Shown here: positions 1 through 64,000 of the stretch, piece by piece
Layout of the letters: every line of letters starts with the position of its first letter
How positions within the stretch are numbered: the stretch's first letter is position 1
Source: a bacterium
Lineage (GTDB): Bacteria; Campylobacterota; Campylobacteria; Campylobacterales; Arcobacteraceae
Reading direction: 5' to 3'
DNA length: 64,000 nucleotides
NCBI GenBank assembly: GCA_018816105.1
Contig: JAHIWE010000017.1
Location: 1 to 64,000 of the forward strand
Position numbers and translations under genes: made by a program
The notes under the pieces: model-generated
What the model was told of the DNA's origin: nothing
Database searches by the model: none
The model's input: the letters and a program-made list of their open reading frames with translations, nothing else

Positions 1-1026
1 TAATAAATCATTTCTATGGGTGGTTACAATTGCTTTTATATGAGCCCCTGCTTCAATGATAGTATTTGCAACACTTAAAGCTTGATCAGGTTCAAGGGCA
101 ATTACTACCTTTGCACTTCCAATTACAAAATGAGTATCCAAAAGTGCATCTTGTAACCTTTTTCTCCATCGCACAATAGAAGGGTGTGGTTGAGATATAT
201 TTTTTACTTTACATAATCGTTTAAAGAATTTATCACTCTCTTCTAATCCACCTAAAGAGTCAAAATGAAAAAGGTTAATATTTGCATTTTTATCAAGTAT
301 CTTATCTCCACATTTTTGAACACTTTTTCCAATGGTGATTACTAGTTGACAGTTGGCAAGTTTTTTTATATCTTCAACAGCAATTCCTCCACTACTAAGT
401 GCTCCTTGTTTAAGTCCTAGGTGACCATCAAGGGATTCACTAATATCAGGAAGTGCAAAAACTTCATAACCAAAAAGGGCTATAGTGTCTTTGATTTTTT
501 CAACTTCAATTGGTTTCATATTTACATTTGGAATTATTAAAGCTTTATTTGAGTCTATCTCATTTGAACGCTCTACTAATTGCTCGATTATAGCTTCGAT
601 TGATTTTGCAAAACCACTTTCAATTGAACCTTCAAAATCAGGAGTATTTACATAAACCATTTGTTGAATATCTTCAACTAATTTGCTAGCACCTTTTATA
701 TCATCACCTTTTGTTTCAGTAAGTCCCGTTGTAAAAAGTCCTACTAAATCAGGTTTTACTTTTTTTGTAATATTTTTTATACTCTCACTTATTGCATAAT
801 CACCACCATCAATAACAGCTGTAATATCATTTACTGCAGTTGTCTGAACAGCGATTGGGTCATTAAAATGACGTGTAAAAAATACCTTTGTAAAAGAAGC
901 ACAACCTTGGGCCCCGTGCATAAGTGGCATACAGTTTTTTATTCCTAAAAAACAAAGCATCGCTCCCATTGGTTGAGATAATTTTATAGGGTTTAATTGT
1001 AAGGGTTTTTTGCTTATTGCTTCCAT
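1..1026 (-). CDS. nifN: Nitrogenase FeMo-cofactor scaffold subunit NifN (3' part missing)
   Basis: The reading frame is open from an ATG at 1026 to the left edge, so the C-terminus lies outside the window. The translation begins MEAISKKPLQLNPIKLSQP and continues with a GAMLCFLGIKNCMPLMHGAQ stretch and a CASFTKVFFTRHFNDP stretch, which are hallmark NifN sequences. NifN pairs with NifE to form the cytoplasmic scaffold on which NifB-co matures to FeMo-co. An AGGAAG ribosome site lies 4-5 bases before the ATG, and a sigma-54 element sits about 30 bases upstream. The usual partner nifE is not adjacent but 7 kb away on the same strand. Family assignment is firm. Confidence 0.95.
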   Translation of the reverse strand, partial: MEAISKKPLQLNPIKLSQPMGAMLCFLGIKNCMPLMHGAQGCASFTKVFFTRHFNDPIAVQTTAVNDITAVIDGGDYAISESIKNITKKVKPDLVGLFTTGLTETKGDDIKGASKLVEDIQQMVYVNTPDFEGSIESGFAKSIEAIIEQLVERSNEIDSNKALIIPNVNMKPIEVEKIKDTIALFGYEVFALPDISESLDGHLGLKQGALSSGGIAVEDIKKLANCQLVITIGKSVQKCGDKILDKNANINLFHFDSLGGLEESDKFFKRLCKVKNISQPHPSIVRWRKRLQDALLDTHFVIGSAKVVIALEPDQALSVANTIIEAGAHIKAIVTTHRNDLL

Positions 1027-1055
1027 GGTACTTCCTAAGAGAGTTTTAGGAAGTT

Positions 1056-1073
1056 ATGCAAGAAGTATTCCTT
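1056..1073 (-). promoter_or_regulatory. Sigma-54 promoter of nifN
   Basis: On the minus strand GG (1071-1070), ten bases, then GC (1059-1058) fits the -24/-12 element of RpoN promoters, in the context AAGGAATACTTCTTGCATA. The predicted transcript start is about 12 bases further on, leaving a leader of roughly 20 bases before the nifN ATG. No TGT-N10-ACA NifA site was seen nearby. Confidence 0.8.
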
Positions 1074-1132
1074 ATAAAAATTAGTAGTTAAATAGTTTTT
1101 ATTTTTACAAGAGAAGATTATTTATAGTATTT

Positions 1133-1966
1133 TTAATTTAACTTTACTTTTTTTAAATAATCACTAATCATAGGAATATAATCTTTTCTGCATATTAGAT
1201 GAGTTTGGGGTTCTTTTGGTATTTTAGTTAGAATTAAATCATCTGTATAAGCATATTTATCAATAATTTGTTTGGAAACATAGGCTTTTCCCATACCTGC
1301 TTTTACACAACCTAAAATAAGTTCATAATTTTCTATAAATATTGTTTTAAAATCCAAATTTCCTTTTTGTTTTGTATACTCTTCAAGAAATTTATAATGG
1401 GAACTATCTTTTTTGTAGCCAATTAAGCAGTTTTTTGCTTCATTTATTTTTGATTCAACTAAATATAAATCATCATAAAATTTGTTTAAAACTAATAGAT
1501 CTTTATGATTTGGATTTCCAGTAATAAAAGCAATATCTAATTTATAATCTAATATTTGCTCTAAAATTTGTGGATTGGCATTGGTATATAATTCTAGTTC
1601 CATATTTGGATATTTTTTGTTTAGTTTATTTATGAATTGAAGTAGTCTTATAGCTACATTTGCCTGCCCAGAACCAATACGAAGTATTGTTTGATGGGAA
1701 ACATTTTTCATTTGTAAAGTTGCTTCTTCTGTTTTTTTTACAATATCAACAGCATATGGATAGAGTCTTTCACCCTCTTTTGTAAGAATTACACCCTTTG
1801 GAGTTCTATGAAATAAACTGTAATTAATAACTTTTTCTAATTGTTTAATTCTAAGGCTTACATTTGATTGAGTAAAGCCTAAATCTTCGGCACCCAATGA
1901 GATTGATTTTCTATTTGCAACTGATACAAATACTTTTAATAAAGATGAATCCATATTACTATCCAT
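1133..1966 (-). CDS. LysR-family transcriptional regulator
   Basis: This 277-residue protein has an N-terminal winged helix-turn-helix (about residues 8-65, with the typical FTQSNVSLRIKQLE recognition segment) and a LysR substrate-binding domain. Length is slightly short of the usual 290-310. It is divergent from the AEC transporter at 2042, the standard layout for a LysR regulator and its target, so control of that carrier is the likely role (inference). The first ATG (1966) and a second at 1954 are both possible; neither has a clear ribosome site. It lies just upstream of the nifN promoter, and nothing visible ties it to nif control. Confidence 0.85.
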   Translation of the reverse strand: MDSNMDSSLLKVFVSVANRKSISLGAEDLGFTQSNVSLRIKQLEKVINYSLFHRTPKGVILTKEGERLYPYAVDIVKKTEEATLQMKNVSHQTILRIGSGQANVAIRLLQFINKLNKKYPNMELELYTNANPQILEQILDYKLDIAFITGNPNHKDLLVLNKFYDDLYLVESKINEAKNCLIGYKKDSSHYKFLEEYTKQKGNLDFKTIFIENYELILGCVKAGMGKAYVSKQIIDKYAYTDDLILTKIPKEPQTHLICRKDYIPMISDYLKKVKLN

Positions 1967-1974
1967 TATGTAGT

Positions 1975-2003
1975 GTATTATTTTATATTATTTGACATAA
2001 TAC
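1975..2003. promoter_or_regulatory. Inverted repeat between lysR and AEC transporter
   Basis: GTATTAT (1975-1981) is matched by its reverse complement ATAATAC (1997-2003), spaced by 15 bases, in the divergent intergenic region. LysR regulators bind interrupted dyads in such positions, so this is a candidate operator. AT-rich dyads also arise by chance. Confidence 0.35.
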
Positions 2004-2041
2004 AATAAAGAATTTATAATTCAAAAAAATAAAGGATAGAT

Positions 2042-2971
2042 ATGACACTTTTTTTAACACTACTTGGTAAAATACTACCCTTATATTTTAGTATTATATT
2101 AGGAATTTTCTCAACGGCTTTTTTAAATTGTAATAAAGATACTATTGCAAAGATTTTACTTTTTATTTTGGCTCCAATTATAGTTTTTACAGCAACCATT
2201 AGTGTAAAATTAGATGCTTCAGTAGTATTCTTACCTATTTTCTTTTTCCTTTTAAGTACAATTATTGCATTTTCTACACTTGCATATTTTAAAAAAGTTT
2301 ATAGTGATAATACTGCTAATTTATTAGCTTTTAGTACAGCAACAGGGAACACTGGAAACATAGGTATTCCACTTGCTATTTTATTTTTAGATTCGCATAT
2401 AGTTGATGTATTTATTTTTACAGTCTTAGCTTCACTTTTATATCAAAATTCTGTTGGGTACTATATAACGGCAAAGGGTAATTTTACAGCAAAACAAAGT
2501 GTTTTAAAAGTTTTAAAACTCCCCGTACTCCATGCTTTTTTATTAGGATTATTATGTAATTTATTGGGTTTTAGAATACCTGAAATGTTTATGGATTACA
2601 ATAATTATCTAAAAGGAGCTTATGCAATATTAGGAATGATGCTTCTTGGAATGGGAATGGAGAAAATAAGAACAAATAACTCTTTTGATAAAAAGTTTAT
2701 CTTTTATACTTTATTTATCAAATTTATCATTTGGCCAGTTCTTATCATATTATTTATATATTTAGACAATACCTTTATACATTTCTTAAATAAAGAGTTT
2801 TATTTGCTTATGTTTATATTCTGTATTGTACCACTTGCAGGGAATACGGTAACAGTTGCAACCTTACTAGATGTTAAACCTGAAAAAATGTCATTGGCAG
2901 TTTTTATATCTACTTTGGTATCTTTGTTTTATATTCCATTGATGATATATTTATACAATTTAAATATGTAA
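2042..2971 (+). CDS. AEC (auxin efflux carrier) family transporter
   Basis: This 309-residue inner-membrane protein has about ten hydrophobic segments in two halves of five, separated by a polar loop around residues 145-160, as in the AEC/PF03547 family. The conserved segment TGNTGNIGIPLAI (near residue 105) and the matching second-half segment PLAGNTVTVATLL (near 272) support the family. Characterised bacterial members move malonate, malate or other organic acids; the substrate here cannot be read. A ribosome site AAAGGA precedes the ATG. It is divergent from a LysR gene, and its 3' end overlaps the convergent mocA-like gene by 12 bases. Confidence 0.85.
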   Translation: MTLFLTLLGKILPLYFSIILGIFSTAFLNCNKDTIAKILLFILAPIIVFTATISVKLDASVVFLPIFFFLLSTIIAFSTLAYFKKVYSDNTANLLAFSTATGNTGNIGIPLAILFLDSHIVDVFIFTVLASLLYQNSVGYYITAKGNFTAKQSVLKVLKLPVLHAFLLGLLCNLLGFRIPEMFMDYNNYLKGAYAILGMMLLGMGMEKIRTNNSFDKKFIFYTLFIKFIIWPVLIILFIYLDNTFIHFLNKEFYLLMFIFCIVPLAGNTVTVATLLDVKPEKMSLAVFISTLVSLFYIPLMIYLYNLNM

Positions 2972-3538
2972 ATATAAATCAACATCTCTTAAAGTATCAA
3001 TATCAATTGAATAGTTTTCTTCTAAAACTACTTTGATACAATACTCTTTTTTTAATAGCTCTTTTGCTCCAAAATCTGCTTTTAATTTGGAGATTTCATT
3101 ATAAAATTTTTTAGGAAATATTGCGGGAACTTTTGGTTTTTCTCCATATAAAGAAGCGATAATATTCTCATTTAAAATACTTCTTTTTAAAGATTGATAA
3201 TGTGATAATGGAATAAAAGGCTGGTCACAAAGCATTACCATTGTATAGTCAAAATCTTTTGTGTGATTTACTCCTAAAGCAAGGCTTGAACCCATACCTT
3301 GCTGATAATTTTCATTATAAATTATATTTATATCTAAATCTTTTAGTTCATTTTCACACTCTTCTTTTTTATGACCTAGAACTACAAAAACACTATTAGA
3401 TATTTGAATAGCTTTTTTAACACTATTTCTTAAAAGGGTTTCTTTCTTATATATTAATAGTTGTTTTGATTTGCCTTCTAATCTTGAAGATGTTCCAGCA
3501 GCTAAAATTATAATAGCTAAGTTATTATATTTTTCCAT
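2960..3538 (-). CDS. mocA: MobA/MocA-like nucleotidyltransferase (molybdopterin cytidylyltransferase type)
   Basis: The product (192 residues from the ATG at 3538) carries the nucleotidyltransferase signature LAAGTSSRLEGKSKQLL near its N-terminus and a VMLCDQPF metal-binding segment near residue 95. MocA proteins add CMP to molybdopterin for enzymes of the xanthine dehydrogenase family, which fits the xdhC and oxidoreductase genes just upstream in the same operon. A GTG at 3562 gives a longer frame, but the ATG at 3538 has GAGG at the right distance and overlaps the xdhC end by 14 bases, consistent with translational coupling. Confidence 0.85.
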   Translation of the reverse strand: MEKYNNLAIIILAAGTSSRLEGKSKQLLIYKKETLLRNSVKKAIQISNSVFVVLGHKKEECENELKDLDINIIYNENYQQGMGSSLALGVNHTKDFDYTMVMLCDQPFIPLSHYQSLKRSILNENIIASLYGEKPKVPAIFPKKFYNEISKLKADFGAKELLKKEYCIKVVLEENYSIDIDTLRDVDLYLHI

Positions 3539-4415
3539 TTTTTTTAGCCTCAATTTGAGCACAAATAGAAAGTGCTATTGATTGATGTGTATTTCCACCA
3601 ATATCTAAACCAACTGGTGCAAAAAATCTTTCATCATTACCTAAATTAAAGTGTTCTTTTGTTTTTTGCATATTCTTTTTATTACCCATTAATCCAATAT
3701 ATTCTATATTTGAGTTTATTAATGCTTTTAAATAAGTAGAATCAGTTTTTGGACTATGACTTAATATCACTGAAGCATTATATGTACTTAAATCCATAGT
3801 TAGTATATCCTCTAAGTTTTCTAGTTCTATTAAGGTATCCGCTTGGTTTACAAAAGATTCTTTTATATTTATATCTATAACTGTAGTTTCCCAAGCCATT
3901 AAATTTGCCATAGAAATTAGTGAACTCACATGAGCTCCTGAACCAAAAATCAAAAGAGAATAAGGTTTTTTAATAGTTTGATAAAATTTATCATTCTCAA
4001 ATTTTATAAAACTTACCTCATCAATAATTTCAAAACTATTATCTTTTATAGATCTAACAATTGTTTTATTTTCACTTTTTAATGCAAGACCTAAAGCACC
4101 ATAGTTATCTTCAAAAAAGAAAGCTTGAGAGAAATACTTACTTGTTCCATGTCCTGAAGATTCATCTATTGGGATTGATTCAAAGTATTGAGGTTTTTTA
4201 GTTTGTAAAGCTTCTTTTGAATTTTCAATTACTTTATTTTGTAAAAAGTTACTTCCTAAAACACCTGTAAATTCACCTTTAGAATTTACAAGCATCATAT
4301 TTCCAGCTTTTGCATAAGTAGAACCTAGTGTTTCAATAACACTAGTTACTACTATATCAAGTTTTTTGTTTTTACAATCTTCTATAAATTTTAAGGATTG
4401 TTTATTTTGAAACAT
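3525..4415 (-). CDS. xdhC: XdhC/CoxI-family molybdenum cofactor insertion protein
   Basis: This 296-residue protein has an N-terminal XdhC/CoxI domain (about 15-80, including GSTYAKAGNMMLV) and a C-terminal Rossmann-like XdhC domain (about 150-290, with LLIFGSGAHVSSL and a conserved PVGLDIGGNTHQSIALSI end). XdhC proteins bind and sulfurate the molybdenum cofactor and load it into xanthine dehydrogenase-type enzymes. The gene sits 3 bases after the large catalytic subunit and overlaps the mocA-like gene, so it is the dedicated maturation factor of this operon. Confidence 0.9.
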   Translation of the reverse strand: MFQNKQSLKFIEDCKNKKLDIVVTSVIETLGSTYAKAGNMMLVNSKGEFTGVLGSNFLQNKVIENSKEALQTKKPQYFESIPIDESSGHGTSKYFSQAFFFEDNYGALGLALKSENKTIVRSIKDNSFEIIDEVSFIKFENDKFYQTIKKPYSLLIFGSGAHVSSLISMANLMAWETTVIDINIKESFVNQADTLIELENLEDILTMDLSTYNASVILSHSPKTDSTYLKALINSNIEYIGLMGNKKNMQKTKEHFNLGNDERFFAPVGLDIGGNTHQSIALSICAQIEAKKNGKI

Positions 4416-4418
4416 TGC

Positions 4419-6566
4419 TTATCCTAGTTTGATAGGGAATTTCGTATATCTTTTTCCTGTTGCATCTGCTAAGGCATTTATTACTGCTGCAAACATAGGT
4501 GGAACACCAATTTCTCCCACTCCTCCAATTTTTTCACCTGAATTTATAATTTCAACTTTGATACTTTCAGGTGCATCACTTATTCTATTTACTTCATAAT
4601 CATAGAAATTGTTTTGGTCAACTGCCCCATTTGTTAGTGTTATTTGTGCTGATTTTATATATCCAATTGTAAAGTTGATTGAACCTTCTATTTGATTTTC
4701 AATTCCAAGTGGGTTTATTGCCATTCCACAATCAACTGCTGCCCAAACATTTTGAACTTTATAGTCATTGTTTTCAACTTTTACTTTTACAACGTAAGCC
4801 ACAATACTTCCAAAAGACTCTGCAATTGCTACACCATAACCACTATTTTTTTCTCTTTTGTACCAGTTTGATTGCTTTGCTACATTTTCAAGTAATTTAT
4901 TGTATCTAGGCTCTTTCATATTTTTGATTCTAAAATCAATTTGGTCAATACCAGCAGCAATTGCAGCTTGGTCTACGATATTTTCAACAACAGGTGCTGA
5001 TGTTGTATGACCAACTGATCTAAGCCATAAAACTGTAACAGGAGACTGGGGACAAAATGCTTTTAAATCATGATTTGCAATATTATATGGGTGTGATTCT
5101 AAACCTTCTCTTTGTGTAGCATCAATTCCATCTTTGAACATAAAACCTTCAAACATTGTTCCTTTAATTAGTGATTGATTAATAACATCAGCTTTAAATG
5201 CAGTTATTTTCCCATCTTTATCTACAGACATTTTTGCTTTATTTATAGTCATAGGTCTATAGTAACCCATTTTGATATCATCTTCTCTTGTCCATAAAGT
5301 CTGAATAGGCCAAGCTTCATTTTGAGCTACATAAACAGCATCTATTACAAAGTCACTAGCCGGATTTGCACGTCTTCCAAAACTACTTCCTAAATAATTG
5401 TTATAATACTCTACATCTTCAGGTTTGATTCCTAAAATTTTCGCACAAGTTCCTCTATAAAGTGTTTGAAATTGTCCACCAACACTCATATATGCTTTAT
5501 CGCCTTTATGGTGAACTGTACAGTTTAGTGGCTCCATTGCGGCATGTGCTAAAAATGGAAAAGAGTACTCAGCTTCAACAACTTTAAATGCCTCTTTAAA
5601 AGCTTTAGAACTATCTCCATTTTTTTTCATAAGAGGTAAATCCTCTTTATCTAAATAGCTTCTATACTCTTTTTCTAAATCAGCACTAGAGATTTTCTCA
5701 AATTCTCCATTATCCCAAATTACATCAATCTTTTCCATTGCCATTTTTGCTTGGTACCAATGGTTTGCAATTACAGCTATTTTTTCATTTGGAAGTTGTT
5801 TGATTTTTAAAACCCCTGACATATTTTTAGCTTTTGAATCGTCATAACTTTTAATTTTAGCCCCAAATACTCTAGGTTGAACAAGTGCTGCGTATTTCAT
5901 ATCTGGAAGTCTAACATCTATACCAAATTTAGCTTGTCCCGTGATTTTCTCATTTACTTCTATTGGATGTCTTTTTGTTCTTTTTCCTATTAAATTATGC
6001 TCTTTAAGATCTTTTAATTTTACATCTTTTGGTATTTCCATATTTTTGATATCATCTATTAATGAACCATAAGATAGTTTTTCTTTTGTTCTATTATTTA
6101 TAACATACGAGTCTTTTGTAGAAACATCATACATTCTTACTTTCCATTTCTTAGCAGCTGCACTTTTTAACATATATCTTAGCGTTGCACCTACAAGTCT
6201 AACTCTTTGTTGTTGAGTTTTAATACTCATTGAACCACCAGTTAACATCATAGGCATTCCAGGGATATTGTAAACATCAGCTACTGGTGCTGGTTCAAAT
6301 ATAATCTTTTCCCACTCAGCATCTAATTCATCAGCAATACATATAGCAATACCTGTATATGCACCTTGTCCCATTTCTACTTGACCTAAAATAAATGTAA
6401 TGGTATTGTCTTTATCTATTTTAATAAAAGCATTTGGTTGAATGATTTCCTCTTTTTTTTCTTCAACTTTTGCAGCCATACCTTTAATTGGAAGATTAAA
6501 TCCAATGATAAAAGCTGAACTAACTAGTGTACTGTTTTTTATAAATTCTCTTCTATTTAAATTCAT
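4419..6566 (-). CDS. Molybdenum hydroxylase large subunit, isoquinoline 1-oxidoreductase beta type, Tat-exported
   Basis: This 715-residue protein begins with a twin-arginine signal (NRREFIKNS at residues 4-12, then a hydrophobic stretch), so it is probably periplasmic. It has the aldehyde oxidase/xanthine dehydrogenase molybdopterin-binding fold: a GQVEMGQGAYTGIA segment near residue 60 and a C-terminal GGVGEIGVPP segment where the catalytic glutamate of the family sits. It follows a [2Fe-2S] subunit by 3 bases. Such two-subunit enzymes oxidise aldehydes or N-heterocycles and usually pass electrons to a cytochrome c. No FAD subunit is present, as expected for the IorAB type. The substrate is unknown. 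Confidence 0.9.
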   Translation of the reverse strand: MNLNRREFIKNSTLVSSAFIIGFNLPIKGMAAKVEEKKEEIIQPNAFIKIDKDNTITFILGQVEMGQGAYTGIAICIADELDAEWEKIIFEPAPVADVYNIPGMPMMLTGGSMSIKTQQQRVRLVGATLRYMLKSAAAKKWKVRMYDVSTKDSYVINNRTKEKLSYGSLIDDIKNMEIPKDVKLKDLKEHNLIGKRTKRHPIEVNEKITGQAKFGIDVRLPDMKYAALVQPRVFGAKIKSYDDSKAKNMSGVLKIKQLPNEKIAVIANHWYQAKMAMEKIDVIWDNGEFEKISSADLEKEYRSYLDKEDLPLMKKNGDSSKAFKEAFKVVEAEYSFPFLAHAAMEPLNCTVHHKGDKAYMSVGGQFQTLYRGTCAKILGIKPEDVEYYNNYLGSSFGRRANPASDFVIDAVYVAQNEAWPIQTLWTREDDIKMGYYRPMTINKAKMSVDKDGKITAFKADVINQSLIKGTMFEGFMFKDGIDATQREGLESHPYNIANHDLKAFCPQSPVTVLWLRSVGHTTSAPVVENIVDQAAIAAGIDQIDFRIKNMKEPRYNKLLENVAKQSNWYKREKNSGYGVAIAESFGSIVAYVVKVKVENNDYKVQNVWAAVDCGMAINPLGIENQIEGSINFTIGYIKSAQITLTNGAVDQNNFYDYEVNRISDAPESIKVEIINSGEKIGGVGEIGVPPMFAAVINALADATGKRYTKFPIKLG

Positions 6567-6569
6567 TTT

Positions 6570-7022
6570 TTATCCTTTTGCCACAGTTGAAACTGCTTTA
6601 AGTATTTTATTGTATGTCCCACATCTACAGATATTACCTTGCATTGCACTTTTTATCTCATCTTTTGATGGATTTTTATTTGATTTTAAAAGTGCACTTG
6701 CATTCATAATTTGTCCAGGTTGACAATATCCACACTGAGCCACATCAAAGTCTCTCCAAACTTGTTGAAGTTTTTTTATTTCTATATCTTGGGTATTTTC
6801 TATTGTTGTAATTTTTTTATCCATTACTTGACTCAATGGTGTTGAACAACTTCTAATAGCAACTCCATCAAGTAAAACAGTACATGCTCCACATTGACCT
6901 ACTCCACAGCCAAATTTTGTTCCAGTTAGGTTTAAATGATCTCTTAAAAGCCATAAAATTGGTGTCTCTTCTGATATATCGCTTAGTTTGTAAGTTTTAT
7001 TATTTATAATAATATTATTCAT
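6570..7022 (-). CDS. [2Fe-2S] subunit of molybdenum hydroxylase (IorA type)
   Basis: This 150-residue protein carries both iron-sulfur motifs of the family: a plant-type site with C39, C44, C47 and C59, and a C-terminal helical site with C97, C100, C132 and C134. It relays electrons from the molybdenum centre of the partner encoded 3 bases downstream. It has no signal peptide, so export would be by hitch-hiking on the Tat signal of the large subunit, as known for this family. The operon order is small subunit, large subunit, xdhC, mocA-like, and it is divergent from an AraC regulator 131 bases away. Confidence 0.92.
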   Translation of the reverse strand: MNNIIINNKTYKLSDISEETPILWLLRDHLNLTGTKFGCGVGQCGACTVLLDGVAIRSCSTPLSQVMDKKITTIENTQDIEIKKLQQVWRDFDVAQCGYCQPGQIMNASALLKSNKNPSKDEIKSAMQGNICRCGTYNKILKAVSTVAKG

Positions 7023-7153
7023 ATCTTTTCCTATGTTGTGAAAGTTTTGTCTATTTTTATTATATTTGAAAGTAAAGATATATGATAGAATGATTTTCCA
7101 GAACTATTGCCTATTTCTCTAAATTATGTGATAATCCAAGTTTAGGAGTTAAC

Positions 7154-8038
7154 ATGAATTATAGAAATGAGCTAATATCATTAATAAAAGAAAATAGTAA
7201 TACAGAAGGATTGATATTAACAAATATCTCTTCTTTAAAGTTTTACACAACAACTCAAATCTCTGAGTTTGTAAGTATAATTTATGAACCATCATTATGT
7301 ATAGCTATTCAAGGTTCAAAGGCTGTTGGCTTTGGTGATGAGATGTATAGTTATTCTTCTGAAAAATATTTAATTGTATCGACCCATATTCCAGCAAATG
7401 TTAGGATTGAAGAGGCATCAAAAGAAAAGCCATATTATTCAATAATTATAAATTTTACATTAGAACAAATTTATGACGTAATTAAAGAATTAAATGATGA
7501 TTTACAAGAAAGTAAAAATAAAATACTTCAAAAAAGTCTTTGTTTTGATGTTTTAGATGATTCTTTATTAGAACCATTATTCAGGCTTTTAAAGCTTTCA
7601 CAGAGAAAAGATAATGTGGAGTTTTTGTCAAATCTTATATTGAAAGAAATTATCTATATTTTACTTCAAAGAAATAGTGATTTTTTTAAACAATATGTTT
7701 TAGAAGGAAATATAGCTAATCAAATTGTAAAAGCAATAACTGAAATAAAAGATAACTTTTCTCAAAGTATAAATATGAAAAATTTATCAAAAAATATTGG
7801 AATGAGTGAATCTTCTTTGTATAATAACTTTAAAAAAATCACCACTATGAGCCCATTACAATTTCAAAAAAAGATTAGACTTGAAGAAGCAAAACAAATG
7901 TTAATAAATCAAAATTTAGATGCTGCTCAAGTAGCTTTTGAAGTTGGTTATGAAAGTCCTTCTCAATTTAGTAGAGAATATTCAAGGATGTTTGGAATGT
8001 CACCTAAAGCTCACGTTAATTTATTAAAAGATAATTAA
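7154..8038 (+). CDS. AraC-family regulator with AraC_N domain
   Basis: This 294-residue protein has the AraC_N domain (about residues 15-160) seen in YqhC-type regulators and a C-terminal double helix-turn-helix (about 190-290, ending in the typical GYESPSQFSREYSRMFGMSPK segment). YqhC relatives respond to aldehydes and activate adjacent oxidoreductases, and the divergent neighbour is an aldehyde-oxidoreductase-like enzyme, so local control of that operon is likely (inference). Its stop codon abuts the stop of the convergent nifE gene with no spacer. Confidence 0.88.
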   Translation: MNYRNELISLIKENSNTEGLILTNISSLKFYTTTQISEFVSIIYEPSLCIAIQGSKAVGFGDEMYSYSSEKYLIVSTHIPANVRIEEASKEKPYYSIIINFTLEQIYDVIKELNDDLQESKNKILQKSLCFDVLDDSLLEPLFRLLKLSQRKDNVEFLSNLILKEIIYILLQRNSDFFKQYVLEGNIANQIVKAITEIKDNFSQSINMKNLSKNIGMSESSLYNNFKKITTMSPLQFQKKIRLEEAKQMLINQNLDAAQVAFEVGYESPSQFSREYSRMFGMSPKAHVNLLKDN

Positions 8039-9379
8039 TTAAGCCCAAGGTTCAGGATTTCCCACAACTTTAAACACTTTGTTATTTACAGCATTACATA
8101 CATCAATAGCAAGATTTACAAGTCCTGCATATGCTCCATAAGAGACTTTTTTTTCTTGATTTACATCTACAAAGGCTACTTTTTTCTTAATAGCTGTATA
8201 TAAACTTCTTCCACCTGCAAGCAAAATATCAACATTATGTTCATCAATTAATTGAGCTTGTTGAGTTCCTGGGTCTGTCATTAATATTTTTACATATTGA
8301 GCACAAATTTCTTTATCTTCTAGAGTCGCTTTTTGAACACTAGTGGCAACCACATTTATTCCTATATCTTGTAGTGCTGATGCTATTGACCAAGTTTTAT
8401 TTCCGCCTGTATTCAAAATAGCTTTTTTACCCTCTAAAATTTTTCTATATGGAATAAGTGCGAGTTCTAGTTTCTCTTCTTCCTTTTTTATTAAAGCCTC
8501 TGCACGGGCGCTTAATTCTTCATTTCCAAAGGCATTTACAATAGATCTTATTGCATTTGAAGTGTCACGTTTTCCATAAAATGAGATAGATATATATGGA
8601 ATTTGATATTGTTCTTGCATTTTTCTAGTTAGTGAAATAAGTGATTTTGCACAAACAATTACATTTAGTTTTGCTGTGTGTGCCATTTGGATATTTTCAA
8701 TTCTTCCATCACCCGCTAGTGTTGAGATTACTTTTATTCCAATTTTTTCTAAAAGCGGTGTGTATTGCCACATATCTCCTGTCACATTATATTCACCAAT
8801 TAAATTTATTCCAAAAGGATGTATAACTTCAGGTTCTCGAGTTCCAATTAATTGATTTAAAACAGATTCTCCACCAAGGCGTGAGCCAAGATTTTTACCA
8901 CCTACGAAACCAGGAGAATGAATAATTACAATTGGAATTTTATGTTTTTCTTGCATTCTTGAACAAACACTATCCATATCATCACCAATCATGGCAGTTA
9001 CACAAGTTTCATATACAAAAATACCTTTTGGATTTTTATGTTCAACAATATAGTTTATTGACTCTTCAAGTTTTTTATCTCCACCAAAAATTACATCATT
9101 TGTATTTACATCTGTTGTATATCCCATTACAGTATTGTTATCTCCATGATGCGAAGTTAGTGTTTGTCTAGTTTCCCAAGAAGCACCAATGCAAGTAGCA
9201 GGTGAATGTACTAAATGAATAACATCAGCAAATGGAAAAAGAGCAATTTGAGCTCCCTCAAATGCACAACCACCACTTGTTGCTCCTGGTTTTGGTTTAT
9301 CACATGAAGATTTTTTTGTTTTATTATGTGAACAGTCACTTTCACTCAATAGTTCTCTAATAAGCTTTTTGTTTATCAT
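8039..9379 (-). CDS. nifE: Nitrogenase FeMo-cofactor scaffold subunit NifE
   Basis: The 446-residue product from the ATG at 9379 matches NifE throughout: GGCAFEGAQIALFPFADVIH near residue 35, SPATCIGASWETR, TTDVNTNDVIFGGDKKL and FVYETCVTAMIGDD. Cysteines at these places hold the interface cluster of the NifEN scaffold. A TTG at 9418 would add 13 residues, but that TTG is part of the -12 box of the sigma-54 promoter, so it cannot be translated from this transcript; ATG 9379 is preferred although its ribosome site (AAAGAA) is weak. NifN, its obligate partner, is 7 kb downstream beyond an unrelated gene block. Confidence 0.95.
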   Translation of the reverse strand: MINKKLIRELLSESDCSHNKTKKSSCDKPKPGATSGGCAFEGAQIALFPFADVIHLVHSPATCIGASWETRQTLTSHHGDNNTVMGYTTDVNTNDVIFGGDKKLEESINYIVEHKNPKGIFVYETCVTAMIGDDMDSVCSRMQEKHKIPIVIIHSPGFVGGKNLGSRLGGESVLNQLIGTREPEVIHPFGINLIGEYNVTGDMWQYTPLLEKIGIKVISTLAGDGRIENIQMAHTAKLNVIVCAKSLISLTRKMQEQYQIPYISISFYGKRDTSNAIRSIVNAFGNEELSARAEALIKKEEEKLELALIPYRKILEGKKAILNTGGNKTWSIASALQDIGINVVATSVQKATLEDKEICAQYVKILMTDPGTQQAQLIDEHNVDILLAGGRSLYTAIKKKVAFVDVNQEKKVSYGAYAGLVNLAIDVCNAVNNKVFKVVGNPEPWA

Positions 9380-9412
9380 GACAGATTCTTTATATTGGAT
9401 TTTAATAATTAC

Positions 9413-9430
9413 TTGCAAGAGATGTTCCTT
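9413..9430 (-). promoter_or_regulatory. Sigma-54 promoter of nifE
   Basis: On the minus strand GG (9428-9427), ten bases, GC (9416-9415), in the context AAGGAACATCTCTTGCAAG. The predicted transcript start is near 9403, about 24 bases before the nifE ATG. It is back to back with the sigma-54 element of the 9488 operon; only 11 bases separate the two GG boxes. Confidence 0.85.
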
Positions 9431-9437
9431 AGAGTTT

Positions 9438-9455
9438 GTGGAATACTATTTGCAT
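9438..9455 (+). promoter_or_regulatory. Sigma-54 promoter of the 9488-12444 operon
   Basis: GG (9440-9441), ten bases, GC (9452-9453), in the context TGTGGAATACTATTTGCATA, fits the RpoN -24/-12 consensus. It lies about 35 bases upstream of the first ATG of the NifX-family gene and should drive four genes through the flavodiiron protein. Confidence 0.85.
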
Positions 9456-9487
9456 ATATAAATTTAAGAAATATTTAGGAGAAAAAA

Positions 9488-9874
9488 ATGATAGCAATAC
9501 CTTTAGATAAAGAAGAATCAACAGTAATTTCAAAACTTTATGGAAATTCGCCATACTTTGCTTTCTTAAATGAAGATACAGGAACTTTTAAAGTTGTAGA
9601 AAACAAAGGTTGTGGTGACGGAATAGAAACTGCAAAGTTTATTTCTGAACAAAAAATTGATAGTACAATTTTCTATCATATGGGAGAAGGTATTTATAAC
9701 TTTTTTCAAGAAAATGGACTAAAAGTTTATAGTTGTGTGAAAAGCTATTTAAGTATAGATGAGATTTATTTACAAGTTTTAGGACAAAAATGTAAAGAAG
9801 TTACTAAATCAAATAGCTCAACACTTTTAGATTGGGGAACTTCGAGTTGTACTTGCTCTTGTAGTTCTAAATAG
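9488..9874 (+). CDS. NifX/NafY-type dinitrogenase iron-molybdenum cofactor-binding protein
   Basis: This 128-residue protein matches the FeMo-co-binding fold (PF02579): it starts MIAIPLDKEESTVISKLYG and has the paired GCGDGIETAKFI and FYHMGEGIYNFF segments. Such proteins carry NifB-co, VK-cluster or FeMo-co between assembly steps. The C-terminus ends with a cysteine-rich CTCSCSSK tail that could bind metal or cluster; NifB in this window starts with a similar Cys-Ser tail. First gene of the sigma-54 operon, with a good AGGAG site. A second NifX-type gene lies two genes on. Confidence 0.85.
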   Translation: MIAIPLDKEESTVISKLYGNSPYFAFLNEDTGTFKVVENKGCGDGIETAKFISEQKIDSTIFYHMGEGIYNFFQENGLKVYSCVKSYLSIDEIYLQVLGQKCKEVTKSNSSTLLDWGTSSCTCSCSSK

Positions 9875-9882
9875 GTAAAAAA

Positions 9883-10854
9883 ATGAATAAAGATTTGGAT
9901 TATTATCTTAGTTTAGATTACCCAATAGAGAGTTATTCTGGGGAAAATGAAATCGGAGATGCTTATTTGGTGCAATATATTGATTTTGATATAAAAGCTG
10001 CCAGTGAAGATTATGATGAAGCTGTTTTATTGGCTAAAGAGTATCTCAAAAAGCATTTAGAAAAACAATTAAAATTAAATAATCCAATTCCAAAACCAAA
10101 AGAAGGTATAAGATTTATGGAACACAGAACTGCTCTTGAGGCGTATAAAAACAAAGATTTTAAAAAAGCTCACGATATTTGGATTGAAGAAGCTAAATTT
10201 AAAAATGACCAAGCAATGGCAAATTTAGGTTTAATGTACCTAAAAGGTGAAGGTGTAGAAAAAGATTATACAAAAGCAAAAGAGTTTTTTGAAAATGCAA
10301 GCTCTTATGATAATGATTCTGCAAATTTTAATTTGGCATTAATGTACCAAACAAAAATTGGCGTTGAAGAGGATATTTCTAAGGCTATTGATTATTATAG
10401 ACGTGCTGTTAGAAAAAATCACGTTCAAGCAGCGTTTAGATTGGCTTTGATTCTTTTAAAAGATAGAACAAATCTTGATGGTGTTAAAGAAGGATTTTAT
10501 TGTATGTTAAAAGCAGCAAAAGCAGGCCACGTAATGGCAACTGTTCAATTAACAGGAGTTGATAAACCTTTGGTTGAAGAAGCTGAGTTAAATGAGTTTT
10601 TTAGGGCAAAAGATTTAGAAACACAATTAGAAATCATAAATGATGCACTTGAAAGATTTATAAGACCAATTTTGAAAAAAGATGGTGGAAATATAATTTT
10701 AATAGATTATATAAATGAACCTGATATTGAACTAAGACTTGCCTATCAAGGTGCTTGTGTTGGATGTTCTATTGCATCAACTGGAACTTATGAAATGATT
10801 AGAAATACAATTGAGCAAATCATTGATAAAAAAGTAAGGATTTACGTATTATGA
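9883..10854 (+). CDS. Sel1-repeat protein fused to a NifU C-terminal domain
   Basis: The 323-residue product has three parts. Residues 1-65 form an unassigned N-terminal region. Residues about 93-215 hold Sel1/TPR-like repeats (for example AMANLGLMYLKGEGVEKDYT at 111-130). Residues about 252-323 are a NifU C-terminal (Nfu) domain with the cluster ligand pair C292 and C295. Nfu domains deliver [4Fe-4S] clusters; Sel1 repeats usually mediate protein contacts. The pairing suggests a cluster-delivery protein with a docking module for nitrogenase assembly (inference). It lacks the NifU N-terminal scaffold and the central ferredoxin domain. It overlaps nifX by ATGA. Confidence 0.85.
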   Translation: MNKDLDYYLSLDYPIESYSGENEIGDAYLVQYIDFDIKAASEDYDEAVLLAKEYLKKHLEKQLKLNNPIPKPKEGIRFMEHRTALEAYKNKDFKKAHDIWIEEAKFKNDQAMANLGLMYLKGEGVEKDYTKAKEFFENASSYDNDSANFNLALMYQTKIGVEEDISKAIDYYRRAVRKNHVQAAFRLALILLKDRTNLDGVKEGFYCMLKAAKAGHVMATVQLTGVDKPLVEEAELNEFFRAKDLETQLEIINDALERFIRPILKKDGGNIILIDYINEPDIELRLAYQGACVGCSIASTGTYEMIRNTIEQIIDKKVRIYVL

Positions 10855-11216
10855 AAATTGCATTTGCTTCAAAAGATAATATTTATGTAAATCAACACTT
10901 TGGTTGGTGTAAAGAGTTTTATATTTATGAAATCTTAGAAGATGATTACAATTTTATAAAATCTGTTGATTCTTCCCTTGAAATTGATGATGAAATAGAA
11001 AAACTCACTTACAAAATAGAGTGTTTAGAAGATAGCGATATTTTATATGTTCAACAAATTGGCCCAAAAGCTTCAAGAATGGTTCAATCTTGTAAAATAT
11101 TTCCAATGCAATCAAGCAGAGAAAATGAAAAGATTGAAGATATTTTAAATCAATTGATAAAAATGAGATCTAATCCTCCAATTTGGATGAGAAGGTTATT
11201 AGAAAATGAATCATAA
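10851..11216 (+). CDS. nifX: Nitrogen fixation protein NifX
   Basis: This 121-residue protein has the NifX hallmarks: MKIAFASKDNIYVNQHFGW at the start, YEILEDDY, a YVQQIGPKASRMVQ segment and the C-terminal NPPIWMRRLL. NifX binds NifB-co and FeMo-co precursors and shuttles them to NifEN. Its start overlaps the stop of the Sel1-NifU gene (ATGA) and its end overlaps the flavodiiron gene by 11 bases, so the four genes are tightly coupled in one sigma-54 operon. Confidence 0.92.
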   Translation: MKIAFASKDNIYVNQHFGWCKEFYIYEILEDDYNFIKSVDSSLEIDDEIEKLTYKIECLEDSDILYVQQIGPKASRMVQSCKIFPMQSSRENEKIEDILNQLIKMRSNPPIWMRRLLENES

Positions 11217-12444
11217 TAAACCAATAGAAATAGTAGATAATATTTTCTTTATTGGGGTCTTTGACCCTGATATTAGAACATTTGATATTATAATGAAAAC
11301 AGCAAACGGTTCTTCATACAATGCTTATTTGATTAAAACAGACGAAGGTGTGATTATTGTTGATACTGTAAAAGTTGAGTTTCAGCAAGAGTTTTTTTCA
11401 AAAATCGAACAACTTTGTTCATATGATGAAATAAAATATGTATTATGTCACCACTTAGAACCAGATCACGCAGGTGCAATTCCTGAACTAATCAAACGTG
11501 CTCCTCAAGCAAAAGTTCTAATTTCACCTCAAGCAACACCTATGTTAAAAGCAATTACAGATAAAGAAGATATTGATTTTGAAACAGTGTGGACAAATAA
11601 AAGTTTAGTTTTAGGAAATAAAACAATTAAATTTTTAACAACACCTTATTTACATTGGCCTGAAACCATGAGTTCTTATGTGGTTGAAGATGGTCTTTTA
11701 TTTAGTGGAGATGTTTTTGGTAGCCATTATTACGATAAAAGACTTTTTGATGATTTAGTAGGTGATTTTTCTTACTCTTTTAAATACTATTATGACCATA
11801 TTATGAGACCTTTTAAATCTTATGTTTTAAGTGCTTTAAAACTCTATGATAAATTAGATATTTCAGTAATTGCTACTTTACATGGTCCAATTATTAGAGA
11901 AAAACCATATAAATATATTGAACTTTATAGAAAATGGAGTTTAGATAGACCTGATAATATAAGCTCAAATGATAAAATCATCTCTATTTTTTATCTAACT
12001 AGTTATAAAAATACTAGAGATATGGCTGAAGCTATTTTTGATGGAGCTGAAAGTGTAAAAACAATTCGTACAAGTTTGTATGATTTAGCTTCTATTGAAG
12101 AACAAAATATGATAAATATTCTAGAAGAGAGTGATGGAATACTAATAGGAACTCCAACAATCAACGCAGATGCCCCAAAACCAATATGGGATTTATTATC
12201 TTGTATGATGTATTTGGAGAAAAAAGGCAAAACTGGTCACTCATTTGGATCATATGGTTGGAGTGGAGAAGCTCCAAAAATGATACTTGATAGGATGAAA
12301 TCGTTACATTTTAGAGTACCTCCAATGGAATCTATGAAAATTAGACTCATTCCAACCAAAGATGAATTAAAAAACTGCTATGATTTCGGTAGAGAATTTG
12401 CCGAAATTGTAAATGGTAAAATGATTGAAATAGATATGAACTAA
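11206..12444 (+). CDS. Flavodiiron protein (oxygen/nitric oxide reductase, FprA type)
   Basis: This 412-residue protein has a metallo-beta-lactamase-like domain with the full diiron ligand set (H83, E85, D87, H88, H150, D169, H226) and a C-terminal flavodoxin domain (about 255-405, FMN loop around YLTSYKNTRDMAEA). Members reduce O2 to water or NO to N2O in the cytoplasm. As the last gene of a sigma-54 nif operon and overlapping nifX, it is best read as oxygen protection for nitrogenase assembly (inference from context). No rubredoxin domain is attached, so an external reductase is needed. Confidence 0.93.
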   Translation: MNHNKPIEIVDNIFFIGVFDPDIRTFDIIMKTANGSSYNAYLIKTDEGVIIVDTVKVEFQQEFFSKIEQLCSYDEIKYVLCHHLEPDHAGAIPELIKRAPQAKVLISPQATPMLKAITDKEDIDFETVWTNKSLVLGNKTIKFLTTPYLHWPETMSSYVVEDGLLFSGDVFGSHYYDKRLFDDLVGDFSYSFKYYYDHIMRPFKSYVLSALKLYDKLDISVIATLHGPIIREKPYKYIELYRKWSLDRPDNISSNDKIISIFYLTSYKNTRDMAEAIFDGAESVKTIRTSLYDLASIEEQNMINILEESDGILIGTPTINADAPKPIWDLLSCMMYLEKKGKTGHSFGSYGWSGEAPKMILDRMKSLHFRVPPMESMKIRLIPTKDELKNCYDFGREFAEIVNGKMIEIDMN

Positions 12445-12455
12445 AAATTCATAAC

Positions 12456-12504
12456 CGATGAGTATACAAACTTTACAGGGGTTTAACTAAAACTGTACTC
12501 ATCG
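12456..12504. repeat. Intergenic 9-bp inverted repeat
   Basis: CGATGAGTA (12456-12464) and its exact reverse complement TACTCATCG (12496-12504) flank 31 bases between two convergent nif-associated genes. The inner ends can extend pairing by two bases with a bulge. There is no clear U-run on either strand, so it is not a standard terminator; it could be a structured RNA end or a protein site. Confidence 0.5.
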
Positions 12505-12516
12505 CTTATTAATTTT

Positions 12517-12702
12517 CTAAGATAAATCACTTAAATTTGAAACCTTATAAATCACATCTTTTAACTCATTTAACTTTTTTATTACAGCATCATTACAATG
12601 TTTATCAAGCTTATACCTTGCATCTATGAAATCATAGACATTATCAATATTTCCATAAACTTCTTTTAGAAGCTCTTTTTTTATCTCTTCTTGCACTTTC
12701 AT
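12517..12702 (-). CDS. Unknown 61-residue protein with its own sigma-54 promoter
   Basis: The product from ATG 12702 is a 61-residue charged, mostly helical protein (starts MKVQEEIKKELLKEVYGN, ends KVSNLSDLS) with one cysteine and no membrane segment. I do not recognise a family. The start is supported by AAAGGA seven bases upstream. A longer frame begins with an ATG at 12738, but that ATG overlaps the -12 box of the sigma-54 element. Having a private nif-type promoter back to back with that of nifB suggests a role in nitrogen fixation, for example a small adaptor or regulator (inference). Confidence 0.7.
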   Translation of the reverse strand: MKVQEEIKKELLKEVYGNIDNVYDFIDARYKLDKHCNDAVIKKLNELKDVIYKVSNLSDLS

Positions 12703-12732
12703 TTTAAATCCTTTTTTTATATGTAGTTTATT

Positions 12733-12750
12733 ATGCATTTTTTATTCCTA
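12733..12750 (-). promoter_or_regulatory. Sigma-54 promoter of the 61-residue gene
   Basis: On the minus strand GG (12748-12747), ten bases, GC (12736-12735), in the context TAGGAATAAAAAATGCATAA. It is about 33 bases upstream of the ATG at 12702 and back to back with the nifB promoter, GG boxes 12 bases apart. The match is AT-rich between the boxes, so slightly less certain than the others. Confidence 0.7.
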
Positions 12751-12758
12751 GATTTTCT

Positions 12759-12776
12759 AAGGAACACATTGTGCAT
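12759..12776 (+). promoter_or_regulatory. Sigma-54 promoter of nifB
   Basis: GG (12761-12762), ten bases, GC (12773-12774), in the context AAGGAACACATTGTGCATTG. It lies 36 bases upstream of the nifB ATG at 12810. The GTG that would extend the nifB frame upstream (12771) falls inside the -12 box. Confidence 0.85.
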
Positions 12777-12809
12777 TGTTATTTTGAAATAATAAATAAG
12801 GAGTTATCT

Positions 12810-14267
12810 ATGAGTTGTTCGTGTACTTCAAGTAGTTCTCAAGAATCAATTCAAGAAGAGGTAATGGCAAAGATTAATAATCACCCATGTTATAGTGAAG
12901 GTGCTCACCAACACTATGCAAGGATTCACGTAGCCGTTGCACCTGCTTGTAATATTCAATGTAACTACTGTAATAGAAAATATGATTGTTCAAATGAAAG
13001 CAGACCTGGTGTTACTAGTAGTAAATTATCACCAGAAGAAGCAGTTAAGAAGATTTTGTATGTTGGTGGAGAAATTCAACAACTTTCAGTTGTAGGAATC
13101 GCAGGTCCTGGTGATGCATTAGCAAACCCTGAAAAAACTTTTAAAACTTTTAAAATGCTATATGAAAAAGCACCGGATTTAAAAATGTGTTTATCTACAA
13201 ATGGGCTTATGCTTCCTGATTATGTTGATAAAATCCAAAAATATAATGTTGACCACGTTACTGTTACAATCAATTCAGTTGATGAAACAGGAGAAGTTGG
13301 TTCAAAAATTTATCCATGGATTTTATGGAATCATAAAAAAGTATTTGGAAAAGAAGCAGCAAAAATTCTTCTACAAAGACAACTTGAAGGTATCAAGATG
13401 TTAACTGATAGAGGAATTTTAGTAAAAGCAAACTCTGTTTTAATTCCAGGTGTTAATGAGCATGAGTTACCAAATGTTGCTAAAAAACTAAAAGAGTTAG
13501 GTGTATTTTTACATAATATTATGCCACTATTGTCTAAAGAAGAGTATGGAACACATTATGGATTAACTGGACAAGCAAGTGCCACTGACCAAGAAGTTAT
13601 GGCAGCGCAAGAAGCTTGTGGTATGGATATGAAATTAATGTCACATTGCCGACAATGTAGAGCTGATGCTGTTGGATTAATCGGTGAAGATAGAGGGGAT
13701 GAGTTTACAAAAGACTCTTTTATAAAAATGGACTGGGAAGATTTAACTAAAAAATATGATATTAATGCACGTGCGCAAAAACATCAAGTTATTGAAAACT
13801 GGAGAGCAGCTCTTGAAGTTGCAAATGAAAAAATTAAAATTGAACAAGCAAGTAAAGAGCAATTAAGTTCAACTGGTGAGACTAAATTAGTTGCAGTTAC
13901 AACAGCTGGTGAAGGAATGATTAACTTACACTTTGGTAATGCTAAAGAGTTCTTAATCTATGAAGCTGGTGATAAAGCAATCAAATTTGTAATGCACAGA
14001 AAAGTAGAAAATCCATATTGTAAAGGACCTGAGGATTGTGATGGTTCTTATCCAATTGAAGATATTAAAAACACTTTAAAAGATGTGGATTTATTATTAA
14101 CTGAAAAAATCGGTGGATGCCCAATGGATGAATTAAAATCAATTAATTTGATTTGTGATGATTCTTATGCACTTCAACCAATTGAAAAATCAGTATTTGC
14201 AGCAGTTCAAAAATATTTTTATTCGCAAAATTCAGAAAATACAAAAACTGAACATGAGTTAGGGTAA
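12810..14267 (+). CDS. nifB: NifB-co synthase, radical SAM protein with C-terminal NifX-like domain
   Basis: The 485-residue product starts at ATG 12810 (AAGGAG site eight bases upstream). It has the radical SAM motif C47-x3-C51-x2-C54 and the NifB-typical AGPGDALANP and LCLSTNGL-like segments. From about residue 370 it continues into a NifX-type domain (LVAVTTAGEGMINLHFGNAK). NifB fuses two [4Fe-4S] clusters with a carbide to make NifB-co, the core of FeMo-co. The N-terminal MSCSCTSSSS tail resembles the Cys-Ser tail of the NifX-family protein at 9488. A GTG start at 12771 is excluded by the overlapping promoter. Confidence 0.97.
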   Translation: MSCSCTSSSSQESIQEEVMAKINNHPCYSEGAHQHYARIHVAVAPACNIQCNYCNRKYDCSNESRPGVTSSKLSPEEAVKKILYVGGEIQQLSVVGIAGPGDALANPEKTFKTFKMLYEKAPDLKMCLSTNGLMLPDYVDKIQKYNVDHVTVTINSVDETGEVGSKIYPWILWNHKKVFGKEAAKILLQRQLEGIKMLTDRGILVKANSVLIPGVNEHELPNVAKKLKELGVFLHNIMPLLSKEEYGTHYGLTGQASATDQEVMAAQEACGMDMKLMSHCRQCRADAVGLIGEDRGDEFTKDSFIKMDWEDLTKKYDINARAQKHQVIENWRAALEVANEKIKIEQASKEQLSSTGETKLVAVTTAGEGMINLHFGNAKEFLIYEAGDKAIKFVMHRKVENPYCKGPEDCDGSYPIEDIKNTLKDVDLLLTEKIGGCPMDELKSINLICDDSYALQPIEKSVFAAVQKYFYSQNSENTKTEHELG

Positions 14268-14276
14268 TTCCTAACT
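14257..14276 (+). other. Hairpin at the nifB stop codon
   Basis: AGTTAGG (14257-14263) and CCTAACT (14270-14276) form a 7-bp stem with a 6-base loop that spans the nifB stop. It ends one base before the ATG of the next gene, which has no visible ribosome site, so it may limit or couple translation of that gene. Confidence 0.5.
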
Positions 14277-14277
14277 T

Positions 14278-14562
14278 ATGAAAACAAAACCTACAGTAAT
14301 ACTTCTAAAAGGTAATGGCCCAATTTCTATAAATAATGAATTAATGGAGCTAATTACAATTACTACTTCACACGGTTTTATTGGTTTCCCACTAAAACAA
14401 CTTCGTGCACAAAAAGTTATGACACTAACTGACTATGATAGATTTTTAACAATTGAAAAAGAAATTTTTGCAAAACCATGTTGTTTTGTTTTTTCTTATG
14501 ACAAATTAGAAGATAAAGATTTAGAACTTATTAAGGCTGAAGAGTTAGAAATTTTAGAATAA
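14278..14562 (+). CDS. Unknown 94-residue protein in the nifB operon
   Basis: This 94-residue soluble protein (starts MKTKPTVILLKGNGPISINN, with adjacent cysteines near residue 66) follows nifB by 10 bases and ends inside a strong terminator. I do not recognise its family; it is not NifT, NifZ or a ferredoxin by eye. Position behind nifB and before the terminator implies co-transcription from the sigma-54 promoter. It lacks a Shine-Dalgarno sequence and starts right after a hairpin, so translation may depend on ribosomes finishing nifB (inference). Confidence 0.75.
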   Translation: MKTKPTVILLKGNGPISINNELMELITITTSHGFIGFPLKQLRAQKVMTLTDYDRFLTIEKEIFAKPCCFVFSYDKLEDKDLELIKAEELEILE

Positions 14563-14578
14563 TTTCTAACTCTTTTTT
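14541..14578 (+). terminator. Rho-independent terminator of the nifB operon
   Basis: A perfect 13-bp stem (14541-14553 with 14561-14573) and 7-base loop is followed by a T-run. The left arm is the last coding stretch of the 94-residue gene and the stop codon lies in the loop region. Confidence 0.85.
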
Positions 14579-14586
14579 ACTTTGAT

Positions 14587-16470
14587 TTATTGTTTAGGTA
14601 ATTTGTTTTTTAATTTAGCAATTATAAAATTATCAAGCCCACATTTAACATTTTCAAAATCGCCATCTAGATATTTAATTTGATTCTTATAGATAACTGC
14701 CCATTTATTATCTTCATCTTTAAATACAATAGCATTCTCATCTTTGTAACAAACTTCTATTGAACTTAAATCTTTTGAATTTAATTTTTTAAATTGATAA
14801 TTATATATAGAGTCTTCCTGCCGATTTGAAACAGTTATATATTTATCTTTAAAATTAACTCTTCCTTCTACTTCTAAAAGTTTATGTTCATCCCCAATTT
14901 TGTATATTGTACTCTCTCCTTTTATGAATACTGCATATAAATCACCCTTAATATCAGTTATGTTCTTATATTTTGCTTCTACAACAATTTGTAAATCTAT
15001 ATCCATAATTCCATATAAACCATTTTTTCTAAAGATTGCATATTTAGCATCTTTATTTATCTTCCAAATATAATCAGCTTTAAATAATGGCTCACTATTT
15101 CCTTCTTTAAAAATATAATATCCAGAAGGTTCTCCTGCAGAATTATTTTTAATTATTTCTCCTAGGATATATTTTTTATCTTCGTTAAAATTATCTAATT
15201 CTTTAAATTTTGCAGGTAGAATTAAATCTCCATTTGTATTATATAAAGAATTATTGTAATAATTTATTGTTGCTTTGAAATATATAATATCTCCATTTTT
15301 ATTGTATTTTGGAGTTATGTCTTTATATTTAAGAGGAATGATAATTTTTGAATCTTTATCTATTACACCTTTCATTATATTAAAATTATTTACTCGTGAT
15401 GAAACTATAAAATAAGTTTTATCATGTAAGTAAGTATAAGGGAAGATAGTATCATATGATTGTGAAAATAGTATTCCTCCATTTGAATCTAAAATTATAT
15501 TTTGCCCTTTCCCGATATCTAAAATATTATAATTATTTATTACTGAGTTTCTATATGTTATTACCCCTGTAAATTTTTTAGTATCAAGATTCATAAACTC
15601 ATATAACTTTTTTTTCTCATTGTATATAGGCACAAATTTCTTAGAAGAATATTCTCCAATATCATCGAGAGGAGAATTAATAACATTAGTATTATATTTA
15701 TTTATAATGAACCAATGATTATTTAATTTTACAGGTTGAATACCATCTATGAAATAACCTTTATATGGAATGTTTTTAATGTCATCATATTGAGCAGGGA
15801 TAATAACATTAAAATTTGAATCAAAGAAACCATATTTATTATCTTTTTTAAAAGGTACCATATCATTATCATATTGATCTGTCTCTATCCATTGATATAT
15901 TGTAGGTACATTTAATTTTTTTGTTTGTGCATCTAGAATTCCATATCTATCATTCTTTTTTACTACAATGTATCTATTATTAATTATTTTTATATCTTCA
16001 AAAATATCCGTTGATAAGGGTTCACTATCAAATGAATAAATTTTAAAATTGTCAAGTACTCTTAAATCTATAGTCTCTTTAATTTTGTTATTTTCAGTTT
16101 TTATGAAAAAACTATTTTGTATCTCACCATTTGCATTTTTATTAAATGCCCCACTCCATGATAACCTTTCATTCCCTCCATAGATACGTACTTTTTTTTC
16201 GTCATTTGTGAAAAGTTTTTCTTCTTTTTTAGTTGTACTTTTAGATAATACATCTAATTCTTGAATTGCTTCTAAATCATTTTCAGTAGAATATTTCACT
16301 GAATTCCATTTATTCTTATCTTTTTCAAACTTTAGATAAATAACATCTGAACCGCTAATTTGTTTGTAAACTCCATCATATCTTAATGGTTTTACATCCT
16401 TAGTTGCAATACAACCACTAAATCCCAATATCAATCCTATAATTGATATTACATAAATTAATTTTCTCAA
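14587..16470 (-). CDS. WG-repeat lipoprotein
   Basis: This 627-residue protein begins with a lipoprotein signal (hydrophobic segment ending in FSGC, lipid-modified Cys at about residue 20) from a TTG start at 16470 with AAGGA six bases upstream. The body holds many WG/KWG-type repeats, for example KKNDRYGILDAQTKKL, KKDNKYGFFDSNFNVIIPAQY and RKNGLYGIMDIDLQIVVEAKY. These beta-hairpin repeats are common in surface or periplasmic proteins of unknown role. It sits on the opposite strand between the nifB and nifV units, has no sigma-54 element, and breaks the nif island. Confidence 0.85.
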   Translation of the reverse strand: MRKLIYVISIIGLILGFSGCIATKDVKPLRYDGVYKQISGSDVIYLKFEKDKNKWNSVKYSTENDLEAIQELDVLSKSTTKKEEKLFTNDEKKVRIYGGNERLSWSGAFNKNANGEIQNSFFIKTENNKIKETIDLRVLDNFKIYSFDSEPLSTDIFEDIKIINNRYIVVKKNDRYGILDAQTKKLNVPTIYQWIETDQYDNDMVPFKKDNKYGFFDSNFNVIIPAQYDDIKNIPYKGYFIDGIQPVKLNNHWFIINKYNTNVINSPLDDIGEYSSKKFVPIYNEKKKLYEFMNLDTKKFTGVITYRNSVINNYNILDIGKGQNIILDSNGGILFSQSYDTIFPYTYLHDKTYFIVSSRVNNFNIMKGVIDKDSKIIIPLKYKDITPKYNKNGDIIYFKATINYYNNSLYNTNGDLILPAKFKELDNFNEDKKYILGEIIKNNSAGEPSGYYIFKEGNSEPLFKADYIWKINKDAKYAIFRKNGLYGIMDIDLQIVVEAKYKNITDIKGDLYAVFIKGESTIYKIGDEHKLLEVEGRVNFKDKYITVSNRQEDSIYNYQFKKLNSKDLSSIEVCYKDENAIVFKDEDNKWAVIYKNQIKYLDGDFENVKCGLDNFIIAKLKNKLPKQ

Positions 16471-16618
16471 ATTTATCCTTATTTTATAACTAATAATATA
16501 ATAATATAATATTAAATATTAAACATATTTAATCATTCTTAATTTTCTTCTTAAGTATTAAAGTAAAAAAATTAGAAATTTTATAATAATTTAGAATTCT
16601 TTCTAACCCATTCTCACT

Positions 16619-16636
16619 TCGGAACACTATTTGCAT
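16619..16636 (+). promoter_or_regulatory. Sigma-54 promoter of the nifV operon
   Basis: GG (16621-16622), ten bases, GC (16633-16634), in the context TTCGGAACACTATTTGCATA. It lies 34 bases before the nifV ATG. An inverted repeat TTAGAA-N4-TTCTAA lies 15 bases upstream of the GG (16591-16606). Confidence 0.85.
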
Positions 16637-16668
16637 AACTTTTTATATCGAAATTAAAGGTTAGTATA

Positions 16669-17781
16669 ATGCCAATTATTAATGATACAACTTTAAGAGA
16701 TGGTGAACAAACGCCATTCGTAGCTTTCAACCTAAAAGAGAAATTACAAATAGCAAGGCTTTTATATGAAGCTGGTGCAGATGAGCTCGAAGTAGGAATT
16801 CCTGCAATGGGGAAAAAAGAACAAGAAGATTTAAAAGAGATTCTTGCCCTTAATTTACCTATTCCAATAATGAGCTGGAATAGAGCTACGATGAGTGATT
16901 TAGAAGCCTCTTTAAAGTGTGGACTAAAAGCAGTTGATTTATCTATACCTGTTTCAGATATTTTGATTGACATTAAATTTGGTGGAGATAAAACAAGATT
17001 ACTAAAACAACTAGAAACGGTAATTTTACAAGCTAAAAAAGAAAATTTATTTGTTTGTATTGGTGGTGAAGATTCAAGTCGCGCGAATAACTCTTTTTTA
17101 AAAGAGATTATGACATTAGGATTTGAACTTGGTGCAAATAGATTTAGATATTGTGACACGGTTGGTATTTTAACACCTCATAAAACTTATGAGAATATCA
17201 AAGATTTAAGTTCTTCGAATCTTTTAGATATAGAAATGCATACTCACAATGACTTTGGAATGGCTACCGCAAATGCAATTGCAGGATATGAAGCAGGAGC
17301 TTATAGCTCTAATACTACGGTTATTGGTATTGGTGAGAGAGCTGGAAATGCTAGTTTTGAGCAAGTATTAATGTCTTTGAGACTTTTGGGAAAAGAAATT
17401 AATATTAATTCAAAAGCTTTAAAATCTCTTATTAAAACTGTAAGTAGTGCTTCTCATAGAAGAGTTGATACTAACTTACCAATTGTCGGTAAAAACATAT
17501 TTTCACATGAATCTGGAATTCATGTAAATGGCATGATGAAATCAAAAAATGCTTATGAGCCTTTTAATCCTGAAGAATTAGGTCTTAAAAGAAGTTTTCC
17601 AATAGGAAAACACTCAGGAAGTTCAACTTTGATTTATCATCTTAAATCTATTGGGATAGAACCCAATATTCAAATCGTACAAAAACTACTTCCAAAAATT
17701 AGAGAAATAGTAACTAATAGAAAAAAAGTATTAAGTACAAATGAATTAAAAGAGTTATACCTATGTTCCTTGGATATTTAA
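16669..17781 (+). CDS. nifV: Homocitrate synthase NifV
   Basis: This 370-residue DRE-TIM metallolyase has the N-terminal NDTTLRDGEQTP motif, the HTHNDFGMATANAIA metal-binding segment and the GERAGNASFEQ segment of the homocitrate synthase/isopropylmalate synthase family. It condenses acetyl-CoA with 2-oxoglutarate to give homocitrate, the organic ligand of FeMo-co. Length and the absence of a regulatory LeuA C-terminal domain favour NifV over LeuA. It heads a six-gene sigma-54 operon ending in nifQ, and its end overlaps the next gene by 19 bases. Confidence 0.93.
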   Translation: MPIINDTTLRDGEQTPFVAFNLKEKLQIARLLYEAGADELEVGIPAMGKKEQEDLKEILALNLPIPIMSWNRATMSDLEASLKCGLKAVDLSIPVSDILIDIKFGGDKTRLLKQLETVILQAKKENLFVCIGGEDSSRANNSFLKEIMTLGFELGANRFRYCDTVGILTPHKTYENIKDLSSSNLLDIEMHTHNDFGMATANAIAGYEAGAYSSNTTVIGIGERAGNASFEQVLMSLRLLGKEININSKALKSLIKTVSSASHRRVDTNLPIVGKNIFSHESGIHVNGMMKSKNAYEPFNPEELGLKRSFPIGKHSGSSTLIYHLKSIGIEPNIQIVQKLLPKIREIVTNRKKVLSTNELKELYLCSLDI

Positions 17782-18569
17782 AAAATGGATTTGAACAATC
17801 TTTAGAGGATTTAATAAATTTTAATCCTTTATTTGACTTAGAATTATTAAGAAAAACATATTCTGTATTTCCTGAGTATTGTTTTGCTGCCTATGAAGAT
17901 TCGAAAATTGTGGGCGTTATTAGTGCATACTCTTTTAATAAACATCTATATATTAATGTTTTTGAAGTATTAGATGATTATGAAAATCTTTTTACAAGAT
18001 TAATTTCATTATTGATAAGAAATTTATCAGATGCAAATATTCTAGTTTTGGTTGAGAATGAACGCAGTTATGATTTAGAAAAACTAGGATTTCAAAACTA
18101 TAGTGATTTTGTACGTTTACTTCATACAGGTGAAGCAGTAGCTTTTAATTTTTCAAACTCTACAGCTAAACAAGTAAATGCAGAGCATTATGATGAAGTT
18201 GCAAGAAGAATAGATAAAAAAGTTTTTGATGATGAAAGAGATAATTATTTAAAGCAAGATTGTGTTTTTTCAAACTCTTTGAAACTTTCAACAGATTTTG
18301 GTTTTTTGCACTCTTATGTTGTAAATAAAAGATATATCAAAGTTTCTCCTTGGCTTATGGAAAACGAAGCTTTTTTAGATGCTGAAAAGCTCTTAAGAGG
18401 TCTTTTGTATTATCGAGGATTAAAGAAAATCTTTGCATATGCACCAAAAGATGTAAAAGAGATAGTGGATTTATATGAAAGCTATAAGTTTAAAATTGAT
18501 GGTGATTTTAAACTTATGTATTTGAATGATAAACCAAATATAAAACTTGAAAACCTATATGGAATATAA
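17763..18569 (+). CDS. GNAT-like protein in the nifV operon
   Basis: This 268-residue protein has weak GNAT acetyltransferase character: an AAYEDSKIVGVISAYSF strand pair near residues 45-60 and a YDLEKLGFQNYSDFVRLLHTG segment near 115-135, with a second similar half toward the C-terminus (FAYAPKDVKEIVDLYESYKFK). The acetyl-CoA loop is not clear. The start overlaps nifV by 19 bases, so it is translationally linked to homocitrate synthesis. I do not know a nif protein that matches. Fold assignment is tentative. Confidence 0.6.
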   Translation: MFLGYLKNGFEQSLEDLINFNPLFDLELLRKTYSVFPEYCFAAYEDSKIVGVISAYSFNKHLYINVFEVLDDYENLFTRLISLLIRNLSDANILVLVENERSYDLEKLGFQNYSDFVRLLHTGEAVAFNFSNSTAKQVNAEHYDEVARRIDKKVFDDERDNYLKQDCVFSNSLKLSTDFGFLHSYVVNKRYIKVSPWLMENEAFLDAEKLLRGLLYYRGLKKIFAYAPKDVKEIVDLYESYKFKIDGDFKLMYLNDKPNIKLENLYGI

Positions 18570-18580
18570 AGGAGCAAAAA

Positions 18581-18787
18581 ATGGTAACAACAGACGAACA
18601 AAAAGAATTAAAAAAACAGTTAGCAAAATTTAAAAGAATAGTATCTGAATTAGCAGGTGAGGTACATGATATTGTGGAAGATACAATCTGGACAGATTAT
18701 GTAAAGTTACCAAAATTAAGTGAAGATATTAATATTGCTATGAAAGAAGTTATTGATTTTCAAGAAAAACACCCTTTTTTAAAGTAG
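18581..18787 (+). CDS. Small Rop-like nif-associated protein
   Basis: This 68-residue all-helical protein (starts MVTTDEQKELKKQLAKFKRI) resembles the Rop-like/CCE_0567 family that occurs next to nifX in many diazotrophs: an LKKQLAKFKRIVSELAGEVHDIVED first helix followed by a short turn and second helix. The family forms a small helical hairpin of unproven role. AAAGGAG precedes the ATG. Assignment rests on pattern and context. Confidence 0.65.
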   Translation: MVTTDEQKELKKQLAKFKRIVSELAGEVHDIVEDTIWTDYVKLPKLSEDINIAMKEVIDFQEKHPFLK

Positions 18788-18793
18788 TTTATT

Positions 18794-19036
18794 ATGAAAA
18801 ATATAAAAGAAAAACAGATTTGTGAATGTGGTGAAATGACTGTGTTTCAAGCTCAAAAGATATTTGAGCAAACAGATTTGCCATATAAAAAAGCCAAAAA
18901 ACTAGTTACAGGTTGTAATCAAACATGTTGCAGGCGACCTTTGATGGCTTTGTTTAATATGGTTGAATTTGGGCAAATTGATTATGAAGAGATAGCATTT
19001 TTAATTGATGCTAAGAATGATAGATTGAAGGATTAA
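18794..19036 (+). CDS. Small cysteine-rich protein, BFD-like [2Fe-2S] candidate
   Basis: This 80-residue protein has a C10-x-C12 pair and a later C41, C45, C46 group (GCNQTCCRRPLMAL). A C-x-C near the N-terminus followed about 30 residues later by a closely spaced pair after a Gly resembles the bacterioferritin-associated ferredoxin (BFD) [2Fe-2S] fold, and the intervening TVFQAQKIF segment is similar. It would be an electron or cluster carrier in the nifV operon (inference). It lies 6 bases after the Rop-like gene and 2 before the LRR gene. Confidence 0.6.
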   Translation: MKNIKEKQICECGEMTVFQAQKIFEQTDLPYKKAKKLVTGCNQTCCRRPLMALFNMVEFGQIDYEEIAFLIDAKNDRLKD

Positions 19037-19038
19037 CA

Positions 19039-20034
19039 ATGAGTAGTGATATTGGCAATTTTGTAAAATGGATTAGAGCAAATGGTTTAACTCCTATTAT
19101 GTCAGTTTTCGAAGATGATTTAGAGTTATTGACTCATTTGGATTTATCAAAAAGAAACATAAAAGATTTACCTGAATCAATCGGTGTTCTAAAAAATCTT
19201 AGTGTTTTAAAGTTATCAAACAATAGATTAAGAAAACTACCAAAAGCAATAGGTGAATTAAAAAATTTAAGAAATTTACAATGTGAAAATAATCTAATAG
19301 AAGAGTTACCATCAACAATAGGTAATCTTTCAAATTTGATGATTTTAAACCTAAATGTAAATAGATTAAAAAAATTACCAAAAGAGTTTTATAATCTAAA
19401 ATCTCTAACTAGATTGACACTTGCTGCAAATAGAATTGAGGATTTAGATGAAGAATTTAAAAACTTATCAAAACTTTTATATTTGTCATTGGAAACAAAT
19501 GAATTAGAAGATTTATCTGATGTATTTGGAAAAATGCAACAGCTTTATTATTTAGATTTATCTTTTAATCATTTAACAACACTTCCTAAATCTTTATCTG
19601 AAATAAAAGAGCTTCAAACACTTATTTTAGAAGGAAACAATTTAAGAGAACTTCCTTCTTTGGAGTCCCATGATATGTTAATAAAACTTGATTTAAGCCA
19701 GAATTCTTTGAAATCTTTGGATTTTGATCTTAGTAAACTGGAAGATTTAAAGATTTTACTTTTAGATAATAATTTACTAATTTCGCTTCCTTCAAAGATT
19801 TGTGAATTAAGTAAATTAACTCACCTCTCGGTTAGTTCTAACTATTTAGAGTCTTTACCTGAGCATATTGGTGAAATAGAAACTTTACAAGAGTTAGATG
19901 TTGAGGATAATGAATTGGACTCTTTACCTGATTCTATTGAAAATTTAAAAAATTTAAAAAATCTCTTTATTGCAAACAATAATGGTTTAAAAAAACCAGC
20001 AATAGCAAGTTTAGAATTTTGTGATATAAAGTAG
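19039..20034 (+). CDS. Leucine-rich repeat protein in the nifV operon
   Basis: After about 28 residues this 331-residue protein consists of 12-13 tandem 23-residue leucine-rich repeats of the LxxLxLxxNxLxxLPxxIxxL type. There is no signal peptide or membrane segment, so it is cytoplasmic. LRR solenoids bind other proteins. Being between a cysteine-rich protein and nifQ in a sigma-54 nif operon suggests a scaffold or chaperone role in cofactor assembly (inference). Spacing is 2 bases from the upstream gene and 8 to nifQ. Confidence 0.85.
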   Translation: MSSDIGNFVKWIRANGLTPIMSVFEDDLELLTHLDLSKRNIKDLPESIGVLKNLSVLKLSNNRLRKLPKAIGELKNLRNLQCENNLIEELPSTIGNLSNLMILNLNVNRLKKLPKEFYNLKSLTRLTLAANRIEDLDEEFKNLSKLLYLSLETNELEDLSDVFGKMQQLYYLDLSFNHLTTLPKSLSEIKELQTLILEGNNLRELPSLESHDMLIKLDLSQNSLKSLDFDLSKLEDLKILLLDNNLLISLPSKICELSKLTHLSVSSNYLESLPEHIGEIETLQELDVEDNELDSLPDSIENLKNLKNLFIANNNGLKKPAIASLEFCDIK

Positions 20035-20042
20035 GAAATAAA

Positions 20043-20498
20043 ATGAGAAATTTATCTTATATGGAAAATGAAGTATTAAAACTTCTTCAAACTCATGCAA
20101 ATGATGATTATTCAAAAAATGAATTAGCACCTTGGATAGCAAAAACTTCTCTAGAAATGGGGCATTTGTACTCAGATTTAGGATTAGCTAGCAGAAAAGA
20201 AATGGGAGAGTTTATGTCTAAACACTTTAGCTCTTTGGCTAAATTAAAACCAGAAGATAAAAGATGGAAAAAATATCTTTATGATTGTATCGGTAAAACA
20301 GCTCCTGCTTGTGCCACTTGTAATGACATAAGTAATTGTTTTAACTGTACTTTAAATCCAGATAGAGTTGAAAAAAAAAAGAGTAAGACCCTTGGAAATA
20401 TAAAACAAAAACTTCTAGTAGAAAAAAAAGATTTAGTTATATTAGTTTCGTTCGAAGTTGCAATTGTTTTAGTCTCTTTTGCTTTTGTTTATAGATAA
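20043..20498 (+). CDS. nifQ: NifQ-like molybdenum donor with C-terminal membrane anchor
   Basis: The product (151 residues) carries NifQ signatures: HLYSDLGLASRKEM at 41-54, KRWKKYLYDC at 73-82, and the cysteine cluster C90-x2-C93-x5-C99 with flanking C82 and C102. NifQ holds a Mo-Fe-S cluster and gives molybdenum to NifEN/NifH. Unusually, residues about 131-150 form a hydrophobic helix after a Lys-rich stretch, ending in R151, like a tail anchor that would tether the protein to the inner membrane. Known NifQ proteins are soluble. It closes the nifV operon. Confidence 0.82.
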   Translation: MRNLSYMENEVLKLLQTHANDDYSKNELAPWIAKTSLEMGHLYSDLGLASRKEMGEFMSKHFSSLAKLKPEDKRWKKYLYDCIGKTAPACATCNDISNCFNCTLNPDRVEKKKSKTLGNIKQKLLVEKKDLVILVSFEVAIVLVSFAFVYR

Positions 20499-20506
20499 CT
20501 CTATTT

Positions 20507-21403
20507 TTAAGATAAAAATTCATTGTAAATATCTCTGTTTTTAGAGTATATTTTGTATGTAATATCTTTATATATAAACTCTAAGTAATTAGCGTGAAGC
20601 CATAATCTATTTGAATTTGTAACTTCAAATCTATCCTCTTCACTTAGAGTTTTATTTAAGTAGTTTTCAGCATTTATATCATCAACCCCATAAATTGGAT
20701 CACCTAATATTCTATGCCCTTGTGAATAAAGATGAACTCTTATTTGATGTTGTCTTCCCGTTAGCGGTAGTGCTTCAATTAATGTTAAATCTTTTTCTTT
20801 GTTATAGCTAATAGGTTTTATAATTGTTATTGATTCTTTTCCATCATCACAAACTTTCATTCTAACACCAATTACAAGCCCTTCTCTATCTAATCCTTTA
20901 TCAATTCTTATTTCTTCTTTTATATGCCCTTCAACAATTGCTAGGTAAGACTTGTGATATTTCTTTTCTTGGAACATCTCTTTTAAATCTTTTTCACTTT
21001 TTTTATTTTTACCCACAATTATAAGACCTGAAGTTTCAGCATCAATTCTATGAATTAAATTTGCATCTTCTCCAAAATGAAATCTAATTTCATCAAGTAA
21101 AGAATAAGGAGTGTTTTTCGAAATTGGATGAACCATTAAATTTGTAGGTTTATCAAAAATTGCAAAATCAGGAAACTCAATTAAAGGTTTTAAGCCCCTT
21201 GAAACACCCTCAAATACTGCAATATATATGTAATCAGTAGGGATTGTTTCACCTGTGTTTATTGTATTCATATTTTCATCAAATATTCTTCCCTTAGATG
21301 TTAGCCGTTGCCCTATTTTAGGGTCTAGACCTAACTCATGTATCAAAAATATTTGTATTTTCTTACCTATGATAGCTTTATGTTTTTTCAGTGTAAATGG
21401 CAA
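20507..21403 (-). CDS. RluA-family 23S rRNA pseudouridine synthase
   Basis: This 298-residue protein has a short S4-like N-terminus and the RluA catalytic domain with HRIDAETSGLIIV (catalytic Asp near residue 120) and the RQHQIRVHL segment. It converts uridine to pseudouridine in rRNA or tRNA; the exact target cannot be told. It converges with nifQ, with only 8 AT-rich bases between the stops, and marks the return to housekeeping genes. Confidence 0.9.
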   Translation of the reverse strand: MPFTLKKHKAIIGKKIQIFLIHELGLDPKIGQRLTSKGRIFDENMNTINTGETIPTDYIYIAVFEGVSRGLKPLIEFPDFAIFDKPTNLMVHPISKNTPYSLLDEIRFHFGEDANLIHRIDAETSGLIIVGKNKKSEKDLKEMFQEKKYHKSYLAIVEGHIKEEIRIDKGLDREGLVIGVRMKVCDDGKESITIIKPISYNKEKDLTLIEALPLTGRQHQIRVHLYSQGHRILGDPIYGVDDINAENYLNKTLSEEDRFEVTNSNRLWLHANYLEFIYKDITYKIYSKNRDIYNEFLS

Positions 21404-21550
21404 ATTCTAATCCTATTGTTTTTTGGAAATCTGATATTTTTTATCTGATTTTTTAAGTTTATATTGGTGTAATTTAGATAACATATCATACATAAATTAA
21501 TAATAATTTTTAATAAAAATTTCAAAAAGATGATTACAAGGGACATATAA

Positions 21551-22882
21551 ATGGTTGAAAGATACGCAAGAGTTGAAATGAGTTCAAAGTGGACTCAAGA
21601 AGCAAGATATGCAGCCTGGCTAGAAGTAGAAAAGGCAGCTGTTAAAGCTTGGAATAAACTAGGACTTATTCCCGATGAAGATTGTGAAAAGATAGTAAAA
21701 AATGCTACTTTTTCAGTAGAAAGAATTGAAGAAATTGAAGCTATTACAAAACATGACTTAATTGCATTTAATACAAGTGTATCTGAATCATTAGGTGAAG
21801 AATCAAGATGGTTTCATTATGGTATGACATCTTCAGATGCTGTAGATACTGGTGTTGCAATTCAAATGAGAGACTCATTAGAAATCATTATTGCAGATGT
21901 AAAAATGCTAATGGAATCTATTGAAAAAAGAGCACAAGAACATAAATTTACTTTAATGGTAGGAAGATCTCACGGAATTCATGGTGAGCCTATTACTTTT
22001 GGTTTAACTCTAGCTGTTTGGTATGATGAAATGGCAAGACATTTAGAAAATTTAGAACAAACTATGGAAGTTATTGCTGTTGGTCAAATTTCAGGAGCTA
22101 TGGGTAACTTTGCTCATGCACCTCTTGAACTTGAAGAGTATGCAATGGCAGAACTAGGACTAAAACCAGAACCTTGTTCAAATCAAGTAATTCATAGAGA
22201 TAGATATGCAAGACTTGCAACTGCTTTAGCTTTAATGGCATCTTCAATTGAAAAATTTGCTGTTCAAGTAAGACACTTACAAAGAACAGAAGTTTATGAG
22301 TGTGAGGAGTATTTTGCAAAAGGTCAAAAAGGATCTTCTGCAATGCCTCATAAAAGAAATCCAATTTTAACAGAAAATATAACTGGACTTGCTAGAATGA
22401 TTAGATCATATACTATTCCAGCTATGGAAAATGTTGCACTTTGGCATGAAAGAGATATTTCTCACTCTTCAACTGAAAGATTCTGGTTACCAGATGCATT
22501 TATTACAAGTGATTTTATGTTACATAGAATGAACAATGTAATTGCAAATTTAACTGTAATGCCTGAAAATATGATGAAAAATTTAAATTTAACAGGTGGA
22601 TTAGTATTCTCTCAAAGAGTATTACTAGAGCTTCCATTAGCAGGTGTAAGTAGAGAAGATGCATATAGAATCGTACAAAGAAATGCTATGAAAGTTTGGG
22701 AAGAGATTCAACAAGGGAAAGCAAGTACAAACAATAAAGGTGAGTCTTTATATCTTCAATATCTTTTAGCAGATGAAGAATTAAGATCATCTTTAAGTGA
22801 AGAAAAAATAAGAGAATGCTTTAACTTTGAATACTATACAAAAAATGTGGATAAAATTTTCAACAGAGTATTCAATAAATAA
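21551..22882 (+). CDS. purB: Adenylosuccinate lyase
   Basis: This 443-residue protein has the fumarase/aspartase superfamily signature GSSAMPHKRNPI near residue 260 and the TSSDAVDTG segment near residue 95. It cleaves adenylosuccinate and SAICAR in purine synthesis in the cytoplasm. Full family length. AAGGGA precedes the ATG; nrdA follows 27 bases later, so purB and nrdA may be co-transcribed. Confidence 0.96.
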   Translation: MVERYARVEMSSKWTQEARYAAWLEVEKAAVKAWNKLGLIPDEDCEKIVKNATFSVERIEEIEAITKHDLIAFNTSVSESLGEESRWFHYGMTSSDAVDTGVAIQMRDSLEIIIADVKMLMESIEKRAQEHKFTLMVGRSHGIHGEPITFGLTLAVWYDEMARHLENLEQTMEVIAVGQISGAMGNFAHAPLELEEYAMAELGLKPEPCSNQVIHRDRYARLATALALMASSIEKFAVQVRHLQRTEVYECEEYFAKGQKGSSAMPHKRNPILTENITGLARMIRSYTIPAMENVALWHERDISHSSTERFWLPDAFITSDFMLHRMNNVIANLTVMPENMMKNLNLTGGLVFSQRVLLELPLAGVSREDAYRIVQRNAMKVWEEIQQGKASTNNKGESLYLQYLLADEELRSSLSEEKIRECFNFEYYTKNVDKIFNRVFNK

Positions 22883-22909
22883 TAAAAAATATTTACGCAA
22901 GGCTAAAAA

Positions 22910-25294
22910 ATGGGAATTATGATAAAAAAAAGAAATGGTCGTAAAGAAGTTTTAGATATTACTAAAATCCAAAAAATGACTATTGATGCAACTGCTGATT
23001 TAGATGGGGTTTCTCAAAGTGAATTAGAACTTGATGCACAAATTAAATTTATAGACGGAATGAGTTCATCTGATATTCAAGATGCATTAATAAAAACAGC
23101 TGTTGAAAAAATTGACATAGATGTTCCAAACTGGACGTTTACAGCAGCTCGTCTTTTCATCTTTGATTTATACCATAGAGTTGGAAAATCAACTCATGGA
23201 GTAAAAGGTGAGCCTTATTGCCATTTAAAAGATTATTTAAAATATGGGAAAGACGCAGGTAGATTAATACCAAATCTTGGAGAAGGTTATGATTTAGATG
23301 ATTTAAATTCATATATTGACCCCAAAAGAGATTTTTTATTTAACTATCTAGGAATCAAAACACTATATGATAGATATTTAATTAAAAACAATAAAGGTCA
23401 ACCAATAGAGTTACCACAACATATGTTTATGGCAATTGCAATGTTTTTAGCTCAAGATGAAGAGAATAAACAACAATGTGCAAAAGAGTTTTATGATGTT
23501 GTTTCAAAATTTGAAGTAATGCTTGCAACTCCAACACTATCAAATGCAAGAACTAATAGACATCAACTATCTTCTTGTTATATTGGAAGTTCTCCTGATA
23601 ATATTGAGGGAATTTTTGATGGTTACAAAGAAATGGCACTATTATCTAAATTTGGTGGAGGAATTGGTTGGGATTGGAATCAAATCAGAGCTTTAGGTGG
23701 TGTTATTGATGACCATAAAAGTGCTGCTGGTGGAACTGTTCCCTTTTTAAAAATCACAAATGATATCGCCCTTGCAGTTGACCAATTGGGTACAAGAAAA
23801 GGTGCAATTGCCGTTTATCTTGAGCCTTGGCATATGGATATTGTTGATTTTATTGATCTAAAGAAAAATTCTGGAGAAGAAAGAAGAAGAGCTCACGATT
23901 TATTCCCAGCACTTTGGATTACAGATTTATTTATGGAAAGAGTTTTATCTGATGCTCATTGGACTTTATTTGATCCTTATGAAGTAAAAGATTTATCAGA
24001 GTGTTATGGTGATGAGTTTAAAGCTAAATATGTAGCTTATGAAAATGATGACTCAATTACAAAAAATACAATGAAAGCAAAAGATTTATGGAAAAAAGTT
24101 CTAACTTCTTACTTTGAATCAGGAAGTCCTTTCTTATGTTTTAAAGATACGGCAAATAGAGCTAATCCAAATCCACATGTTGGACATATTAGATCTTCAA
24201 ATCTTTGTACAGAAATTTTCCAAAATACAAAACCAAATCATTACAAAATCAAGTTGGAGTTTGTAGATGGTAGCATTGAAACTTATGAAGAAGAAGATTT
24301 AATTGTTCTTGATGGTGGGATCACTAAAAAAGCAAATAAAGTAACAGCACTTGATAGTGTAAATGGAAAAAGAATTTTTATTGTTGAAAAAGAAAAATTT
24401 GATGGAGATACAGCTGTTTGTAATCTTGCATCTGTAAACTTATCAAGAATCAACACTAAAGAAGATATTGAAAGAGTTGTTCCAATAGCTATTAGAATGC
24501 TTGATAATGTTATTGATTTAAACTTCTATCCATTAAGAAAAGTAAAAGCTACTAACTTAAAATCAAGAAGTATTGGTTTAGGTGTTATGGGTGAAGCAGA
24601 AATGCTAGCTGAACACAAACTAGCATGGGGTTCGAATGAACATTTCAAGAAAATTGATAAAGTTATGGAATCAATTTCATATAATGCAATTAAATCAAGT
24701 TCAGATTTAGCTTTAGAAAAAGGTATCTATGCAACTTATGAAGGTTCAAATTGGTCAAAAGGTATTATGCCTCATGATCATGCTCCTCAAGCTGTAAATG
24801 CACTTGTAGATAAAGATTTATTTGATGCTTCTTATGACTGGGATAGTTTAAGAGAAAAAGTAAAAAAAGATGGAATGAGAAATGGTTACTTAATGGCAGT
24901 GGCACCTACTTCATCAATTTCTATTTTAGTAGGAACTACACAAGCTATTGAGCCTGTTTATAAAAGAAAATGGTTTGAAGAAAACTTATCTGGATTAATT
25001 CCAGTAGTTGTTCCAAAACTAAGCCCTGAAACTTGGCATTATTATACACCTGCTTTTGAAATTGACCAATTACAAGTTATCAAAGCAGCTGCAATTAGAC
25101 AAAAATGGATAGACCAAGGTCAAAGTACAAATATTTTCATGAGCTTAGATAAAGCAAGTGGTAAATACTTACACGAAATCTATACATTAGCTTGGAAATT
25201 AGGACTTAAATCAACATACTATTTAAGAAGCCAATCTCCTGAAGCTAAAAATGATGTAGAAGATAGATCTATGGAGTGTAGTGGTTGTCAATAG
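22910..25294 (+). CDS. nrdA: Ribonucleoside-diphosphate reductase alpha subunit (class Ia)
   Basis: This 794-residue protein has an N-terminal ATP-cone (about 1-95), the SSCYIGSSPDNIEG segment with the active-site disulfide Cys, NLCTEIF and the C-terminal swinging-arm pair CSGCQ. It reduces ribonucleoside diphosphates for DNA synthesis. The beta subunit follows after 74 bases. No intein or insertion was seen. Confidence 0.96.
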   Translation: MGIMIKKRNGRKEVLDITKIQKMTIDATADLDGVSQSELELDAQIKFIDGMSSSDIQDALIKTAVEKIDIDVPNWTFTAARLFIFDLYHRVGKSTHGVKGEPYCHLKDYLKYGKDAGRLIPNLGEGYDLDDLNSYIDPKRDFLFNYLGIKTLYDRYLIKNNKGQPIELPQHMFMAIAMFLAQDEENKQQCAKEFYDVVSKFEVMLATPTLSNARTNRHQLSSCYIGSSPDNIEGIFDGYKEMALLSKFGGGIGWDWNQIRALGGVIDDHKSAAGGTVPFLKITNDIALAVDQLGTRKGAIAVYLEPWHMDIVDFIDLKKNSGEERRRAHDLFPALWITDLFMERVLSDAHWTLFDPYEVKDLSECYGDEFKAKYVAYENDDSITKNTMKAKDLWKKVLTSYFESGSPFLCFKDTANRANPNPHVGHIRSSNLCTEIFQNTKPNHYKIKLEFVDGSIETYEEEDLIVLDGGITKKANKVTALDSVNGKRIFIVEKEKFDGDTAVCNLASVNLSRINTKEDIERVVPIAIRMLDNVIDLNFYPLRKVKATNLKSRSIGLGVMGEAEMLAEHKLAWGSNEHFKKIDKVMESISYNAIKSSSDLALEKGIYATYEGSNWSKGIMPHDHAPQAVNALVDKDLFDASYDWDSLREKVKKDGMRNGYLMAVAPTSSISILVGTTQAIEPVYKRKWFEENLSGLIPVVVPKLSPETWHYYTPAFEIDQLQVIKAAAIRQKWIDQGQSTNIFMSLDKASGKYLHEIYTLAWKLGLKSTYYLRSQSPEAKNDVEDRSMECSGCQ

Positions 25295-25368
25295 GATAAC
25301 CTTACATTCTTTACATACAAATAATTATAAATATACAATAAAATTTTAGAAAAAATAGAGGACTTCAA

Positions 25369-26400
25369 ATGGAGCGAAAAACCATATATAACCCAGACTC
25401 AAAAGAGAGTTTAAACGATAGAAGAATTTTTGGTGGAAATAGTGATGGAATGATTAACTTTACTAAAATGAAATATCAATGGGCACTTAATTTATGGGAC
25501 ACAATGGAAGGTAATACTTGGTTCCCAAAAGAAGTTCAAATGACTGGTGATGCAAAAGATTACAAATTTCTAACTCCTGCAGAAAAAAGAATGTATGATT
25601 TGGTTTTATCTCAGCTTATTTTTATGGATTCTTTACAAACAAATAATCTTATGGATAATATAAATCCATATATTACTGCACCTGAAGTAAATGCTTGTTT
25701 ATCAAGACAATCTTATGAAGAAGCAAACCATAGTAAATCTTATGCCGTTATGGTTGAATCAATCTCTGATAATACGGATCAAATCTATAATATGTGGAAA
25801 ACAGATTTAAAACTTAGAGAAAAAAACAACTATATAGCAGATGTTTATAAAAATTTAACAGCTGGTGATGATGGTGAAATTAGTGATACAAAAATAGTTT
25901 TAGCACTTTTTGCAAACCAAATATTAGAAGGTTTATATTTCTATGCAGGATTTGCAGCAATGTATGCCCTTGGAAAATCAGGAAAAATGCTAGGAAGCTC
26001 TCAAATGATTAGATTCATTCAAAGAGATGAAGTAACACACCTTTTACTTTTTCAAAACATGATAAATAGTGTAAGAAAAGAAAGACCTGAACTATTTACA
26101 GCAGAACTAGAAGAATCTGTAAGAGGAATGTTCAGACGTGCAGTTGCCTTAGAAGCTTCATGGGGTTCATATATCACTCAAGGACAAATCCTAGGATTTA
26201 CAGATAAAATAATTGAACAATATATTCAATACCTAGCAGATAAAAGACTAGATGCAGTTGGATATAAACCAGAATATAATGTAAAACATCCAATCCCATG
26301 GGTTGATGGATATGCAAGTTTTAATGACCAAAGAACGAATTTCTTCGAAGGAAATGTAGTTAACTACAGTAAGGGAAGTATAGATTTCGACGACTTCTAA
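25369..26400 (+). CDS. nrdB: Ribonucleoside-diphosphate reductase beta subunit
   Basis: This 343-residue diiron protein has the metal-ligand segments EEANHSKSY (near residue 120) and [12 protein letters not shown] (near 220). It generates the tyrosyl radical used by NrdA. Ribosome site GAGGA lies eight bases before the ATG. Length is normal for class Ia NrdB. Confidence 0.95.
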
Positions 26401-26471
26401 TAAAGATTTAGATTAAAAATTAGCATAGTAGTATTAATACTATAAAAAAAGTATTATAAGAATAGTAAATA

Positions 26472-26507
26472 AACATATATCTGAAATTTTGGTATCAAAT
26501 ATATGTT
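26472..26507. repeat. 9-bp inverted repeat downstream of nrdB
   Basis: AACATATAT (26472-26480) and ATATATGTT (26499-26507) are exact reverse complements with an 18-base spacer. The 256-base gap after nrdB also has weak AT-only hairpins near 26430-26455. The repeat could be part of the control region for the small gene at 26657. Confidence 0.35.
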
Positions 26508-26656
26508 AGTTCTTGTGTGATTGCTTTAGCTTAACATATTTTTAATTTGATTAAAATCTTTTTGATATTTTTTATTTATTATGTGTTCACTTGTGTAGAG
26601 ATGAAACTAAATTTACATCTTTTACCTTTAACAATTTTCATTTAAAAAGGAAAAAA

Positions 26657-26794
26657 ATGAAACATAATAAAAAAATAGAAAAAACATTGAAATTAATAAT
26701 GTCAATAGTTGCTAGTCTTATTATTACAATATCTCCACTTATTGTAAATACAAAAAGTATTTCAATAGTGAACAATATAAATATATATAATTAA
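26657..26794 (+). CDS. Small membrane peptide, 45 residues, unknown
   Basis: An ATG at 26657 with AAAAAGGA eight bases upstream opens a 45-residue frame: a Lys-rich start, a hydrophobic stretch LIMSIVASLIITISPLIV (about residues 12-30) and a short polar tail. A strong terminator hairpin starts exactly at the stop codon, which supports a real transcription unit. The family is not recognised; it could be a small membrane regulator or the toxin-like peptide of a type I system, but no antisense RNA was identified. Confidence 0.55.
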   Translation: MKHNKKIEKTLKLIMSIVASLIITISPLIVNTKSISIVNNINIYN

Positions 26795-26819
26795 AAGAAA
26801 GAGAATCCTCTCTTTCTTT
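26794..26819 (+). terminator. Terminator hairpin after the small membrane peptide
   Basis: An 11-bp perfect stem (26794-26804 with 26809-26819) with loop ATCC begins at the last base of the stop codon. The right arm itself is T-rich. Confidence 0.75.
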
Positions 26820-26886
26820 AAACTCCTCCTAAACCAACTTCGTTAAACTATCCAATTAAAATTTACTAATTATTAAAAGGTAATAA

Positions 26887-27321
26887 ATGTTTACAGAAAT
26901 AATAAAACCAAGATTTTTAGAAACAGATGCTCTTGGGCATATTAATAACAACACTTATGGTGTGTGGTTTGAAGCTGCACGAGATGAATTATTTCGTATC
27001 TTTATGCCAACAGCAAATGTAAAAGAATGGAATCTTATCATGGCTCATAGCTCTTTTGATTTCTTAAAAGAAGTATTTTGGGGTAAGGAGGTTATTGTAA
27101 AAACTGGTATTTCAAAACTCGGTAATTCTTCTATCGAATTAGCCCATGCAGTTTATCAAGACGGAAAACTTTGTACTACTGGAAAATGTGTACTTATTCA
27201 CTATAACTTTGTGACAAAAATATCTGTAAGAATTCCTGATAAAATAAGAATTGAGTTAGAAAATCATTTATTTGCGGAGCATTGGCCAGCAACTTTGAAT
27301 GAATTAAAGAAAATAATATGA
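26887..27321 (+). CDS. Hotdog-fold acyl-CoA thioesterase (4HBT family)
   Basis: This 144-residue protein has the 4-hydroxybenzoyl-CoA thioesterase-type segment RFLETDALGHINNNTYGVWFE with the conserved Asp and the helix that follows. It probably hydrolyses an acyl-CoA. AAAAGG precedes the ATG and the end overlaps the VOC gene by ATGA, so the two are one operon. The substrate is unknown. Confidence 0.82.
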   Translation: MFTEIIKPRFLETDALGHINNNTYGVWFEAARDELFRIFMPTANVKEWNLIMAHSSFDFLKEVFWGKEVIVKTGISKLGNSSIELAHAVYQDGKLCTTGKCVLIHYNFVTKISVRIPDKIRIELENHLFAEHWPATLNELKKII

Positions 27322-27701
27322 TAAAAGTAAATAGAGTAGACCATTTAGTCCTAACCGTAAAAGATATAAATAATACAGTAGATTTTTACACAAAAGTACT
27401 TGGTATGAAAAAAGAGATTTTCAAAAGTTCTAGGGTTTCTTTGAAGTTTGGAAATCAAAAGATAAATTTACATAAATTAGGAAATGAATTTGAGCCAAAA
27501 GCTTTTAATATCAAAGAAGGCAGTGCAGATTTATGTTTTATTATAGATACTCCTTTACTTGAAGCTAAAAACTATATTGAATCTTTAGGTTATTGTATTG
27601 AAGAAGGTATAGTTTTAAGAACAGGTGCTCTAGGGGAAATTGAATCAATTTATCTTAGAGATCCAGATATGAATTTAATTGAGTTATCAAATTATAAATG
27701 A
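27318..27701 (+). CDS. VOC-family (glyoxalase/dioxygenase fold) protein
   Basis: This 127-residue protein has the vicinal oxygen chelate layout: VDHLVLTVKDINNTVDFYTKVLGM at residues 6-29 with the first metal His, INLHKLG in the middle, and YLRDPDMNLIELSNY at the end with the Glu ligand. Such small VOC proteins range from glyoxalase to antibiotic-binding proteins; the role cannot be read. It is coupled to the upstream thioesterase by a 4-base overlap. Confidence 0.85.
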   Translation: MIKVNRVDHLVLTVKDINNTVDFYTKVLGMKKEIFKSSRVSLKFGNQKINLHKLGNEFEPKAFNIKEGSADLCFIIDTPLLEAKNYIESLGYCIEEGIVLRTGALGEIESIYLRDPDMNLIELSNYK

Positions 27702-27702
27702 A

Positions 27703-28191
27703 TTAAAACTTAGTTTCATCATGATAATATTTATTAACTCCATTGAATCCTTCTAAGAAGTATAAAAAATGATTTACTTGTTCTATTTCTTCTTCTGTAA
27801 TTTTACCTTTCATAGATGGCATCACTTTAAAGTGTTTGATTACTCCTTCAAGACAAATTGTTTTTGCTAAATTTGGATTGTATAAATAATCCTTTAAAAA
27901 ATCATTTGTTTGTATTAGATGAAATTCAACATCATCACGGCTACCAATTTGTTGTTTTAGTCTAAATGAGATTTCATTTCCTGTTGGGGCTTTTAATTTT
28001 AATGTTTGGTTGTTTTCTTCTATGAAGTTCTTCATAAGAATTGGAATAGGCATTGATTTTACATGACATTCGCTACATTTATTATCGAAAATCTTTTCAC
28101 CACTATTGTAGATTTCCTTATCAAATTCTTGGGGCAACTCTGTAGCTATCATCGAACTTATTAGTATAAAAATTATAATTATTGTTTTCAT
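27703..28191 (-). CDS. Periplasmic c-type cytochrome
   Basis: From ATG 28191 (AAGGAG site) the product has 162 residues: a signal peptide (MKTIIIIFILISSMIATEL), one haem-binding CSECH motif near residue 37 and a KVMPSMKG segment near residue 130 that can give the axial Met. It is a single-haem electron carrier in the periplasm. Partner unknown. A longer frame from 28218 lacks a good ribosome site and was not used. Confidence 0.85.
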   Translation of the reverse strand: MKTIIIIFILISSMIATELPQEFDKEIYNSGEKIFDNKCSECHVKSMPIPILMKNFIEENNQTLKLKAPTGNEISFRLKQQIGSRDDVEFHLIQTNDFLKDYLYNPNLAKTICLEGVIKHFKVMPSMKGKITEEEIEQVNHFLYFLEGFNGVNKYYHDETKF

Positions 28192-28276
28192 CTTAACTCC
28201 TTTTATAAATTTTAGCACAAAAAATAAATATAATTATCTTTTTTTGATAAAATTAACAAAATATAAAAGAGGTTTT

Positions 28277-28753
28277 ATGGCAGTAGAAATAGAAAGAAAG
28301 TATTTAATTGATTTAGAAAAACTTGGAAAATTAGAAAATCCAAATAGAATAAAACAAGGTTACCTCAGTATTAATAAAGAGTCAGTAGTAAGAGTAAGAA
28401 TAAAAAATGATAAAGCTTATTTGACTATCAAAGGTTCAAATAATGGAATTTCTAGATTAGAGTTTGAGTATGAAATATCATTTAATGAAGCAAATGAGAT
28501 GTTAGATAAATTATGTCAAAAACCAATAATTGATAAAACTAGATATGTTATAAATTATGATGTCCATATTTGGGAAATTGATATTTTTTATGGAGACAAT
28601 GAAGGTTTAGTTGTGGCAGAAGTTGAGCTAAAAGATGAAAATGAACAAATAAAGCTTCCTTCTTGGATAAAAGAAGAGGTTACCCATGATAATAGGTATT
28701 TTAATTCAAACCTAATGAAACATCCATATAAAGATTGGGTAGAATTTCAATAA
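28277..28753 (+). CDS. CYTH-domain protein (triphosphate tunnel metalloenzyme)
   Basis: The product (158 residues) begins MAVEIERKYLI, the ExExK motif that defines CYTH proteins, and has R/K-E strand pairs of the tunnel (VVRVRIKNDKAYLTIKG; EIDIFYGDNEGLVVAEVEL). Members hydrolyse inorganic triphosphate or act as adenylate cyclase. ATG 28277 has AAGAGG nearby and puts the motif at the N-terminus, so it is preferred over the start at 28244. The next gene follows after 9 bases. Confidence 0.88.
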   Translation: MAVEIERKYLIDLEKLGKLENPNRIKQGYLSINKESVVRVRIKNDKAYLTIKGSNNGISRLEFEYEISFNEANEMLDKLCQKPIIDKTRYVINYDVHIWEIDIFYGDNEGLVVAEVELKDENEQIKLPSWIKEEVTHDNRYFNSNLMKHPYKDWVEFQ

Positions 28754-28762
28754 AGGATAATA

Positions 28763-29017
28763 ATGTTAAAAATAAGAATAAAAGATTTTATAGATAAACA
28801 AATTGAAAATTTAGAAGAATTTGATTATGAAATACAAATGGATGAAAATCATATCTATGTAATTTTTAATATAATTTTAAACAAAAAAGTAGATAAAGAG
28901 ATTACATTTAAAGTACTTGATGATATTTTATATCTTCACTCTACTACATATGGTTGGAAGCCTGTGGAAAAAGGTATTGTAAATAAATATTTCTGGATAG
29001 AAATATTAGCTAATTAA
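28763..29017 (+). CDS. Unknown 84-residue protein after the CYTH gene
   Basis: This 84-residue soluble protein (starts MLKIRIKDFIDKQ; about four beta strands and one helix expected) has AAAGGA before the ATG and lies 9 bases after the CYTH gene, so they are likely co-transcribed. No family is recognised. Confidence 0.65.
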   Translation: MLKIRIKDFIDKQIENLEEFDYEIQMDENHIYVIFNIILNKKVDKEITFKVLDDILYLHSTTYGWKPVEKGIVNKYFWIEILAN

Positions 29018-29025
29018 AATGAGAC

Positions 29026-30243
29026 TTAAACAGCCTCATTTTTAGCAGGAAGAGTATCTATATAATTTTCAATAGAAATTGCAACTCTTTTAGAAAAAGC
29101 AACAGCTTCAACTACCGTTCTAGCACCTGTTACAACATCTCCAGATGCAAATACACCCTCTCTTGTTGTAATTCCATTTTCATCACTTTTTAATAAACCA
29201 TTTTCTCCAAGACTAAGTCCTGTATTGTTTTTTACGATTAAATCTCTAGCTGTTTGACTAATAGCAACTAATATTGTATCAGCAGGTTCAAAACCATTTG
29301 AATTATCATCTTCACTTGTATTTACATATTTAATACCCTCTTGTGTAAACTCCAATGGGGATTTAAATAGGTTAAATTTTACACCATCTATTTTTGCATG
29401 TTCTATTTCGATTCTTTCAGCAGGCATAGCATTTTCACCTTTTCTATACATAATTGAAACATCTCTAGCACCATTTCTTATGGCAGTTCTTGCAACGTCC
29501 ATTGCTACATTTCCAGCACCAACAACAACAACTTTTTTACCCAAATCATATGCTTTTGGCGTTTTCAAATAATCAATTGCAAAGTGAACATTTCCTAAAC
29601 TTTCGCCTTTAATTCCTAGTTTTTTTGGAGCCCAAACACCTGTTCCTATAAATATAGCATCGAATCCATCTCTATGTAAATCATCAAGTGTGATATTTTT
29701 ACCAATCATTATATTTTTTCTGATTTTTACACCAATTTTCTTTAAATTATCTTCAATTTTATCAAGAATAGTTTTATCAAGTCTAAAATCAGGAATACCA
29801 TATCTTAATACACCACCAATTTGATTGTTTCCTTCATACATAGTTACATTAAAGCCTTTTAAAGCCATTATCATGGCTAAACTAATCCCTGCTGGACCTG
29901 AACCAATAATTGCTAAATTTCTTCCATTTGGTGTTGGTTTTTCAAACTCTCTATAGTTTATATAATAAGTTGAAATATAGTTTTCAATTCCACCAACATT
30001 TACAGGAGTATGTTTTTTATTTAAAATACAATGTCCTTCACAATGTTTTTCATGGGGACAAACAAGTGAACAAATTATTGATAATGGATTATTGTTAAAT
30101 ACTTTTTCTCCTGCTTCTTTGATATTACCACTTAAAAATAATCTAATCATTTCTGCAATAGGAGTTCCTACAGGGCAGCCTATTTGGCACTTTGGTTTCT
30201 TACAATCAAGACAACTTTGAGCTGAATTTATTATATGTTGCAT
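29026..30243 (-). CDS. GltD-like NAD(P)-dependent FAD oxidoreductase
   Basis: This 405-residue protein has an N-terminal double cluster region (C-x2-C-x3-C-x3-C beginning at CLDCKKPKC), an FAD-binding GSGPAGISLAMIMA near residue 113 and an NADPH-binding VVGAGNVAMDVA near residue 243, as in the glutamate synthase small subunit family. It is shorter than typical GltD (about 470) and no gltB is adjacent, so it may serve as a stand-alone NAD(P)H:ferredoxin-type electron entry protein rather than glutamate synthase. Confidence 0.85.
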   Translation of the reverse strand: MQHIINSAQSCLDCKKPKCQIGCPVGTPIAEMIRLFLSGNIKEAGEKVFNNNPLSIICSLVCPHEKHCEGHCILNKKHTPVNVGGIENYISTYYINYREFEKPTPNGRNLAIIGSGPAGISLAMIMALKGFNVTMYEGNNQIGGVLRYGIPDFRLDKTILDKIEDNLKKIGVKIRKNIMIGKNITLDDLHRDGFDAIFIGTGVWAPKKLGIKGESLGNVHFAIDYLKTPKAYDLGKKVVVVGAGNVAMDVARTAIRNGARDVSIMYRKGENAMPAERIEIEHAKIDGVKFNLFKSPLEFTQEGIKYVNTSEDDNSNGFEPADTILVAISQTARDLIVKNNTGLSLGENGLLKSDENGITTREGVFASGDVVTGARTVVEAVAFSKRVAISIENYIDTLPAKNEAV

Positions 30244-30348
30244 GCTTACTCTTTATAATAGTTATTTAAAATTATAACAAATAAATTAAATTTTTAAATT
30301 AATTCATATCAATAAGCTAATATTATATTTATTTCTTCACTAATTGAG

Positions 30349-30354
30349 TATAAT
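30349..30354 (+). promoter_or_regulatory. -10 box upstream of the OmpA-like operon
   Basis: TATAAT preceded by an AT-rich tract, 31 bases before the ATG at 30385, fits the sigma-70 promoters of Campylobacterota, which often lack a clear -35 box. Confidence 0.6.
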
Positions 30355-30384
30355 GCCAAATAAAATTATATTAAAGGGTTAATT

Positions 30385-31473
30385 ATGTCATTAACAAAAA
30401 AAATAATATTGTTACTTATATCTTTTCTTGTGTTAAGTATTCTCTCTATTTATGGGTTTGATTACAAGAAATTTTTATCAAATAATAATCTCGTTTCTTT
30501 TGAAGGAAAAACTAATCTTGGAGAAAAAAATATAATTGATGAAATAAGTGAATTAAAAAACAGAGTTTTTGACTCATTTAATGAAAAAGAAACTAAATCA
30601 TTTACTTTAGAATTGATCAAAAAAGATGGTGTAGTAGAAATGAATGGATTATTTTCTAATGAAAATGATGCAAAAAAGGTATCTGATATTTTAAACATTA
30701 ATCGAGAAGGTGAATATAAATATGAAGATAATAGAGTTCTTGATGATGACTTATTAGAAGAAATAGCTATTTTAATGACTCCTTTTAAAGATTTCTTTGC
30801 AGATAATTCTAAATTAACTGTTGTAAATAATGAAGTTAGTTTAAGTGGTGAATTAAAAGATGCAAATTATAAAGATTTATTAGATTCAATATTATCAAGA
30901 ATTAAAATTGATTTAAAAACTGATGTTATTATCCCTGAGATTGGGGCTTTAGATGTTATTGATAAATCAATTGAAGAGAATTCTTCGATTACAGATGAAA
31001 AAATTATAGAAAATAAAGTTCTTGATGCTAAAAATATTGAAGAGAGTAAAGAAATAACTAATAAGAGTATTAAAGCAAATACATCTTCTAATGCTTCTTC
31101 AAAGTTAAATGAGGTACAATTATCTATAAATAATATTTTATCAACAAAGAAAATCAACTTTGAAAGAAGAAGTACAGCAATAACTGCTGATTCTCAAATT
31201 GTTGTTGAGGAAATTGCAAAAATCTTAAATGATAATCCAACTTTCAAAATTGAAGTTGCAGGTCATACAGATTCAAGAGGAAGTGATTCTTTAAATAAAC
31301 AAATTTCTCAAGATAGAGCATCAAGTGTTCGAGATGTTCTAATCTCTTTGGGTATTAATAAAGATAGAGTTACAGCTGTTGGGTATGGTGAAGAGTTTCC
31401 AATTGCAAAAGATGATGAAAATGGTTTATCAGAGATAAACAGAAGAGTTGAATTTAATATTTTAGGAGAATAG
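30385..31473 (+). CDS. OmpA-family C-terminal domain protein with N-terminal membrane anchor
   Basis: This 362-residue protein has a single N-terminal hydrophobic segment (about 5-25), a periplasmic region with two BON-like repeats (about 70-165), a Ser/Glu-rich linker and a C-terminal OmpA peptidoglycan-binding domain (about 255-362, with VAGHTDSRGSDSLNKQIS and NRRVEF). It probably ties the inner membrane to the cell wall. The next gene starts 4 bases on. Confidence 0.85.
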   Translation: MSLTKKIILLLISFLVLSILSIYGFDYKKFLSNNNLVSFEGKTNLGEKNIIDEISELKNRVFDSFNEKETKSFTLELIKKDGVVEMNGLFSNENDAKKVSDILNINREGEYKYEDNRVLDDDLLEEIAILMTPFKDFFADNSKLTVVNNEVSLSGELKDANYKDLLDSILSRIKIDLKTDVIIPEIGALDVIDKSIEENSSITDEKIIENKVLDAKNIEESKEITNKSIKANTSSNASSKLNEVQLSINNILSTKKINFERRSTAITADSQIVVEEIAKILNDNPTFKIEVAGHTDSRGSDSLNKQISQDRASSVRDVLISLGINKDRVTAVGYGEEFPIAKDDENGLSEINRRVEFNILGE

Positions 31474-31477
31474 TGTA

Positions 31478-31969
31478 ATGATGTTTGAAATTGCTTCGTT
31501 AATTGTAGTAAATCTGGTTATAGCTGCAACAATAGGTTTTATTGCTGGGTATATGATTGCAAAATCTAAGGCTAATAAAATTGATTCTATAGAAGGAACT
31601 GCTACTCAAAGAGAAGTTAATCCAGACGCAAAAACTAAATCAGCAATTAATCCTATATTTAGAAAAAATTCTCAATTAGATTTTAAGCCATTAGTTTTAA
31701 GTTCACCAAGACCTATTGGAAAAGATAATTTAAAAAAAATAAAAGGGATTGATTCTAAAATTGAAATTGATTTAAATAGTTTAGGTATTTATCATTTTGA
31801 GCAAATATCAAAATGGTCTAGTAAAAATTGTGATTGGATAGAAGAATTTTTACATTTTCCTGGTTGTGCAAAAAACAATCAATGGGTTGATCAAGCAAAA
31901 ATTCTACAATCTGGTAAAGAAACTATATATAGTCAAAAAGTAGAAAATGGTGAGATAGAAGTAGATTAA
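31478..31969 (+). CDS. Membrane-anchored helix-hairpin-helix protein
   Basis: This 163-residue protein has one N-terminal membrane helix (about 5-30) and a C-terminal segment LKKIKGIDSKIEIDLNSLGI (about 85-105) followed by HFEQISKWS and HFPGC, the pattern of predicted 5' DNA nuclease-like helix-hairpin-helix domains often found fused to membrane anchors beside OmpA or NADH dehydrogenase genes. Nuclease activity is unproven. It is probably translated with the OmpA-like gene. Confidence 0.7.
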   Translation: MMFEIASLIVVNLVIAATIGFIAGYMIAKSKANKIDSIEGTATQREVNPDAKTKSAINPIFRKNSQLDFKPLVLSSPRPIGKDNLKKIKGIDSKIEIDLNSLGIYHFEQISKWSSKNCDWIEEFLHFPGCAKNNQWVDQAKILQSGKETIYSQKVENGEIEVD

Positions 31970-31983
31970 ATTTTAATCTACTT
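31959..31983 (+). terminator. Terminator of the OmpA-like operon
   Basis: AAGTAGATT (31959-31967) pairs with AATCTACTT (31975-31983) over a 7-base loop, with an AT-rich, T-rich tail after it. It overlaps the last codons and stop of the upstream gene. Confidence 0.6.
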
Positions 31984-31990
31984 ACTATTT

Positions 31991-32977
31991 TTAGTCTTTA
32001 ATTTTAACTACGTATCTTCCTACAGCTTTTCCTGCAAGTAATAATCCATAGGCTTCTTTTACTTCATTTAATGTGATTTCATTTGTAATACTATCTAAAG
32101 TATGAACTTTCCATTTACTAGCTATCTTTTCCCAAGCAGCTTGTTTTTTCTCTAATTTACATTCAACTGAATCAATTCCAATTAATCTAACACCTCTTAA
32201 AATAAAAGGGAATACATTTGTATTTAATTCATGTGATGAAGTTAATCCACAACAAGTAGCAACACCATCATATTTGATATATTTTAGTGCATTTGCTAAA
32301 ATCTCACCTCCAACTGTATCAACTACACCTGCGTATTGTTCGCTCATCATTGGTTTTTTTGATTCTTCATTAAAAGTATCTCTTAATATAACTTCACTTG
32401 CTCCAATTCTTTTTAAGTAGTCAATTTTTTCTTCTTTACCAGAAATTGCAACAACATTAAATCCAATTTTACTTAAAATTGAAACAGCAATTGAACCAAC
32501 ACCTCCAGTGGCACCTGTTACTAAAACAGGACCATTCTCAGGTTTAACACCATTTGCCATTAATTCATTTATACTTAATGCTGCTGTTAATCCAGCTGTA
32601 CCAAATGTCATGATTTCTTTATCAGAAATTGAATCAGGAATTCTAGCAACCCAAGAAGCTGGTACTTTTACAAATTCAGCATGGCCACCATTTGTATTCA
32701 TACCCATATCATAACCAGTTACTAAAACTCTCTCACCAGGCTTAAATATATTTGAAGTTGATTCATAAACAGTTCCTGCAACATCAATTCCTGTTACATG
32801 TGGAAATTTTCTAGTTACTCCTGGATTTCCAACTGAACTTAGTGCATCTTTGTAATTTAATGATGAGTAAGTAACTTTAATTACTATCTCTTCTTCTGCA
32901 CATTTTGGAATTGCAATTTCTTTAATATCCGCTGTAAACTCTTTATCACCTATTTTTTCTACTAAAAATGCTTTCAT
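31991..32977 (-). CDS. AcuI/YhdH-type quinone oxidoreductase (acryloyl-CoA reductase family)
   Basis: This 328-residue MDR-superfamily protein has SLNYKDALS near residue 40, DVAGTV, the Rossmann VTGATGGVGSIAVSILSKIG near 155 and lacks the zinc ligands of alcohol dehydrogenases, as in AcuI/YhdH. AcuI reduces acryloyl-CoA to propionyl-CoA with NADPH. It is divergent from an HxlR regulator, suggesting control by thiol stress or electrophiles (inference). Confidence 0.88.
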   Translation of the reverse strand: MKAFLVEKIGDKEFTADIKEIAIPKCAEEEIVIKVTYSSLNYKDALSSVGNPGVTRKFPHVTGIDVAGTVYESTSNIFKPGERVLVTGYDMGMNTNGGHAEFVKVPASWVARIPDSISDKEIMTFGTAGLTAALSINELMANGVKPENGPVLVTGATGGVGSIAVSILSKIGFNVVAISGKEEKIDYLKRIGASEVILRDTFNEESKKPMMSEQYAGVVDTVGGEILANALKYIKYDGVATCCGLTSSHELNTNVFPFILRGVRLIGIDSVECKLEKKQAAWEKIASKWKVHTLDSITNEITLNEVKEAYGLLLAGKAVGRYVVKIKD

Positions 32978-33086
32978 ATTTATCCTTCATTATTTACTTA
33001 TATCAAAACTTTAGCTAAAATTATAAAAAAGTGCAAGAACTTACTTTAAAGAAAGGTACTATCTAAAAAGATACTATGGAGTTATT

Positions 33087-33437
33087 ATGACAAAAAAAAT
33101 AGATATAAAAATTGATGAAAATATAATAAAATGTCCAGTTGAAACAGCAATTGACGTGTTAGCTGGCAAGTGGAAGATATTAATATTGTGGTATTTAAAA
33201 GATGAAAAAAAAAGATTTAATGAATTACAAAAGCTTCTTCCAAGGGCAACTCAAAAGATGTTAATTCAAAAATTAAGAGAATTAGAAGAAGATGGAATAG
33301 TTCACAGAGAAGTTTATCCAGTTGTTCCACCAAAAGTTGAATACTCTTTGACTACTTATGGGCAGAGTTTAAAACCTATTTTAAAACAACTTTATATTTG
33401 GGGTGATATTCATAAAAAGAATAATGCTGATAAATAA
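33087..33437 (+). CDS. HxlR-family transcriptional regulator
   Basis: This 116-residue winged-helix protein has the HxlR pattern: C[21 protein letters not shown] near the N-terminus, [25 protein letters not shown] and [16 protein letters not shown]. The Cys at about residue 17 is the redox-sensing position in many HxlR proteins. It is divergent from the AcuI/YhdH gene 109 bases away, its probable target. Confidence 0.9.
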
Positions 33438-33469
33438 TCTATTTTTTACTGAGTAAAAAATAGATTATT
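33433..33469. terminator. Bidirectional terminator between hxlR and fetB
   Basis: An 18-bp perfect inverted repeat (33433-33450 with 33452-33469) spans the stops of both convergent genes and has A- and T-tracts within the stem, so it can stop transcription from either side. Its minus-strand copy encodes the last residues of FetB. Confidence 0.8.
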
Positions 33470-34125
33470 AGACTTATTCCTGCACTTGATAAAATTGTAG
33501 CCATAATCATAATTTGATATCTAACTGCAATTAAAGGATCAACTCCTGAAAGGATTTGCCCTGTCATCATTCCAGGAAGGGAGACTAAACCAACTGCTAA
33601 TAACGAGTTTATTTGAGGAATTAGCGCTGATTTAAATGATATTTTTCTTGCATCCTCAAAAGACTCCTTTCGACTTAACTCTTTATCAAATCTTTCAATA
33701 GCTAAAGATAAAACATTCATAGAATTGGCAAGAATCATTCCTGCTATTGGAATAACATATCTTGGTTCATAAAAATTCTCAAAATCTAATATAAAATATA
33801 TAATTAATACAAGGTGTAAAATAGTAGATAATCCTATTGATATTGCTATTTTGCTAAAGTGAGAAAATGATTTATCAGGAGTATTTCTAAGACTTATCCA
33901 TGTTGAGATTAACATCATAAATGTAAGAATTAATACTCCTACATATATATTTTTATTCTCAAAAATATATATAAGGATATAACCTACAAGTAAAAGTTGG
34001 ACTATCATTCTTAGTGTTGAATATAATATTTCACTTTTATTATCAGCCCATTTATAATAAAAATATCCTACAAGTAACAATGGTATTAATGAATATAGTA
34101 AGTTTGTTAAAGATATTGTTTGCAT
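33439..34125 (-). CDS. fetB: FetB-type ABC transporter permease (UPF0014)
   Basis: This 228-residue protein has about seven membrane segments and the family's AGMILANSMNVLSLAIERF and SLPGMMTGQILSGVDP segments. FetAB exports iron or aids metal homeostasis in E. coli. The ATPase FetA is not adjacent on either side, so it must be encoded elsewhere. The tonB-like gene lies 23 bases upstream on the same strand. Confidence 0.85.
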   Translation of the reverse strand: MQTISLTNLLYSLIPLLLVGYFYYKWADNKSEILYSTLRMIVQLLLVGYILIYIFENKNIYVGVLILTFMMLISTWISLRNTPDKSFSHFSKIAISIGLSTILHLVLIIYFILDFENFYEPRYVIPIAGMILANSMNVLSLAIERFDKELSRKESFEDARKISFKSALIPQINSLLAVGLVSLPGMMTGQILSGVDPLIAVRYQIMIMATILSSAGISLIIYFLLSKK

Positions 34126-34148
34126 ATAAAATATTAGCTAAATAAATA

Positions 34149-34865
34149 CTAGTTTAATTTAAACTCTAAGGGCAATTCAAAGTCTAAAAACTCTTTATTT
34201 ATTGATTTATCAAAAGATTCATACTCTTTTGTATCATATAAAGCATTTAAAGCGGCCTTATCAAGTCTTTCTTTATTACTTGATACAAGAATCTTGATAT
34301 TAGTGAATTGACCTGATTTGAGTACTCTAAAGCTAAGAATTACTCTTCCTTCTTCTTTAAGTTTTTTTGATATTGTTGGATATGCTTTATTTTTGTTTAT
34401 TTCATCTCTTAATTTTGATGCATAGCTATCTATGTATTCTTGTTCTTGATTATTTATTTGAGGAAGTGATTTTTCTATTTTTTCTACTACTTTATTAAGG
34501 CTTTCTTTTAGTTCTTCTTTTTGAATTGTCGGTGTTGTTGGTTTTACTAGTTTATCTTCACTTTTTTTTATTTCTTTTGATTTTTTAAGGTCTTCTTTAA
34601 TAGCTTTTTTTATTATTGGTTTATCTATAATATTTTGCTTTTTAGGAAGTTCTTTTACTATCTCTTTTTCAATAATCTCTTTTTTTTCTTGAACAATTGG
34701 CTGGGCCGTTTCTTGAATTTGTGTCACTTTAGAAAGTTGTAATAAAACTATTGTGTTTTGATTTTGTTTTGAAGTAATAATTTGAGTGTTTCTATAATAT
34801 AAAAAAAGAAGTATATGTAAAGAAAGAACGGCAAAAAAACAAAGAGAAATTATAAATTTATTCAT
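34149..34865 (-). CDS. TonB-family energy transducer
   Basis: This 238-residue protein has an N-terminal membrane helix (about 5-25), a long Lys/Glu/Pro-rich periplasmic linker (about 55-135) and a C-terminal TonB domain (about 150-238: YPTISKKLKEEGRVILSFRVLKSG). It passes proton-motive energy to outer-membrane receptors. No exbBD or receptor gene is adjacent. Confidence 0.85.
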   Translation of the reverse strand: MNKFIISLCFFAVLSLHILLFLYYRNTQIITSKQNQNTIVLLQLSKVTQIQETAQPIVQEKKEIIEKEIVKELPKKQNIIDKPIIKKAIKEDLKKSKEIKKSEDKLVKPTTPTIQKEELKESLNKVVEKIEKSLPQINNQEQEYIDSYASKLRDEINKNKAYPTISKKLKEEGRVILSFRVLKSGQFTNIKILVSSNKERLDKAALNALYDTKEYESFDKSINKEFLDFELPLEFKLN

Positions 34866-34876
34866 AAATTTATAAT

Positions 34877-35773
34877 TTAATTTTTTAGTAAATCTTTTAG
34901 ACTATCTTTAGGATTTTTCCCATCTAATACAAGTTTAACTTGATTTGCAATTGGTGTATAGATTTTATATTTTTCTGATAACGAATGTATTGCATCTGCT
35001 GTTTTAACGCCTTCTGCAACTTCTCCTAATTCTTCTAAAATATTATCTAAGTTTTTATTTTGCGAAAGTCCAAGACCAACTCTATAGTTTCTACTCATTG
35101 TAGAGTTTGCAGTTAAAAATAGATCTCCTGCTCCACTTAGTCCTAAAAATGATGATTTTTTAGCTCCAAAATATTTCCCAAATCTTTGCATCTCAACTAA
35201 TCCACGAGCTATTAATGAAGCTTGTGCATTTTTACCAAGATTAAGTCCTTCACAAATACCACTTGCAATGGCAAGAACATTTTTATATGCCCCAGCAACT
35301 TCAGCACCTATTACATCAGAGCTGTAATATGTTTTTATAAAGTTAGGGAAAAACGGTTGGAATTCATTGTATAGTTTTTTTGATTTTGAATTTAAAACCA
35401 AAGCACATGGAAGTCCTTTGATAACTTCAGCAGCAAATGATGGACCTGAAATAAATCCAATATTTTTATTTGGTACATAGTGAGCATAAATTTCATTTAA
35501 AAATTCTCCACTAGATGCTTCAATTCCCTTTGATGCTACAAGAATTTTTTGTCCATTAAAAACAAAATTTTCTTTCAACCATGATCTTATTTCTTGAGCT
35601 GGAATGGCAATTATTAGATATTCACACTCTAAAGCAGTTTTTAAATCAACAAAATTTTTCACATCTCTTGGAGTTCTTGATGTAATATAAACTTCTTGTT
35701 TTTGACTTAGTGCAAAATGAAGAGCGCTTCCCCATTTCCCTGCACCAATTACTGCGATAGAATTTTTTTTCAT
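34877..35773 (-). CDS. gpsA: NAD(P)H-dependent glycerol-3-phosphate dehydrogenase
   Basis: This 298-residue protein begins with the dinucleotide-binding GAGKWGSALHFAL and has SGPSFAAEV and AGAYKNVLAIASGICEGLNLG with the catalytic Lys. It makes sn-glycerol-3-phosphate for phospholipids. It follows gatB by one base and is likely in the same operon. Confidence 0.94.
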   Translation of the reverse strand: MKKNSIAVIGAGKWGSALHFALSQKQEVYITSRTPRDVKNFVDLKTALECEYLIIAIPAQEIRSWLKENFVFNGQKILVASKGIEASSGEFLNEIYAHYVPNKNIGFISGPSFAAEVIKGLPCALVLNSKSKKLYNEFQPFFPNFIKTYYSSDVIGAEVAGAYKNVLAIASGICEGLNLGKNAQASLIARGLVEMQRFGKYFGAKKSSFLGLSGAGDLFLTANSTMSRNYRVGLGLSQNKNLDNILEELGEVAEGVKTADAIHSLSEKYKIYTPIANQVKLVLDGKNPKDSLKDLLKN

Positions 35774-35774
35774 T

Positions 35775-37202
35775 TTATGATAATCTTTGTTTTAATAAGT
35801 CATTTACTTTAGCAGGATTTGCACTTCCTTTTGATTCTTTCATAGTTTGACCTACAAAGAAACCAAATAGTTTGTCTTTACCTAATTTATATTCTGCAAC
35901 TTTATCTTCATTTGCAGCAAGTATTGCATCAATGATTGCTAATAATGCTCCATCATCACTTACTTGTTTAAGACCTAGTTTTTCAACAGTTGCATCAACA
36001 TTAGTAGATTCATTTTCTATTAAATAATCAAGTACTTCTTTAGCAGCTTTTCCAGAGATTGTATTATCTTCAATTCTTTTTACAAGAGTTGCCAAAGTTT
36101 TAGCATCAATAATTGAATCTTCAACTCCTGCACCCTCTTTTAATCTTGCTAATAATTCAACTGTTAACCAAGTAACTGCATTTTTTGCATTAATTCCTTC
36201 AGCCATCATTTCATCAAAGTATTTAGCCATTTCTAAAGAAGCAGTAATAACAGAAGCGTCATACTCTTTTAATCCAAAATCTTTTACAAATCTTTCTTTT
36301 TTCTCATCTGGAAGTTCTGGAATTTGTGAATATTGTTTTAACATTTCATCAGGAATTATAACTGGTAAAAGGTCAGGATCTGGGAAATATCTGTAATCAG
36401 CAGCATCTTCTTTTCCTCTCATTGATCTAGTTTCACCACGTTCAGGATCAAATAGTCTTGTTTCTTGCACGATTTCACTAGAATGAATACCATCTTCCCA
36501 AGCTTCAATATGTCTATTTACTTCATAAGCTATCGCTTTTTCAATAAATTTAAATGAGTTCATATTTTTTATTTCACATCTTGTATAAAGATTTGTGTCA
36601 CCTTTTGGTCTAATAGAAACATTTACGTCACATCTAAAAGATCCCTCTTGCATATTAGCATCAGAGATTCCTAAATATCTTACAATTGAATGTAGTTTTT
36701 TTAAGTATAAAAGAGCTTCTTCTGAACTTCTCATATCAGGTTCAGATACGATTTCAAGTAATGGAGTTCCTGCTCTATTTAAGTCAACATGTGAATCACT
36801 TCCTGCATGGATACTTTTCCCTGCATCGTTTTCTAAGTGTGCTCTTGTTACTCCAATAGTTTTTTGTCTACCATCTGCAAAATCAATAACTAATTGCCCA
36901 AGTCCAACAACTGGGACTTCAAATTGAGATATTTGATAACCATTTGGTAAATCAGGATAGAAGTAATTTTTTCTATTAAATACAGATTTTTGATTTATTT
37001 GAGCTTTTAATGCAGTTCCAAGCATAATTGCTTTATGAACAGCTTCTTTATTTAGAACCGGAAGTGCTCCTGGTAATCCTAAACAAGTTGGACATACGTT
37101 TGTATTTGGCTGTTCACCAAAACTTGTAGCGCATGAACAAAAAAGCTTGCTATTTGTATTTAATTGTACGTGTACTTCTAATCCTATAATTACTTCAAAC
37201 AT
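35775..37202 (-). CDS. gatB: Aspartyl/glutamyl-tRNA amidotransferase subunit B
   Basis: This 475-residue protein has the GatB signatures [17 protein letters not shown], zinc-site cysteines in the [19 protein letters not shown] region and [14 protein letters not shown]. With GatA and GatC it converts Glu-tRNA(Gln) and Asp-tRNA(Asn). gatA and gatC are not in the window, which is common in this phylum. It follows the SurA-like gene by 13 bases. Confidence 0.95.
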
Positions 37203-37215
37203 ATTTACTTTTCCC

Positions 37216-38040
37216 TTATCTTACTATTTTTATATCAGCTGTTAATTTTTGTTTTTCAAAATGGTCTTTAAGATATTTTTTTTCTCTTGTACTCATAATT
37301 TCATTGAAAATTTTTGCTTTTACACTTTCAAAACCAAGTGCAGTAGAACCTTGTTTTTTCTGTACAAAAAGTGCAACAAATTGTTTGTTAGCAGTAAATA
37401 TTGGTGTAAATGAATTTTCTTTTGTTTCATTTAATAAAAACTGCATTTGTGCTGGTAATTTTTGTGTTTCTAATGTAGTACTATCTCTTTGAACATCTTC
37501 TGGGATTATCATTGGATTTTTAAGTGCACTAATTAGTGCTGCTTTATTTTTTGAAGTATATTGAATTACTTGATAAGTATTAGCTGCTAAATATTGGTCT
37601 TTATTTTTTTCATAATGAAGTTCCATATCTTCTTGAGTAGCAATCGCAAGTTGACCTTTTACAATTTTTTGTACAAGTTTTTGTCTAATTACTGCATTTT
37701 TAGCTTCATCTTCGAAAACTGAGTAATCAGGATATTTTTGTTTAACTACCGATTTGAATGTATAAACATCCATTCCATTTGAGTTTGCAAGTTTTTCAAT
37801 ATAATCATTGATTTCAAAAACATCAGCAGAAATATTGTTTTCTTGAACCAATTGATCATAAAGAATTTTGTCAATTAAGTAGCTTACCGCTTCATTTTTG
37901 CCTACTTTGTTTACAGACATAGTTTTGTCTATATCATAAAGAGTGATTGGCTCATCATTTACAATTATTGCAATACCGTTTACCATTGCCGCAAATGATA
38001 TTCCTGAACTTATAACTAGTGATAAAAGTAGTTTGTGCAT
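37216..38040 (-). CDS. SurA-like periplasmic peptidyl-prolyl isomerase/chaperone
   Basis: This 274-residue protein has a signal peptide (about 1-17), a SurA-N type helical domain ([23 protein letters not shown] onward) and a divergent parvulin-like region (about 150-235). Relatives in Campylobacter and Helicobacter assist outer-membrane protein folding. The parvulin part is weakly conserved, so the chaperone function is more secure than isomerase activity. Confidence 0.8.
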
Positions 38041-38113
38041 TATTATTCCTTGTTTCTATAAAGCAGATATTTTACCAAAAAAATGGTAAATATCTGTTTT
38101 GATTGAAAAAAGA

Positions 38114-40954
38114 TTATAAATTTTTAGATTTTGTTACTTTATTCACAAGGTAAAAGATTGAGTTATAATCAAGTCCTGATTCATCACTTAATCCAATTTC
38201 ACAAGTTTTAGATGTAGAAAATGCCATTTTTGCACCACTTGTTTGTGCTTTTAGATGTTTAAGTGCAGACTTATTTAATTCTGGGAAATTAAACCCTCTA
38301 TCTCCTGCAAAACCACAGCATTTTACGTCAGAAGGAATTATTACATTTGTTGAACAAAGTTGTGCTAAAGACTTGAATTTATCTTCTAATCCCATTTTTC
38401 TTGAACTACAAGTTGTGTGAATTGTAATTGGTTCATCAATTGCTGTGAATTCAAGATCTTTACTTAAAACTTCTAGTGCAAATTCTATTGGTTCAAATAT
38501 TTCAAGTTTATGAGAGAAACTTTCCATCATTTTTTTAGTACATGGACTTGTATCACATAAAATTGGATACTCTCCAAATTCACTTGCATGTAATAGTGCA
38601 TCCTCTAGTTGAGATGATTTTGTATTAGCAGCTTCATTAAAGCCTTTTGATGAAAATGGCATACCACAACATAAATTTGGTAAATCTTGTGGAAATATTA
38701 TTTGGTAACTGGCTTTTTGAAGTAGTTCAACAGTTATATCAAATAGTTGTTTTTCCTCTTTTGAAGCATCATTTAATCCCATACTTCTTGTAATACATGA
38801 TGGAAAATACACTACTTTTTTATCACTTACTTTTTGTTCAAAATGAATATCTATACTAGTTGCTTTTGGCATAGTAATACTCCATTTAGGAAGTGAGTTT
38901 TTACTCAAATTTCTAAATGTTTGAGTAACAGTTTCCATACTTGCAGTTCCAAGAACCTTATGTACAAAATTTGCAGAATGAAGACCAAATCTAACACCTT
39001 TTAGTGTTGAAGCAAAATTATTTGCTACAAAATTTGCAATTGATTTTCCACTACTTGTTACTTGCTCAGCTCTTAAATGTTTTGTTAAACTTCCTGTGTC
39101 AATTTTTACAGGACATGCAGATGAACATAAACTACAAGTTGCACATGTTTCTATTCCATCATATTGATATAAATCTTTGTACTCTTTTGCTTCTTTATGC
39201 TCTCCAATACTTTCAAGTCTTGAGATTTCTCTATTTATTACAATTCTTTGTCTTGGACTTAATGTTAAATCATTTGAAGGACATGTAGGTTCACAAAAAC
39301 CACACTCAATACATTTATCAACTATTTCATTAGTTGCTGGAAGTGTTTTTAAGTTTTTCAAGTGAGCTTGTGCATCATCATTTATTATAACACCTGGATT
39401 TAATAATCCTTTTGGATCAAATAAAGATTTGATTTTTTTCATCATTATATATGCATCATATCCCCACTCTACTTCAATAAATGCAGCCATATTTCTACCA
39501 GTTCCATGTTCTGCTTTTAAACTTCCTTGATATTTAACAGCAACTGAATGAACAACATCATTCATAAAGTTATCATATCTTTTTACTTCTTTAGCATCTG
39601 AGAAATCTTGTGTAAATACAAAGTGGAAGTTTCCTTCAAGTGCATGACCAAAAATAAGTGCTTCAGAGTAACCATGTTTTTTAAATAAATCTTGTAGTTC
39701 TAGTGTTGCATCAGCTAAACACTCAATTGGATAAGCAACATCTTCAATAATAACTGTAGTTCCAGTTACTCTTACTGCTCCCACAGCTGGAAATAAACCT
39801 TTTCTAATTTTCCAATAAAGTGTATATTCAGCTACATCTTTTGTAAAGTATATTTCTCTTACAACTGAAAACTCTTTTAATAACTCTTCAATTTGTGTAA
39901 TTTGAATATCAAGTTGCTCATCATTAATCGCTCTTGTTTCAATTAAAAGTGCAGTTACATTTTCATCAAAGTCTTTTATATAAGAAGGCATTGCTGGATC
40001 ATTTTCAATACTTGCAAGCCCTGCTCTATCCATTAACTCAACTGCTTCTACATTAATTGTTTTTGCTTCTTTTGCCAGTTTTAATTTAGTAACTGCAGAA
40101 CATGCTTCTTTAATATCTTTGAAATATATAAGTGTACTTGCCTTATCTTTTAAATCTTCAACTGTGTAGTATGTGATTTCTTCAATAAATGCTAAAGTTC
40201 CTTCACTTCCTATGATTAAGTGTTCAAGTATTTCAAACTCATCTTCAAAATCAATTAATGCATTTAGCGAGTAACCACATGTATTTTTGATTTTAAATTT
40301 TCGCTCAATTTTTGCTCTTAGTTCTTCATTATTTTTTGTATCATTTGAAAAACTTTTTAATTCTTTTAGAAAATCTCCATGTGTTTTTCTAAACTCTTTT
40401 TTACTCTCTTCACATCCTGTGTCAAGTCTTGATCCATCACCAAAGATTAGTTTCATAGATTTTAAAGTTTTATATGAGTTTTGAGAAATACCACAACACA
40501 TTCCCGATGCATTATTAGCAGCAATTCCCCCAATCATCGCAGCATTTATACTAGCTGGATCTGGACCTATTTTTTTTGAATAACGTGCAAGTAATCCATT
40601 TACTTGCGCACCTGTAAGTGCTGGTTGAAGTGAAATATAACTAATATCATCTGCAATTTTAAAATTAGAGAAGTTTCTTGATGTAACTATTAATATTGAA
40701 TCACTAATAGCTTGCCCTGAAAGAGAAGTTCCTGCTGCCCTAAAAGTAATACTTAAATTCATTTCATTAGATAATTCAATAATATCTTGAACTTCTTGTG
40801 CATTATCAGTTTTAATTACAATTTTTGGAATTAATCTATAAAAAGATGCATCTGTTCCATATGCTAATGTATGTAATTTATCAGTAAAAATCTGCTTTGG
40901 TGAAATCTTTTTTACAATTTGATCATAAAAATTTTGGTATTTTGTTTCTAACAT
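38114..40954 (-). CDS. Fused FAD/Fe-S D-lactate dehydrogenase (Dld-II/GlcD-F type)
   Basis: This 946-residue protein joins an FAD_binding_4 domain (about 40-260, with RAAGTSLSGQAISDS), an FAD-oxidase C domain (to about 530), two [4Fe-4S] motifs (CIECGFCEPTC near 547 and CATCSLCSSAC near 603) and a C-terminal cysteine-rich CCG domain (C-C-G-M and C-C-G-F segments). Such proteins oxidise D-lactate or related 2-hydroxyacids at the membrane and feed quinone. The next minus-strand unit upstream is a TRAP carrier of the lactate/2-oxoacid type, which fits. Confidence 0.88.
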   Translation of the reverse strand: MLETKYQNFYDQIVKKISPKQIFTDKLHTLAYGTDASFYRLIPKIVIKTDNAQEVQDIIELSNEMNLSITFRAAGTSLSGQAISDSILIVTSRNFSNFKIADDISYISLQPALTGAQVNGLLARYSKKIGPDPASINAAMIGGIAANNASGMCCGISQNSYKTLKSMKLIFGDGSRLDTGCEESKKEFRKTHGDFLKELKSFSNDTKNNEELRAKIERKFKIKNTCGYSLNALIDFEDEFEILEHLIIGSEGTLAFIEEITYYTVEDLKDKASTLIYFKDIKEACSAVTKLKLAKEAKTINVEAVELMDRAGLASIENDPAMPSYIKDFDENVTALLIETRAINDEQLDIQITQIEELLKEFSVVREIYFTKDVAEYTLYWKIRKGLFPAVGAVRVTGTTVIIEDVAYPIECLADATLELQDLFKKHGYSEALIFGHALEGNFHFVFTQDFSDAKEVKRYDNFMNDVVHSVAVKYQGSLKAEHGTGRNMAAFIEVEWGYDAYIMMKKIKSLFDPKGLLNPGVIINDDAQAHLKNLKTLPATNEIVDKCIECGFCEPTCPSNDLTLSPRQRIVINREISRLESIGEHKEAKEYKDLYQYDGIETCATCSLCSSACPVKIDTGSLTKHLRAEQVTSSGKSIANFVANNFASTLKGVRFGLHSANFVHKVLGTASMETVTQTFRNLSKNSLPKWSITMPKATSIDIHFEQKVSDKKVVYFPSCITRSMGLNDASKEEKQLFDITVELLQKASYQIIFPQDLPNLCCGMPFSSKGFNEAANTKSSQLEDALLHASEFGEYPILCDTSPCTKKMMESFSHKLEIFEPIEFALEVLSKDLEFTAIDEPITIHTTCSSRKMGLEDKFKSLAQLCSTNVIIPSDVKCCGFAGDRGFNFPELNKSALKHLKAQTSGAKMAFSTSKTCEIGLSDESGLDYNSIFYLVNKVTKSKNL

Positions 40955-41002
40955 TTATTTATCCTTTTTTTATTTTGTTGTTTTGTGAAAAAAAAGATTT
41001 TG

Positions 41003-41124
41003 TCATTCAAGGCGAGGTACTGTGTATATTCTTTGTTGAGAGTCATAAATAAAAGCAAACATTTTATCTTTAGATTTTAAGATAATTGAAGAGATAAGTT
41101 TTAAAAAGTTTCTATTTTGCATTT
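41003..41124 (-). pseudogene. Possible frameshifted micro-ORF between dctM and dld
   Basis: On the minus strand an ATG at 41124 opens a frame (MQNRNFLK) that stops after 15 codons. Removing one base in a run of six A's (forward T's at 41099-41104) would give a 39-residue protein continuing KSKDKMFAFIYDSQQ and ending at the TGA at 41003-41005. It may be a decayed small gene, an indel error or chance. The rest of this 227-base gap holds the dctM terminator. Confidence 0.25.
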
Positions 41125-41145
41125 TTGCTTCTTAATGAAAATTAA

Positions 41146-41171
41146 GTAAAAGGCAAAAGCCTTTTACTTTT
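41146..41171 (-). terminator. Terminator of the TRAP transporter operon
   Basis: An 11-bp perfect stem (41146-41156 with 41161-41171) with an AAAA loop lies just downstream of the dctM stop. T-rich sequence follows on both strands. Confidence 0.8.
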
Positions 41172-41181
41172 TGTTTATGTT

Positions 41182-42543
41182 TTAATTACTAGCAGCAATT
41201 CCAAAAAGTTCTGGATAAAATACTAGTAGTAATAAAACTGCTACTTGAATAAGTATAAATGGTAAAACACCTTTATAAATTTCAATAGTTCTAACACTTG
41301 CTGGAACTACTCCTTTTAGATAGAAAAGAGCAAATCCAAATGGTGGTGTTAAGAATGATGTTTGTAAATTCATTGCAATTAATATTGCAAACCAAACAGG
41401 ATTTATATCTAAATTCATTGCAATTGGAGCAAGAATAGGAACAATAATATATGAAATCTCAACGAAATCAATAAAGAATCCTAAAATGAATATTGCTAAC
41501 ATTGTAAATAAAATAAATGCAAATTTCTCATCACCAGGTAAATTCATCATAAAATGTTCAACAATTTCATCTCCCCCAGTATAAGTAAATACCATAGAGA
41601 ATGCTGTTGCACCAATTAAAATACCAAATACCATTGATGTAATTTTTACTGATTCAAAAGCTGCTTCTTTTACCATATCAATTGTAAATGATTTATAAAC
41701 AACTGCTAATAAAACAGCTCCTAAACAACCAATTGCCGCTGATTCAGTTGGTGTTGCTACACCTGCAAAAATTGAACCTAAAACCATTAATATTAACGTT
41801 AATGAAGGAATAATCGCAATTAAAGCTGCAATTACTTGTTTCATTTTTGAACCACGTGATGGATCTTTTGGAATTGCAGGTGCCATATCTTTTTTGAAGT
41901 ATGAAACAACTAATATAAATAGAATATAAGCACCAACTAACGCAAGACCTGGCCAAACAGCAGCCTGGAATAGATCACCAACAGGAACTTGAAATACATC
42001 TCCTAAAATAATTAATACAATAGAAGGAGGAATAATTTGTCCAAGTGTCCCAGAGGCACAAATAGTTCCACATGCTAATGGGGTATTGTATTTGTATTTC
42101 ATCATAACAGGAAGTGAAATAACACCCATTGCAACAACAGATGCACCAACAACTCCAGTTGAAGCTGCTAATAATGTTCCAACAAGAACAGTTGAAATTG
42201 CAACTCCTCCTCTAATTTCACCAAATAAGAATCCCATTGATTCTAAAAGTTTTTCTGCAAGCCCTGTTTTTTGTAAAATAATACCCATAAAAATAAACAT
42301 AGGTATGGCCATTAAAATAGTATTTTGCATTATTGACATAATTCTATATGGCATAAAGTCAAACATAGATAAACCTTCATCTATCCCTTCAATTAAGCCA
42401 TCCATTACACCATCTTCAAAACCAACTTCAATGATTCCTGCTAGAACACCAAACAATAAAGATACAGCTGCAAAAGTAAATGCTACGGGAAAACCATAAA
42501 GTAGCATTACTAATGAAGCAAAGAACATTACTATACCAATCAT
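41182..42543 (-). CDS. dctM: TRAP transporter large permease DctM
   Basis: This 453-residue protein has about 12-13 membrane helices and DctM signatures such as IPMFIFMGIILQKTGL and GASVVAMGVISLPVMM. It is the sodium-driven translocating subunit of a TRAP carrier. Its start overlaps the end of the small permease gene by ATGA. An extra acidic loop near residues 40-65 is typical of the long 2-oxoacid-type DctM. Confidence 0.93.
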   Translation of the reverse strand: MIGIVMFFASLVMLLYGFPVAFTFAAVSLLFGVLAGIIEVGFEDGVMDGLIEGIDEGLSMFDFMPYRIMSIMQNTILMAIPMFIFMGIILQKTGLAEKLLESMGFLFGEIRGGVAISTVLVGTLLAASTGVVGASVVAMGVISLPVMMKYKYNTPLACGTICASGTLGQIIPPSIVLIILGDVFQVPVGDLFQAAVWPGLALVGAYILFILVVSYFKKDMAPAIPKDPSRGSKMKQVIAALIAIIPSLTLILMVLGSIFAGVATPTESAAIGCLGAVLLAVVYKSFTIDMVKEAAFESVKITSMVFGILIGATAFSMVFTYTGGDEIVEHFMMNLPGDEKFAFILFTMLAIFILGFFIDFVEISYIIVPILAPIAMNLDINPVWFAILIAMNLQTSFLTPPFGFALFYLKGVVPASVRTIEIYKGVLPFILIQVAVLLLLVFYPELFGIAASN

Positions 42544-43148
42544 TTGTCGTCCCCTTTTCCATCAATATCAACAACATGATGTTTGTGTTGATTTAACTCA
42601 TTTTTTAAGTTCTCAATTTCACCTTTTAGATTGTACTCATCTAATTCGTGTAAACCTTTATATACATTTAGATTTTTAATAAAAAAGCCAATAGCTGTGA
42701 TTATTAGTAGGAAAAATGATAAAGGAATCATTGATTTTACAATCCATCTATATGGAAGACCACCTGGATCACCACTTTGCTCATTTGAAGCAAAAGACTC
42801 AACAACATATGGAATTGATTCAATTCCAATTAAAAGAGCAACTGGAAGAATAAAGAAAACAACACCCACCATATTTATTTTTGCTTTTTTCTTATTTGTT
42901 AATCTATCATATATTAAGTCAACTCTTACGTGACCATCTTCTTTTAGTGTGTAAGAAATTCCTAGTAGAATAACCACAGAAAACAAGTGCCACTCCATTT
43001 CTTGCATTGCAATACTACCTGTATTAAAAAAGTATCTCATGATTACATCATAAGTTACATTTAATATCATAAGTACTATCACAATCGCAGTAAAATTACC
43101 AATTGCATCAGCAAATTTATCAAAACCACGTTCTAGCTTTAACAGCAT
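42540..43148 (-). CDS. dctQ: TRAP transporter small permease DctQ
   Basis: This 202-residue protein has four membrane helices and the conserved MQEMEWHLFSVVILLGISYTL segment (about 45-65). The C-terminal tail of about 45 residues is charged and may form a coiled coil. AAAAGGA precedes the ATG. A hairpin separates it from dctP. Confidence 0.9.
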   Translation of the reverse strand: MLLKLERGFDKFADAIGNFTAIVIVLMILNVTYDVIMRYFFNTGSIAMQEMEWHLFSVVILLGISYTLKEDGHVRVDLIYDRLTNKKKAKINMVGVVFFILPVALLIGIESIPYVVESFASNEQSGDPGGLPYRWIVKSMIPLSFFLLIITAIGFFIKNLNVYKGLHELDEYNLKGEIENLKNELNQHKHHVVDIDGKGDDK

Positions 43149-43238
43149 AATAATCCTTTTGAAATCATAGATAAGTTAAATAAATATAAGTAGTTTGTAC
43201 ATTTATTAAACTTATTATATCTATTTTATTTTTAGAAG

Positions 43239-43264
43239 CTAACTCTCTATTTAAAGAGAGTTAG
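43239..43264 (-). terminator. Hairpin between dctP and dctQM
   Basis: A perfect 10-bp stem (43239-43248 with 43255-43264) with loop ATTTAA starts 6 bases after the dctP stop. There is no long U-run, so partial termination or mRNA-end protection is more likely than a full stop; this would raise binding protein over permease. Confidence 0.7.
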
Positions 43265-43270
43265 TATTTT

Positions 43271-44335
43271 TTATAAATTGTCTTTTAAGTATAAGAAGTC
43301 AGACATTTTTGTCCACTCTCTTGATTTCTTTTGGTAAGCTTCTTGAGATTCTAATACTTCTTTTACGATTGGAGATTCTTTTTTAACCTCTTCTAATAAT
43401 TCTGTATTAGCTTTTTTCATAGCATCCATAACATCTTTTGGGAAAGTTTTAACTTTGATATTTGGGAACTCAGTTAACATTGTTGCCCAAGCTTCAGAAC
43501 TCATATGGTAGTTTTGAATATACATGTCATATGCACTTACTCTCATAGCAGTTAATAAAATTTGTTGGTAATCTTTTGGTAATTTATTAAATGATTTTTC
43601 ATTTACCATAAATTGTAACTCAGTTGCTGGTTCATGCCAACCTGTGTAATAAAAAGGTGCAATTTTATGGAATCCCATACTTACGTCCATTCCAGGGCCA
43701 ACCCATTCTAAAGCATCGATAGTTCCTCTTTCAAGTGAAGTATATAATTCACCTGGAGCTATATTTGTAACTGTTAATCCTAATTTAGCCATAACTTCTC
43801 CAGCAAATCCTGGAATTCTCATTTTTAGACCTTGTAAATCAGCAACAGTGTTGATTTCTTTTCTAAACCATCCACCCATTTGATTTCCAGTGTTTCCACC
43901 TGGGAATGATAAAACACCATGTTTAGCATAAGCTTTTTTCATTAATTCCATTCCACCACCATAGTAGAACCATGCATATTGCTCAGGAGTAGTCATACCA
44001 AATGGCATAGTTGTAAAAGGTAGAGTATCAATATCTTTACCTTTCCAGTAGTATGATGCTGAGTGACCCATATCATATTGACCACCTTTAACCATATCTA
44101 AAATACCAAGTGCAGCTTTATGTTTATTTGCAGCATCAACTCTGATTGTAAATTTACCATCTGACATCTCTTCAACAAGCTTTGACATATTTGTTGGAGC
44201 ATCAATAAATGGAGTTAATGTTGAACCCCAAGTAGTAGCTAATTTCCATTTAACTTTTTCAGCAGCAGATGCAGCTGTAGTAATCCCTGCAATTAAAGCA
44301 GTCGTAACAAGTAGTTTTGTAGTAGTTTTTAACAT
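43271..44335 (-). CDS. dctP: TRAP substrate-binding protein, 2-oxoacid/lactate (TakP-like) subtype
   Basis: This 354-residue periplasmic protein has a cleavable signal (residues 1-24, ending ASAAE). The segments MRIPGFAGEVMAKLG, APGELYTSLERGTIDALEWVGP and YYTGWHEPATELQFMVN match the TakP/lactate-binding branch of TRAP receptors, where the Arg of RIPG and the TEWVG/LEWVG region contact the carboxylate and metal. The neighbouring D-lactate dehydrogenase supports lactate or a 2-oxoacid as ligand (inference). It is driven by a Pho-box-like promoter. Confidence 0.88.
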   Translation of the reverse strand: MLKTTTKLLVTTALIAGITTAASAAEKVKWKLATTWGSTLTPFIDAPTNMSKLVEEMSDGKFTIRVDAANKHKAALGILDMVKGGQYDMGHSASYYWKGKDIDTLPFTTMPFGMTTPEQYAWFYYGGGMELMKKAYAKHGVLSFPGGNTGNQMGGWFRKEINTVADLQGLKMRIPGFAGEVMAKLGLTVTNIAPGELYTSLERGTIDALEWVGPGMDVSMGFHKIAPFYYTGWHEPATELQFMVNEKSFNKLPKDYQQILLTAMRVSAYDMYIQNYHMSSEAWATMLTEFPNIKVKTFPKDVMDAMKKANTELLEEVKKESPIVKEVLESQEAYQKKSREWTKMSDFLYLKDNL

Positions 44336-44365
44336 TTCGTTTCTCCTTAGATTTGTTATATCTAA

Positions 44366-44398
44366 ATTCTAACCGCAAGAAATGATATTGATATGATA
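44366..44398 (-). promoter_or_regulatory. Direct-repeat (Pho-box-like) promoter of dctP
   Basis: Minus strand: TATCAT (44398-44393), 5 bp, TATCAT (44387-44382), 10 bp, TAGAAT (44371-44366). Same spacing as five other promoters in the window. Back to back with the flavoprotein promoter, 22 bases apart. Confidence 0.75.
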
Positions 44399-44420
44399 TT
44401 TTTTTATTTAATTTAATACT

Positions 44421-44453
44421 TGACATATTTTTATCATTATTTTTAATTAGAAT
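44421..44453 (+). promoter_or_regulatory. Direct-repeat (Pho-box-like) promoter of the flavoprotein gene
   Basis: TGACAT (44421-44426), 5 bp, TATCAT (44432-44437), 10 bp, TAGAAT (44448-44453). It lies 27 bases before the ATG at 44481. Confidence 0.75.
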
Positions 44454-44480
44454 TTAAAAACTACATTATTAAGGTACAAA

Positions 44481-45635
44481 ATGAAAAAAGTGATTATTAT
44501 TGGCGCTAGTTATGCTGGGCTTTATGCGGTTAAGAAATTTTCTAAGCATAAAGACATTGAAGTTCTATTATTTGATAAAAATGATTATCACTATATGCAA
44601 GTTGAATCTTATGGATTTGTATCAACAACTTATGATATCTCTGATGTTACCATTGATATAAATAAATATATTAATAGTTTAAACAAAAATATTAAGTTTT
44701 ATAAAGGAAAAGTAGAATTTTTTGATTCAAATATAAAAGAAATTATATCATCAAATGGTATGAAATATTCCTATGACTATTTGATAATTGCTACAGGTTC
44801 TCTTACTAATTTTCCTATTCAAGTTCCAAATATAAAAAAATACTCTATTGGTATAAAAACTATTCAAAGTGCAAGTAAAGTGCTTGAAACATTTAATTCT
44901 CTTATAAATAAAAAAGCTTATCAAAATGGTGTTTCTAATAAGTTTAATATTGTAATTGGAGGAGCAGGTCTTTCAGGAGTTGAAGTTGCAGCACAAATGG
45001 CAGCATTAATAAAAGATAAGTTTTCAAAAATACAGAATAATAGTTTTGAAATAAATATTATTATTGTAGATGGGATGAAAACAGTTTTACCAAATATGGA
45101 TGATAGATTGGTTGATGCTTGTAAGAAAAGATTAGAAGAGTTAAATATAAAAATATATTTAGGTTCATTTATAAAAGATGTAGATGAAAATAAAATTTAT
45201 TTAGCAGATGAAACAATAGTTGATTATGATTATTTTATTTTTACAGGTGGAATTAAAGCTGTTAATATTAAATCAAATAAAAATTATGAAGTTAACAAAT
45301 TAAATCAATATATTGTAAATAATAATTTACAATTAAAAGGTGAAAAAGATATTTTTGTAATTGGAGATGCAGCTGAAGTAATATCAAATAATAAATATAT
45401 AGCTCCAACTGCTCAGCTTGCAATTCAATCTGGTACATATGTATCAACTTATATTCATAATGAATTATCATACAAATATACAGAAGAATTCACTGTAAAA
45501 TCAAATGGTGTTTTAATTTCTTTAGGTGGTAATTACGCAATAGGACTTGTTTACAATAAGTATTTTGTTGAGGGACTTTTTGCATATTTAATAAAAAAAT
45601 TTGTTGCATATAGCCATAAGATTAAATTTGTTTAG
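44481..45635 (+). CDS. NDH-2-like FAD-dependent pyridine nucleotide oxidoreductase
   Basis: This 384-residue protein begins with the FAD-binding KKVIIIGASYAGLYAVKKF and has a second dinucleotide motif IVIGGAGLSGVEVAAQM near residue 160 and the FVIGDAAEV segment near 295. It belongs to the NDH-2/FSP1/sulfide:quinone reductase group. The CxxC and key Cys of sulfide:quinone reductase are absent, so NADH:quinone oxidation is more likely. It shares the Pho-box-like promoter type with the beta-oxidation genes. Confidence 0.8.
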   Translation: MKKVIIIGASYAGLYAVKKFSKHKDIEVLLFDKNDYHYMQVESYGFVSTTYDISDVTIDINKYINSLNKNIKFYKGKVEFFDSNIKEIISSNGMKYSYDYLIIATGSLTNFPIQVPNIKKYSIGIKTIQSASKVLETFNSLINKKAYQNGVSNKFNIVIGGAGLSGVEVAAQMAALIKDKFSKIQNNSFEINIIIVDGMKTVLPNMDDRLVDACKKRLEELNIKIYLGSFIKDVDENKIYLADETIVDYDYFIFTGGIKAVNIKSNKNYEVNKLNQYIVNNNLQLKGEKDIFVIGDAAEVISNNKYIAPTAQLAIQSGTYVSTYIHNELSYKYTEEFTVKSNGVLISLGGNYAIGLVYNKYFVEGLFAYLIKKFVAYSHKIKFV

Positions 45636-45647
45636 TTTTTTATTTCT

Positions 45648-45680
45648 TGCCATAAAATTGTCATTTTATAAAAATATACT
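45648..45680 (+). promoter_or_regulatory. Direct-repeat (Pho-box-like) promoter of maoC
   Basis: TGCCAT (45648-45653), 5 bp, TGTCAT (45659-45664), 10 bp, TATACT (45675-45680), 29 bases before the ATG. Confidence 0.75.
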
Positions 45681-45709
45681 AATTTAATTTAAACCATAGG
45701 AGAAATAAT

Positions 45710-46144
45710 ATGTCAAATAAATTAATAGTTGATAGTATAGCAATAGAAGATATTAAAGAAGGGATGGAAGCTAGTTATTCACAAACAATAACTGATGCTG
45801 ATGTTAAAACATTTGCAGGAATGTCAGGTGATCATAATCCTGTTCATGTAAATGATGAATATGCCGAGAATTCAAGATGGCAAAAAAGAATTGCACATGG
45901 TATGATTTCAGCATCATTTTTTTCTGGACTATTTGGGACAAAGCTACCTGGAATTGGTTGTGTTTGGGTATCTCAAACTTTAAAATTTTTAAAGCCAGTA
46001 TACATTAATGATACAGTTACAGCAAAGGTTATTGTAAGAGATGTTGATTTGGAAAGAAGAAGAGTTTTCTTACGAACAGTATGTAGTGTGAAAGGTGAAA
46101 TTGTAATTGATGGAGAAGGTGAAGTTTTTATTCCTAGAACATAA
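45710..46144 (+). CDS. MaoC-like (R)-specific enoyl-CoA hydratase
   Basis: This 144-residue hotdog protein has the hydratase-2 motif with the catalytic Asp and His (MSGDHNPVHVNDEYA, about residues 43-57) followed by RIAHGMISASFFSGL. PhaJ-type enzymes hydrate crotonyl-CoA-like substrates to (R)-3-hydroxyacyl-CoA. It is the only enoyl-CoA hydratase seen in this beta-oxidation island. It has its own promoter and terminator. Confidence 0.88.
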   Translation: MSNKLIVDSIAIEDIKEGMEASYSQTITDADVKTFAGMSGDHNPVHVNDEYAENSRWQKRIAHGMISASFFSGLFGTKLPGIGCVWVSQTLKFLKPVYINDTVTAKVIVRDVDLERRRVFLRTVCSVKGEIVIDGEGEVFIPRT

Positions 46145-46170
46145 TTTTATTTCTTTTTTTATACTTTTAT

Positions 46171-46202
46171 AAAGCTATAAAATATTAAATTTTATAGCTT
46201 TT
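46171..46202 (+). terminator. Terminator of maoC
   Basis: A 13-bp perfect stem (46171-46183 with 46189-46201), 5-base loop, ending in a short T-run. Confidence 0.75.
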
Positions 46203-46271
46203 GAATCCCATGAAATAATGCTTTCCCGTAGTTTAACATTCCTTTGAAATTTCATCTATTTAGTAATTCAA

Positions 46272-46304
46272 TATCATTAAATTGTCATCTTTTATAAATA
46301 TACT
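46272..46304 (+). promoter_or_regulatory. Direct-repeat (Pho-box-like) promoter of the transporter gene
   Basis: TATCAT (46272-46277), 5 bp, TGTCAT (46283-46288), 10 bp, TATACT (46299-46304). The 20 bases 46269-46288 are identical to those of the acyl-CoA dehydrogenase promoter. Confidence 0.8.
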
Positions 46305-46330
46305 TTTTTAAATTAATAAGGAGAGAAAAG

Positions 46331-46381
46331 ATGAGTATTAATTTAAAAATTAAGGTAAAAAGGATCACGTATGCAGTTTAA
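46331..46381 (+). CDS. 16-codon leader ORF overlapping the transporter start
   Basis: An ATG at 46331, seven bases after a strong AAGGAG site, opens a 16-residue basic peptide (MSINLKIKVKRITYAV) that ends at TAA 46379-46381, 11 bases inside the transporter gene in another frame. The transporter ATG (46371) has a weaker AAGG site inside the leader. This is the layout of a translational-coupling leader. Confidence 0.5.
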   Translation: MSINLKIKVKRITYAV

Positions 46382-47771
46382 AAAGAGATCTGAAGGTTCA
46401 GAACAACCTCATTGGCCATTAGGTCCATTTAAAATACGACTTCCATTTGTTCATTATCGTTGGGAATTACCTGAAATGATGCAGGGGTTCTTTATGTTTG
46501 TTGTTGGTTTAGCAATGATTCCATTATTGGAAAAATATCTTGGTATGCCATATGAAGCTGCATTGGCATTTTGTTTTATTGCAGGGATTGGATATTTGTT
46601 ACCAGCACTACTTGGTGTTCCATTAGTTCCAGGTTGGATTACTCCAGCAATACCTGTAGTATTGCTTTATTTAAAAGGTTTTGAACCAGGTCCTGAGGCT
46701 ATTAAAGCAATGTTTGCTTTACAGATTGAAGTAACATTAATTTTTCTATTCTTAGGAATTACAAGACTTGGATCTAAATTAGTTGATTCAATACCAAATT
46801 CATTAAAATCGGGTGTAATTATAGGGGCAGGAATTGCTGCATTAATGGGTGAATTAAAAGTTGGTGGTCGAATTGATGTTACTCCAATTTCGATTATTAT
46901 AGGTTCTTTAGTTTCAGCATATGTATTATTTTCATTATCATTTAAAAATGTTATTAAAAACAATGCTTTTGCAAAACAAATAGCAAATTTTGGTTTGGTA
47001 TCAGGGATGATTATAGCTATGATTGTTGGATGGAGTGTTGGTGAATATAGTTTACCTGACATTAAATTTGGGATTACACAACCTGATTTTTCTTTAATGT
47101 GGAATTATTTGATATTTTCTACAGGTTTACCTTCTTGGGATATATTTTTATTAGCAATTCCAACAGCACTTATTGCTTATGTTATTGCTTTTGGAGATAT
47201 TATAATTGGGTTTACTTTAGTTAAAAGAGCTGATGATATTCGTACAGATGAAGTAATTGAAGAAAATGTTGATAGAGTACATTTAGTTACAGCTCTTAGA
47301 AATGCATTACATTCTTTATTCGCACCATGGCCTGGACTTGCGGGACCTTTATGGACAGCTGCTCATGCTACATTGGCAGAACGTTATGCAATGGGAAGAA
47401 AATCAATGGACTCTATTTACAGTGGTGGAGGAACCTTTTGGATAAGTGGAATGTTAGCTTTATTTATGTTGCCTTTAGTGACATTTTTTAAACCAGTATT
47501 ACCAATAGCTTTATCCCTTACATTGATTCTTACTGCATATATTTGCATTTTAGTTGGTGTAGAACAACTTAAAAATTCTACAGAAAGAGGTGTTGCTGGA
47601 ATTGTTGCAATTACCTTATCTATGCCAGATCCTAAATCAACTTTATATGCAGTTGCTATTGGATTAATATTGTATTTCTTACTTGAAAGACCAAAACTAT
47701 TAGGTAAGCATGATGAAAGTAGTATTTTAATGGGTGAAGATAATGAAAATTCAGTGCCCTCTAAATCTTAA
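46371..47771 (+). CDS. Polytopic membrane transporter, family uncertain (NCS2/SulP-like fold suspected)
   Basis: This 466-residue protein has about 12-13 hydrophobic segments after a polar N-terminus of about 35 residues. Features include LPALLGVPLVPGWITPAIPV near residue 80, SLKSGVIIGAGIAALMGEL near 145 and a conserved loop LRNALHSLFAPWPGLAGPLW near 310. The repeat pattern and GVIIGAGIAAL segment recall nucleobase/SulP-type carriers, but I cannot name the family. Its Pho-box-like promoter is almost identical to that of the acyl-CoA dehydrogenase operon, so a short-chain acid substrate is plausible (inference). Confidence 0.6.
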   Translation: MQFKKRSEGSEQPHWPLGPFKIRLPFVHYRWELPEMMQGFFMFVVGLAMIPLLEKYLGMPYEAALAFCFIAGIGYLLPALLGVPLVPGWITPAIPVVLLYLKGFEPGPEAIKAMFALQIEVTLIFLFLGITRLGSKLVDSIPNSLKSGVIIGAGIAALMGELKVGGRIDVTPISIIIGSLVSAYVLFSLSFKNVIKNNAFAKQIANFGLVSGMIIAMIVGWSVGEYSLPDIKFGITQPDFSLMWNYLIFSTGLPSWDIFLLAIPTALIAYVIAFGDIIIGFTLVKRADDIRTDEVIEENVDRVHLVTALRNALHSLFAPWPGLAGPLWTAAHATLAERYAMGRKSMDSIYSGGGTFWISGMLALFMLPLVTFFKPVLPIALSLTLILTAYICILVGVEQLKNSTERGVAGIVAITLSMPDPKSTLYAVAIGLILYFLLERPKLLGKHDESSILMGEDNENSVPSKS

Positions 47772-47792
47772 TTACTTTTATTACACAAAAAA

Positions 47793-47814
47793 CTAGCCCC
47801 ATTTTAGGGGCTAG
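47793..47814. terminator. GC-rich hairpin after the transporter gene
   Basis: CTAGCCCC (47793-47800) and GGGGCTAG (47807-47814) pair over a 6-base loop. On the plus strand there is no T-run after it; on the minus strand a run of six T's follows, so it is better placed to end antisense transcripts. Confidence 0.65.
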
Positions 47815-47917
47815 CTATCTAAACTTCTCTTAAAATAAAATCAATTATTTATTCTTTTTATAATTTGTTATTAGATTATTAATTACTTTCAATTTATTTC
47901 TATTTTCTTGTTTCCAA

Positions 47918-47950
47918 TATCATTAAATTGTCATTTTTTCTAAATATACT
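47918..47950 (+). promoter_or_regulatory. Direct-repeat (Pho-box-like) promoter of the acyl-CoA dehydrogenase operon
   Basis: TATCAT (47918-47923), 5 bp, TGTCAT (47929-47934), 10 bp, TATACT (47945-47950), 32 bases before the ATG. Confidence 0.8.
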
Positions 47951-47982
47951 GCCTTATATTAAACGAATCAAGGAGAATAATT

Positions 47983-49122
47983 ATGAATTTTGAATTAAGT
48001 GAAGATCACAAAGTTTTGATAGATAGTATTAAAGATTTTGTTGATAATGAGATAAAACCTATTGCAATTGAAATTGATGAAAAACATGAAATTCCACAAT
48101 CTTTAGTTTCTCAAATGAGCGATTTAGGATTTATGGGTACATACATTCCAGAAGAGTATGGTGGAGCTGGAATGGACTATTTCTCTTATATATTAACAGT
48201 TGAAGAAGTATCAAAAGCTTGTGCTTCATCAGGAGTTTTAATTGCTGCTCACACTTCTTTATGTTGTGGCCCAATTTTGTCTTATGGAACTGAAGAACAA
48301 AAGAAAAAATTTCTTCCAGATCTTGCAACAGGAAAAAAAATTGGTTGTTTTTTACAAACAGAACCAAATGCAGGAAGTGATGTTGTTAATATTGACACTA
48401 AATATGTTGAAAAAGATGATTGTTATGTAATAACAGGTTCTAAAATATTTATAACAAATGGTGCATATAAAGGCACAGGTATTGTAATTGCTACTAAAGA
48501 TAAAACATTAGGTCATAAAGGTCTATCTGCATTTATCGTTGATTTATCAACTTCTGGTGTTGAAGTTATAAAAAATGAAGTAAAAATGGGAATCAGAGGA
48601 AGTTATACAACTGCTTTTGGTCTTGATGGCGTAGTAGTTCCTAAAGAGAATATGTTAGGAAATGAAGGTGATGGTTTTAAAATAGCAATGGAAACATTAA
48701 ATGCTGGAAGAATCAGTATTGGAGCACAAGCTTTAGGTATTGCTGAAGGTGCATTTGAAAGATCAGTAGATTATACACAAGAGAGAAAACAATTTGGTAA
48801 ACCTCTTTCTTCTTTCCAAGCAGTATCTATGAAACTAGCAGAAATGAAAGTTAGAATTGAACAAAGTAAGCTGATGATATATAAAGCTGTGTGGTTAAAA
48901 GAGAACAATAAACCATATATTATGGAATCAGCGATGGCAAAACTTTCAGCTTCTGAAACGGCTACTTTTGTGACAAAAGACGCTATTCAGGTTCACGGTG
49001 GATATGGATTTATTTGTGAATATGAAGTGGAAAGAATGTATAGAGATGCAAAAATTACAGAGATTTATGAAGGTACTAGTGAAATTCAAAGAGTTATCAT
49101 AGGAAAAATGCTGATTAAATAA
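47983..49122 (+). CDS. Short-chain acyl-CoA dehydrogenase
   Basis: This 379-residue flavoprotein has the family signatures QTEPNAGSD near residue 126, DGFKIAMETLNAGRI near 230 and the C-terminal QVHGGYGFICEYEVERMYRDAKITEIYEGTSEIQR with the catalytic Glu of EGT. It oxidises acyl-CoA (length suggests butyryl-CoA type) and passes electrons to EtfBA encoded downstream. A hairpin at 49130-49154 separates it from the rest of the operon. Confidence 0.93.
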   Translation: MNFELSEDHKVLIDSIKDFVDNEIKPIAIEIDEKHEIPQSLVSQMSDLGFMGTYIPEEYGGAGMDYFSYILTVEEVSKACASSGVLIAAHTSLCCGPILSYGTEEQKKKFLPDLATGKKIGCFLQTEPNAGSDVVNIDTKYVEKDDCYVITGSKIFITNGAYKGTGIVIATKDKTLGHKGLSAFIVDLSTSGVEVIKNEVKMGIRGSYTTAFGLDGVVVPKENMLGNEGDGFKIAMETLNAGRISIGAQALGIAEGAFERSVDYTQERKQFGKPLSSFQAVSMKLAEMKVRIEQSKLMIYKAVWLKENNKPYIMESAMAKLSASETATFVTKDAIQVHGGYGFICEYEVERMYRDAKITEIYEGTSEIQRVIIGKMLIK

Positions 49123-49129
49123 ATCTTTT

Positions 49130-49154
49130 TAGGAGTAAAAATATTTTACTCCTA
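49130..49154 (+). other. Intra-operon hairpin after the acyl-CoA dehydrogenase gene
   Basis: TAGGAGTAAAA (49130-49140) pairs with TTTTACTCCTA (49144-49154) over a 3-base loop, 8 bases after the stop. It may be an attenuator or mRNA stabiliser. Confidence 0.6.
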
Positions 49155-49195
49155 GACTATTAGAGATTTGATTTTAGATTTATGTGGAGAATATT

Positions 49196-51205
49196 ATGGA
49201 AATATCTAGAGAAATATATTGGAATGTTGGAAATAGTTTAACAACAATTGCACTTATGTACTTCTTTACTTTTTTAGCTATGGGATATGTTGTATATCTT
49301 TTTTACAAAAGATATAAAGTATACCAATTAGGGAAACCTTTAAATAGAACAGATAATCTTGCTGAAAGAATTAAATTTATGCTAACTAATATGGCAGGAC
49401 AGATTAAAGTTAGAAGAAGAAGTCGTCCTGGCATTGCACATAGTATATTCTTTTGGTCATTCACTATTTTGTTTATAGGGACATTTTTAGTTTTTGTTCA
49501 AGCTGATATTACAGATTTATTTTTTGATTATGTATTTTTAAAAGGTGACTTTTATAAAGTATATTCATTTTCTTTAGATATTGCAGGTTTAGTTGGAATT
49601 ATTATGTTAGGTGGGTTATTCATAAGAAGATTTGTGTTTAAACCTAAAAGTTTAGTAACTTCGAAAGAGGATACTATTATTCATATTCTTTTATTTGCAA
49701 TTCTTATTACAGGATTTTTAATTGAAGGTGTAAGAATGGCTGCAACTGAATTAAAAACTAATCCTGAATGGATGATTTTTTCACCAGTTGGTATGGTTAT
49801 CGCAAATATGCTTTCGCAAGTTAGTGATAGTGTTCTTCTTCTTTCTCATAAAATAATATGGTGGGTACACTTATTTATAGTTTTAGCTTTTTTTATTGTA
49901 ATTCCTGTTACAAAATTAAGACATATGTTTACAATAACAGCTAATTATGTATTTAAAGATAATGGACCTACAGGAAAACTTGTAACTTTGAATATGGAAG
50001 ATGAAACTATAGAGAGTTTTGGTGTTTCAAAAGTAACAGATTTTACTTGGAAAGATATATTTGATGCAGATGCTTGTATTAATTGTAGTCGGTGTCAAGA
50101 TGTTTGTCCTGCTAATGCAACAGGAAAACCATTATCTCCAATGAGTGTAATAAACAGAATTGGAAATGCTGCATTTAATGATCCAAATATAAATTTAATT
50201 GATGATATTGGACGAGACTCTATTTGGTCTTGTACAACTTGTAGAGCTTGTGAAGATATTTGTCCTGCTAATAATGAACATGTAAATAAAATCATTGATT
50301 TTAGAAGAAATCTTGTTCTTATGGAAGGTGAGTTTGCAGGTGATGAGGTTATGCAAGCTATGGATAATGTTGAGGTAAATGGTAACCCAATGGGATTAGC
50401 AATGGCTTCAAGAGGAGACTGGGCAATAGGACTTGATGTAGTTATCATGAGTGATACTTATGAAATAGTTAAAAATCCTGTTGATGTTCTTTATTATGTT
50501 GGATGTTATGCCTCTTTTGATGCAAGAAATCAAAAAATTGCAAAGAACTTTGTTGAAATATGTAATGCCTCAGGAATCAAAGTTGGTATTTTAGGAAAAG
50601 AAGAAAAATGTTGTGGAGAGCCTATTCGTAAGATGGGAAATGAATATTTATATCAAGAATTAGCAAAAGAAAATATTGAGAATTTAGGAAAATATAATGT
50701 TCTTAAAATTGTAACAACCTGTCCTCACTGTTTTAATACACTAAACAAAGATTATAGGGATTTAGGTTTTGAAACACAAGTTGAACACTATACTGTTTTC
50801 CTTGATAGATTAGAAAAAGAGAATCGAATTCCTATGAAAGAAGAAGCATTTGATTGTACATATCATGACTCTTGTTATTTAGTAAGACACAATGATATAG
50901 ATGATCAACCAAGATCTCTTTTAAATGCAGCGGGTGCAAATATTATAGAAATGGATAAGAGTAGAAAAAATACTTCTTGTTGTGGTGCTGGAGGAGGAAG
51001 AATTCTTGCAGAAGAACATCTTGGAACTAAGATAAATATTGCAAGGGTTAATATGGCTCAAGAAACAGGTGCCCCTACTTTGATTTCAAATTGTCCATTC
51101 TGTCTTACAATGTTTGAAGATGGAATAAAAATGGCTGATTGTGAAGATAGCTTAGTAGTAAAAGATTTATCAGAAATAATTGTTGAAAGACTTAAAAAAT
51201 CGTAA
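49196..51205 (+). CDS. Membrane-bound ETF:quinone oxidoreductase (Fe-S/heterodisulfide reductase-like)
   Basis: From ATG 49196 (GGAGA six bases upstream; a GTG at 49184 is also in frame) the 669-residue product has about six N-terminal membrane helices of the nitrate reductase gamma type (to about 245), two [4Fe-4S] motifs (CINCSRCQDVC near 294, CTTCRACEDIC near 343) and two CCG cysteine-rich domains (CCGEPIRK near 475, CCGAGGGR near 595). This matches membrane oxidoreductases that pass electrons from EtfAB to menaquinone in syntrophic and beta-oxidising bacteria. etfB follows 12 bases later. Confidence 0.88.
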   Translation: MEISREIYWNVGNSLTTIALMYFFTFLAMGYVVYLFYKRYKVYQLGKPLNRTDNLAERIKFMLTNMAGQIKVRRRSRPGIAHSIFFWSFTILFIGTFLVFVQADITDLFFDYVFLKGDFYKVYSFSLDIAGLVGIIMLGGLFIRRFVFKPKSLVTSKEDTIIHILLFAILITGFLIEGVRMAATELKTNPEWMIFSPVGMVIANMLSQVSDSVLLLSHKIIWWVHLFIVLAFFIVIPVTKLRHMFTITANYVFKDNGPTGKLVTLNMEDETIESFGVSKVTDFTWKDIFDADACINCSRCQDVCPANATGKPLSPMSVINRIGNAAFNDPNINLIDDIGRDSIWSCTTCRACEDICPANNEHVNKIIDFRRNLVLMEGEFAGDEVMQAMDNVEVNGNPMGLAMASRGDWAIGLDVVIMSDTYEIVKNPVDVLYYVGCYASFDARNQKIAKNFVEICNASGIKVGILGKEEKCCGEPIRKMGNEYLYQELAKENIENLGKYNVLKIVTTCPHCFNTLNKDYRDLGFETQVEHYTVFLDRLEKENRIPMKEEAFDCTYHDSCYLVRHNDIDDQPRSLLNAAGANIIEMDKSRKNTSCCGAGGGRILAEEHLGTKINIARVNMAQETGAPTLISNCPFCLTMFEDGIKMADCEDSLVVKDLSEIIVERLKKS

Positions 51206-51217
51206 AAGGATAAAAAT

Positions 51218-51985
51218 ATGAAAGTACTTGTATGTATTAAACAAGTTCCAGATATGGAATCAAAATTTAAAATAAATGCTAATGGAACTTGGTTTGATGA
51301 AAATGATTTAGCATATCGTATAAATGAGTACGATGAGTATGCAATTGAGCAAGCAGTTCAATTAAAAGAGCAGTTAAATAATGTAGATATTACAGTTCTA
51401 AGTGTTGGACCAGCAAGGGTAAAAGAGGCTTTAAAAAAAGCATTAGCAATGGGTTGTGATGATGCTGTTCATATTGAAGATGAGCAATCATCTTTAAAAG
51501 AGCCTTTTCAAATTGCAAATTTTATATCAGACTTTGCTAAAGATAAAGGTTTTGATATTGTATTTACAGGTATGCAGTCTCAAGATAGAGGTTCAGGACA
51601 AGTTGGAATTATTCTTTCTGAATTATTAAATATGTCTTGTGTTTCAACAATTGCAGATTTTGAGTATAAAGATGGAATTACTGTTAAAAGAGAACTTGAA
51701 GGTGGATTGAAATCTGTAATTAAAGTTGCAACACCAGTTGTTTTAACTTGTCAATTAGGATTAAATACTCCAAGATACCCTACTTTGCCAAATATTATGA
51801 AAGCTAAGAAAAAAGAGTTACTTACAATTCCTTCTACTGAGCTTTTTTCAGTTGATAGTTCTTATGAAATAGTTAATTTTTATCATCCACAAAAAAGTGG
51901 AGGAAGCCTAATTTTAGAAGGTACTGTGTCAGAACTTGTTGATAAATTAATCGGAATATTAAAAGAAAAGACATCTGTTCTTTAA
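51218..51985 (+). CDS. etfB: Electron transfer flavoprotein beta subunit
   Basis: This 255-residue protein has KVLVCIKQVPDMESKF at the start, INEYDEYAIEQAVQLKE near residue 35 and FTGMQSQDRGSGQVG near 120, all EtfB hallmarks. It binds AMP or FAD and accepts electrons from the acyl-CoA dehydrogenase. etfA follows 14 bases later. Confidence 0.95.
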   Translation: MKVLVCIKQVPDMESKFKINANGTWFDENDLAYRINEYDEYAIEQAVQLKEQLNNVDITVLSVGPARVKEALKKALAMGCDDAVHIEDEQSSLKEPFQIANFISDFAKDKGFDIVFTGMQSQDRGSGQVGIILSELLNMSCVSTIADFEYKDGITVKRELEGGLKSVIKVATPVVLTCQLGLNTPRYPTLPNIMKAKKKELLTIPSTELFSVDSSYEIVNFYHPQKSGGSLILEGTVSELVDKLIGILKEKTSVL

Positions 51986-51999
51986 AAAAGGAAGTAATT

Positions 52000-52908
52000 A
52001 TGAAATTATTATTAGTTGGTGAATATCAAGAAAAGAAGTTATTAAATGTAACTTATGATTTAGTTGGATTTGCAAATAAATTAGGGGCAGAAAAAGTAAT
52101 GGTTGCCTCAGGTTATGAATCTGATTTACCAAAATTTGATGGAAAACTATATTTAGCAAATGCAAATGATGTTGGAGAATATAACCCAAGCGTACATAAA
52201 CAAATGATTTTAGATGTGGTGGAAAAAGAAAATCCAGATGTAATTGTATTTATTCACTCTTCTTTTGGTTGGGATTTAGCTCCAAGAGTTGCAACTGCTT
52301 TAAAAGCTGCACAATTTACAGAAGTAATTGATTTTAAAGATGGCTCTTTTATTGTTCCTTCTTGTAACTCAAAATTAAGAAGAGAATTAAAAGCAAAAAC
52401 TAATAAAACTGTAATAACTATTCAAGCCGGTGCATTTTCACCTTTAGAAGAACCAATTGGTTCTGTAAGTGTTGAGAATATTACTCCTTTAGGATCTTCA
52501 AATGTAGAATTTGTAAGTTATGAAGAAGCTGAAGCAAAAGGTTTAGATTTAACAAAGGCAGATATTATCGTAACAGCTGGTAGAGGTGTTGGTAAAAAAG
52601 ATAATATTCCTATTATTCAAGCACTAGCTACAAAACTAGGTGGAGAATTAGGTGCTAGTCGTCCAGTTGCAGATAATGAGTGGGTTGACCATAGTCATCA
52701 AGTTGGAACTACTGGACAAACAGTATCTCCAAAATTATATATAGCTTGTGGAGTTTCAGGAGCGATCCAACATCTTGCAGGTATGAAAAAATCTGAGTTT
52801 ATAGTTGCTATAAATACAGATAAAGATGCACCAATTGGTGAAATAGCTGATGTTTTAATTGTTGCAGATGTACTTCAATTTGTACCTGCTCTAACAAATA
52901 AATTATAA
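52000..52908 (+). CDS. etfA: Electron transfer flavoprotein alpha subunit
   Basis: This 302-residue protein has the C-terminal FAD-binding signature GASRPVADNEWV, QVGTTGQTVSPKLYIACGVSGAIQH and AINTDKDAPI. It holds the FAD that donates to the membrane oxidoreductase encoded upstream. Good AAGGAAG site. Confidence 0.95.
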   Translation: MKLLLVGEYQEKKLLNVTYDLVGFANKLGAEKVMVASGYESDLPKFDGKLYLANANDVGEYNPSVHKQMILDVVEKENPDVIVFIHSSFGWDLAPRVATALKAAQFTEVIDFKDGSFIVPSCNSKLRRELKAKTNKTVITIQAGAFSPLEEPIGSVSVENITPLGSSNVEFVSYEEAEAKGLDLTKADIIVTAGRGVGKKDNIPIIQALATKLGGELGASRPVADNEWVDHSHQVGTTGQTVSPKLYIACGVSGAIQHLAGMKKSEFIVAINTDKDAPIGEIADVLIVADVLQFVPALTNKL

Positions 52909-52932
52909 AAAGTTTAATAAAAGGTTGATACT

Positions 52933-53580
52933 TTGGATAAATATTTTTGGAATGAAAGATGGGAAAAAGAGGAAATAGCTTTTCATATGAATGAAGTTAA
53001 TCCTATGCTTATAAAATATTTTCCAGAGTTATCTTTAGAAAAACAAAAAAGAATCTTTATTCCTTTATGTGGAAAAACATTAGATATTAAATGGTTATTA
53101 GATAGAAACCACAAAATTGTTGGTGTTGAATTAAATGAATTGGCTGTTAAAAGTCTATTTGTTGAATTAAAAATAGAACCAACAATTTTAAAAACAAGTG
53201 ACTTTATAATTTATAAACATGAAAATATAGAAGTATTTGTAGGAGATTTTTTCAATTTATCTGAAACTCTTTTGGGAAAGGTTGATTTAATTTATGATAG
53301 AGCGGCTCTTGTTGCACTTCCCAAAGATATGAGAAAAAAATATTCTGCTCATTTATTAAATATCACAAATAGAGTTTCTCAACTACTGCTAACTTATGAA
53401 TATGATCAAAGTACAATGAAAGGTCCACCTTTTTGTGTGGATAGCCTTGAAGTTAAAGAATATTATTTTGATACTTATTCATTAGTTTTACTTGAAAAAA
53501 ATGAGAATCTTCCAAGTGGATTAAAAAGAAAATCAAATGGATGTGAAAAAGTTTGGCTATTAAAAAATAATAAAAAATAA
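52933..53580 (+). CDS. Thiopurine S-methyltransferase-like SAM-dependent methyltransferase
   Basis: This 215-residue protein has the TPMT family pattern: WNERWEKEEIAFHMNEVNPMLIKYFPEL at the N-terminus, RIFIPLCGKTLDIKWLLDRNHKIVGVELNELAV (SAM site, about 40-75) and DRAALVALPKDMRKKY. It starts with TTG at 52933 after AAAAGG. In bacteria such enzymes methylate thiol, selenium or tellurium compounds. Its place between etfA and 3-hydroxybutyryl-CoA dehydrogenase is unexplained. Confidence 0.88.
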   Translation: MDKYFWNERWEKEEIAFHMNEVNPMLIKYFPELSLEKQKRIFIPLCGKTLDIKWLLDRNHKIVGVELNELAVKSLFVELKIEPTILKTSDFIIYKHENIEVFVGDFFNLSETLLGKVDLIYDRAALVALPKDMRKKYSAHLLNITNRVSQLLLTYEYDQSTMKGPPFCVDSLEVKEYYFDTYSLVLLEKNENLPSGLKRKSNGCEKVWLLKNNKK

Positions 53581-53603
53581 TAAAAATTTTAAAAGGAGAG
53601 ATA

Positions 53604-54479
53604 ATGAAAATAAAAGAAGTAGGAATCATTGGTTCAGGTCAAATGGGAAATGGTATTGCTCATGTGAGTGCTTTAGCTGGATATAAAGTAGTTTTAATTG
53701 ATATTGCAGAAACAGCATTAACAAAAGCTCTTGAAACTATAGAAAAGAATCTAAAAAGACAAGTTCAAAAAGAAAAAATTTCTCAAGAAGAGATGGATAA
53801 AGCATTGGAGAATATTTCTACAAATATTGATTCTAAAGCACTTAAAAATGCAGATTTAATTATCGAAGCAGCAACTGAAAATTTTGATTTAAAAGTTAAA
53901 ATATTCAAAGGTATTTTAGAACATATTAAAAAAGATTGTCTTTTATCAACAAATACTTCTAGTTTATCTATTACTAAATTAGCAGCAGCAACAGACAGAC
54001 CTGATAATTTTATCGGATTACATTTTATGAATCCAGTTCCAGTGATGAAATTAGTAGAAATTATCCCAGGAATTGCAACAAATGATGAAATGCTTGAAAC
54101 AACAAAACAATTTGCCCTATCTTTAGGTAAAACTATTGCAACAGCAGAAGATTTTCCTGCCTTTATCGCAAATCGTATCTTATTACCAATGATAAATGAA
54201 GCAGTTTATGCTTTATATGAAGGTGTTGGGGATATTAAATCTATTGATACTTCTATGAAACTTGGAATGGGACATCCAATGGGACCTTTAGAATTAGCAG
54301 ATTTTGTTGGACTTGATACATGTCTTGCAATATTAAATGTTTTACATGAAGGCTTTGGAAACCCAAAATATAGTCCATGTCCGTTATTAGTTAAATATGT
54401 AGAAGCTGGATGGTATGGAGTAAAATCTGGAAAAGGTTTCTATGATTATTCAGGTGATAAACCTGTTCCAACTAGATAA
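53604..54479 (+). CDS. hbd: 3-Hydroxybutyryl-CoA dehydrogenase
   Basis: This 291-residue protein has the NAD-binding GIIGSGQMGNGIAHVSALAGY, the LSTNTSSLSITKLAAATDRPDNFIGLHFMNPVP catalytic region and the MGPLELADFVGLDT C-domain. It oxidises (S)-3-hydroxybutyryl-CoA to acetoacetyl-CoA. It belongs to the etf operon. The family is S-specific, which matters because the only hydratase nearby is of the R-specific MaoC type. Confidence 0.94.
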   Translation: MKIKEVGIIGSGQMGNGIAHVSALAGYKVVLIDIAETALTKALETIEKNLKRQVQKEKISQEEMDKALENISTNIDSKALKNADLIIEAATENFDLKVKIFKGILEHIKKDCLLSTNTSSLSITKLAAATDRPDNFIGLHFMNPVPVMKLVEIIPGIATNDEMLETTKQFALSLGKTIATAEDFPAFIANRILLPMINEAVYALYEGVGDIKSIDTSMKLGMGHPMGPLELADFVGLDTCLAILNVLHEGFGNPKYSPCPLLVKYVEAGWYGVKSGKGFYDYSGDKPVPTR

Positions 54480-54512
54480 AAATATTTAAATCATTTTATT
54501 TGGAGAATTACT

Positions 54513-54941
54513 ATGAGTATTTGGAAAAAAACTTTTACAATTGAATCACTTAATGATAAATGTAAGAATACAGCGATTGAAACTTTAGGTATTAAAATCA
54601 CAAAAGTAGATGATAATACTTTAGAAGGCGAAATGCCAGTTGATTCAAGAACACATCAAGTTCATGGTATTTTACATGGTGGAGCTTCTGTTCTATTTGC
54701 TGAAACATTGGGAAGTATTGCAGGAATTATTGCTTCTAAAGTTGGATATACAGCGGTTGGACTAGATATAAATGCGAATCATCTAAGAGGTATTAGCAAA
54801 GGAGTAGTTGTTGGTATTGCATCGGCAATTCATATTGGAAGATCTACTCAAGTTTGGGATATAAAAATTAGAGATAAAGAAACAGATAAATTAATTTGTA
54901 TTTCTCGATTAACTGTTGCTGTAATTGAGGAGAAGAAATAA
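54513..54941 (+). CDS. Hotdog thioesterase (PaaI/MenI type)
   Basis: This 142-residue protein has the hotdog motif HQVHGILHGGASVLFAETLGSIAG (about 48-71) with the catalytic Glu or Asp position, typical of PaaI/YdiI thioesterases. It may release CoA from dead-end acyl-CoA during beta-oxidation. The next thioesterase gene starts one base after its stop. Confidence 0.85.
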   Translation: MSIWKKTFTIESLNDKCKNTAIETLGIKITKVDDNTLEGEMPVDSRTHQVHGILHGGASVLFAETLGSIAGIIASKVGYTAVGLDINANHLRGISKGVVVGIASAIHIGRSTQVWDIKIRDKETDKLICISRLTVAVIEEKK

Positions 54942-54942
54942 T

Positions 54943-55323
54943 ATGAAAGTTAGAATTTACTATGAAGATACAGATGCAGCAGGAATTGTTTATCATGCAA
55001 ATTTTATAAAGTACTGTGAAAGAGCAAGATCTGAAATATTTTTTCAGCAAGGATTTAATTCTCACGATAAAATGAATAATGAGCATTTTGTAGTTAGAAA
55101 TATTATATGTGATTTTGTTCAAACATCATTTCTTGGAGATTTATTAGAAGTTAAAACACAGATTCTTACAAGAAAAAATAGTTCAGTAATTTTAAAACAT
55201 AATATATTAAGAGATGAAGAACTTATTTGCTCTTTTGAAGTAGTGTTAGTTTATGTTAAAGATTATAAAGCAATTAAAATTCCTGATAAGGTTTTTGAAA
55301 TTTTAGAAAATAAAAAACAATAA
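54943..55323 (+). CDS. YbgC-type acyl-CoA thioesterase
   Basis: From ATG 54943 (GAGGAG site nine bases upstream) the 126-residue product has the YbgC/4HBT motif YYEDTDAAGIVYHANFIKYCERARSE with the catalytic Asp. An in-frame start at 54925 would overlap the previous gene and adds MRRRNN; it is less likely. Paralogous in fold to the previous gene, so the operon ends with two thioesterases of different subfamilies. Confidence 0.87.
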   Translation: MKVRIYYEDTDAAGIVYHANFIKYCERARSEIFFQQGFNSHDKMNNEHFVVRNIICDFVQTSFLGDLLEVKTQILTRKNSSVILKHNILRDEELICSFEVVLVYVKDYKAIKIPDKVFEILENKKQ

Positions 55324-55344
55324 CTATTATAGATTCTTATAACT

Positions 55345-55387
55345 AAAGGTTAAAATTATAAAACAATAAATTTATAATTTTAACTTT
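55345..55387 (+). terminator. Terminator of the acyl-CoA dehydrogenase/etf operon
   Basis: TTAAAATTATAAA (55350-55362) pairs with TTTATAATTTTAA (55371-55383), extended by AAAG/CTTT with one bulged G. AT-rich, T-rich flank. Confidence 0.6.
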
Positions 55388-55504
55388 AACTCTTTATTAA
55401 TTATTTTAAATACAAAACACAATAAATAACAACTCTTTTTCTATTATTAAATATTTATATACTTTATTTACTTATTTCATAAATTCTTTCTTTTAAGAAG
55501 AATT

Positions 55505-55537
55505 TGCCATTTTTTTATCATTATTTATACATATACT
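55505..55537 (+). promoter_or_regulatory. Direct-repeat (Pho-box-like) promoter of the CoA-transferase/thiolase operon
   Basis: TGCCAT (55505-55510), 5 bp, TATCAT (55516-55521), 10 bp, TATACT (55532-55537), 42 bases before the ATG at 55580. Confidence 0.75.
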
Positions 55538-55579
55538 TTCAGAGTAAAGTAATTCATTTATAAAAATAAGGAGAGAGAT

Positions 55580-56227
55580 ATGGGAAAAGTAATAGAAATG
55601 TCTGAAATTGGGAAATTCCTAAAAGATGGGATGACTATCTCTATAGGAGGTTTCTTAGGTTGTGGAAATGCTCATAATATTATAGATGAGATACTAAAAA
55701 CAAATGTTAAAAATTTAACATTAGTATCTTCTGATACGGTAAAAGATGGTCAAGGTATTGGTAAATTAATTGCAGATAATAGAATATCGAAACTTATGGC
55801 TACGCATATAGGTACAAACAAAGATACTCAAAGACAAGTGAATGAAGGGCTTATTGAATTAGAATTAATTCCTCAAGGAACACTTGCTGAAAGACTGAGA
55901 TCTGCAGCTGCTGGACTTGGTGGAGTTCTAACAAGAACAGGTTTAGGTACATTAGTTCAAGAAGGGAAAGAAGTTATTCATATAGATGGGAAAGATTATA
56001 TTTTAGAAAAACCAATACATCTTGATTTAGCAATAGTAAAAGCACAAAAAGCAGATAAATCAGGAAATTTAATTTATAACGGAGCAACAAGAAATTTTAA
56101 TGTTCCAATGGCAGGAGCTGCAAAAGTTACTATTGCAGAGGTTGAAGAAATTGTTGAGAATGGTGAACTTAACCCTAACTTCATTCATACTCCATTTGTA
56201 TATATAAATCATATTGTAAAGGCTTAA
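55580..56227 (+). CDS. atoD: 3-Oxoacid (acetoacetate-type) CoA-transferase subunit A
   Basis: This 215-residue protein has the subunit A signature SIGGFLGCGNAHNIID near residue 20 and GVLTRTGLGTLVQEGKEVI near 115. With subunit B it moves CoA between acyl-CoA and acetoacetate or acetate, activating short-chain acids without ATP. AAGGAG site precedes the ATG. Subunit B follows after 2 bases. Confidence 0.92.
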   Translation: MGKVIEMSEIGKFLKDGMTISIGGFLGCGNAHNIIDEILKTNVKNLTLVSSDTVKDGQGIGKLIADNRISKLMATHIGTNKDTQRQVNEGLIELELIPQGTLAERLRSAAAGLGGVLTRTGLGTLVQEGKEVIHIDGKDYILEKPIHLDLAIVKAQKADKSGNLIYNGATRNFNVPMAGAAKVTIAEVEEIVENGELNPNFIHTPFVYINHIVKA

Positions 56228-56229
56228 AA

Positions 56230-56862
56230 ATGGAAGCAAAAGATATTATTGCTCAAAGAGTAGCAAAAGAGTTTAAAGATGGGGATTTTATAAATCTAGG
56301 TATTGGTCTTCCAACAAAAGTTGCTAATTATATTCCAAAAGATATTAACATTATTTTGCATTCAGAAAATGGATTTGCTGGTCTTTGGGATAAAGCAACG
56401 GAAGACAATATTGATAAAGATCAAATTGATGCAGGTGGCAATAATGTTAGATTAAGAGAAGGTGGAGTTTTCTTTGATTCATGTACATCTTTTGAAATTA
56501 TCAGAGGTGGACATATTGATATTACTGTACTTGGAGCATTAGAAGTTGATCAAGAAGGTAGTCTTGCTAGTTGGAATATTCCAGGGAAATTTGTGCCAGG
56601 AATGGGTGGATCTATGGATTTAGTTAACGGAGTAAAAAAAGTAATTATTTCAATGCTTCATACAGATAAAGGAATGCCTAAAATACTGAAAAAATGTACA
56701 TTACCTTTAACGGGAAAAAATGTAATAAAAATGATTATTACTGAGATGGGTGTTTTTGAATTTATAGATAAAAAATTACATCTTACTGAATTGATGGGTA
56801 ATACAACATTAGCACAAATTAAGGAAGCTACAAAAGCTTCTTATATTGTGTCTTTAAAATAA
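56230..56862 (+). CDS. atoA: 3-Oxoacid (acetoacetate-type) CoA-transferase subunit B
   Basis: This 210-residue protein has NLGIGLPTKVANYIP near residue 22 and the catalytic SENG motif (Glu near residue 48), then GALEVDQEGSLASWNIPGK. It forms the glutamyl-CoA thioester intermediate. Thiolase follows 21 bases later, completing acetoacetate activation and cleavage. Confidence 0.93.
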   Translation: MEAKDIIAQRVAKEFKDGDFINLGIGLPTKVANYIPKDINIILHSENGFAGLWDKATEDNIDKDQIDAGGNNVRLREGGVFFDSCTSFEIIRGGHIDITVLGALEVDQEGSLASWNIPGKFVPGMGGSMDLVNGVKKVIISMLHTDKGMPKILKKCTLPLTGKNVIKMIITEMGVFEFIDKKLHLTELMGNTTLAQIKEATKASYIVSLK

Positions 56863-56883
56863 ATTAAATAGTGAGGATAAAAA

Positions 56884-58080
56884 TTGAAAGTATATATTAT
56901 AGAAGCAAAAAGAAGTGCTATAGGAAGTTTTTTAGGAACTTTAAAAGATGTGAAACCTGGTGATTTAGCTGGGCAAGTAATAAAAGATTTAACAAAAAAT
57001 ATTGATAAAAATATAGTTGATGAAGTAATCGTTGGAAATATTCTAAGTGCAGGTCATTTACAAGGAATAGGAAGACAAGCATCAATTTTTGGAGGTTTAC
57101 CAGAGTCAACGGTTGCCTATTCATTGAATATGTTATGTGGTTCTGGTATGAAAGCTGTTATGAATGCTGTTGCACAAATAAAATCAGGTGAATGTGATGT
57201 TATTGTAGCAGGTGGTGTTGAAAGTATGTCAGGAGCACCATTTTTAGTTTCTTCAAAAGCTAGATCTGGTTTGGGACTTGGTGATGGAAAGCTTATTGAT
57301 TCTATTAGTGATGCATTAACTGATGCTTTTGAAGGTTACCATATGGGAATAACTGCTGAAAATATTGCTGAAAAATTTAATATAACTAGGCAAATGCAAG
57401 ATGAATATGCTTTAGATTCTCAAAGAAAAGCGATTGCTGCAGATGATGCAGGAAAATTTGAAGATGAAATAACTCCTATTGTTGTAAAAACAAGAAAAGG
57501 AGAAATTCTGTTTAATAAAGATGAATATATTAATAGAAATACATCTTTAGAAAAATTAAGTAATTTAAGAGCTGTTTTCAAAAAAGATGGAACAGTTACA
57601 GCTGGAAATGCATCTGGAATAAATGATGGTGCAAGTTTTACATTAATTGCTTCAGAAGATGCCGTTAAAAAATATAATTTAAACCCATTAGTTGAGATTG
57701 TAGATATTGCTCAAGTTGGTATTGAACCATCTGTTATGGGATTAAGCCCTGCTTATGCTATTGAAAAATTATTAAATAAAACAGGAGTAGATATAAGTGA
57801 TATTGATGTAATTGAAATAAACGAAGCATTTGCAGCTCAAATTTTAGGTGTATTTGAATTATTGAAAGAAAAAGTAAATTTAACAGATGAAATTTTAAAT
57901 GAAAAAATGAATGTAAATGGAAGTGGAATTGCATTGGGTCATCCTGTTGGCGCGAGTGCAAATAGAATTATTGTTTCCTTAACTTATGAGATGTTAAAAC
58001 AAAATTCTACATATGGTTTAGCTTCATTATGTATCGGTGGAGGAATGGGAACAGCAATTTTACTTAAAAAAGTAAAATAA
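56884..58080 (+). CDS. Acetyl-CoA acetyltransferase (thiolase)
   Basis: This 398-residue protein has the active-site Cys in NMLCGSGMKAV near residue 85, VAGGVESMSGAP, NGSGIALGHPVGASANRI near 345 and the C-terminal CIGGGMGTA with the second Cys. It cleaves acetoacetyl-CoA to two acetyl-CoA. The start is TTG at 56884, with GAGGA upstream. Last gene of the operon before the sensor kinase. Confidence 0.94.
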   Translation: MKVYIIEAKRSAIGSFLGTLKDVKPGDLAGQVIKDLTKNIDKNIVDEVIVGNILSAGHLQGIGRQASIFGGLPESTVAYSLNMLCGSGMKAVMNAVAQIKSGECDVIVAGGVESMSGAPFLVSSKARSGLGLGDGKLIDSISDALTDAFEGYHMGITAENIAEKFNITRQMQDEYALDSQRKAIAADDAGKFEDEITPIVVKTRKGEILFNKDEYINRNTSLEKLSNLRAVFKKDGTVTAGNASGINDGASFTLIASEDAVKKYNLNPLVEIVDIAQVGIEPSVMGLSPAYAIEKLLNKTGVDISDIDVIEINEAFAAQILGVFELLKEKVNLTDEILNEKMNVNGSGIALGHPVGASANRIIVSLTYEMLKQNSTYGLASLCIGGGMGTAILLKKVK

Positions 58081-58127
58081 TCTTTTCTATTATGATACAA
58101 TTTTTATAAATAGAAATTTGGATATAA

Positions 58128-59267
58128 ATGAATAAAAAATATTATCATGACTTGGATAAAAGATTAAATTTTGAGGATGTATTATTGGATGCTTTACCCA
58201 ATCCCATATATTATAAAGATGTTAAGGGTGATTTTATAAGATGTAATAGTCGTTTTTCTGAACTTACAAATACTTGTAAAAAAGAAATCATAGGTAAGTC
58301 TGCTTATGAATTCTTTCCTAAAAGTGCTGCAGATAGAAATAAATTAATTGATAAAGAAATAATGAAAACTTTAAAACCATATGAAGATGAAGTTCATTTC
58401 ATAAAAAGTGATGGAGAAGTAAGATATTATAACTTAAGTAAAGCTGTATGTTTAGATTGTAAAGGTGTTGTTGCTGGTATTGTTTGTATCATGACAGATA
58501 TTACTGAAAGAATAAAAGAAAAAGAACTTTTAATCCAACAAAGTAAGTTTGCCGAAATGGGTGAGATGATAGCTGCAATCGCACACCAATGGAATGAACC
58601 ATTAGTAGAACTTTCTGCTCAAATCCAAAAAATGCAACTTTTTTACTCCTCAAATGTAATTGATAAGGATAAAGTATCAAATTTTGTAACTGATTCAATG
58701 GTTCAAATTCAGTATATGTCAGAAACATTAAGTGATTTTAGAAATTTTTTAAAGCCATCTGTTTCAAAAGAGGAATTTGGAATTAAAAAAGCTATAAAAG
58801 AAATTTTCGAAATAGTTGGAAAACAGATTTTTTATTTTAATATCAAAGTGAATTTTGAGTATGAACCAGATAATGAAATTTATCTTTATGGTTATAAGAA
58901 TGAATTAAAACAAGTTTTATTAAATGTTATAAATAACGCAAAAAATAAAATAGTTAAAATCAATGAGAAATCTTCTTTTAGTGGAATTATTATAATAAAA
59001 ATTACTGAAAATAAAAATTACAATATTATTGAAGTAATAGATAATGCAGGTGCTATTGAAGGAAGTATTATGGATCGATTGTTTGATCCATTTTTTACTA
59101 CAAAAGAAAATGGTACTGGATTTGGACTATATATGGCAAAAATTATAGTTGAAGATAAAATGTCAGGAAAAATAGAAGTTAAAAATGATGGTGAAAATGT
59201 AGTATTTTTAATTAAAATCCCAAAAATAAAGAAGAGCAAAAATGAAAATATTTTTATTGGAAGATAA
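58128..59267 (+). CDS. Cytoplasmic PAS-domain histidine kinase
   Basis: This 379-residue protein has a PAS domain (about 18-130, LLDALPNPIYYKDVKG to ITERI), a dimerisation segment with H153 in AHQWNEPLVE and an ATPase domain (about 250-370, with NVINNAKNKI, DPFFTTKENGTGFGLYMAK). There is no membrane segment, so it senses inside the cell. It is a close paralogue of the C-terminal half of the minus-strand kinase at 60546. Its response regulator overlaps its end by 26 bases. Confidence 0.88.
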   Translation: MNKKYYHDLDKRLNFEDVLLDALPNPIYYKDVKGDFIRCNSRFSELTNTCKKEIIGKSAYEFFPKSAADRNKLIDKEIMKTLKPYEDEVHFIKSDGEVRYYNLSKAVCLDCKGVVAGIVCIMTDITERIKEKELLIQQSKFAEMGEMIAAIAHQWNEPLVELSAQIQKMQLFYSSNVIDKDKVSNFVTDSMVQIQYMSETLSDFRNFLKPSVSKEEFGIKKAIKEIFEIVGKQIFYFNIKVNFEYEPDNEIYLYGYKNELKQVLLNVINNAKNKIVKINEKSSFSGIIIIKITENKNYNIIEVIDNAGAIEGSIMDRLFDPFFTTKENGTGFGLYMAKIIVEDKMSGKIEVKNDGENVVFLIKIPKIKKSKNENIFIGR

Positions 59268-59895
59268 TAAAACACTTAATGAAGCAATTAAGTTAAAATT
59301 CGAATTAAAAGGCTATAAAGTTTCTTCTTATGAATGTGGAGAAGAGGCTTTTAATAATATTACAAATGGGTTTTCATGTTTTCTTTTAGATATTCATGTA
59401 CCTAATATTGATGGTATAAATATTCTTAAAAAAATTAGAGAATATTATGATAATGTACCTGTTATTATTATTTCATCAACTGTAGAACTTGATATTATAA
59501 AAAAATCATATGATTTTGGCTGTAATGATTATTTGAAAAAACCTTTTTTTATAGATGAATTAGAAATCAAAGTTGATAAACTTTGTAATATTCCCAAAAA
59601 TGAAATTCTTTTTAATAATAATTGTCTTTTTAATTTTAATGAAAGTTTTATTACTATTGATGAAGATAAAAAAATATTAACAGAGAAAGAAAATCTACTA
59701 GTAAATTTACTTTTATTGAATAAAAATAAATTGGTTAGTTATGAAAGTATCCAAAACTATGTTTGGAAAGGTGAATATGCATCAATTGATGCAATACGAA
59801 CTTTAATTAGAAGATTAAGAAAAAAAATGGATAATTCTACGATAAAAGCATCTTCAAATAGAGGTTATTTTTTATCAGTTAATTGTTCTAATTAA
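59242..59895 (+). CDS. OmpR/PhoB-family response regulator
   Basis: This 217-residue protein has a receiver domain with acidic pocket ED near residue 8, phospho-acceptor D50 and the LKKPF lysine, and a C-terminal OmpR-type winged helix (about 140-215, SYESIQNYVWKGEYASIDAIRTLIRRLRKKM). It overlaps its kinase gene. OmpR/PhoB proteins bind 11-bp-spaced direct repeats, the pattern seen at six promoters upstream. Confidence 0.9.
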   Translation: MKIFLLEDNKTLNEAIKLKFELKGYKVSSYECGEEAFNNITNGFSCFLLDIHVPNIDGINILKKIREYYDNVPVIIISSTVELDIIKKSYDFGCNDYLKKPFFIDELEIKVDKLCNIPKNEILFNNNCLFNFNESFITIDEDKKILTEKENLLVNLLLLNKNKLVSYESIQNYVWKGEYASIDAIRTLIRRLRKKMDNSTIKASSNRGYFLSVNCSN

Positions 59896-59899
59896 TATA

Positions 59900-60544
59900 T
59901 TATGTAGTTTTAAAGATATATCCTGTGTCTACAACAGTTTGAATATAATCTTTATCTATGATTTTTCTGACTCTTCTTATTAAACTTCTAATTGATTCTA
60001 AAGAAGCAAAGTTCCCTTCCCATACGTAGTTTTCGATTGATTCGTATGAAATTACTTGATTTTTTTTAGTTAAAAATAAATTTATAAGAAGTTTTTCTTT
60101 TTTAGTTAATCTTACTTCTTTGACATTCATTTGAATTATTGATGATTTAAAATCAAAGTAACAATTCTCATCAAAATATATTTTATCATTTTGAATGTTA
60201 CAGAATCTTTCTATTTTTATTTCTAATTCATCTATAAAAAATGGTTTTTTTAAAAAGTCATTACATCCAAAATCATAAGCTTGTTTAATCACGTCAAGTT
60301 CAACACTTGCGCTTATTATGATTACTGGAAGTGTTTGATAATACTCTCTAATTTTTTTTAATATTTTGATTCCATCAACGTTAGGTACATTTATATCCAA
60401 AATGAAACATGAAAAACCATCTGTGATTTTTTCATAAGCTTGGGCTCCATCAATAATTGATAATACAGAATAACCTTTCATCGTTAATCTTTTTGTTATG
60501 GTTTCATTTAGTTTTTTATTATCTTCTAAAAGTAAAATTTTCAT
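59900..60544 (-). CDS. OmpR/PhoB-family response regulator (paralogue)
   Basis: This 214-residue protein matches the plus-strand regulator along its length: D50 acceptor, LKKPFFIDELEIK and the SYESIENYVWEGNFASLESIRSLIRRVRK winged helix. It converges with that gene, stops 4 bases apart, and overlaps or abuts its own kinase gene upstream. It may share targets with its twin (inference). Confidence 0.9.
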   Translation of the reverse strand: MKILLLEDNKKLNETITKRLTMKGYSVLSIIDGAQAYEKITDGFSCFILDINVPNVDGIKILKKIREYYQTLPVIIISASVELDVIKQAYDFGCNDFLKKPFFIDELEIKIERFCNIQNDKIYFDENCYFDFKSSIIQMNVKEVRLTKKEKLLINLFLTKKNQVISYESIENYVWEGNFASLESIRSLIRRVRKIIDKDYIQTVVDTGYIFKTT

Positions 60545-60545
60545 T

Positions 60546-62741
60546 TTATGCCTTTTTATGAGGAAGTTTTATTGTAAAGATAACATTATTACCATCATTC
60601 TTAGCTGTTATCGTTCCTCTCATTTTATCTTCAATTATTACTTTTGCCATATAAAGTCCAATTCCCGTGCCATCTTCTTTTGTTGTAAAGTATGGTTCAA
60701 AAATAGAATTTATGATTTTATCGTCGATTCTACCACCATCATCAACAATTTCTATTGTATTAAAATTTGATGTTCTTTTTATATTAATATCAATTTTAGG
60801 CTTTTTTGTAAAATCAATATTTTTTTCTACAATTTTATTTTTTGCATTATTTATTAGGTTTAATAAAACTTGTTTAAATTCATTTTCATAACCATAAATA
60901 AGTAATTCTTCATTTTCATTTTTATAATTAAAACTCATTTCTATATTTGAATAAAAAACTTGTTTTCCTATAATCTCATTTATTTCACTTAATGATTTTG
61001 ATATTGAAAACAGTTTCTTTTTTGTTGATGGTTTTAAGAAGTTTCTAAAATCACTTAATGTTTTTGACATATATTTTATTTGAACCATAGAATCATTTAC
61101 AAAATCTTTTACTTCCATTTCTTTTAATTCATTTAATAAATATGAAGTTTGAATATCTTGAACAAGAGCTGATAATTCAACTAATGGTTCATTCCATTGG
61201 TGAGCAATTGCAGCTATCATATCACCCATTTCTGCTAATTTACTTTGTTGAATTAAAAACTGTTTTTGCTGAACACGTTCAGTTATATCATCCATAATAC
61301 AAACAATTCCACCAACAGTTCCATCAATATTTTTATAAACAGCTTTATTTAAAATTATATGTTTCATCTCATTTGATGATGTATAAAATGTAAATTCAGA
61401 AGTACTAGTTGCAAATGTAGTTAACAGTTCTTGATCAATTTGAGTATTTTTACTAGCTACATTATAAGGAAAGAAATCAAAAGCTGTTTTTCCAATGATT
61501 TCATCTCTTGAACTACTTACTAAGGAAGCAAAACTTATATTACAACCTAAAAATTTACCATCAATATTTTTATAATAAATGGGATTTGGAATTGTATCTA
61601 GTAAGACTTTATCAAATTCCAATCTATTTGATAACTCTAATTCGACCTTTTCTCTTCTTTGTATATTCGCTTTTAATACAATTACAACTATGCTTAATAC
61701 AAGTATTATTATAATTGCTAGTATAAAGAATTTTGTATGCTCTTTATACATAGAAGCTGGTTCATTTATTATAATTGGATTGTTTACATATTTTGAAACA
61801 TCAATTTTAAACTTTTCTAATTCTTTATAATCAAACATATATACATTTGGGGATTTTTCAAGAATAGGAATTTTAGATACATCTTTACCTTTTAAAACTT
61901 CTAATGCCATTTTTGATACAGCATCACCTTGCGCAATAGCAGATGTTAAAAGGCCTCCTACTATTCCATTATCTAAGTAAAAATCCCAAAGACCGTAAAT
62001 AGGAACTCTACTTACTTCTTTAACTTGGGCAAAACTTTGTTTATATGTGAAGTATTTACCTGTTGTATCTTTAAATAAAAGTACAAATAGAATAACACTA
62101 TTTTCTGTATCAAGTGCAGATACTTTTTGCTTTAAATTACCTATTTCTAAATTATCTGTATATTCAATTTTAAATTTATCTTTATATTTTTCAATTATTG
62201 GATTTAAATCTCTTTTTATTGCATATCCAGTTATTGACGTGTCATTTATTATTAAAAGATCTTTCAATTTTGGGTGAAGTTTTGAAATAAGTTCAAAATT
62301 CTTTTCTAAATCAACTTCTTCAGCAACTCCTGAAGTAAACTTTTTCATATTATTTTCATCTAATAAAGATTTATCAAAATTATTTATTCCACAAAATAAA
62401 ACAGGAACATCTTTAAATAAAAATTCATGGTATTTAATCATAAAATCAAGAGCAGTATTATCACTAACAATTATTAAATCAAAAACTCTTCCTTCAAACT
62501 GTTTTTTATAAAGTTTTGCGAGGTCAGCTAAATATGAATAGTTATCAATTCTTTTTGTATCCATATATATAGTTGTTAGTTCTATATCTTTATGATCTTT
62601 AAAATTTCTTTCTATCTCTTTTGAAATATCATCAGTCCAAGCATAGCCTTTGTGATAAGAGTGTAGTAGTAATACATCTTTTGAAGAGTTGGCAAAAAGC
62701 AAGTTAAAAAAAAGTATGCTAAATAGTAAAAAATATTTCAT
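60546..62741 (-). CDS. Membrane histidine kinase with periplasmic ABC-substrate-binding-type sensor
   Basis: This 731-residue protein has a signal peptide (about 1-18), a periplasmic PF04392-type binding domain (about 20-330, DVLLLHSYHKGYAWTDDI onward), one membrane helix (about 340-362), a PAS domain (about 385-495), a His box AHQWNEPLVE (near 515) and an ATPase domain ending EDGTGIGLYMAKVI. From the PAS on it parallels the kinase at 58128. It follows lutC by 25 bases, so it may sense lactate or a related acid (inference). Confidence 0.88.
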   Translation of the reverse strand: MKYFLLFSILFFNLLFANSSKDVLLLHSYHKGYAWTDDISKEIERNFKDHKDIELTTIYMDTKRIDNYSYLADLAKLYKKQFEGRVFDLIIVSDNTALDFMIKYHEFLFKDVPVLFCGINNFDKSLLDENNMKKFTSGVAEEVDLEKNFELISKLHPKLKDLLIINDTSITGYAIKRDLNPIIEKYKDKFKIEYTDNLEIGNLKQKVSALDTENSVILFVLLFKDTTGKYFTYKQSFAQVKEVSRVPIYGLWDFYLDNGIVGGLLTSAIAQGDAVSKMALEVLKGKDVSKIPILEKSPNVYMFDYKELEKFKIDVSKYVNNPIIINEPASMYKEHTKFFILAIIIILVLSIVVIVLKANIQRREKVELELSNRLEFDKVLLDTIPNPIYYKNIDGKFLGCNISFASLVSSSRDEIIGKTAFDFFPYNVASKNTQIDQELLTTFATSTSEFTFYTSSNEMKHIILNKAVYKNIDGTVGGIVCIMDDITERVQQKQFLIQQSKLAEMGDMIAAIAHQWNEPLVELSALVQDIQTSYLLNELKEMEVKDFVNDSMVQIKYMSKTLSDFRNFLKPSTKKKLFSISKSLSEINEIIGKQVFYSNIEMSFNYKNENEELLIYGYENEFKQVLLNLINNAKNKIVEKNIDFTKKPKIDINIKRTSNFNTIEIVDDGGRIDDKIINSIFEPYFTTKEDGTGIGLYMAKVIIEDKMRGTITAKNDGNNVIFTIKLPHKKA

Positions 62742-62766
62742 TATCGTCCCCTATTTAGCAATTATA

Positions 62767-63354
62767 TCAAGATTTTGTAAAAATTACATAACCTGATTTT
62801 GGTCCATGAGCACCTATTACTAATGATTGTTCAATATCAGCTGTTTTTGAAGGGCCTGAAATAAACACTCCATACCCCTTTTCATCAAAACTTATTTTTT
62901 CATAGGCTTCATGCATATTATTTAAAATATCTTTTTCATCAATTACTATGATGATATTTTGAGCAATAAAATATAAAGCTCTATGTCTATTATCTTTATT
63001 TTTCATCCAAATAGCACCATTTTCAGCTACGGCAAAATTACCTTTTACAACTGCTAAATCAATATCTCCTAATTCATGAACATCTTCACACGAATTTGCA
63101 TCAAAATTACCAACTGAGCAAAATTCAACATTTGAAGCTATTTGTTTTTCATCTGGATATAGTTCTTTTATAGTTTTATCTAAATCATTTTTATCTATTA
63201 ATAAAGCTTTTCCACCAACACTTTCAATCATAGTTGAAAAAGTTTGGAATTTGTCTTCAAACTTTAATCCAAAATTTTCATAAGAAGGTAGTTTTACCTC
63301 TTTTACAATATTGTTATCTTTGATATTTTTTAATATTAGCTCTTTACTAGTCAT
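62767..63354 (-). CDS. lutC: LutC-type L-lactate oxidation protein (LUD domain)
   Basis: This 195-residue LUD-domain protein has VVKGNFAVAENGAIWMKNKDNR in the middle and VFISGPSKTADIEQSLVIGAHGPKSGYVIF at the end, as in LutC/YkgG. LutABC oxidises L-lactate to pyruvate. Its start overlaps the end of lutB by 8 bases. Confidence 0.92.
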   Translation of the reverse strand: MTSKELILKNIKDNNIVKEVKLPSYENFGLKFEDKFQTFSTMIESVGGKALLIDKNDLDKTIKELYPDEKQIASNVEFCSVGNFDANSCEDVHELGDIDLAVVKGNFAVAENGAIWMKNKDNRHRALYFIAQNIIIVIDEKDILNNMHEAYEKISFDEKGYGVFISGPSKTADIEQSLVIGAHGPKSGYVIFTKS

Positions 63355-64000
63355 CTAATTCTCCTGCTATAAACATCTCTTTAAAACTTTTTTCTGGCAT
63401 TTTAGGTAAGTCTCTTTGTCTTCCCCATACATTTGATTTATTATAAAGTATAGAATTTGGAAGTTTTGGAACTATCTTTCTAGCTACCTTTCCTGCAAAA
63501 TCAAATAATGCAGGTTTTCCCATAAGCCAAGCGGTTACCTTCATCGCCATCTTTTTCCGAGAATCAATTAAATTTGCTTTACCTAAATCTTGTCTTAGAC
63601 TATAAAGTTGTGAGTCTAAATCAATTTTCACAGGGCAAACATTTGTACAAGAACCACACAAAGTACATGCAAATGGTAAAGAATTATGTTTTTCTGGCTC
63701 TTTTTTTGACCCCAATATTGAACCAATTGGTCCTGGAATTACATATTCATAAGAGTGACCACCACTTCTTCTATAAACTGGACATGTATTCATACATGCA
63801 CCACATCTAATACAATTTAGTGCTTTTTTATTTTTTTCTGATGCTAAGAATTGAGATCTATTATTGTCAACTATGATAATATGCATCTCTCCACCTTCAA
63901 TTGGAGCATGAAAATGTGATGTATATGAAGTAATTGGTTGCCCTGTTGCACTACGTGCTAGTAATCTTGTAAAAACACTTAAGTCTTCAAGCCTAGGAAT
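63347..64000 (-). CDS. lutB: LutB-type iron-sulfur L-lactate oxidation protein (5' part missing)
   Basis: The reading frame runs open to the right edge: upstream of the internal ATG at 63886 it continues without a stop and encodes LEDLSVFTRLLARSATGQP, a LutB segment. The visible C-terminal part has two [4Fe-4S] motifs (CIRCGACMNTC and CTLCGSCTNVC). Full LutB is about 470 residues, so roughly half is present. It should form an operon with lutC, and lutA is expected outside the window. Confidence 0.93.
   Translation of the reverse strand: MPRLEDLSVFTRLLARSATGQPITSYTSHFHAPIEGGEMHIIIVDNNRSQFLASEKNKKALNCIRCGACMNTCPVYRRSGGHSYEYVIPGPIGSILGSKKEPEKHNSLPFACTLCGSCTNVCPVKIDLDSQLYSLRQDLGKANLIDSRKKMAMKVTAWLMGKPALFDFAGKVARKIVPKLPNSILYNKSNVWGRQRDLPKMPEKSFKEMFIAGELDD

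Follow-up and report, generated by a model that had tools for sequence, protein, structure and literature searches.

A nif-linked gene block of Campylobacterota as a highly probable accessory module for molybdenum nitrogenase

Within the 64,000-nucleotide stretch of an Arcobacteraceae contig that we analyzed (JAHIWE010000017.1; the window), four genes lie between nifV and nifQ. Comparison of sequences makes it highly probable that this block serves molybdenum nitrogenase as an accessory module specific to Campylobacterota. Across genomes the block genes co-occur with nifV, are arranged in the order nifV-GNAT-DUF683-Cys-rich-LRR, and decay jointly. The four genes probably encode helper proteins, particular to this lineage, that take part in assembling nitrogenase or in supplying it with power.

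Table 1. Features of the nifV to nifQ region, with positions in the window.
Feature	Position	Strand	Evidence and remarks
Sigma-54 (-24/-12) type promoter, CGGAACACTATTTGCA	16620..16635	+	33 nt 5' of nifV; 10/12 match to TGGYAYRNNNNTTGCW
nifV, homocitrate synthase	16669..17781	+	TIGR02660, 470.9 bits against a cut-off of 462.9
Tandem-GNAT-fold protein, coupled to nifV	17763..18569	+	PF00583/PF18014; closest solved relative 3ddd
Rop-like (DUF683 / CCE_0567 family) nif metalloprotein	18581..18787	+	PF05082, 36.5 bits against a cut-off of 27
Cys-rich protein, 80 aa, predicted Bfd-like fold, CxC-x28-CxxxCC	18794..19036	+	Model; invariant cysteines
LRR solenoid, 13 repeats	19039..20034	+	PF13855/PF12799; LRR_8 E 1.6e-32; model pLDDT 96
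nifQ, 151 aa	20043..20498	+	PF04891, 72.6 bits against a cut-off of 27

The open reading frames are confirmed at these coordinates, and all six genes from nifV to nifQ run head to tail. The GNAT gene overlaps nifV by 19 nt, and the gaps that follow are 11, 6, 2 and 8 nt, in agreement with the spacing of 2-12 bases or overlap given in a first-pass annotation of this DNA. That annotation had also placed the accessory genes together with nifV and nifQ in one sigma-54 operon, and the gene order and a conserved promoter-like site bear this out. The AT-rich window contains 100 sigma-54-like matches where 53 are expected, so that a single site is weak evidence. A site of the CGGAACACTATTTGCA type is also present about 33 nt from nifV in relatives from the Arcobacteraceae and Sulfurovaceae, and when we counted sites with at least 10 of 12 matches lying no more than 75 nt upstream of nifV, they were found at 19 of 70 loci, compared with a mean of 1.2 in shuffled sequences.

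The association with nifV was examined in 249 Campylobacteria genomes, of which 33 contain nifV. The Cys-rich protein is present in 32 of these 33, DUF683 in 31, the GNAT protein in 21 and an LRR orthologue in 19, while no intact Cys-rich, GNAT or LRR orthologue was found in the nifV-negative genomes of the set. Fisher p values for co-occurrence with nifV are 1e-39 (Cys-rich), 2e-22 (GNAT) and 6e-20 (LRR), calculated over 249 genomes that are not independent of each other. Judged on this profile, the linkage of the accessory genes to nifV is not due to chance. The conserved linkage in other nif islands on which the first-pass annotation had staked its proposal is thus present, in gene order, promoter and phylogenetic profile.

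The order of genes is conserved around the Cys-rich gene. Among 81 loci its 5' neighbor is DUF683 in 62 and nifV in 13, and its 3' neighbor is LRR in 38, an LRR-GNAT fusion in 19 and a lone GNAT in nine. Counted by nifV-containing genome, the LRR protein is free-standing in 19, fused to a GNAT in four and replaced by a lone GNAT in four, and neither is found at the locus in six. The fusion occurs in Sulfurimonas; in Sulfuricurvum only the GNAT part is left. In one genome (G203, locus L070) the Cys-rich and LRR genes lie 44 kb from nifV and are still adjacent to each other. In another (G224), which has lost nifV, all of nifV, GNAT, DUF683, Cys-rich and LRR-GNAT are present as fragments. Evolutionary rates, after allowing for NifV and NifB, are modestly correlated for Cys-rich and LRR (0.38 over 40 loci, 0.60 over 54 loci), and the value for GNAT and DUF683 is 0.61; the pairs compared are in each case non-independent.

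In favor of the view that the four genes are unrelated passengers in the nif operon and contribute nothing to nitrogen fixation, one genome (G186) lacks DUF683, Cys-rich and LRR and retains the rest of nif. Since nifV, NifQ and NifZ are all kept there, the accessory set is not strictly essential. However, the near-perfect co-occurrence, the synteny across families, the conservation of the cysteines and of the LRR concave face described below, and the joint decay in G224 make the passenger explanation very improbable indeed.

At a few loci the Cys-rich gene has no adjoining nifV. Two of these (L104 and L110) are cut by a contig end. At five others (L101, L102, L105, L114 and L144) the neighbors look unrelated and housekeeping-like, and at three of the five we noted by eye a 2Fe-2S ferredoxin-like neighbor, an L-aspartate-oxidase-like neighbor or both.

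A wider genome scan using a single peptide pattern, KAKKLVTxC, returned 111 relatives. We kept 80 of them, and all of these come from records titled as Campylobacterota or from loci of the Campylobacterota type. Viral contigs contained no relatives of the block. In 72,556 plasmids, 244 of which carry a NifB relative, there were no relatives of the Cys-rich or GNAT proteins; the LRR relatives found there are generic LRR proteins of 34-43% identity, mostly from Leptospira. It is likely from these searches that the block is absent from other phyla, but this is not proven because the genome scan relied on one peptide pattern.

The Cys-rich protein belongs to no family in Pfam, NCBIfam or PHROGs. 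C10, C12, C41, C45 and C46 are invariant in 49 relatives, and the x28/x3 spacing of its CxC-x28-CxxxCC pattern occurs in 105 of 110 open reading frames. The AF2 model (pLDDT 91) is predicted to adopt a Bfd-like fold. Bfd is the best match in the PDB, with 55 of 56 residues superimposed at an rmsd of 2.1 and the next unrelated entry at Z = 3.1, but its Z of 5.9 lies below 8, where it might reflect the common resemblance between small folds. The Foldseek E value is only 3.9. The cysteine pattern of Bfd is CxC-x31-CxxC, and the Cys-rich protein does not match the ligand pattern even in the form CxC-x(31-34)-CxxC. We rejected kinship in sequence to Bfd or NifU; there was no match to the BFD Pfam family up to E = 1, and a PDB profile search did not find Bfd. 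The earlier description of this protein as BFD-like therefore stands for the predicted fold, and not for family membership or cysteine pattern.

A Bfd-like protein might release or carry iron for the nitrogenase clusters, in the way that Bfd serves bacterioferritin, under control by the LRR and GNAT proteins. Such a role in iron supply would fit the fold, the FeoA-domain gene inside the Sulfurimonas block, and the designation of DUF683 as a metalloprotein family in a title cited in PMC3538637. However, the block in the window has no FeoA gene, its locus has no bacterioferritin and the cysteine pattern is unlike that of Bfd, and we think iron supply unlikely.

The model of the LRR protein has 13 β strands with a period of 22-23 residues and the LxxLxLxxNxL repeat, confirming the 12-13 repeats first proposed. 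No signal peptide was seen by eye. The concave face is strongly conserved, with an entropy of 0.85 bits compared with 2.34 bits at convex and loop positions. Because of this conservation it is plausible, from sequence and model, that the LRR protein is an adaptor.

The GNAT protein scores 21.9 bits with PF00583 (cut-off 20.7), in keeping with its first assignment as GNAT-like. It falls just below the cut-off for PF18014 (21.5 against 22.7 bits), a family matched by 32 of 38 GNAT relatives, and its similarity to 3ddd has an E value of 1.2e-9. In each of the 55 pairs in which its gene adjoins nifV, the two overlap, by 1-19 nt. The GNAT protein could exert post-translational control by acetylating NifV, nitrogenase or a regulator, with the LRR protein bringing the target and the Bfd-like protein sensing redox state or O2. 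The LRR-GNAT fusion and the lone GNAT in the LRR slot are consistent with this, as is retention of the acetyl-CoA P-loop (motif A, Q/RxxGxG/A) of the tandem GNAT in lineages whose LRR slot is occupied by a GNAT, including the Sulfurimonas type. Yet the motif is missing from the N-domain of the GNAT in the window, as it is from all 25 loci with a stand-alone LRR, this one included, and at E = 1e-10 the window's genome (an assembly 92% complete) contains no single GNAT of the LRR-slot family. Acetylation is thus a rather unlikely function for the block.

The Rop-like character of the DUF683 protein was correctly recognized in the first reading. By its sequence it is, however, the DUF683/CCE_0567 nif metalloprotein already known from other nif clusters. 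In Sulfurospirillum DUF683 is alone and far from nif, with uninformative neighbors. NifZ is found in all 33 nif-containing genomes, and we have discarded the block as a replacement for it.

The first-pass annotation had suggested a homocitrate/molybdenum insertion complex, in which the LRR protein is a scaffold between NifV and NifQ. NifQ is present in all 33 nifV-containing genomes and in no others of the set, nifQ lies 3' of LRR in Arcobacteraceae, and the overlap of nifV with the GNAT gene also speaks for such a complex. But the link to molybdenum is weak: nifQ adjoins the block only in Arcobacteraceae, and in most other families the distance is several kb to tens of kb, or nifQ is on another contig. 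The tie to homocitrate is through the GNAT gene only, and the Cys-rich/LRR pair is away from nifV in G203. Moreover NifV and NifQ function in many diazotrophs without these genes, and no plasmid with a NifB relative carries the Cys-rich or GNAT gene. Because the adjacency of NifQ is confined to Arcobacteraceae, the complex lacks specific support, and we consider it quite improbable. The NifQ of the window is about 43 residues longer at its C-terminus than close relatives (105-108 aa in L063-L069).

Our preferred reading of the module is that its core pair comprises the Cys-rich protein as a Bfd-fold Fe-S carrier and the LRR protein as adaptor. It is supported by the continued adjacency of the two genes away from nifV in G203, and we put it forward tentatively, with less than even confidence. 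The Cys-rich protein would bind an Fe-S cluster and pair with the LRR protein, whose concave face would hold either a client in nitrogenase assembly or the Bfd-like protein itself. Electrons or a cluster could then pass to the client while nitrogenase matures or is at work. The tandem GNAT protein, with its translation overlapping that of nifV, would partner homocitrate synthase or DUF683, and in the window's lineage its role may lie in binding and not in acetylation. In an extended form, about which we are more doubtful, the LRR protein would be the docking scaffold of a phylum-specific maturation or protection complex, binding a new five-cysteine Bfd-fold Fe-S protein and carrying a fused acetyltransferase in Sulfurimonas, for a step in the assembly or control of Campylobacterota nitrogenase with no known counterpart in model diazotrophs.

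Campylobacterota have been reported as major dark, chemolithoautotrophic fixers of N2 (PMC11474244). The literature that we searched, which did not extend to subscription journals, names only standard nif genes for them and has no description of the accessory block. A conserved set of proteins that follows nif, three of them uncharacterized, suggests that nitrogenase in Campylobacterota has parts that are unknown from Azotobacter or Klebsiella, which bears on any list of the genes believed to suffice for making nitrogenase. The block also supplies two unnamed protein families, the Cys-rich Bfd-fold protein and the nif LRR protein.

Each component can be compared with a known system. Like Bfd, the [2Fe-2S] bacterioferritin-associated ferredoxin (P. 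aeruginosa 6e6r and 4e6k), the Cys-rich protein is small, with an N-terminal CxC, a later cluster of cysteines and, by prediction, the same fold. It differs in having five cysteines, an additional C-terminal helix and no sequence match to the family, and in being linked to nif where Bfd is linked to bacterioferritin. The profile match to the tandem-GNAT proteins (3ddd; PF00583 plus PF18014) spans both domains over the full length, but here motif A has been lost in the Arcobacter, Sulfurovum and S. arcachonense types, and there is translational coupling to nifV. DUF683/CCE_0567 adjoins nifX and fdxB on a Bradyrhizobium plasmid, whereas here it is beside the Cys-rich gene.

A similar case of a repeat protein in a nif cluster is LRV of A. 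vinelandii (PDB 1LRV), a nif-linked variant of the leucine-rich repeat that contains an Fe-S cluster. We rejected the LRV type for the LRR protein and the block; LRV_FeS (PF05484) does not exceed its cut-off in any of the 33 nif-containing genomes, and 1LRV does not appear among the listed fold matches of the LRR model. The LRR here is classical, and the Cys-rich part has a gene of its own and another fold. The fold and repeat consensus are shared with generic LRR proteins (Leptospira LIC10831 and LIC11098, SHOC2), but the nif LRR orthologues are 52-65% identical, occur only in the nif-containing genomes of the sample and conserve specific concave residues. The view of the first-pass annotation that LRR proteins have no known part in nitrogenase assembly is countered by PST1332, an LRR gene between nifY and nifE in the nif island of Pseudomonas stutzeri (PMC2820453). 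LRV and PST1332 resemble the present block in combining a repeat solenoid with an Fe-S part in a nif cluster, the two parts being here adjacent genes.

Within the window there is a run of six genes arranged head to tail, in the order nifV, tandem-GNAT, Rop-like, Cys-rich, LRR and nifQ, in the genome of an Aliarcobacter-like member of the Campylobacterota whose nearest named relatives are Aliarcobacter MAGs. A -24/-12 site lies 33 nt upstream of nifV. The first-pass annotation had proposed one operon of sigma-54 type, with genes overlapping or separated by 2-12 nt, and both the spacing of the genes (see table) and the promoter site agree with this. A site of equal quality lies no more than 75 nt from nifV in 19 of 70 loci, compared with a mean of 1.2 and a maximum of 4 in shuffles, and its spacing to nifV is alike in Arcobacteraceae and Sulfurovaceae.

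Features of the nif region and of relatives' loci (coordinates are those of the window unless prefixed)
Feature	Coordinates (strand)	Length	Position	Spacing (nt)
Sel1 repeats fused to NifU-like domain	9883-10854		flanked by two NifX-like (Nitro_FeMo-Co) genes	
Flavodiiron-type protein (ODP beta-lactamase and flavodoxin domains)	11206-12444		within nif region	
ORF (orf94)	14278-14562	94 aa	after nifB	
WG-repeat protein gene	14587-16470 (-)	627 aa	opposite strand, between nifB/orf94 genes and nifV	
Six-gene run, nifV to nifQ	16669-20498			
Tandem-GNAT protein gene			after nifV	19-nt overlap with nifV
Rop-like protein gene			after tandem-GNAT	gap 11
Cys-rich protein gene		80 aa	after Rop-like	gap 6
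LRR protein gene		331 aa	after Cys-rich	gap 2
nifQ	20043-20498	151 aa	after LRR	gap 8
FeoA-domain gene	L137:5455-5679 and equivalents		between tandem GNAT and DUF683, Sulfurimonas-type blocks	
Decayed nif locus (L143)	G224:C1:1429000-1440000			

Several neighbors of these genes deserve comment. The flavodiiron-type protein may possibly serve in oxygen protection. The 94-aa ORF, which matches no Pfam or NCBIfam family, keeps its position in the relatives' loci L032, L046 and L064-L067. The interval occupied by the WG-repeat gene measures only 78-79 nt in the close relatives L064 and L065, and the gene therefore seems to have been inserted into the nif cluster recently. NifQ of the window has a hydrophobic C-terminal tail, and its length compared with the 105-108 aa of its closest relatives suggests that translation may read on beyond the ancestral stop into an intergenic stretch.

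The association of the four accessory genes with nitrogen fixation is seen in their phylogenetic profile. Among 249 Campylobacteria genomes nifV is present in 33, and NifQ in the same 33. The Cys-rich protein is found in 32 of these, DUF683 (PF05082, the family of the Rop-like protein) in 31, the GNAT protein in 21 and a stand-alone LRR orthologue in 19. No intact Cys-rich, GNAT or stand-alone LRR orthologue occurs in the sample outside the 33. The sole hit beyond them is the genome G224, with fragments of nifV, GNAT, DUF683, Cys-rich and LRR-GNAT genes in their usual order. Its locus L143 is a decayed nif locus, with pieces of the nifV, GNAT, Cys-rich and LRR-GNAT genes. Fisher p values for co-occurrence with nifV are 1e-39 (Cys-rich), 2e-22 (GNAT) and 6e-20 (LRR), although these overstate the certainty because the genomes are related. 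When the Cys-rich profile was run against the genomes collected in GTDB, 111 relatives came up, and the 80 that were kept are all from Campylobacterota, by title or locus type; nifV lies within four genes upstream of the Cys-rich gene in 71 of 81 loci. Comparative genomics firmly identifies these genes as an accessory nif block of the Campylobacterota.

The block is not invariant. Of the 81 loci, 38 have a gene for an LRR protein directly after the Cys-rich gene, 19 have one for an LRR protein fused to a C-terminal GNAT domain, and 9 have one for a lone GNAT protein. In Sulfurospirillum the order is nifV-Cys-rich-LRR, without GNAT and with DUF683 far off, and in the genome G203 a DUF683-Cys-rich-LRR-NifQ segment lies 44 kb away from nifV-GNAT. 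At least two parts of the block can thus be separated, nifV-GNAT and Cys-rich-LRR. With NifV and NifB removed, the evolutionary rates correlate at 0.38-0.60 for Cys-rich and LRR and at 0.61 for GNAT and DUF683, which matches this division in part. The Cys-rich and LRR proteins are likely to work as a pair.

In the Cys-rich protein C10, C12, C41, C45 and C46 are invariant, and there is a KKAKKLVT core. An AlphaFold2 model built with 49 sequences has a pLDDT of 91. Among solved structures it matches Bfd best, with a Z of 5.9 and an rmsd of 2.1 over 55 of 56 residues; the second-ranking unrelated structure reaches 3.1. The CxC pair would superpose on that of Bfd, with model residues 7-61 in register with chain residues 1-56. 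The Foldseek E-value of 3.9 is weak, and the match is therefore a resemblance of fold and no proof of common descent. The original description of the protein as BFD-like agrees with the predicted fold.

The model of the LRR protein (pLDDT 96) has 13 strands, in keeping with the 12-13 repeats first counted, and in fold it comes closest to generic LRR proteins. Entropy averages 0.85 bits at exposed positions of the concave side and 2.34 bits on the convex side and in the loops (p 1e-12), and this difference marks the concave side as a putative binding face.

The GNAT protein aligns to 3ddd along its length. Its P-loop is missing in 25 of 25 loci with a stand-alone LRR protein. A regular expression marked the P-loop absent in three loci with GNAT in the LRR slot, but the sequences themselves retain it as QRQGIGKR, QNQGIGKR and TRQGIGRR. 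Read in this way, the P-loop is present in every locus of this kind.

The block had initially been read as a possible homocitrate/molybdenum insertion complex with the LRR protein as scaffold. This rests on the adjacency of nifQ and the overlap of nifV with GNAT. The overlap bears on GNAT alone, and the nifQ adjacency is confined to Arcobacteraceae. We infer instead that the Cys-rich protein could act as an Fe-S carrier and the LRR protein as an adaptor. The block is real, conserved and unnamed, with no description in the non-subscription literature searched, and it is simple to test.

The premise that LRR proteins do not belong in nif clusters is too strong. A. vinelandii has LRV, a repeat protein linked to nif that bears an Fe-S cluster. 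In P. stutzeri the LRR gene PST1332 lies between nifY and nifE and is 3.3-fold up in nitrogen fixation (PMC2820453). DUF683 is cited as a nif metalloprotein in PMC3538637. In a Bradyrhizobium nif cluster it is annotated as a CCE_0567 family metalloprotein and lies between nifX and fdxB. No match to LRV_FeS above cut-off was found in the 33 nif genomes, yet LRV combines an Fe-S part with a repeat solenoid, as the block may do, and we take this parallel as a lead by analogy rather than as homology.
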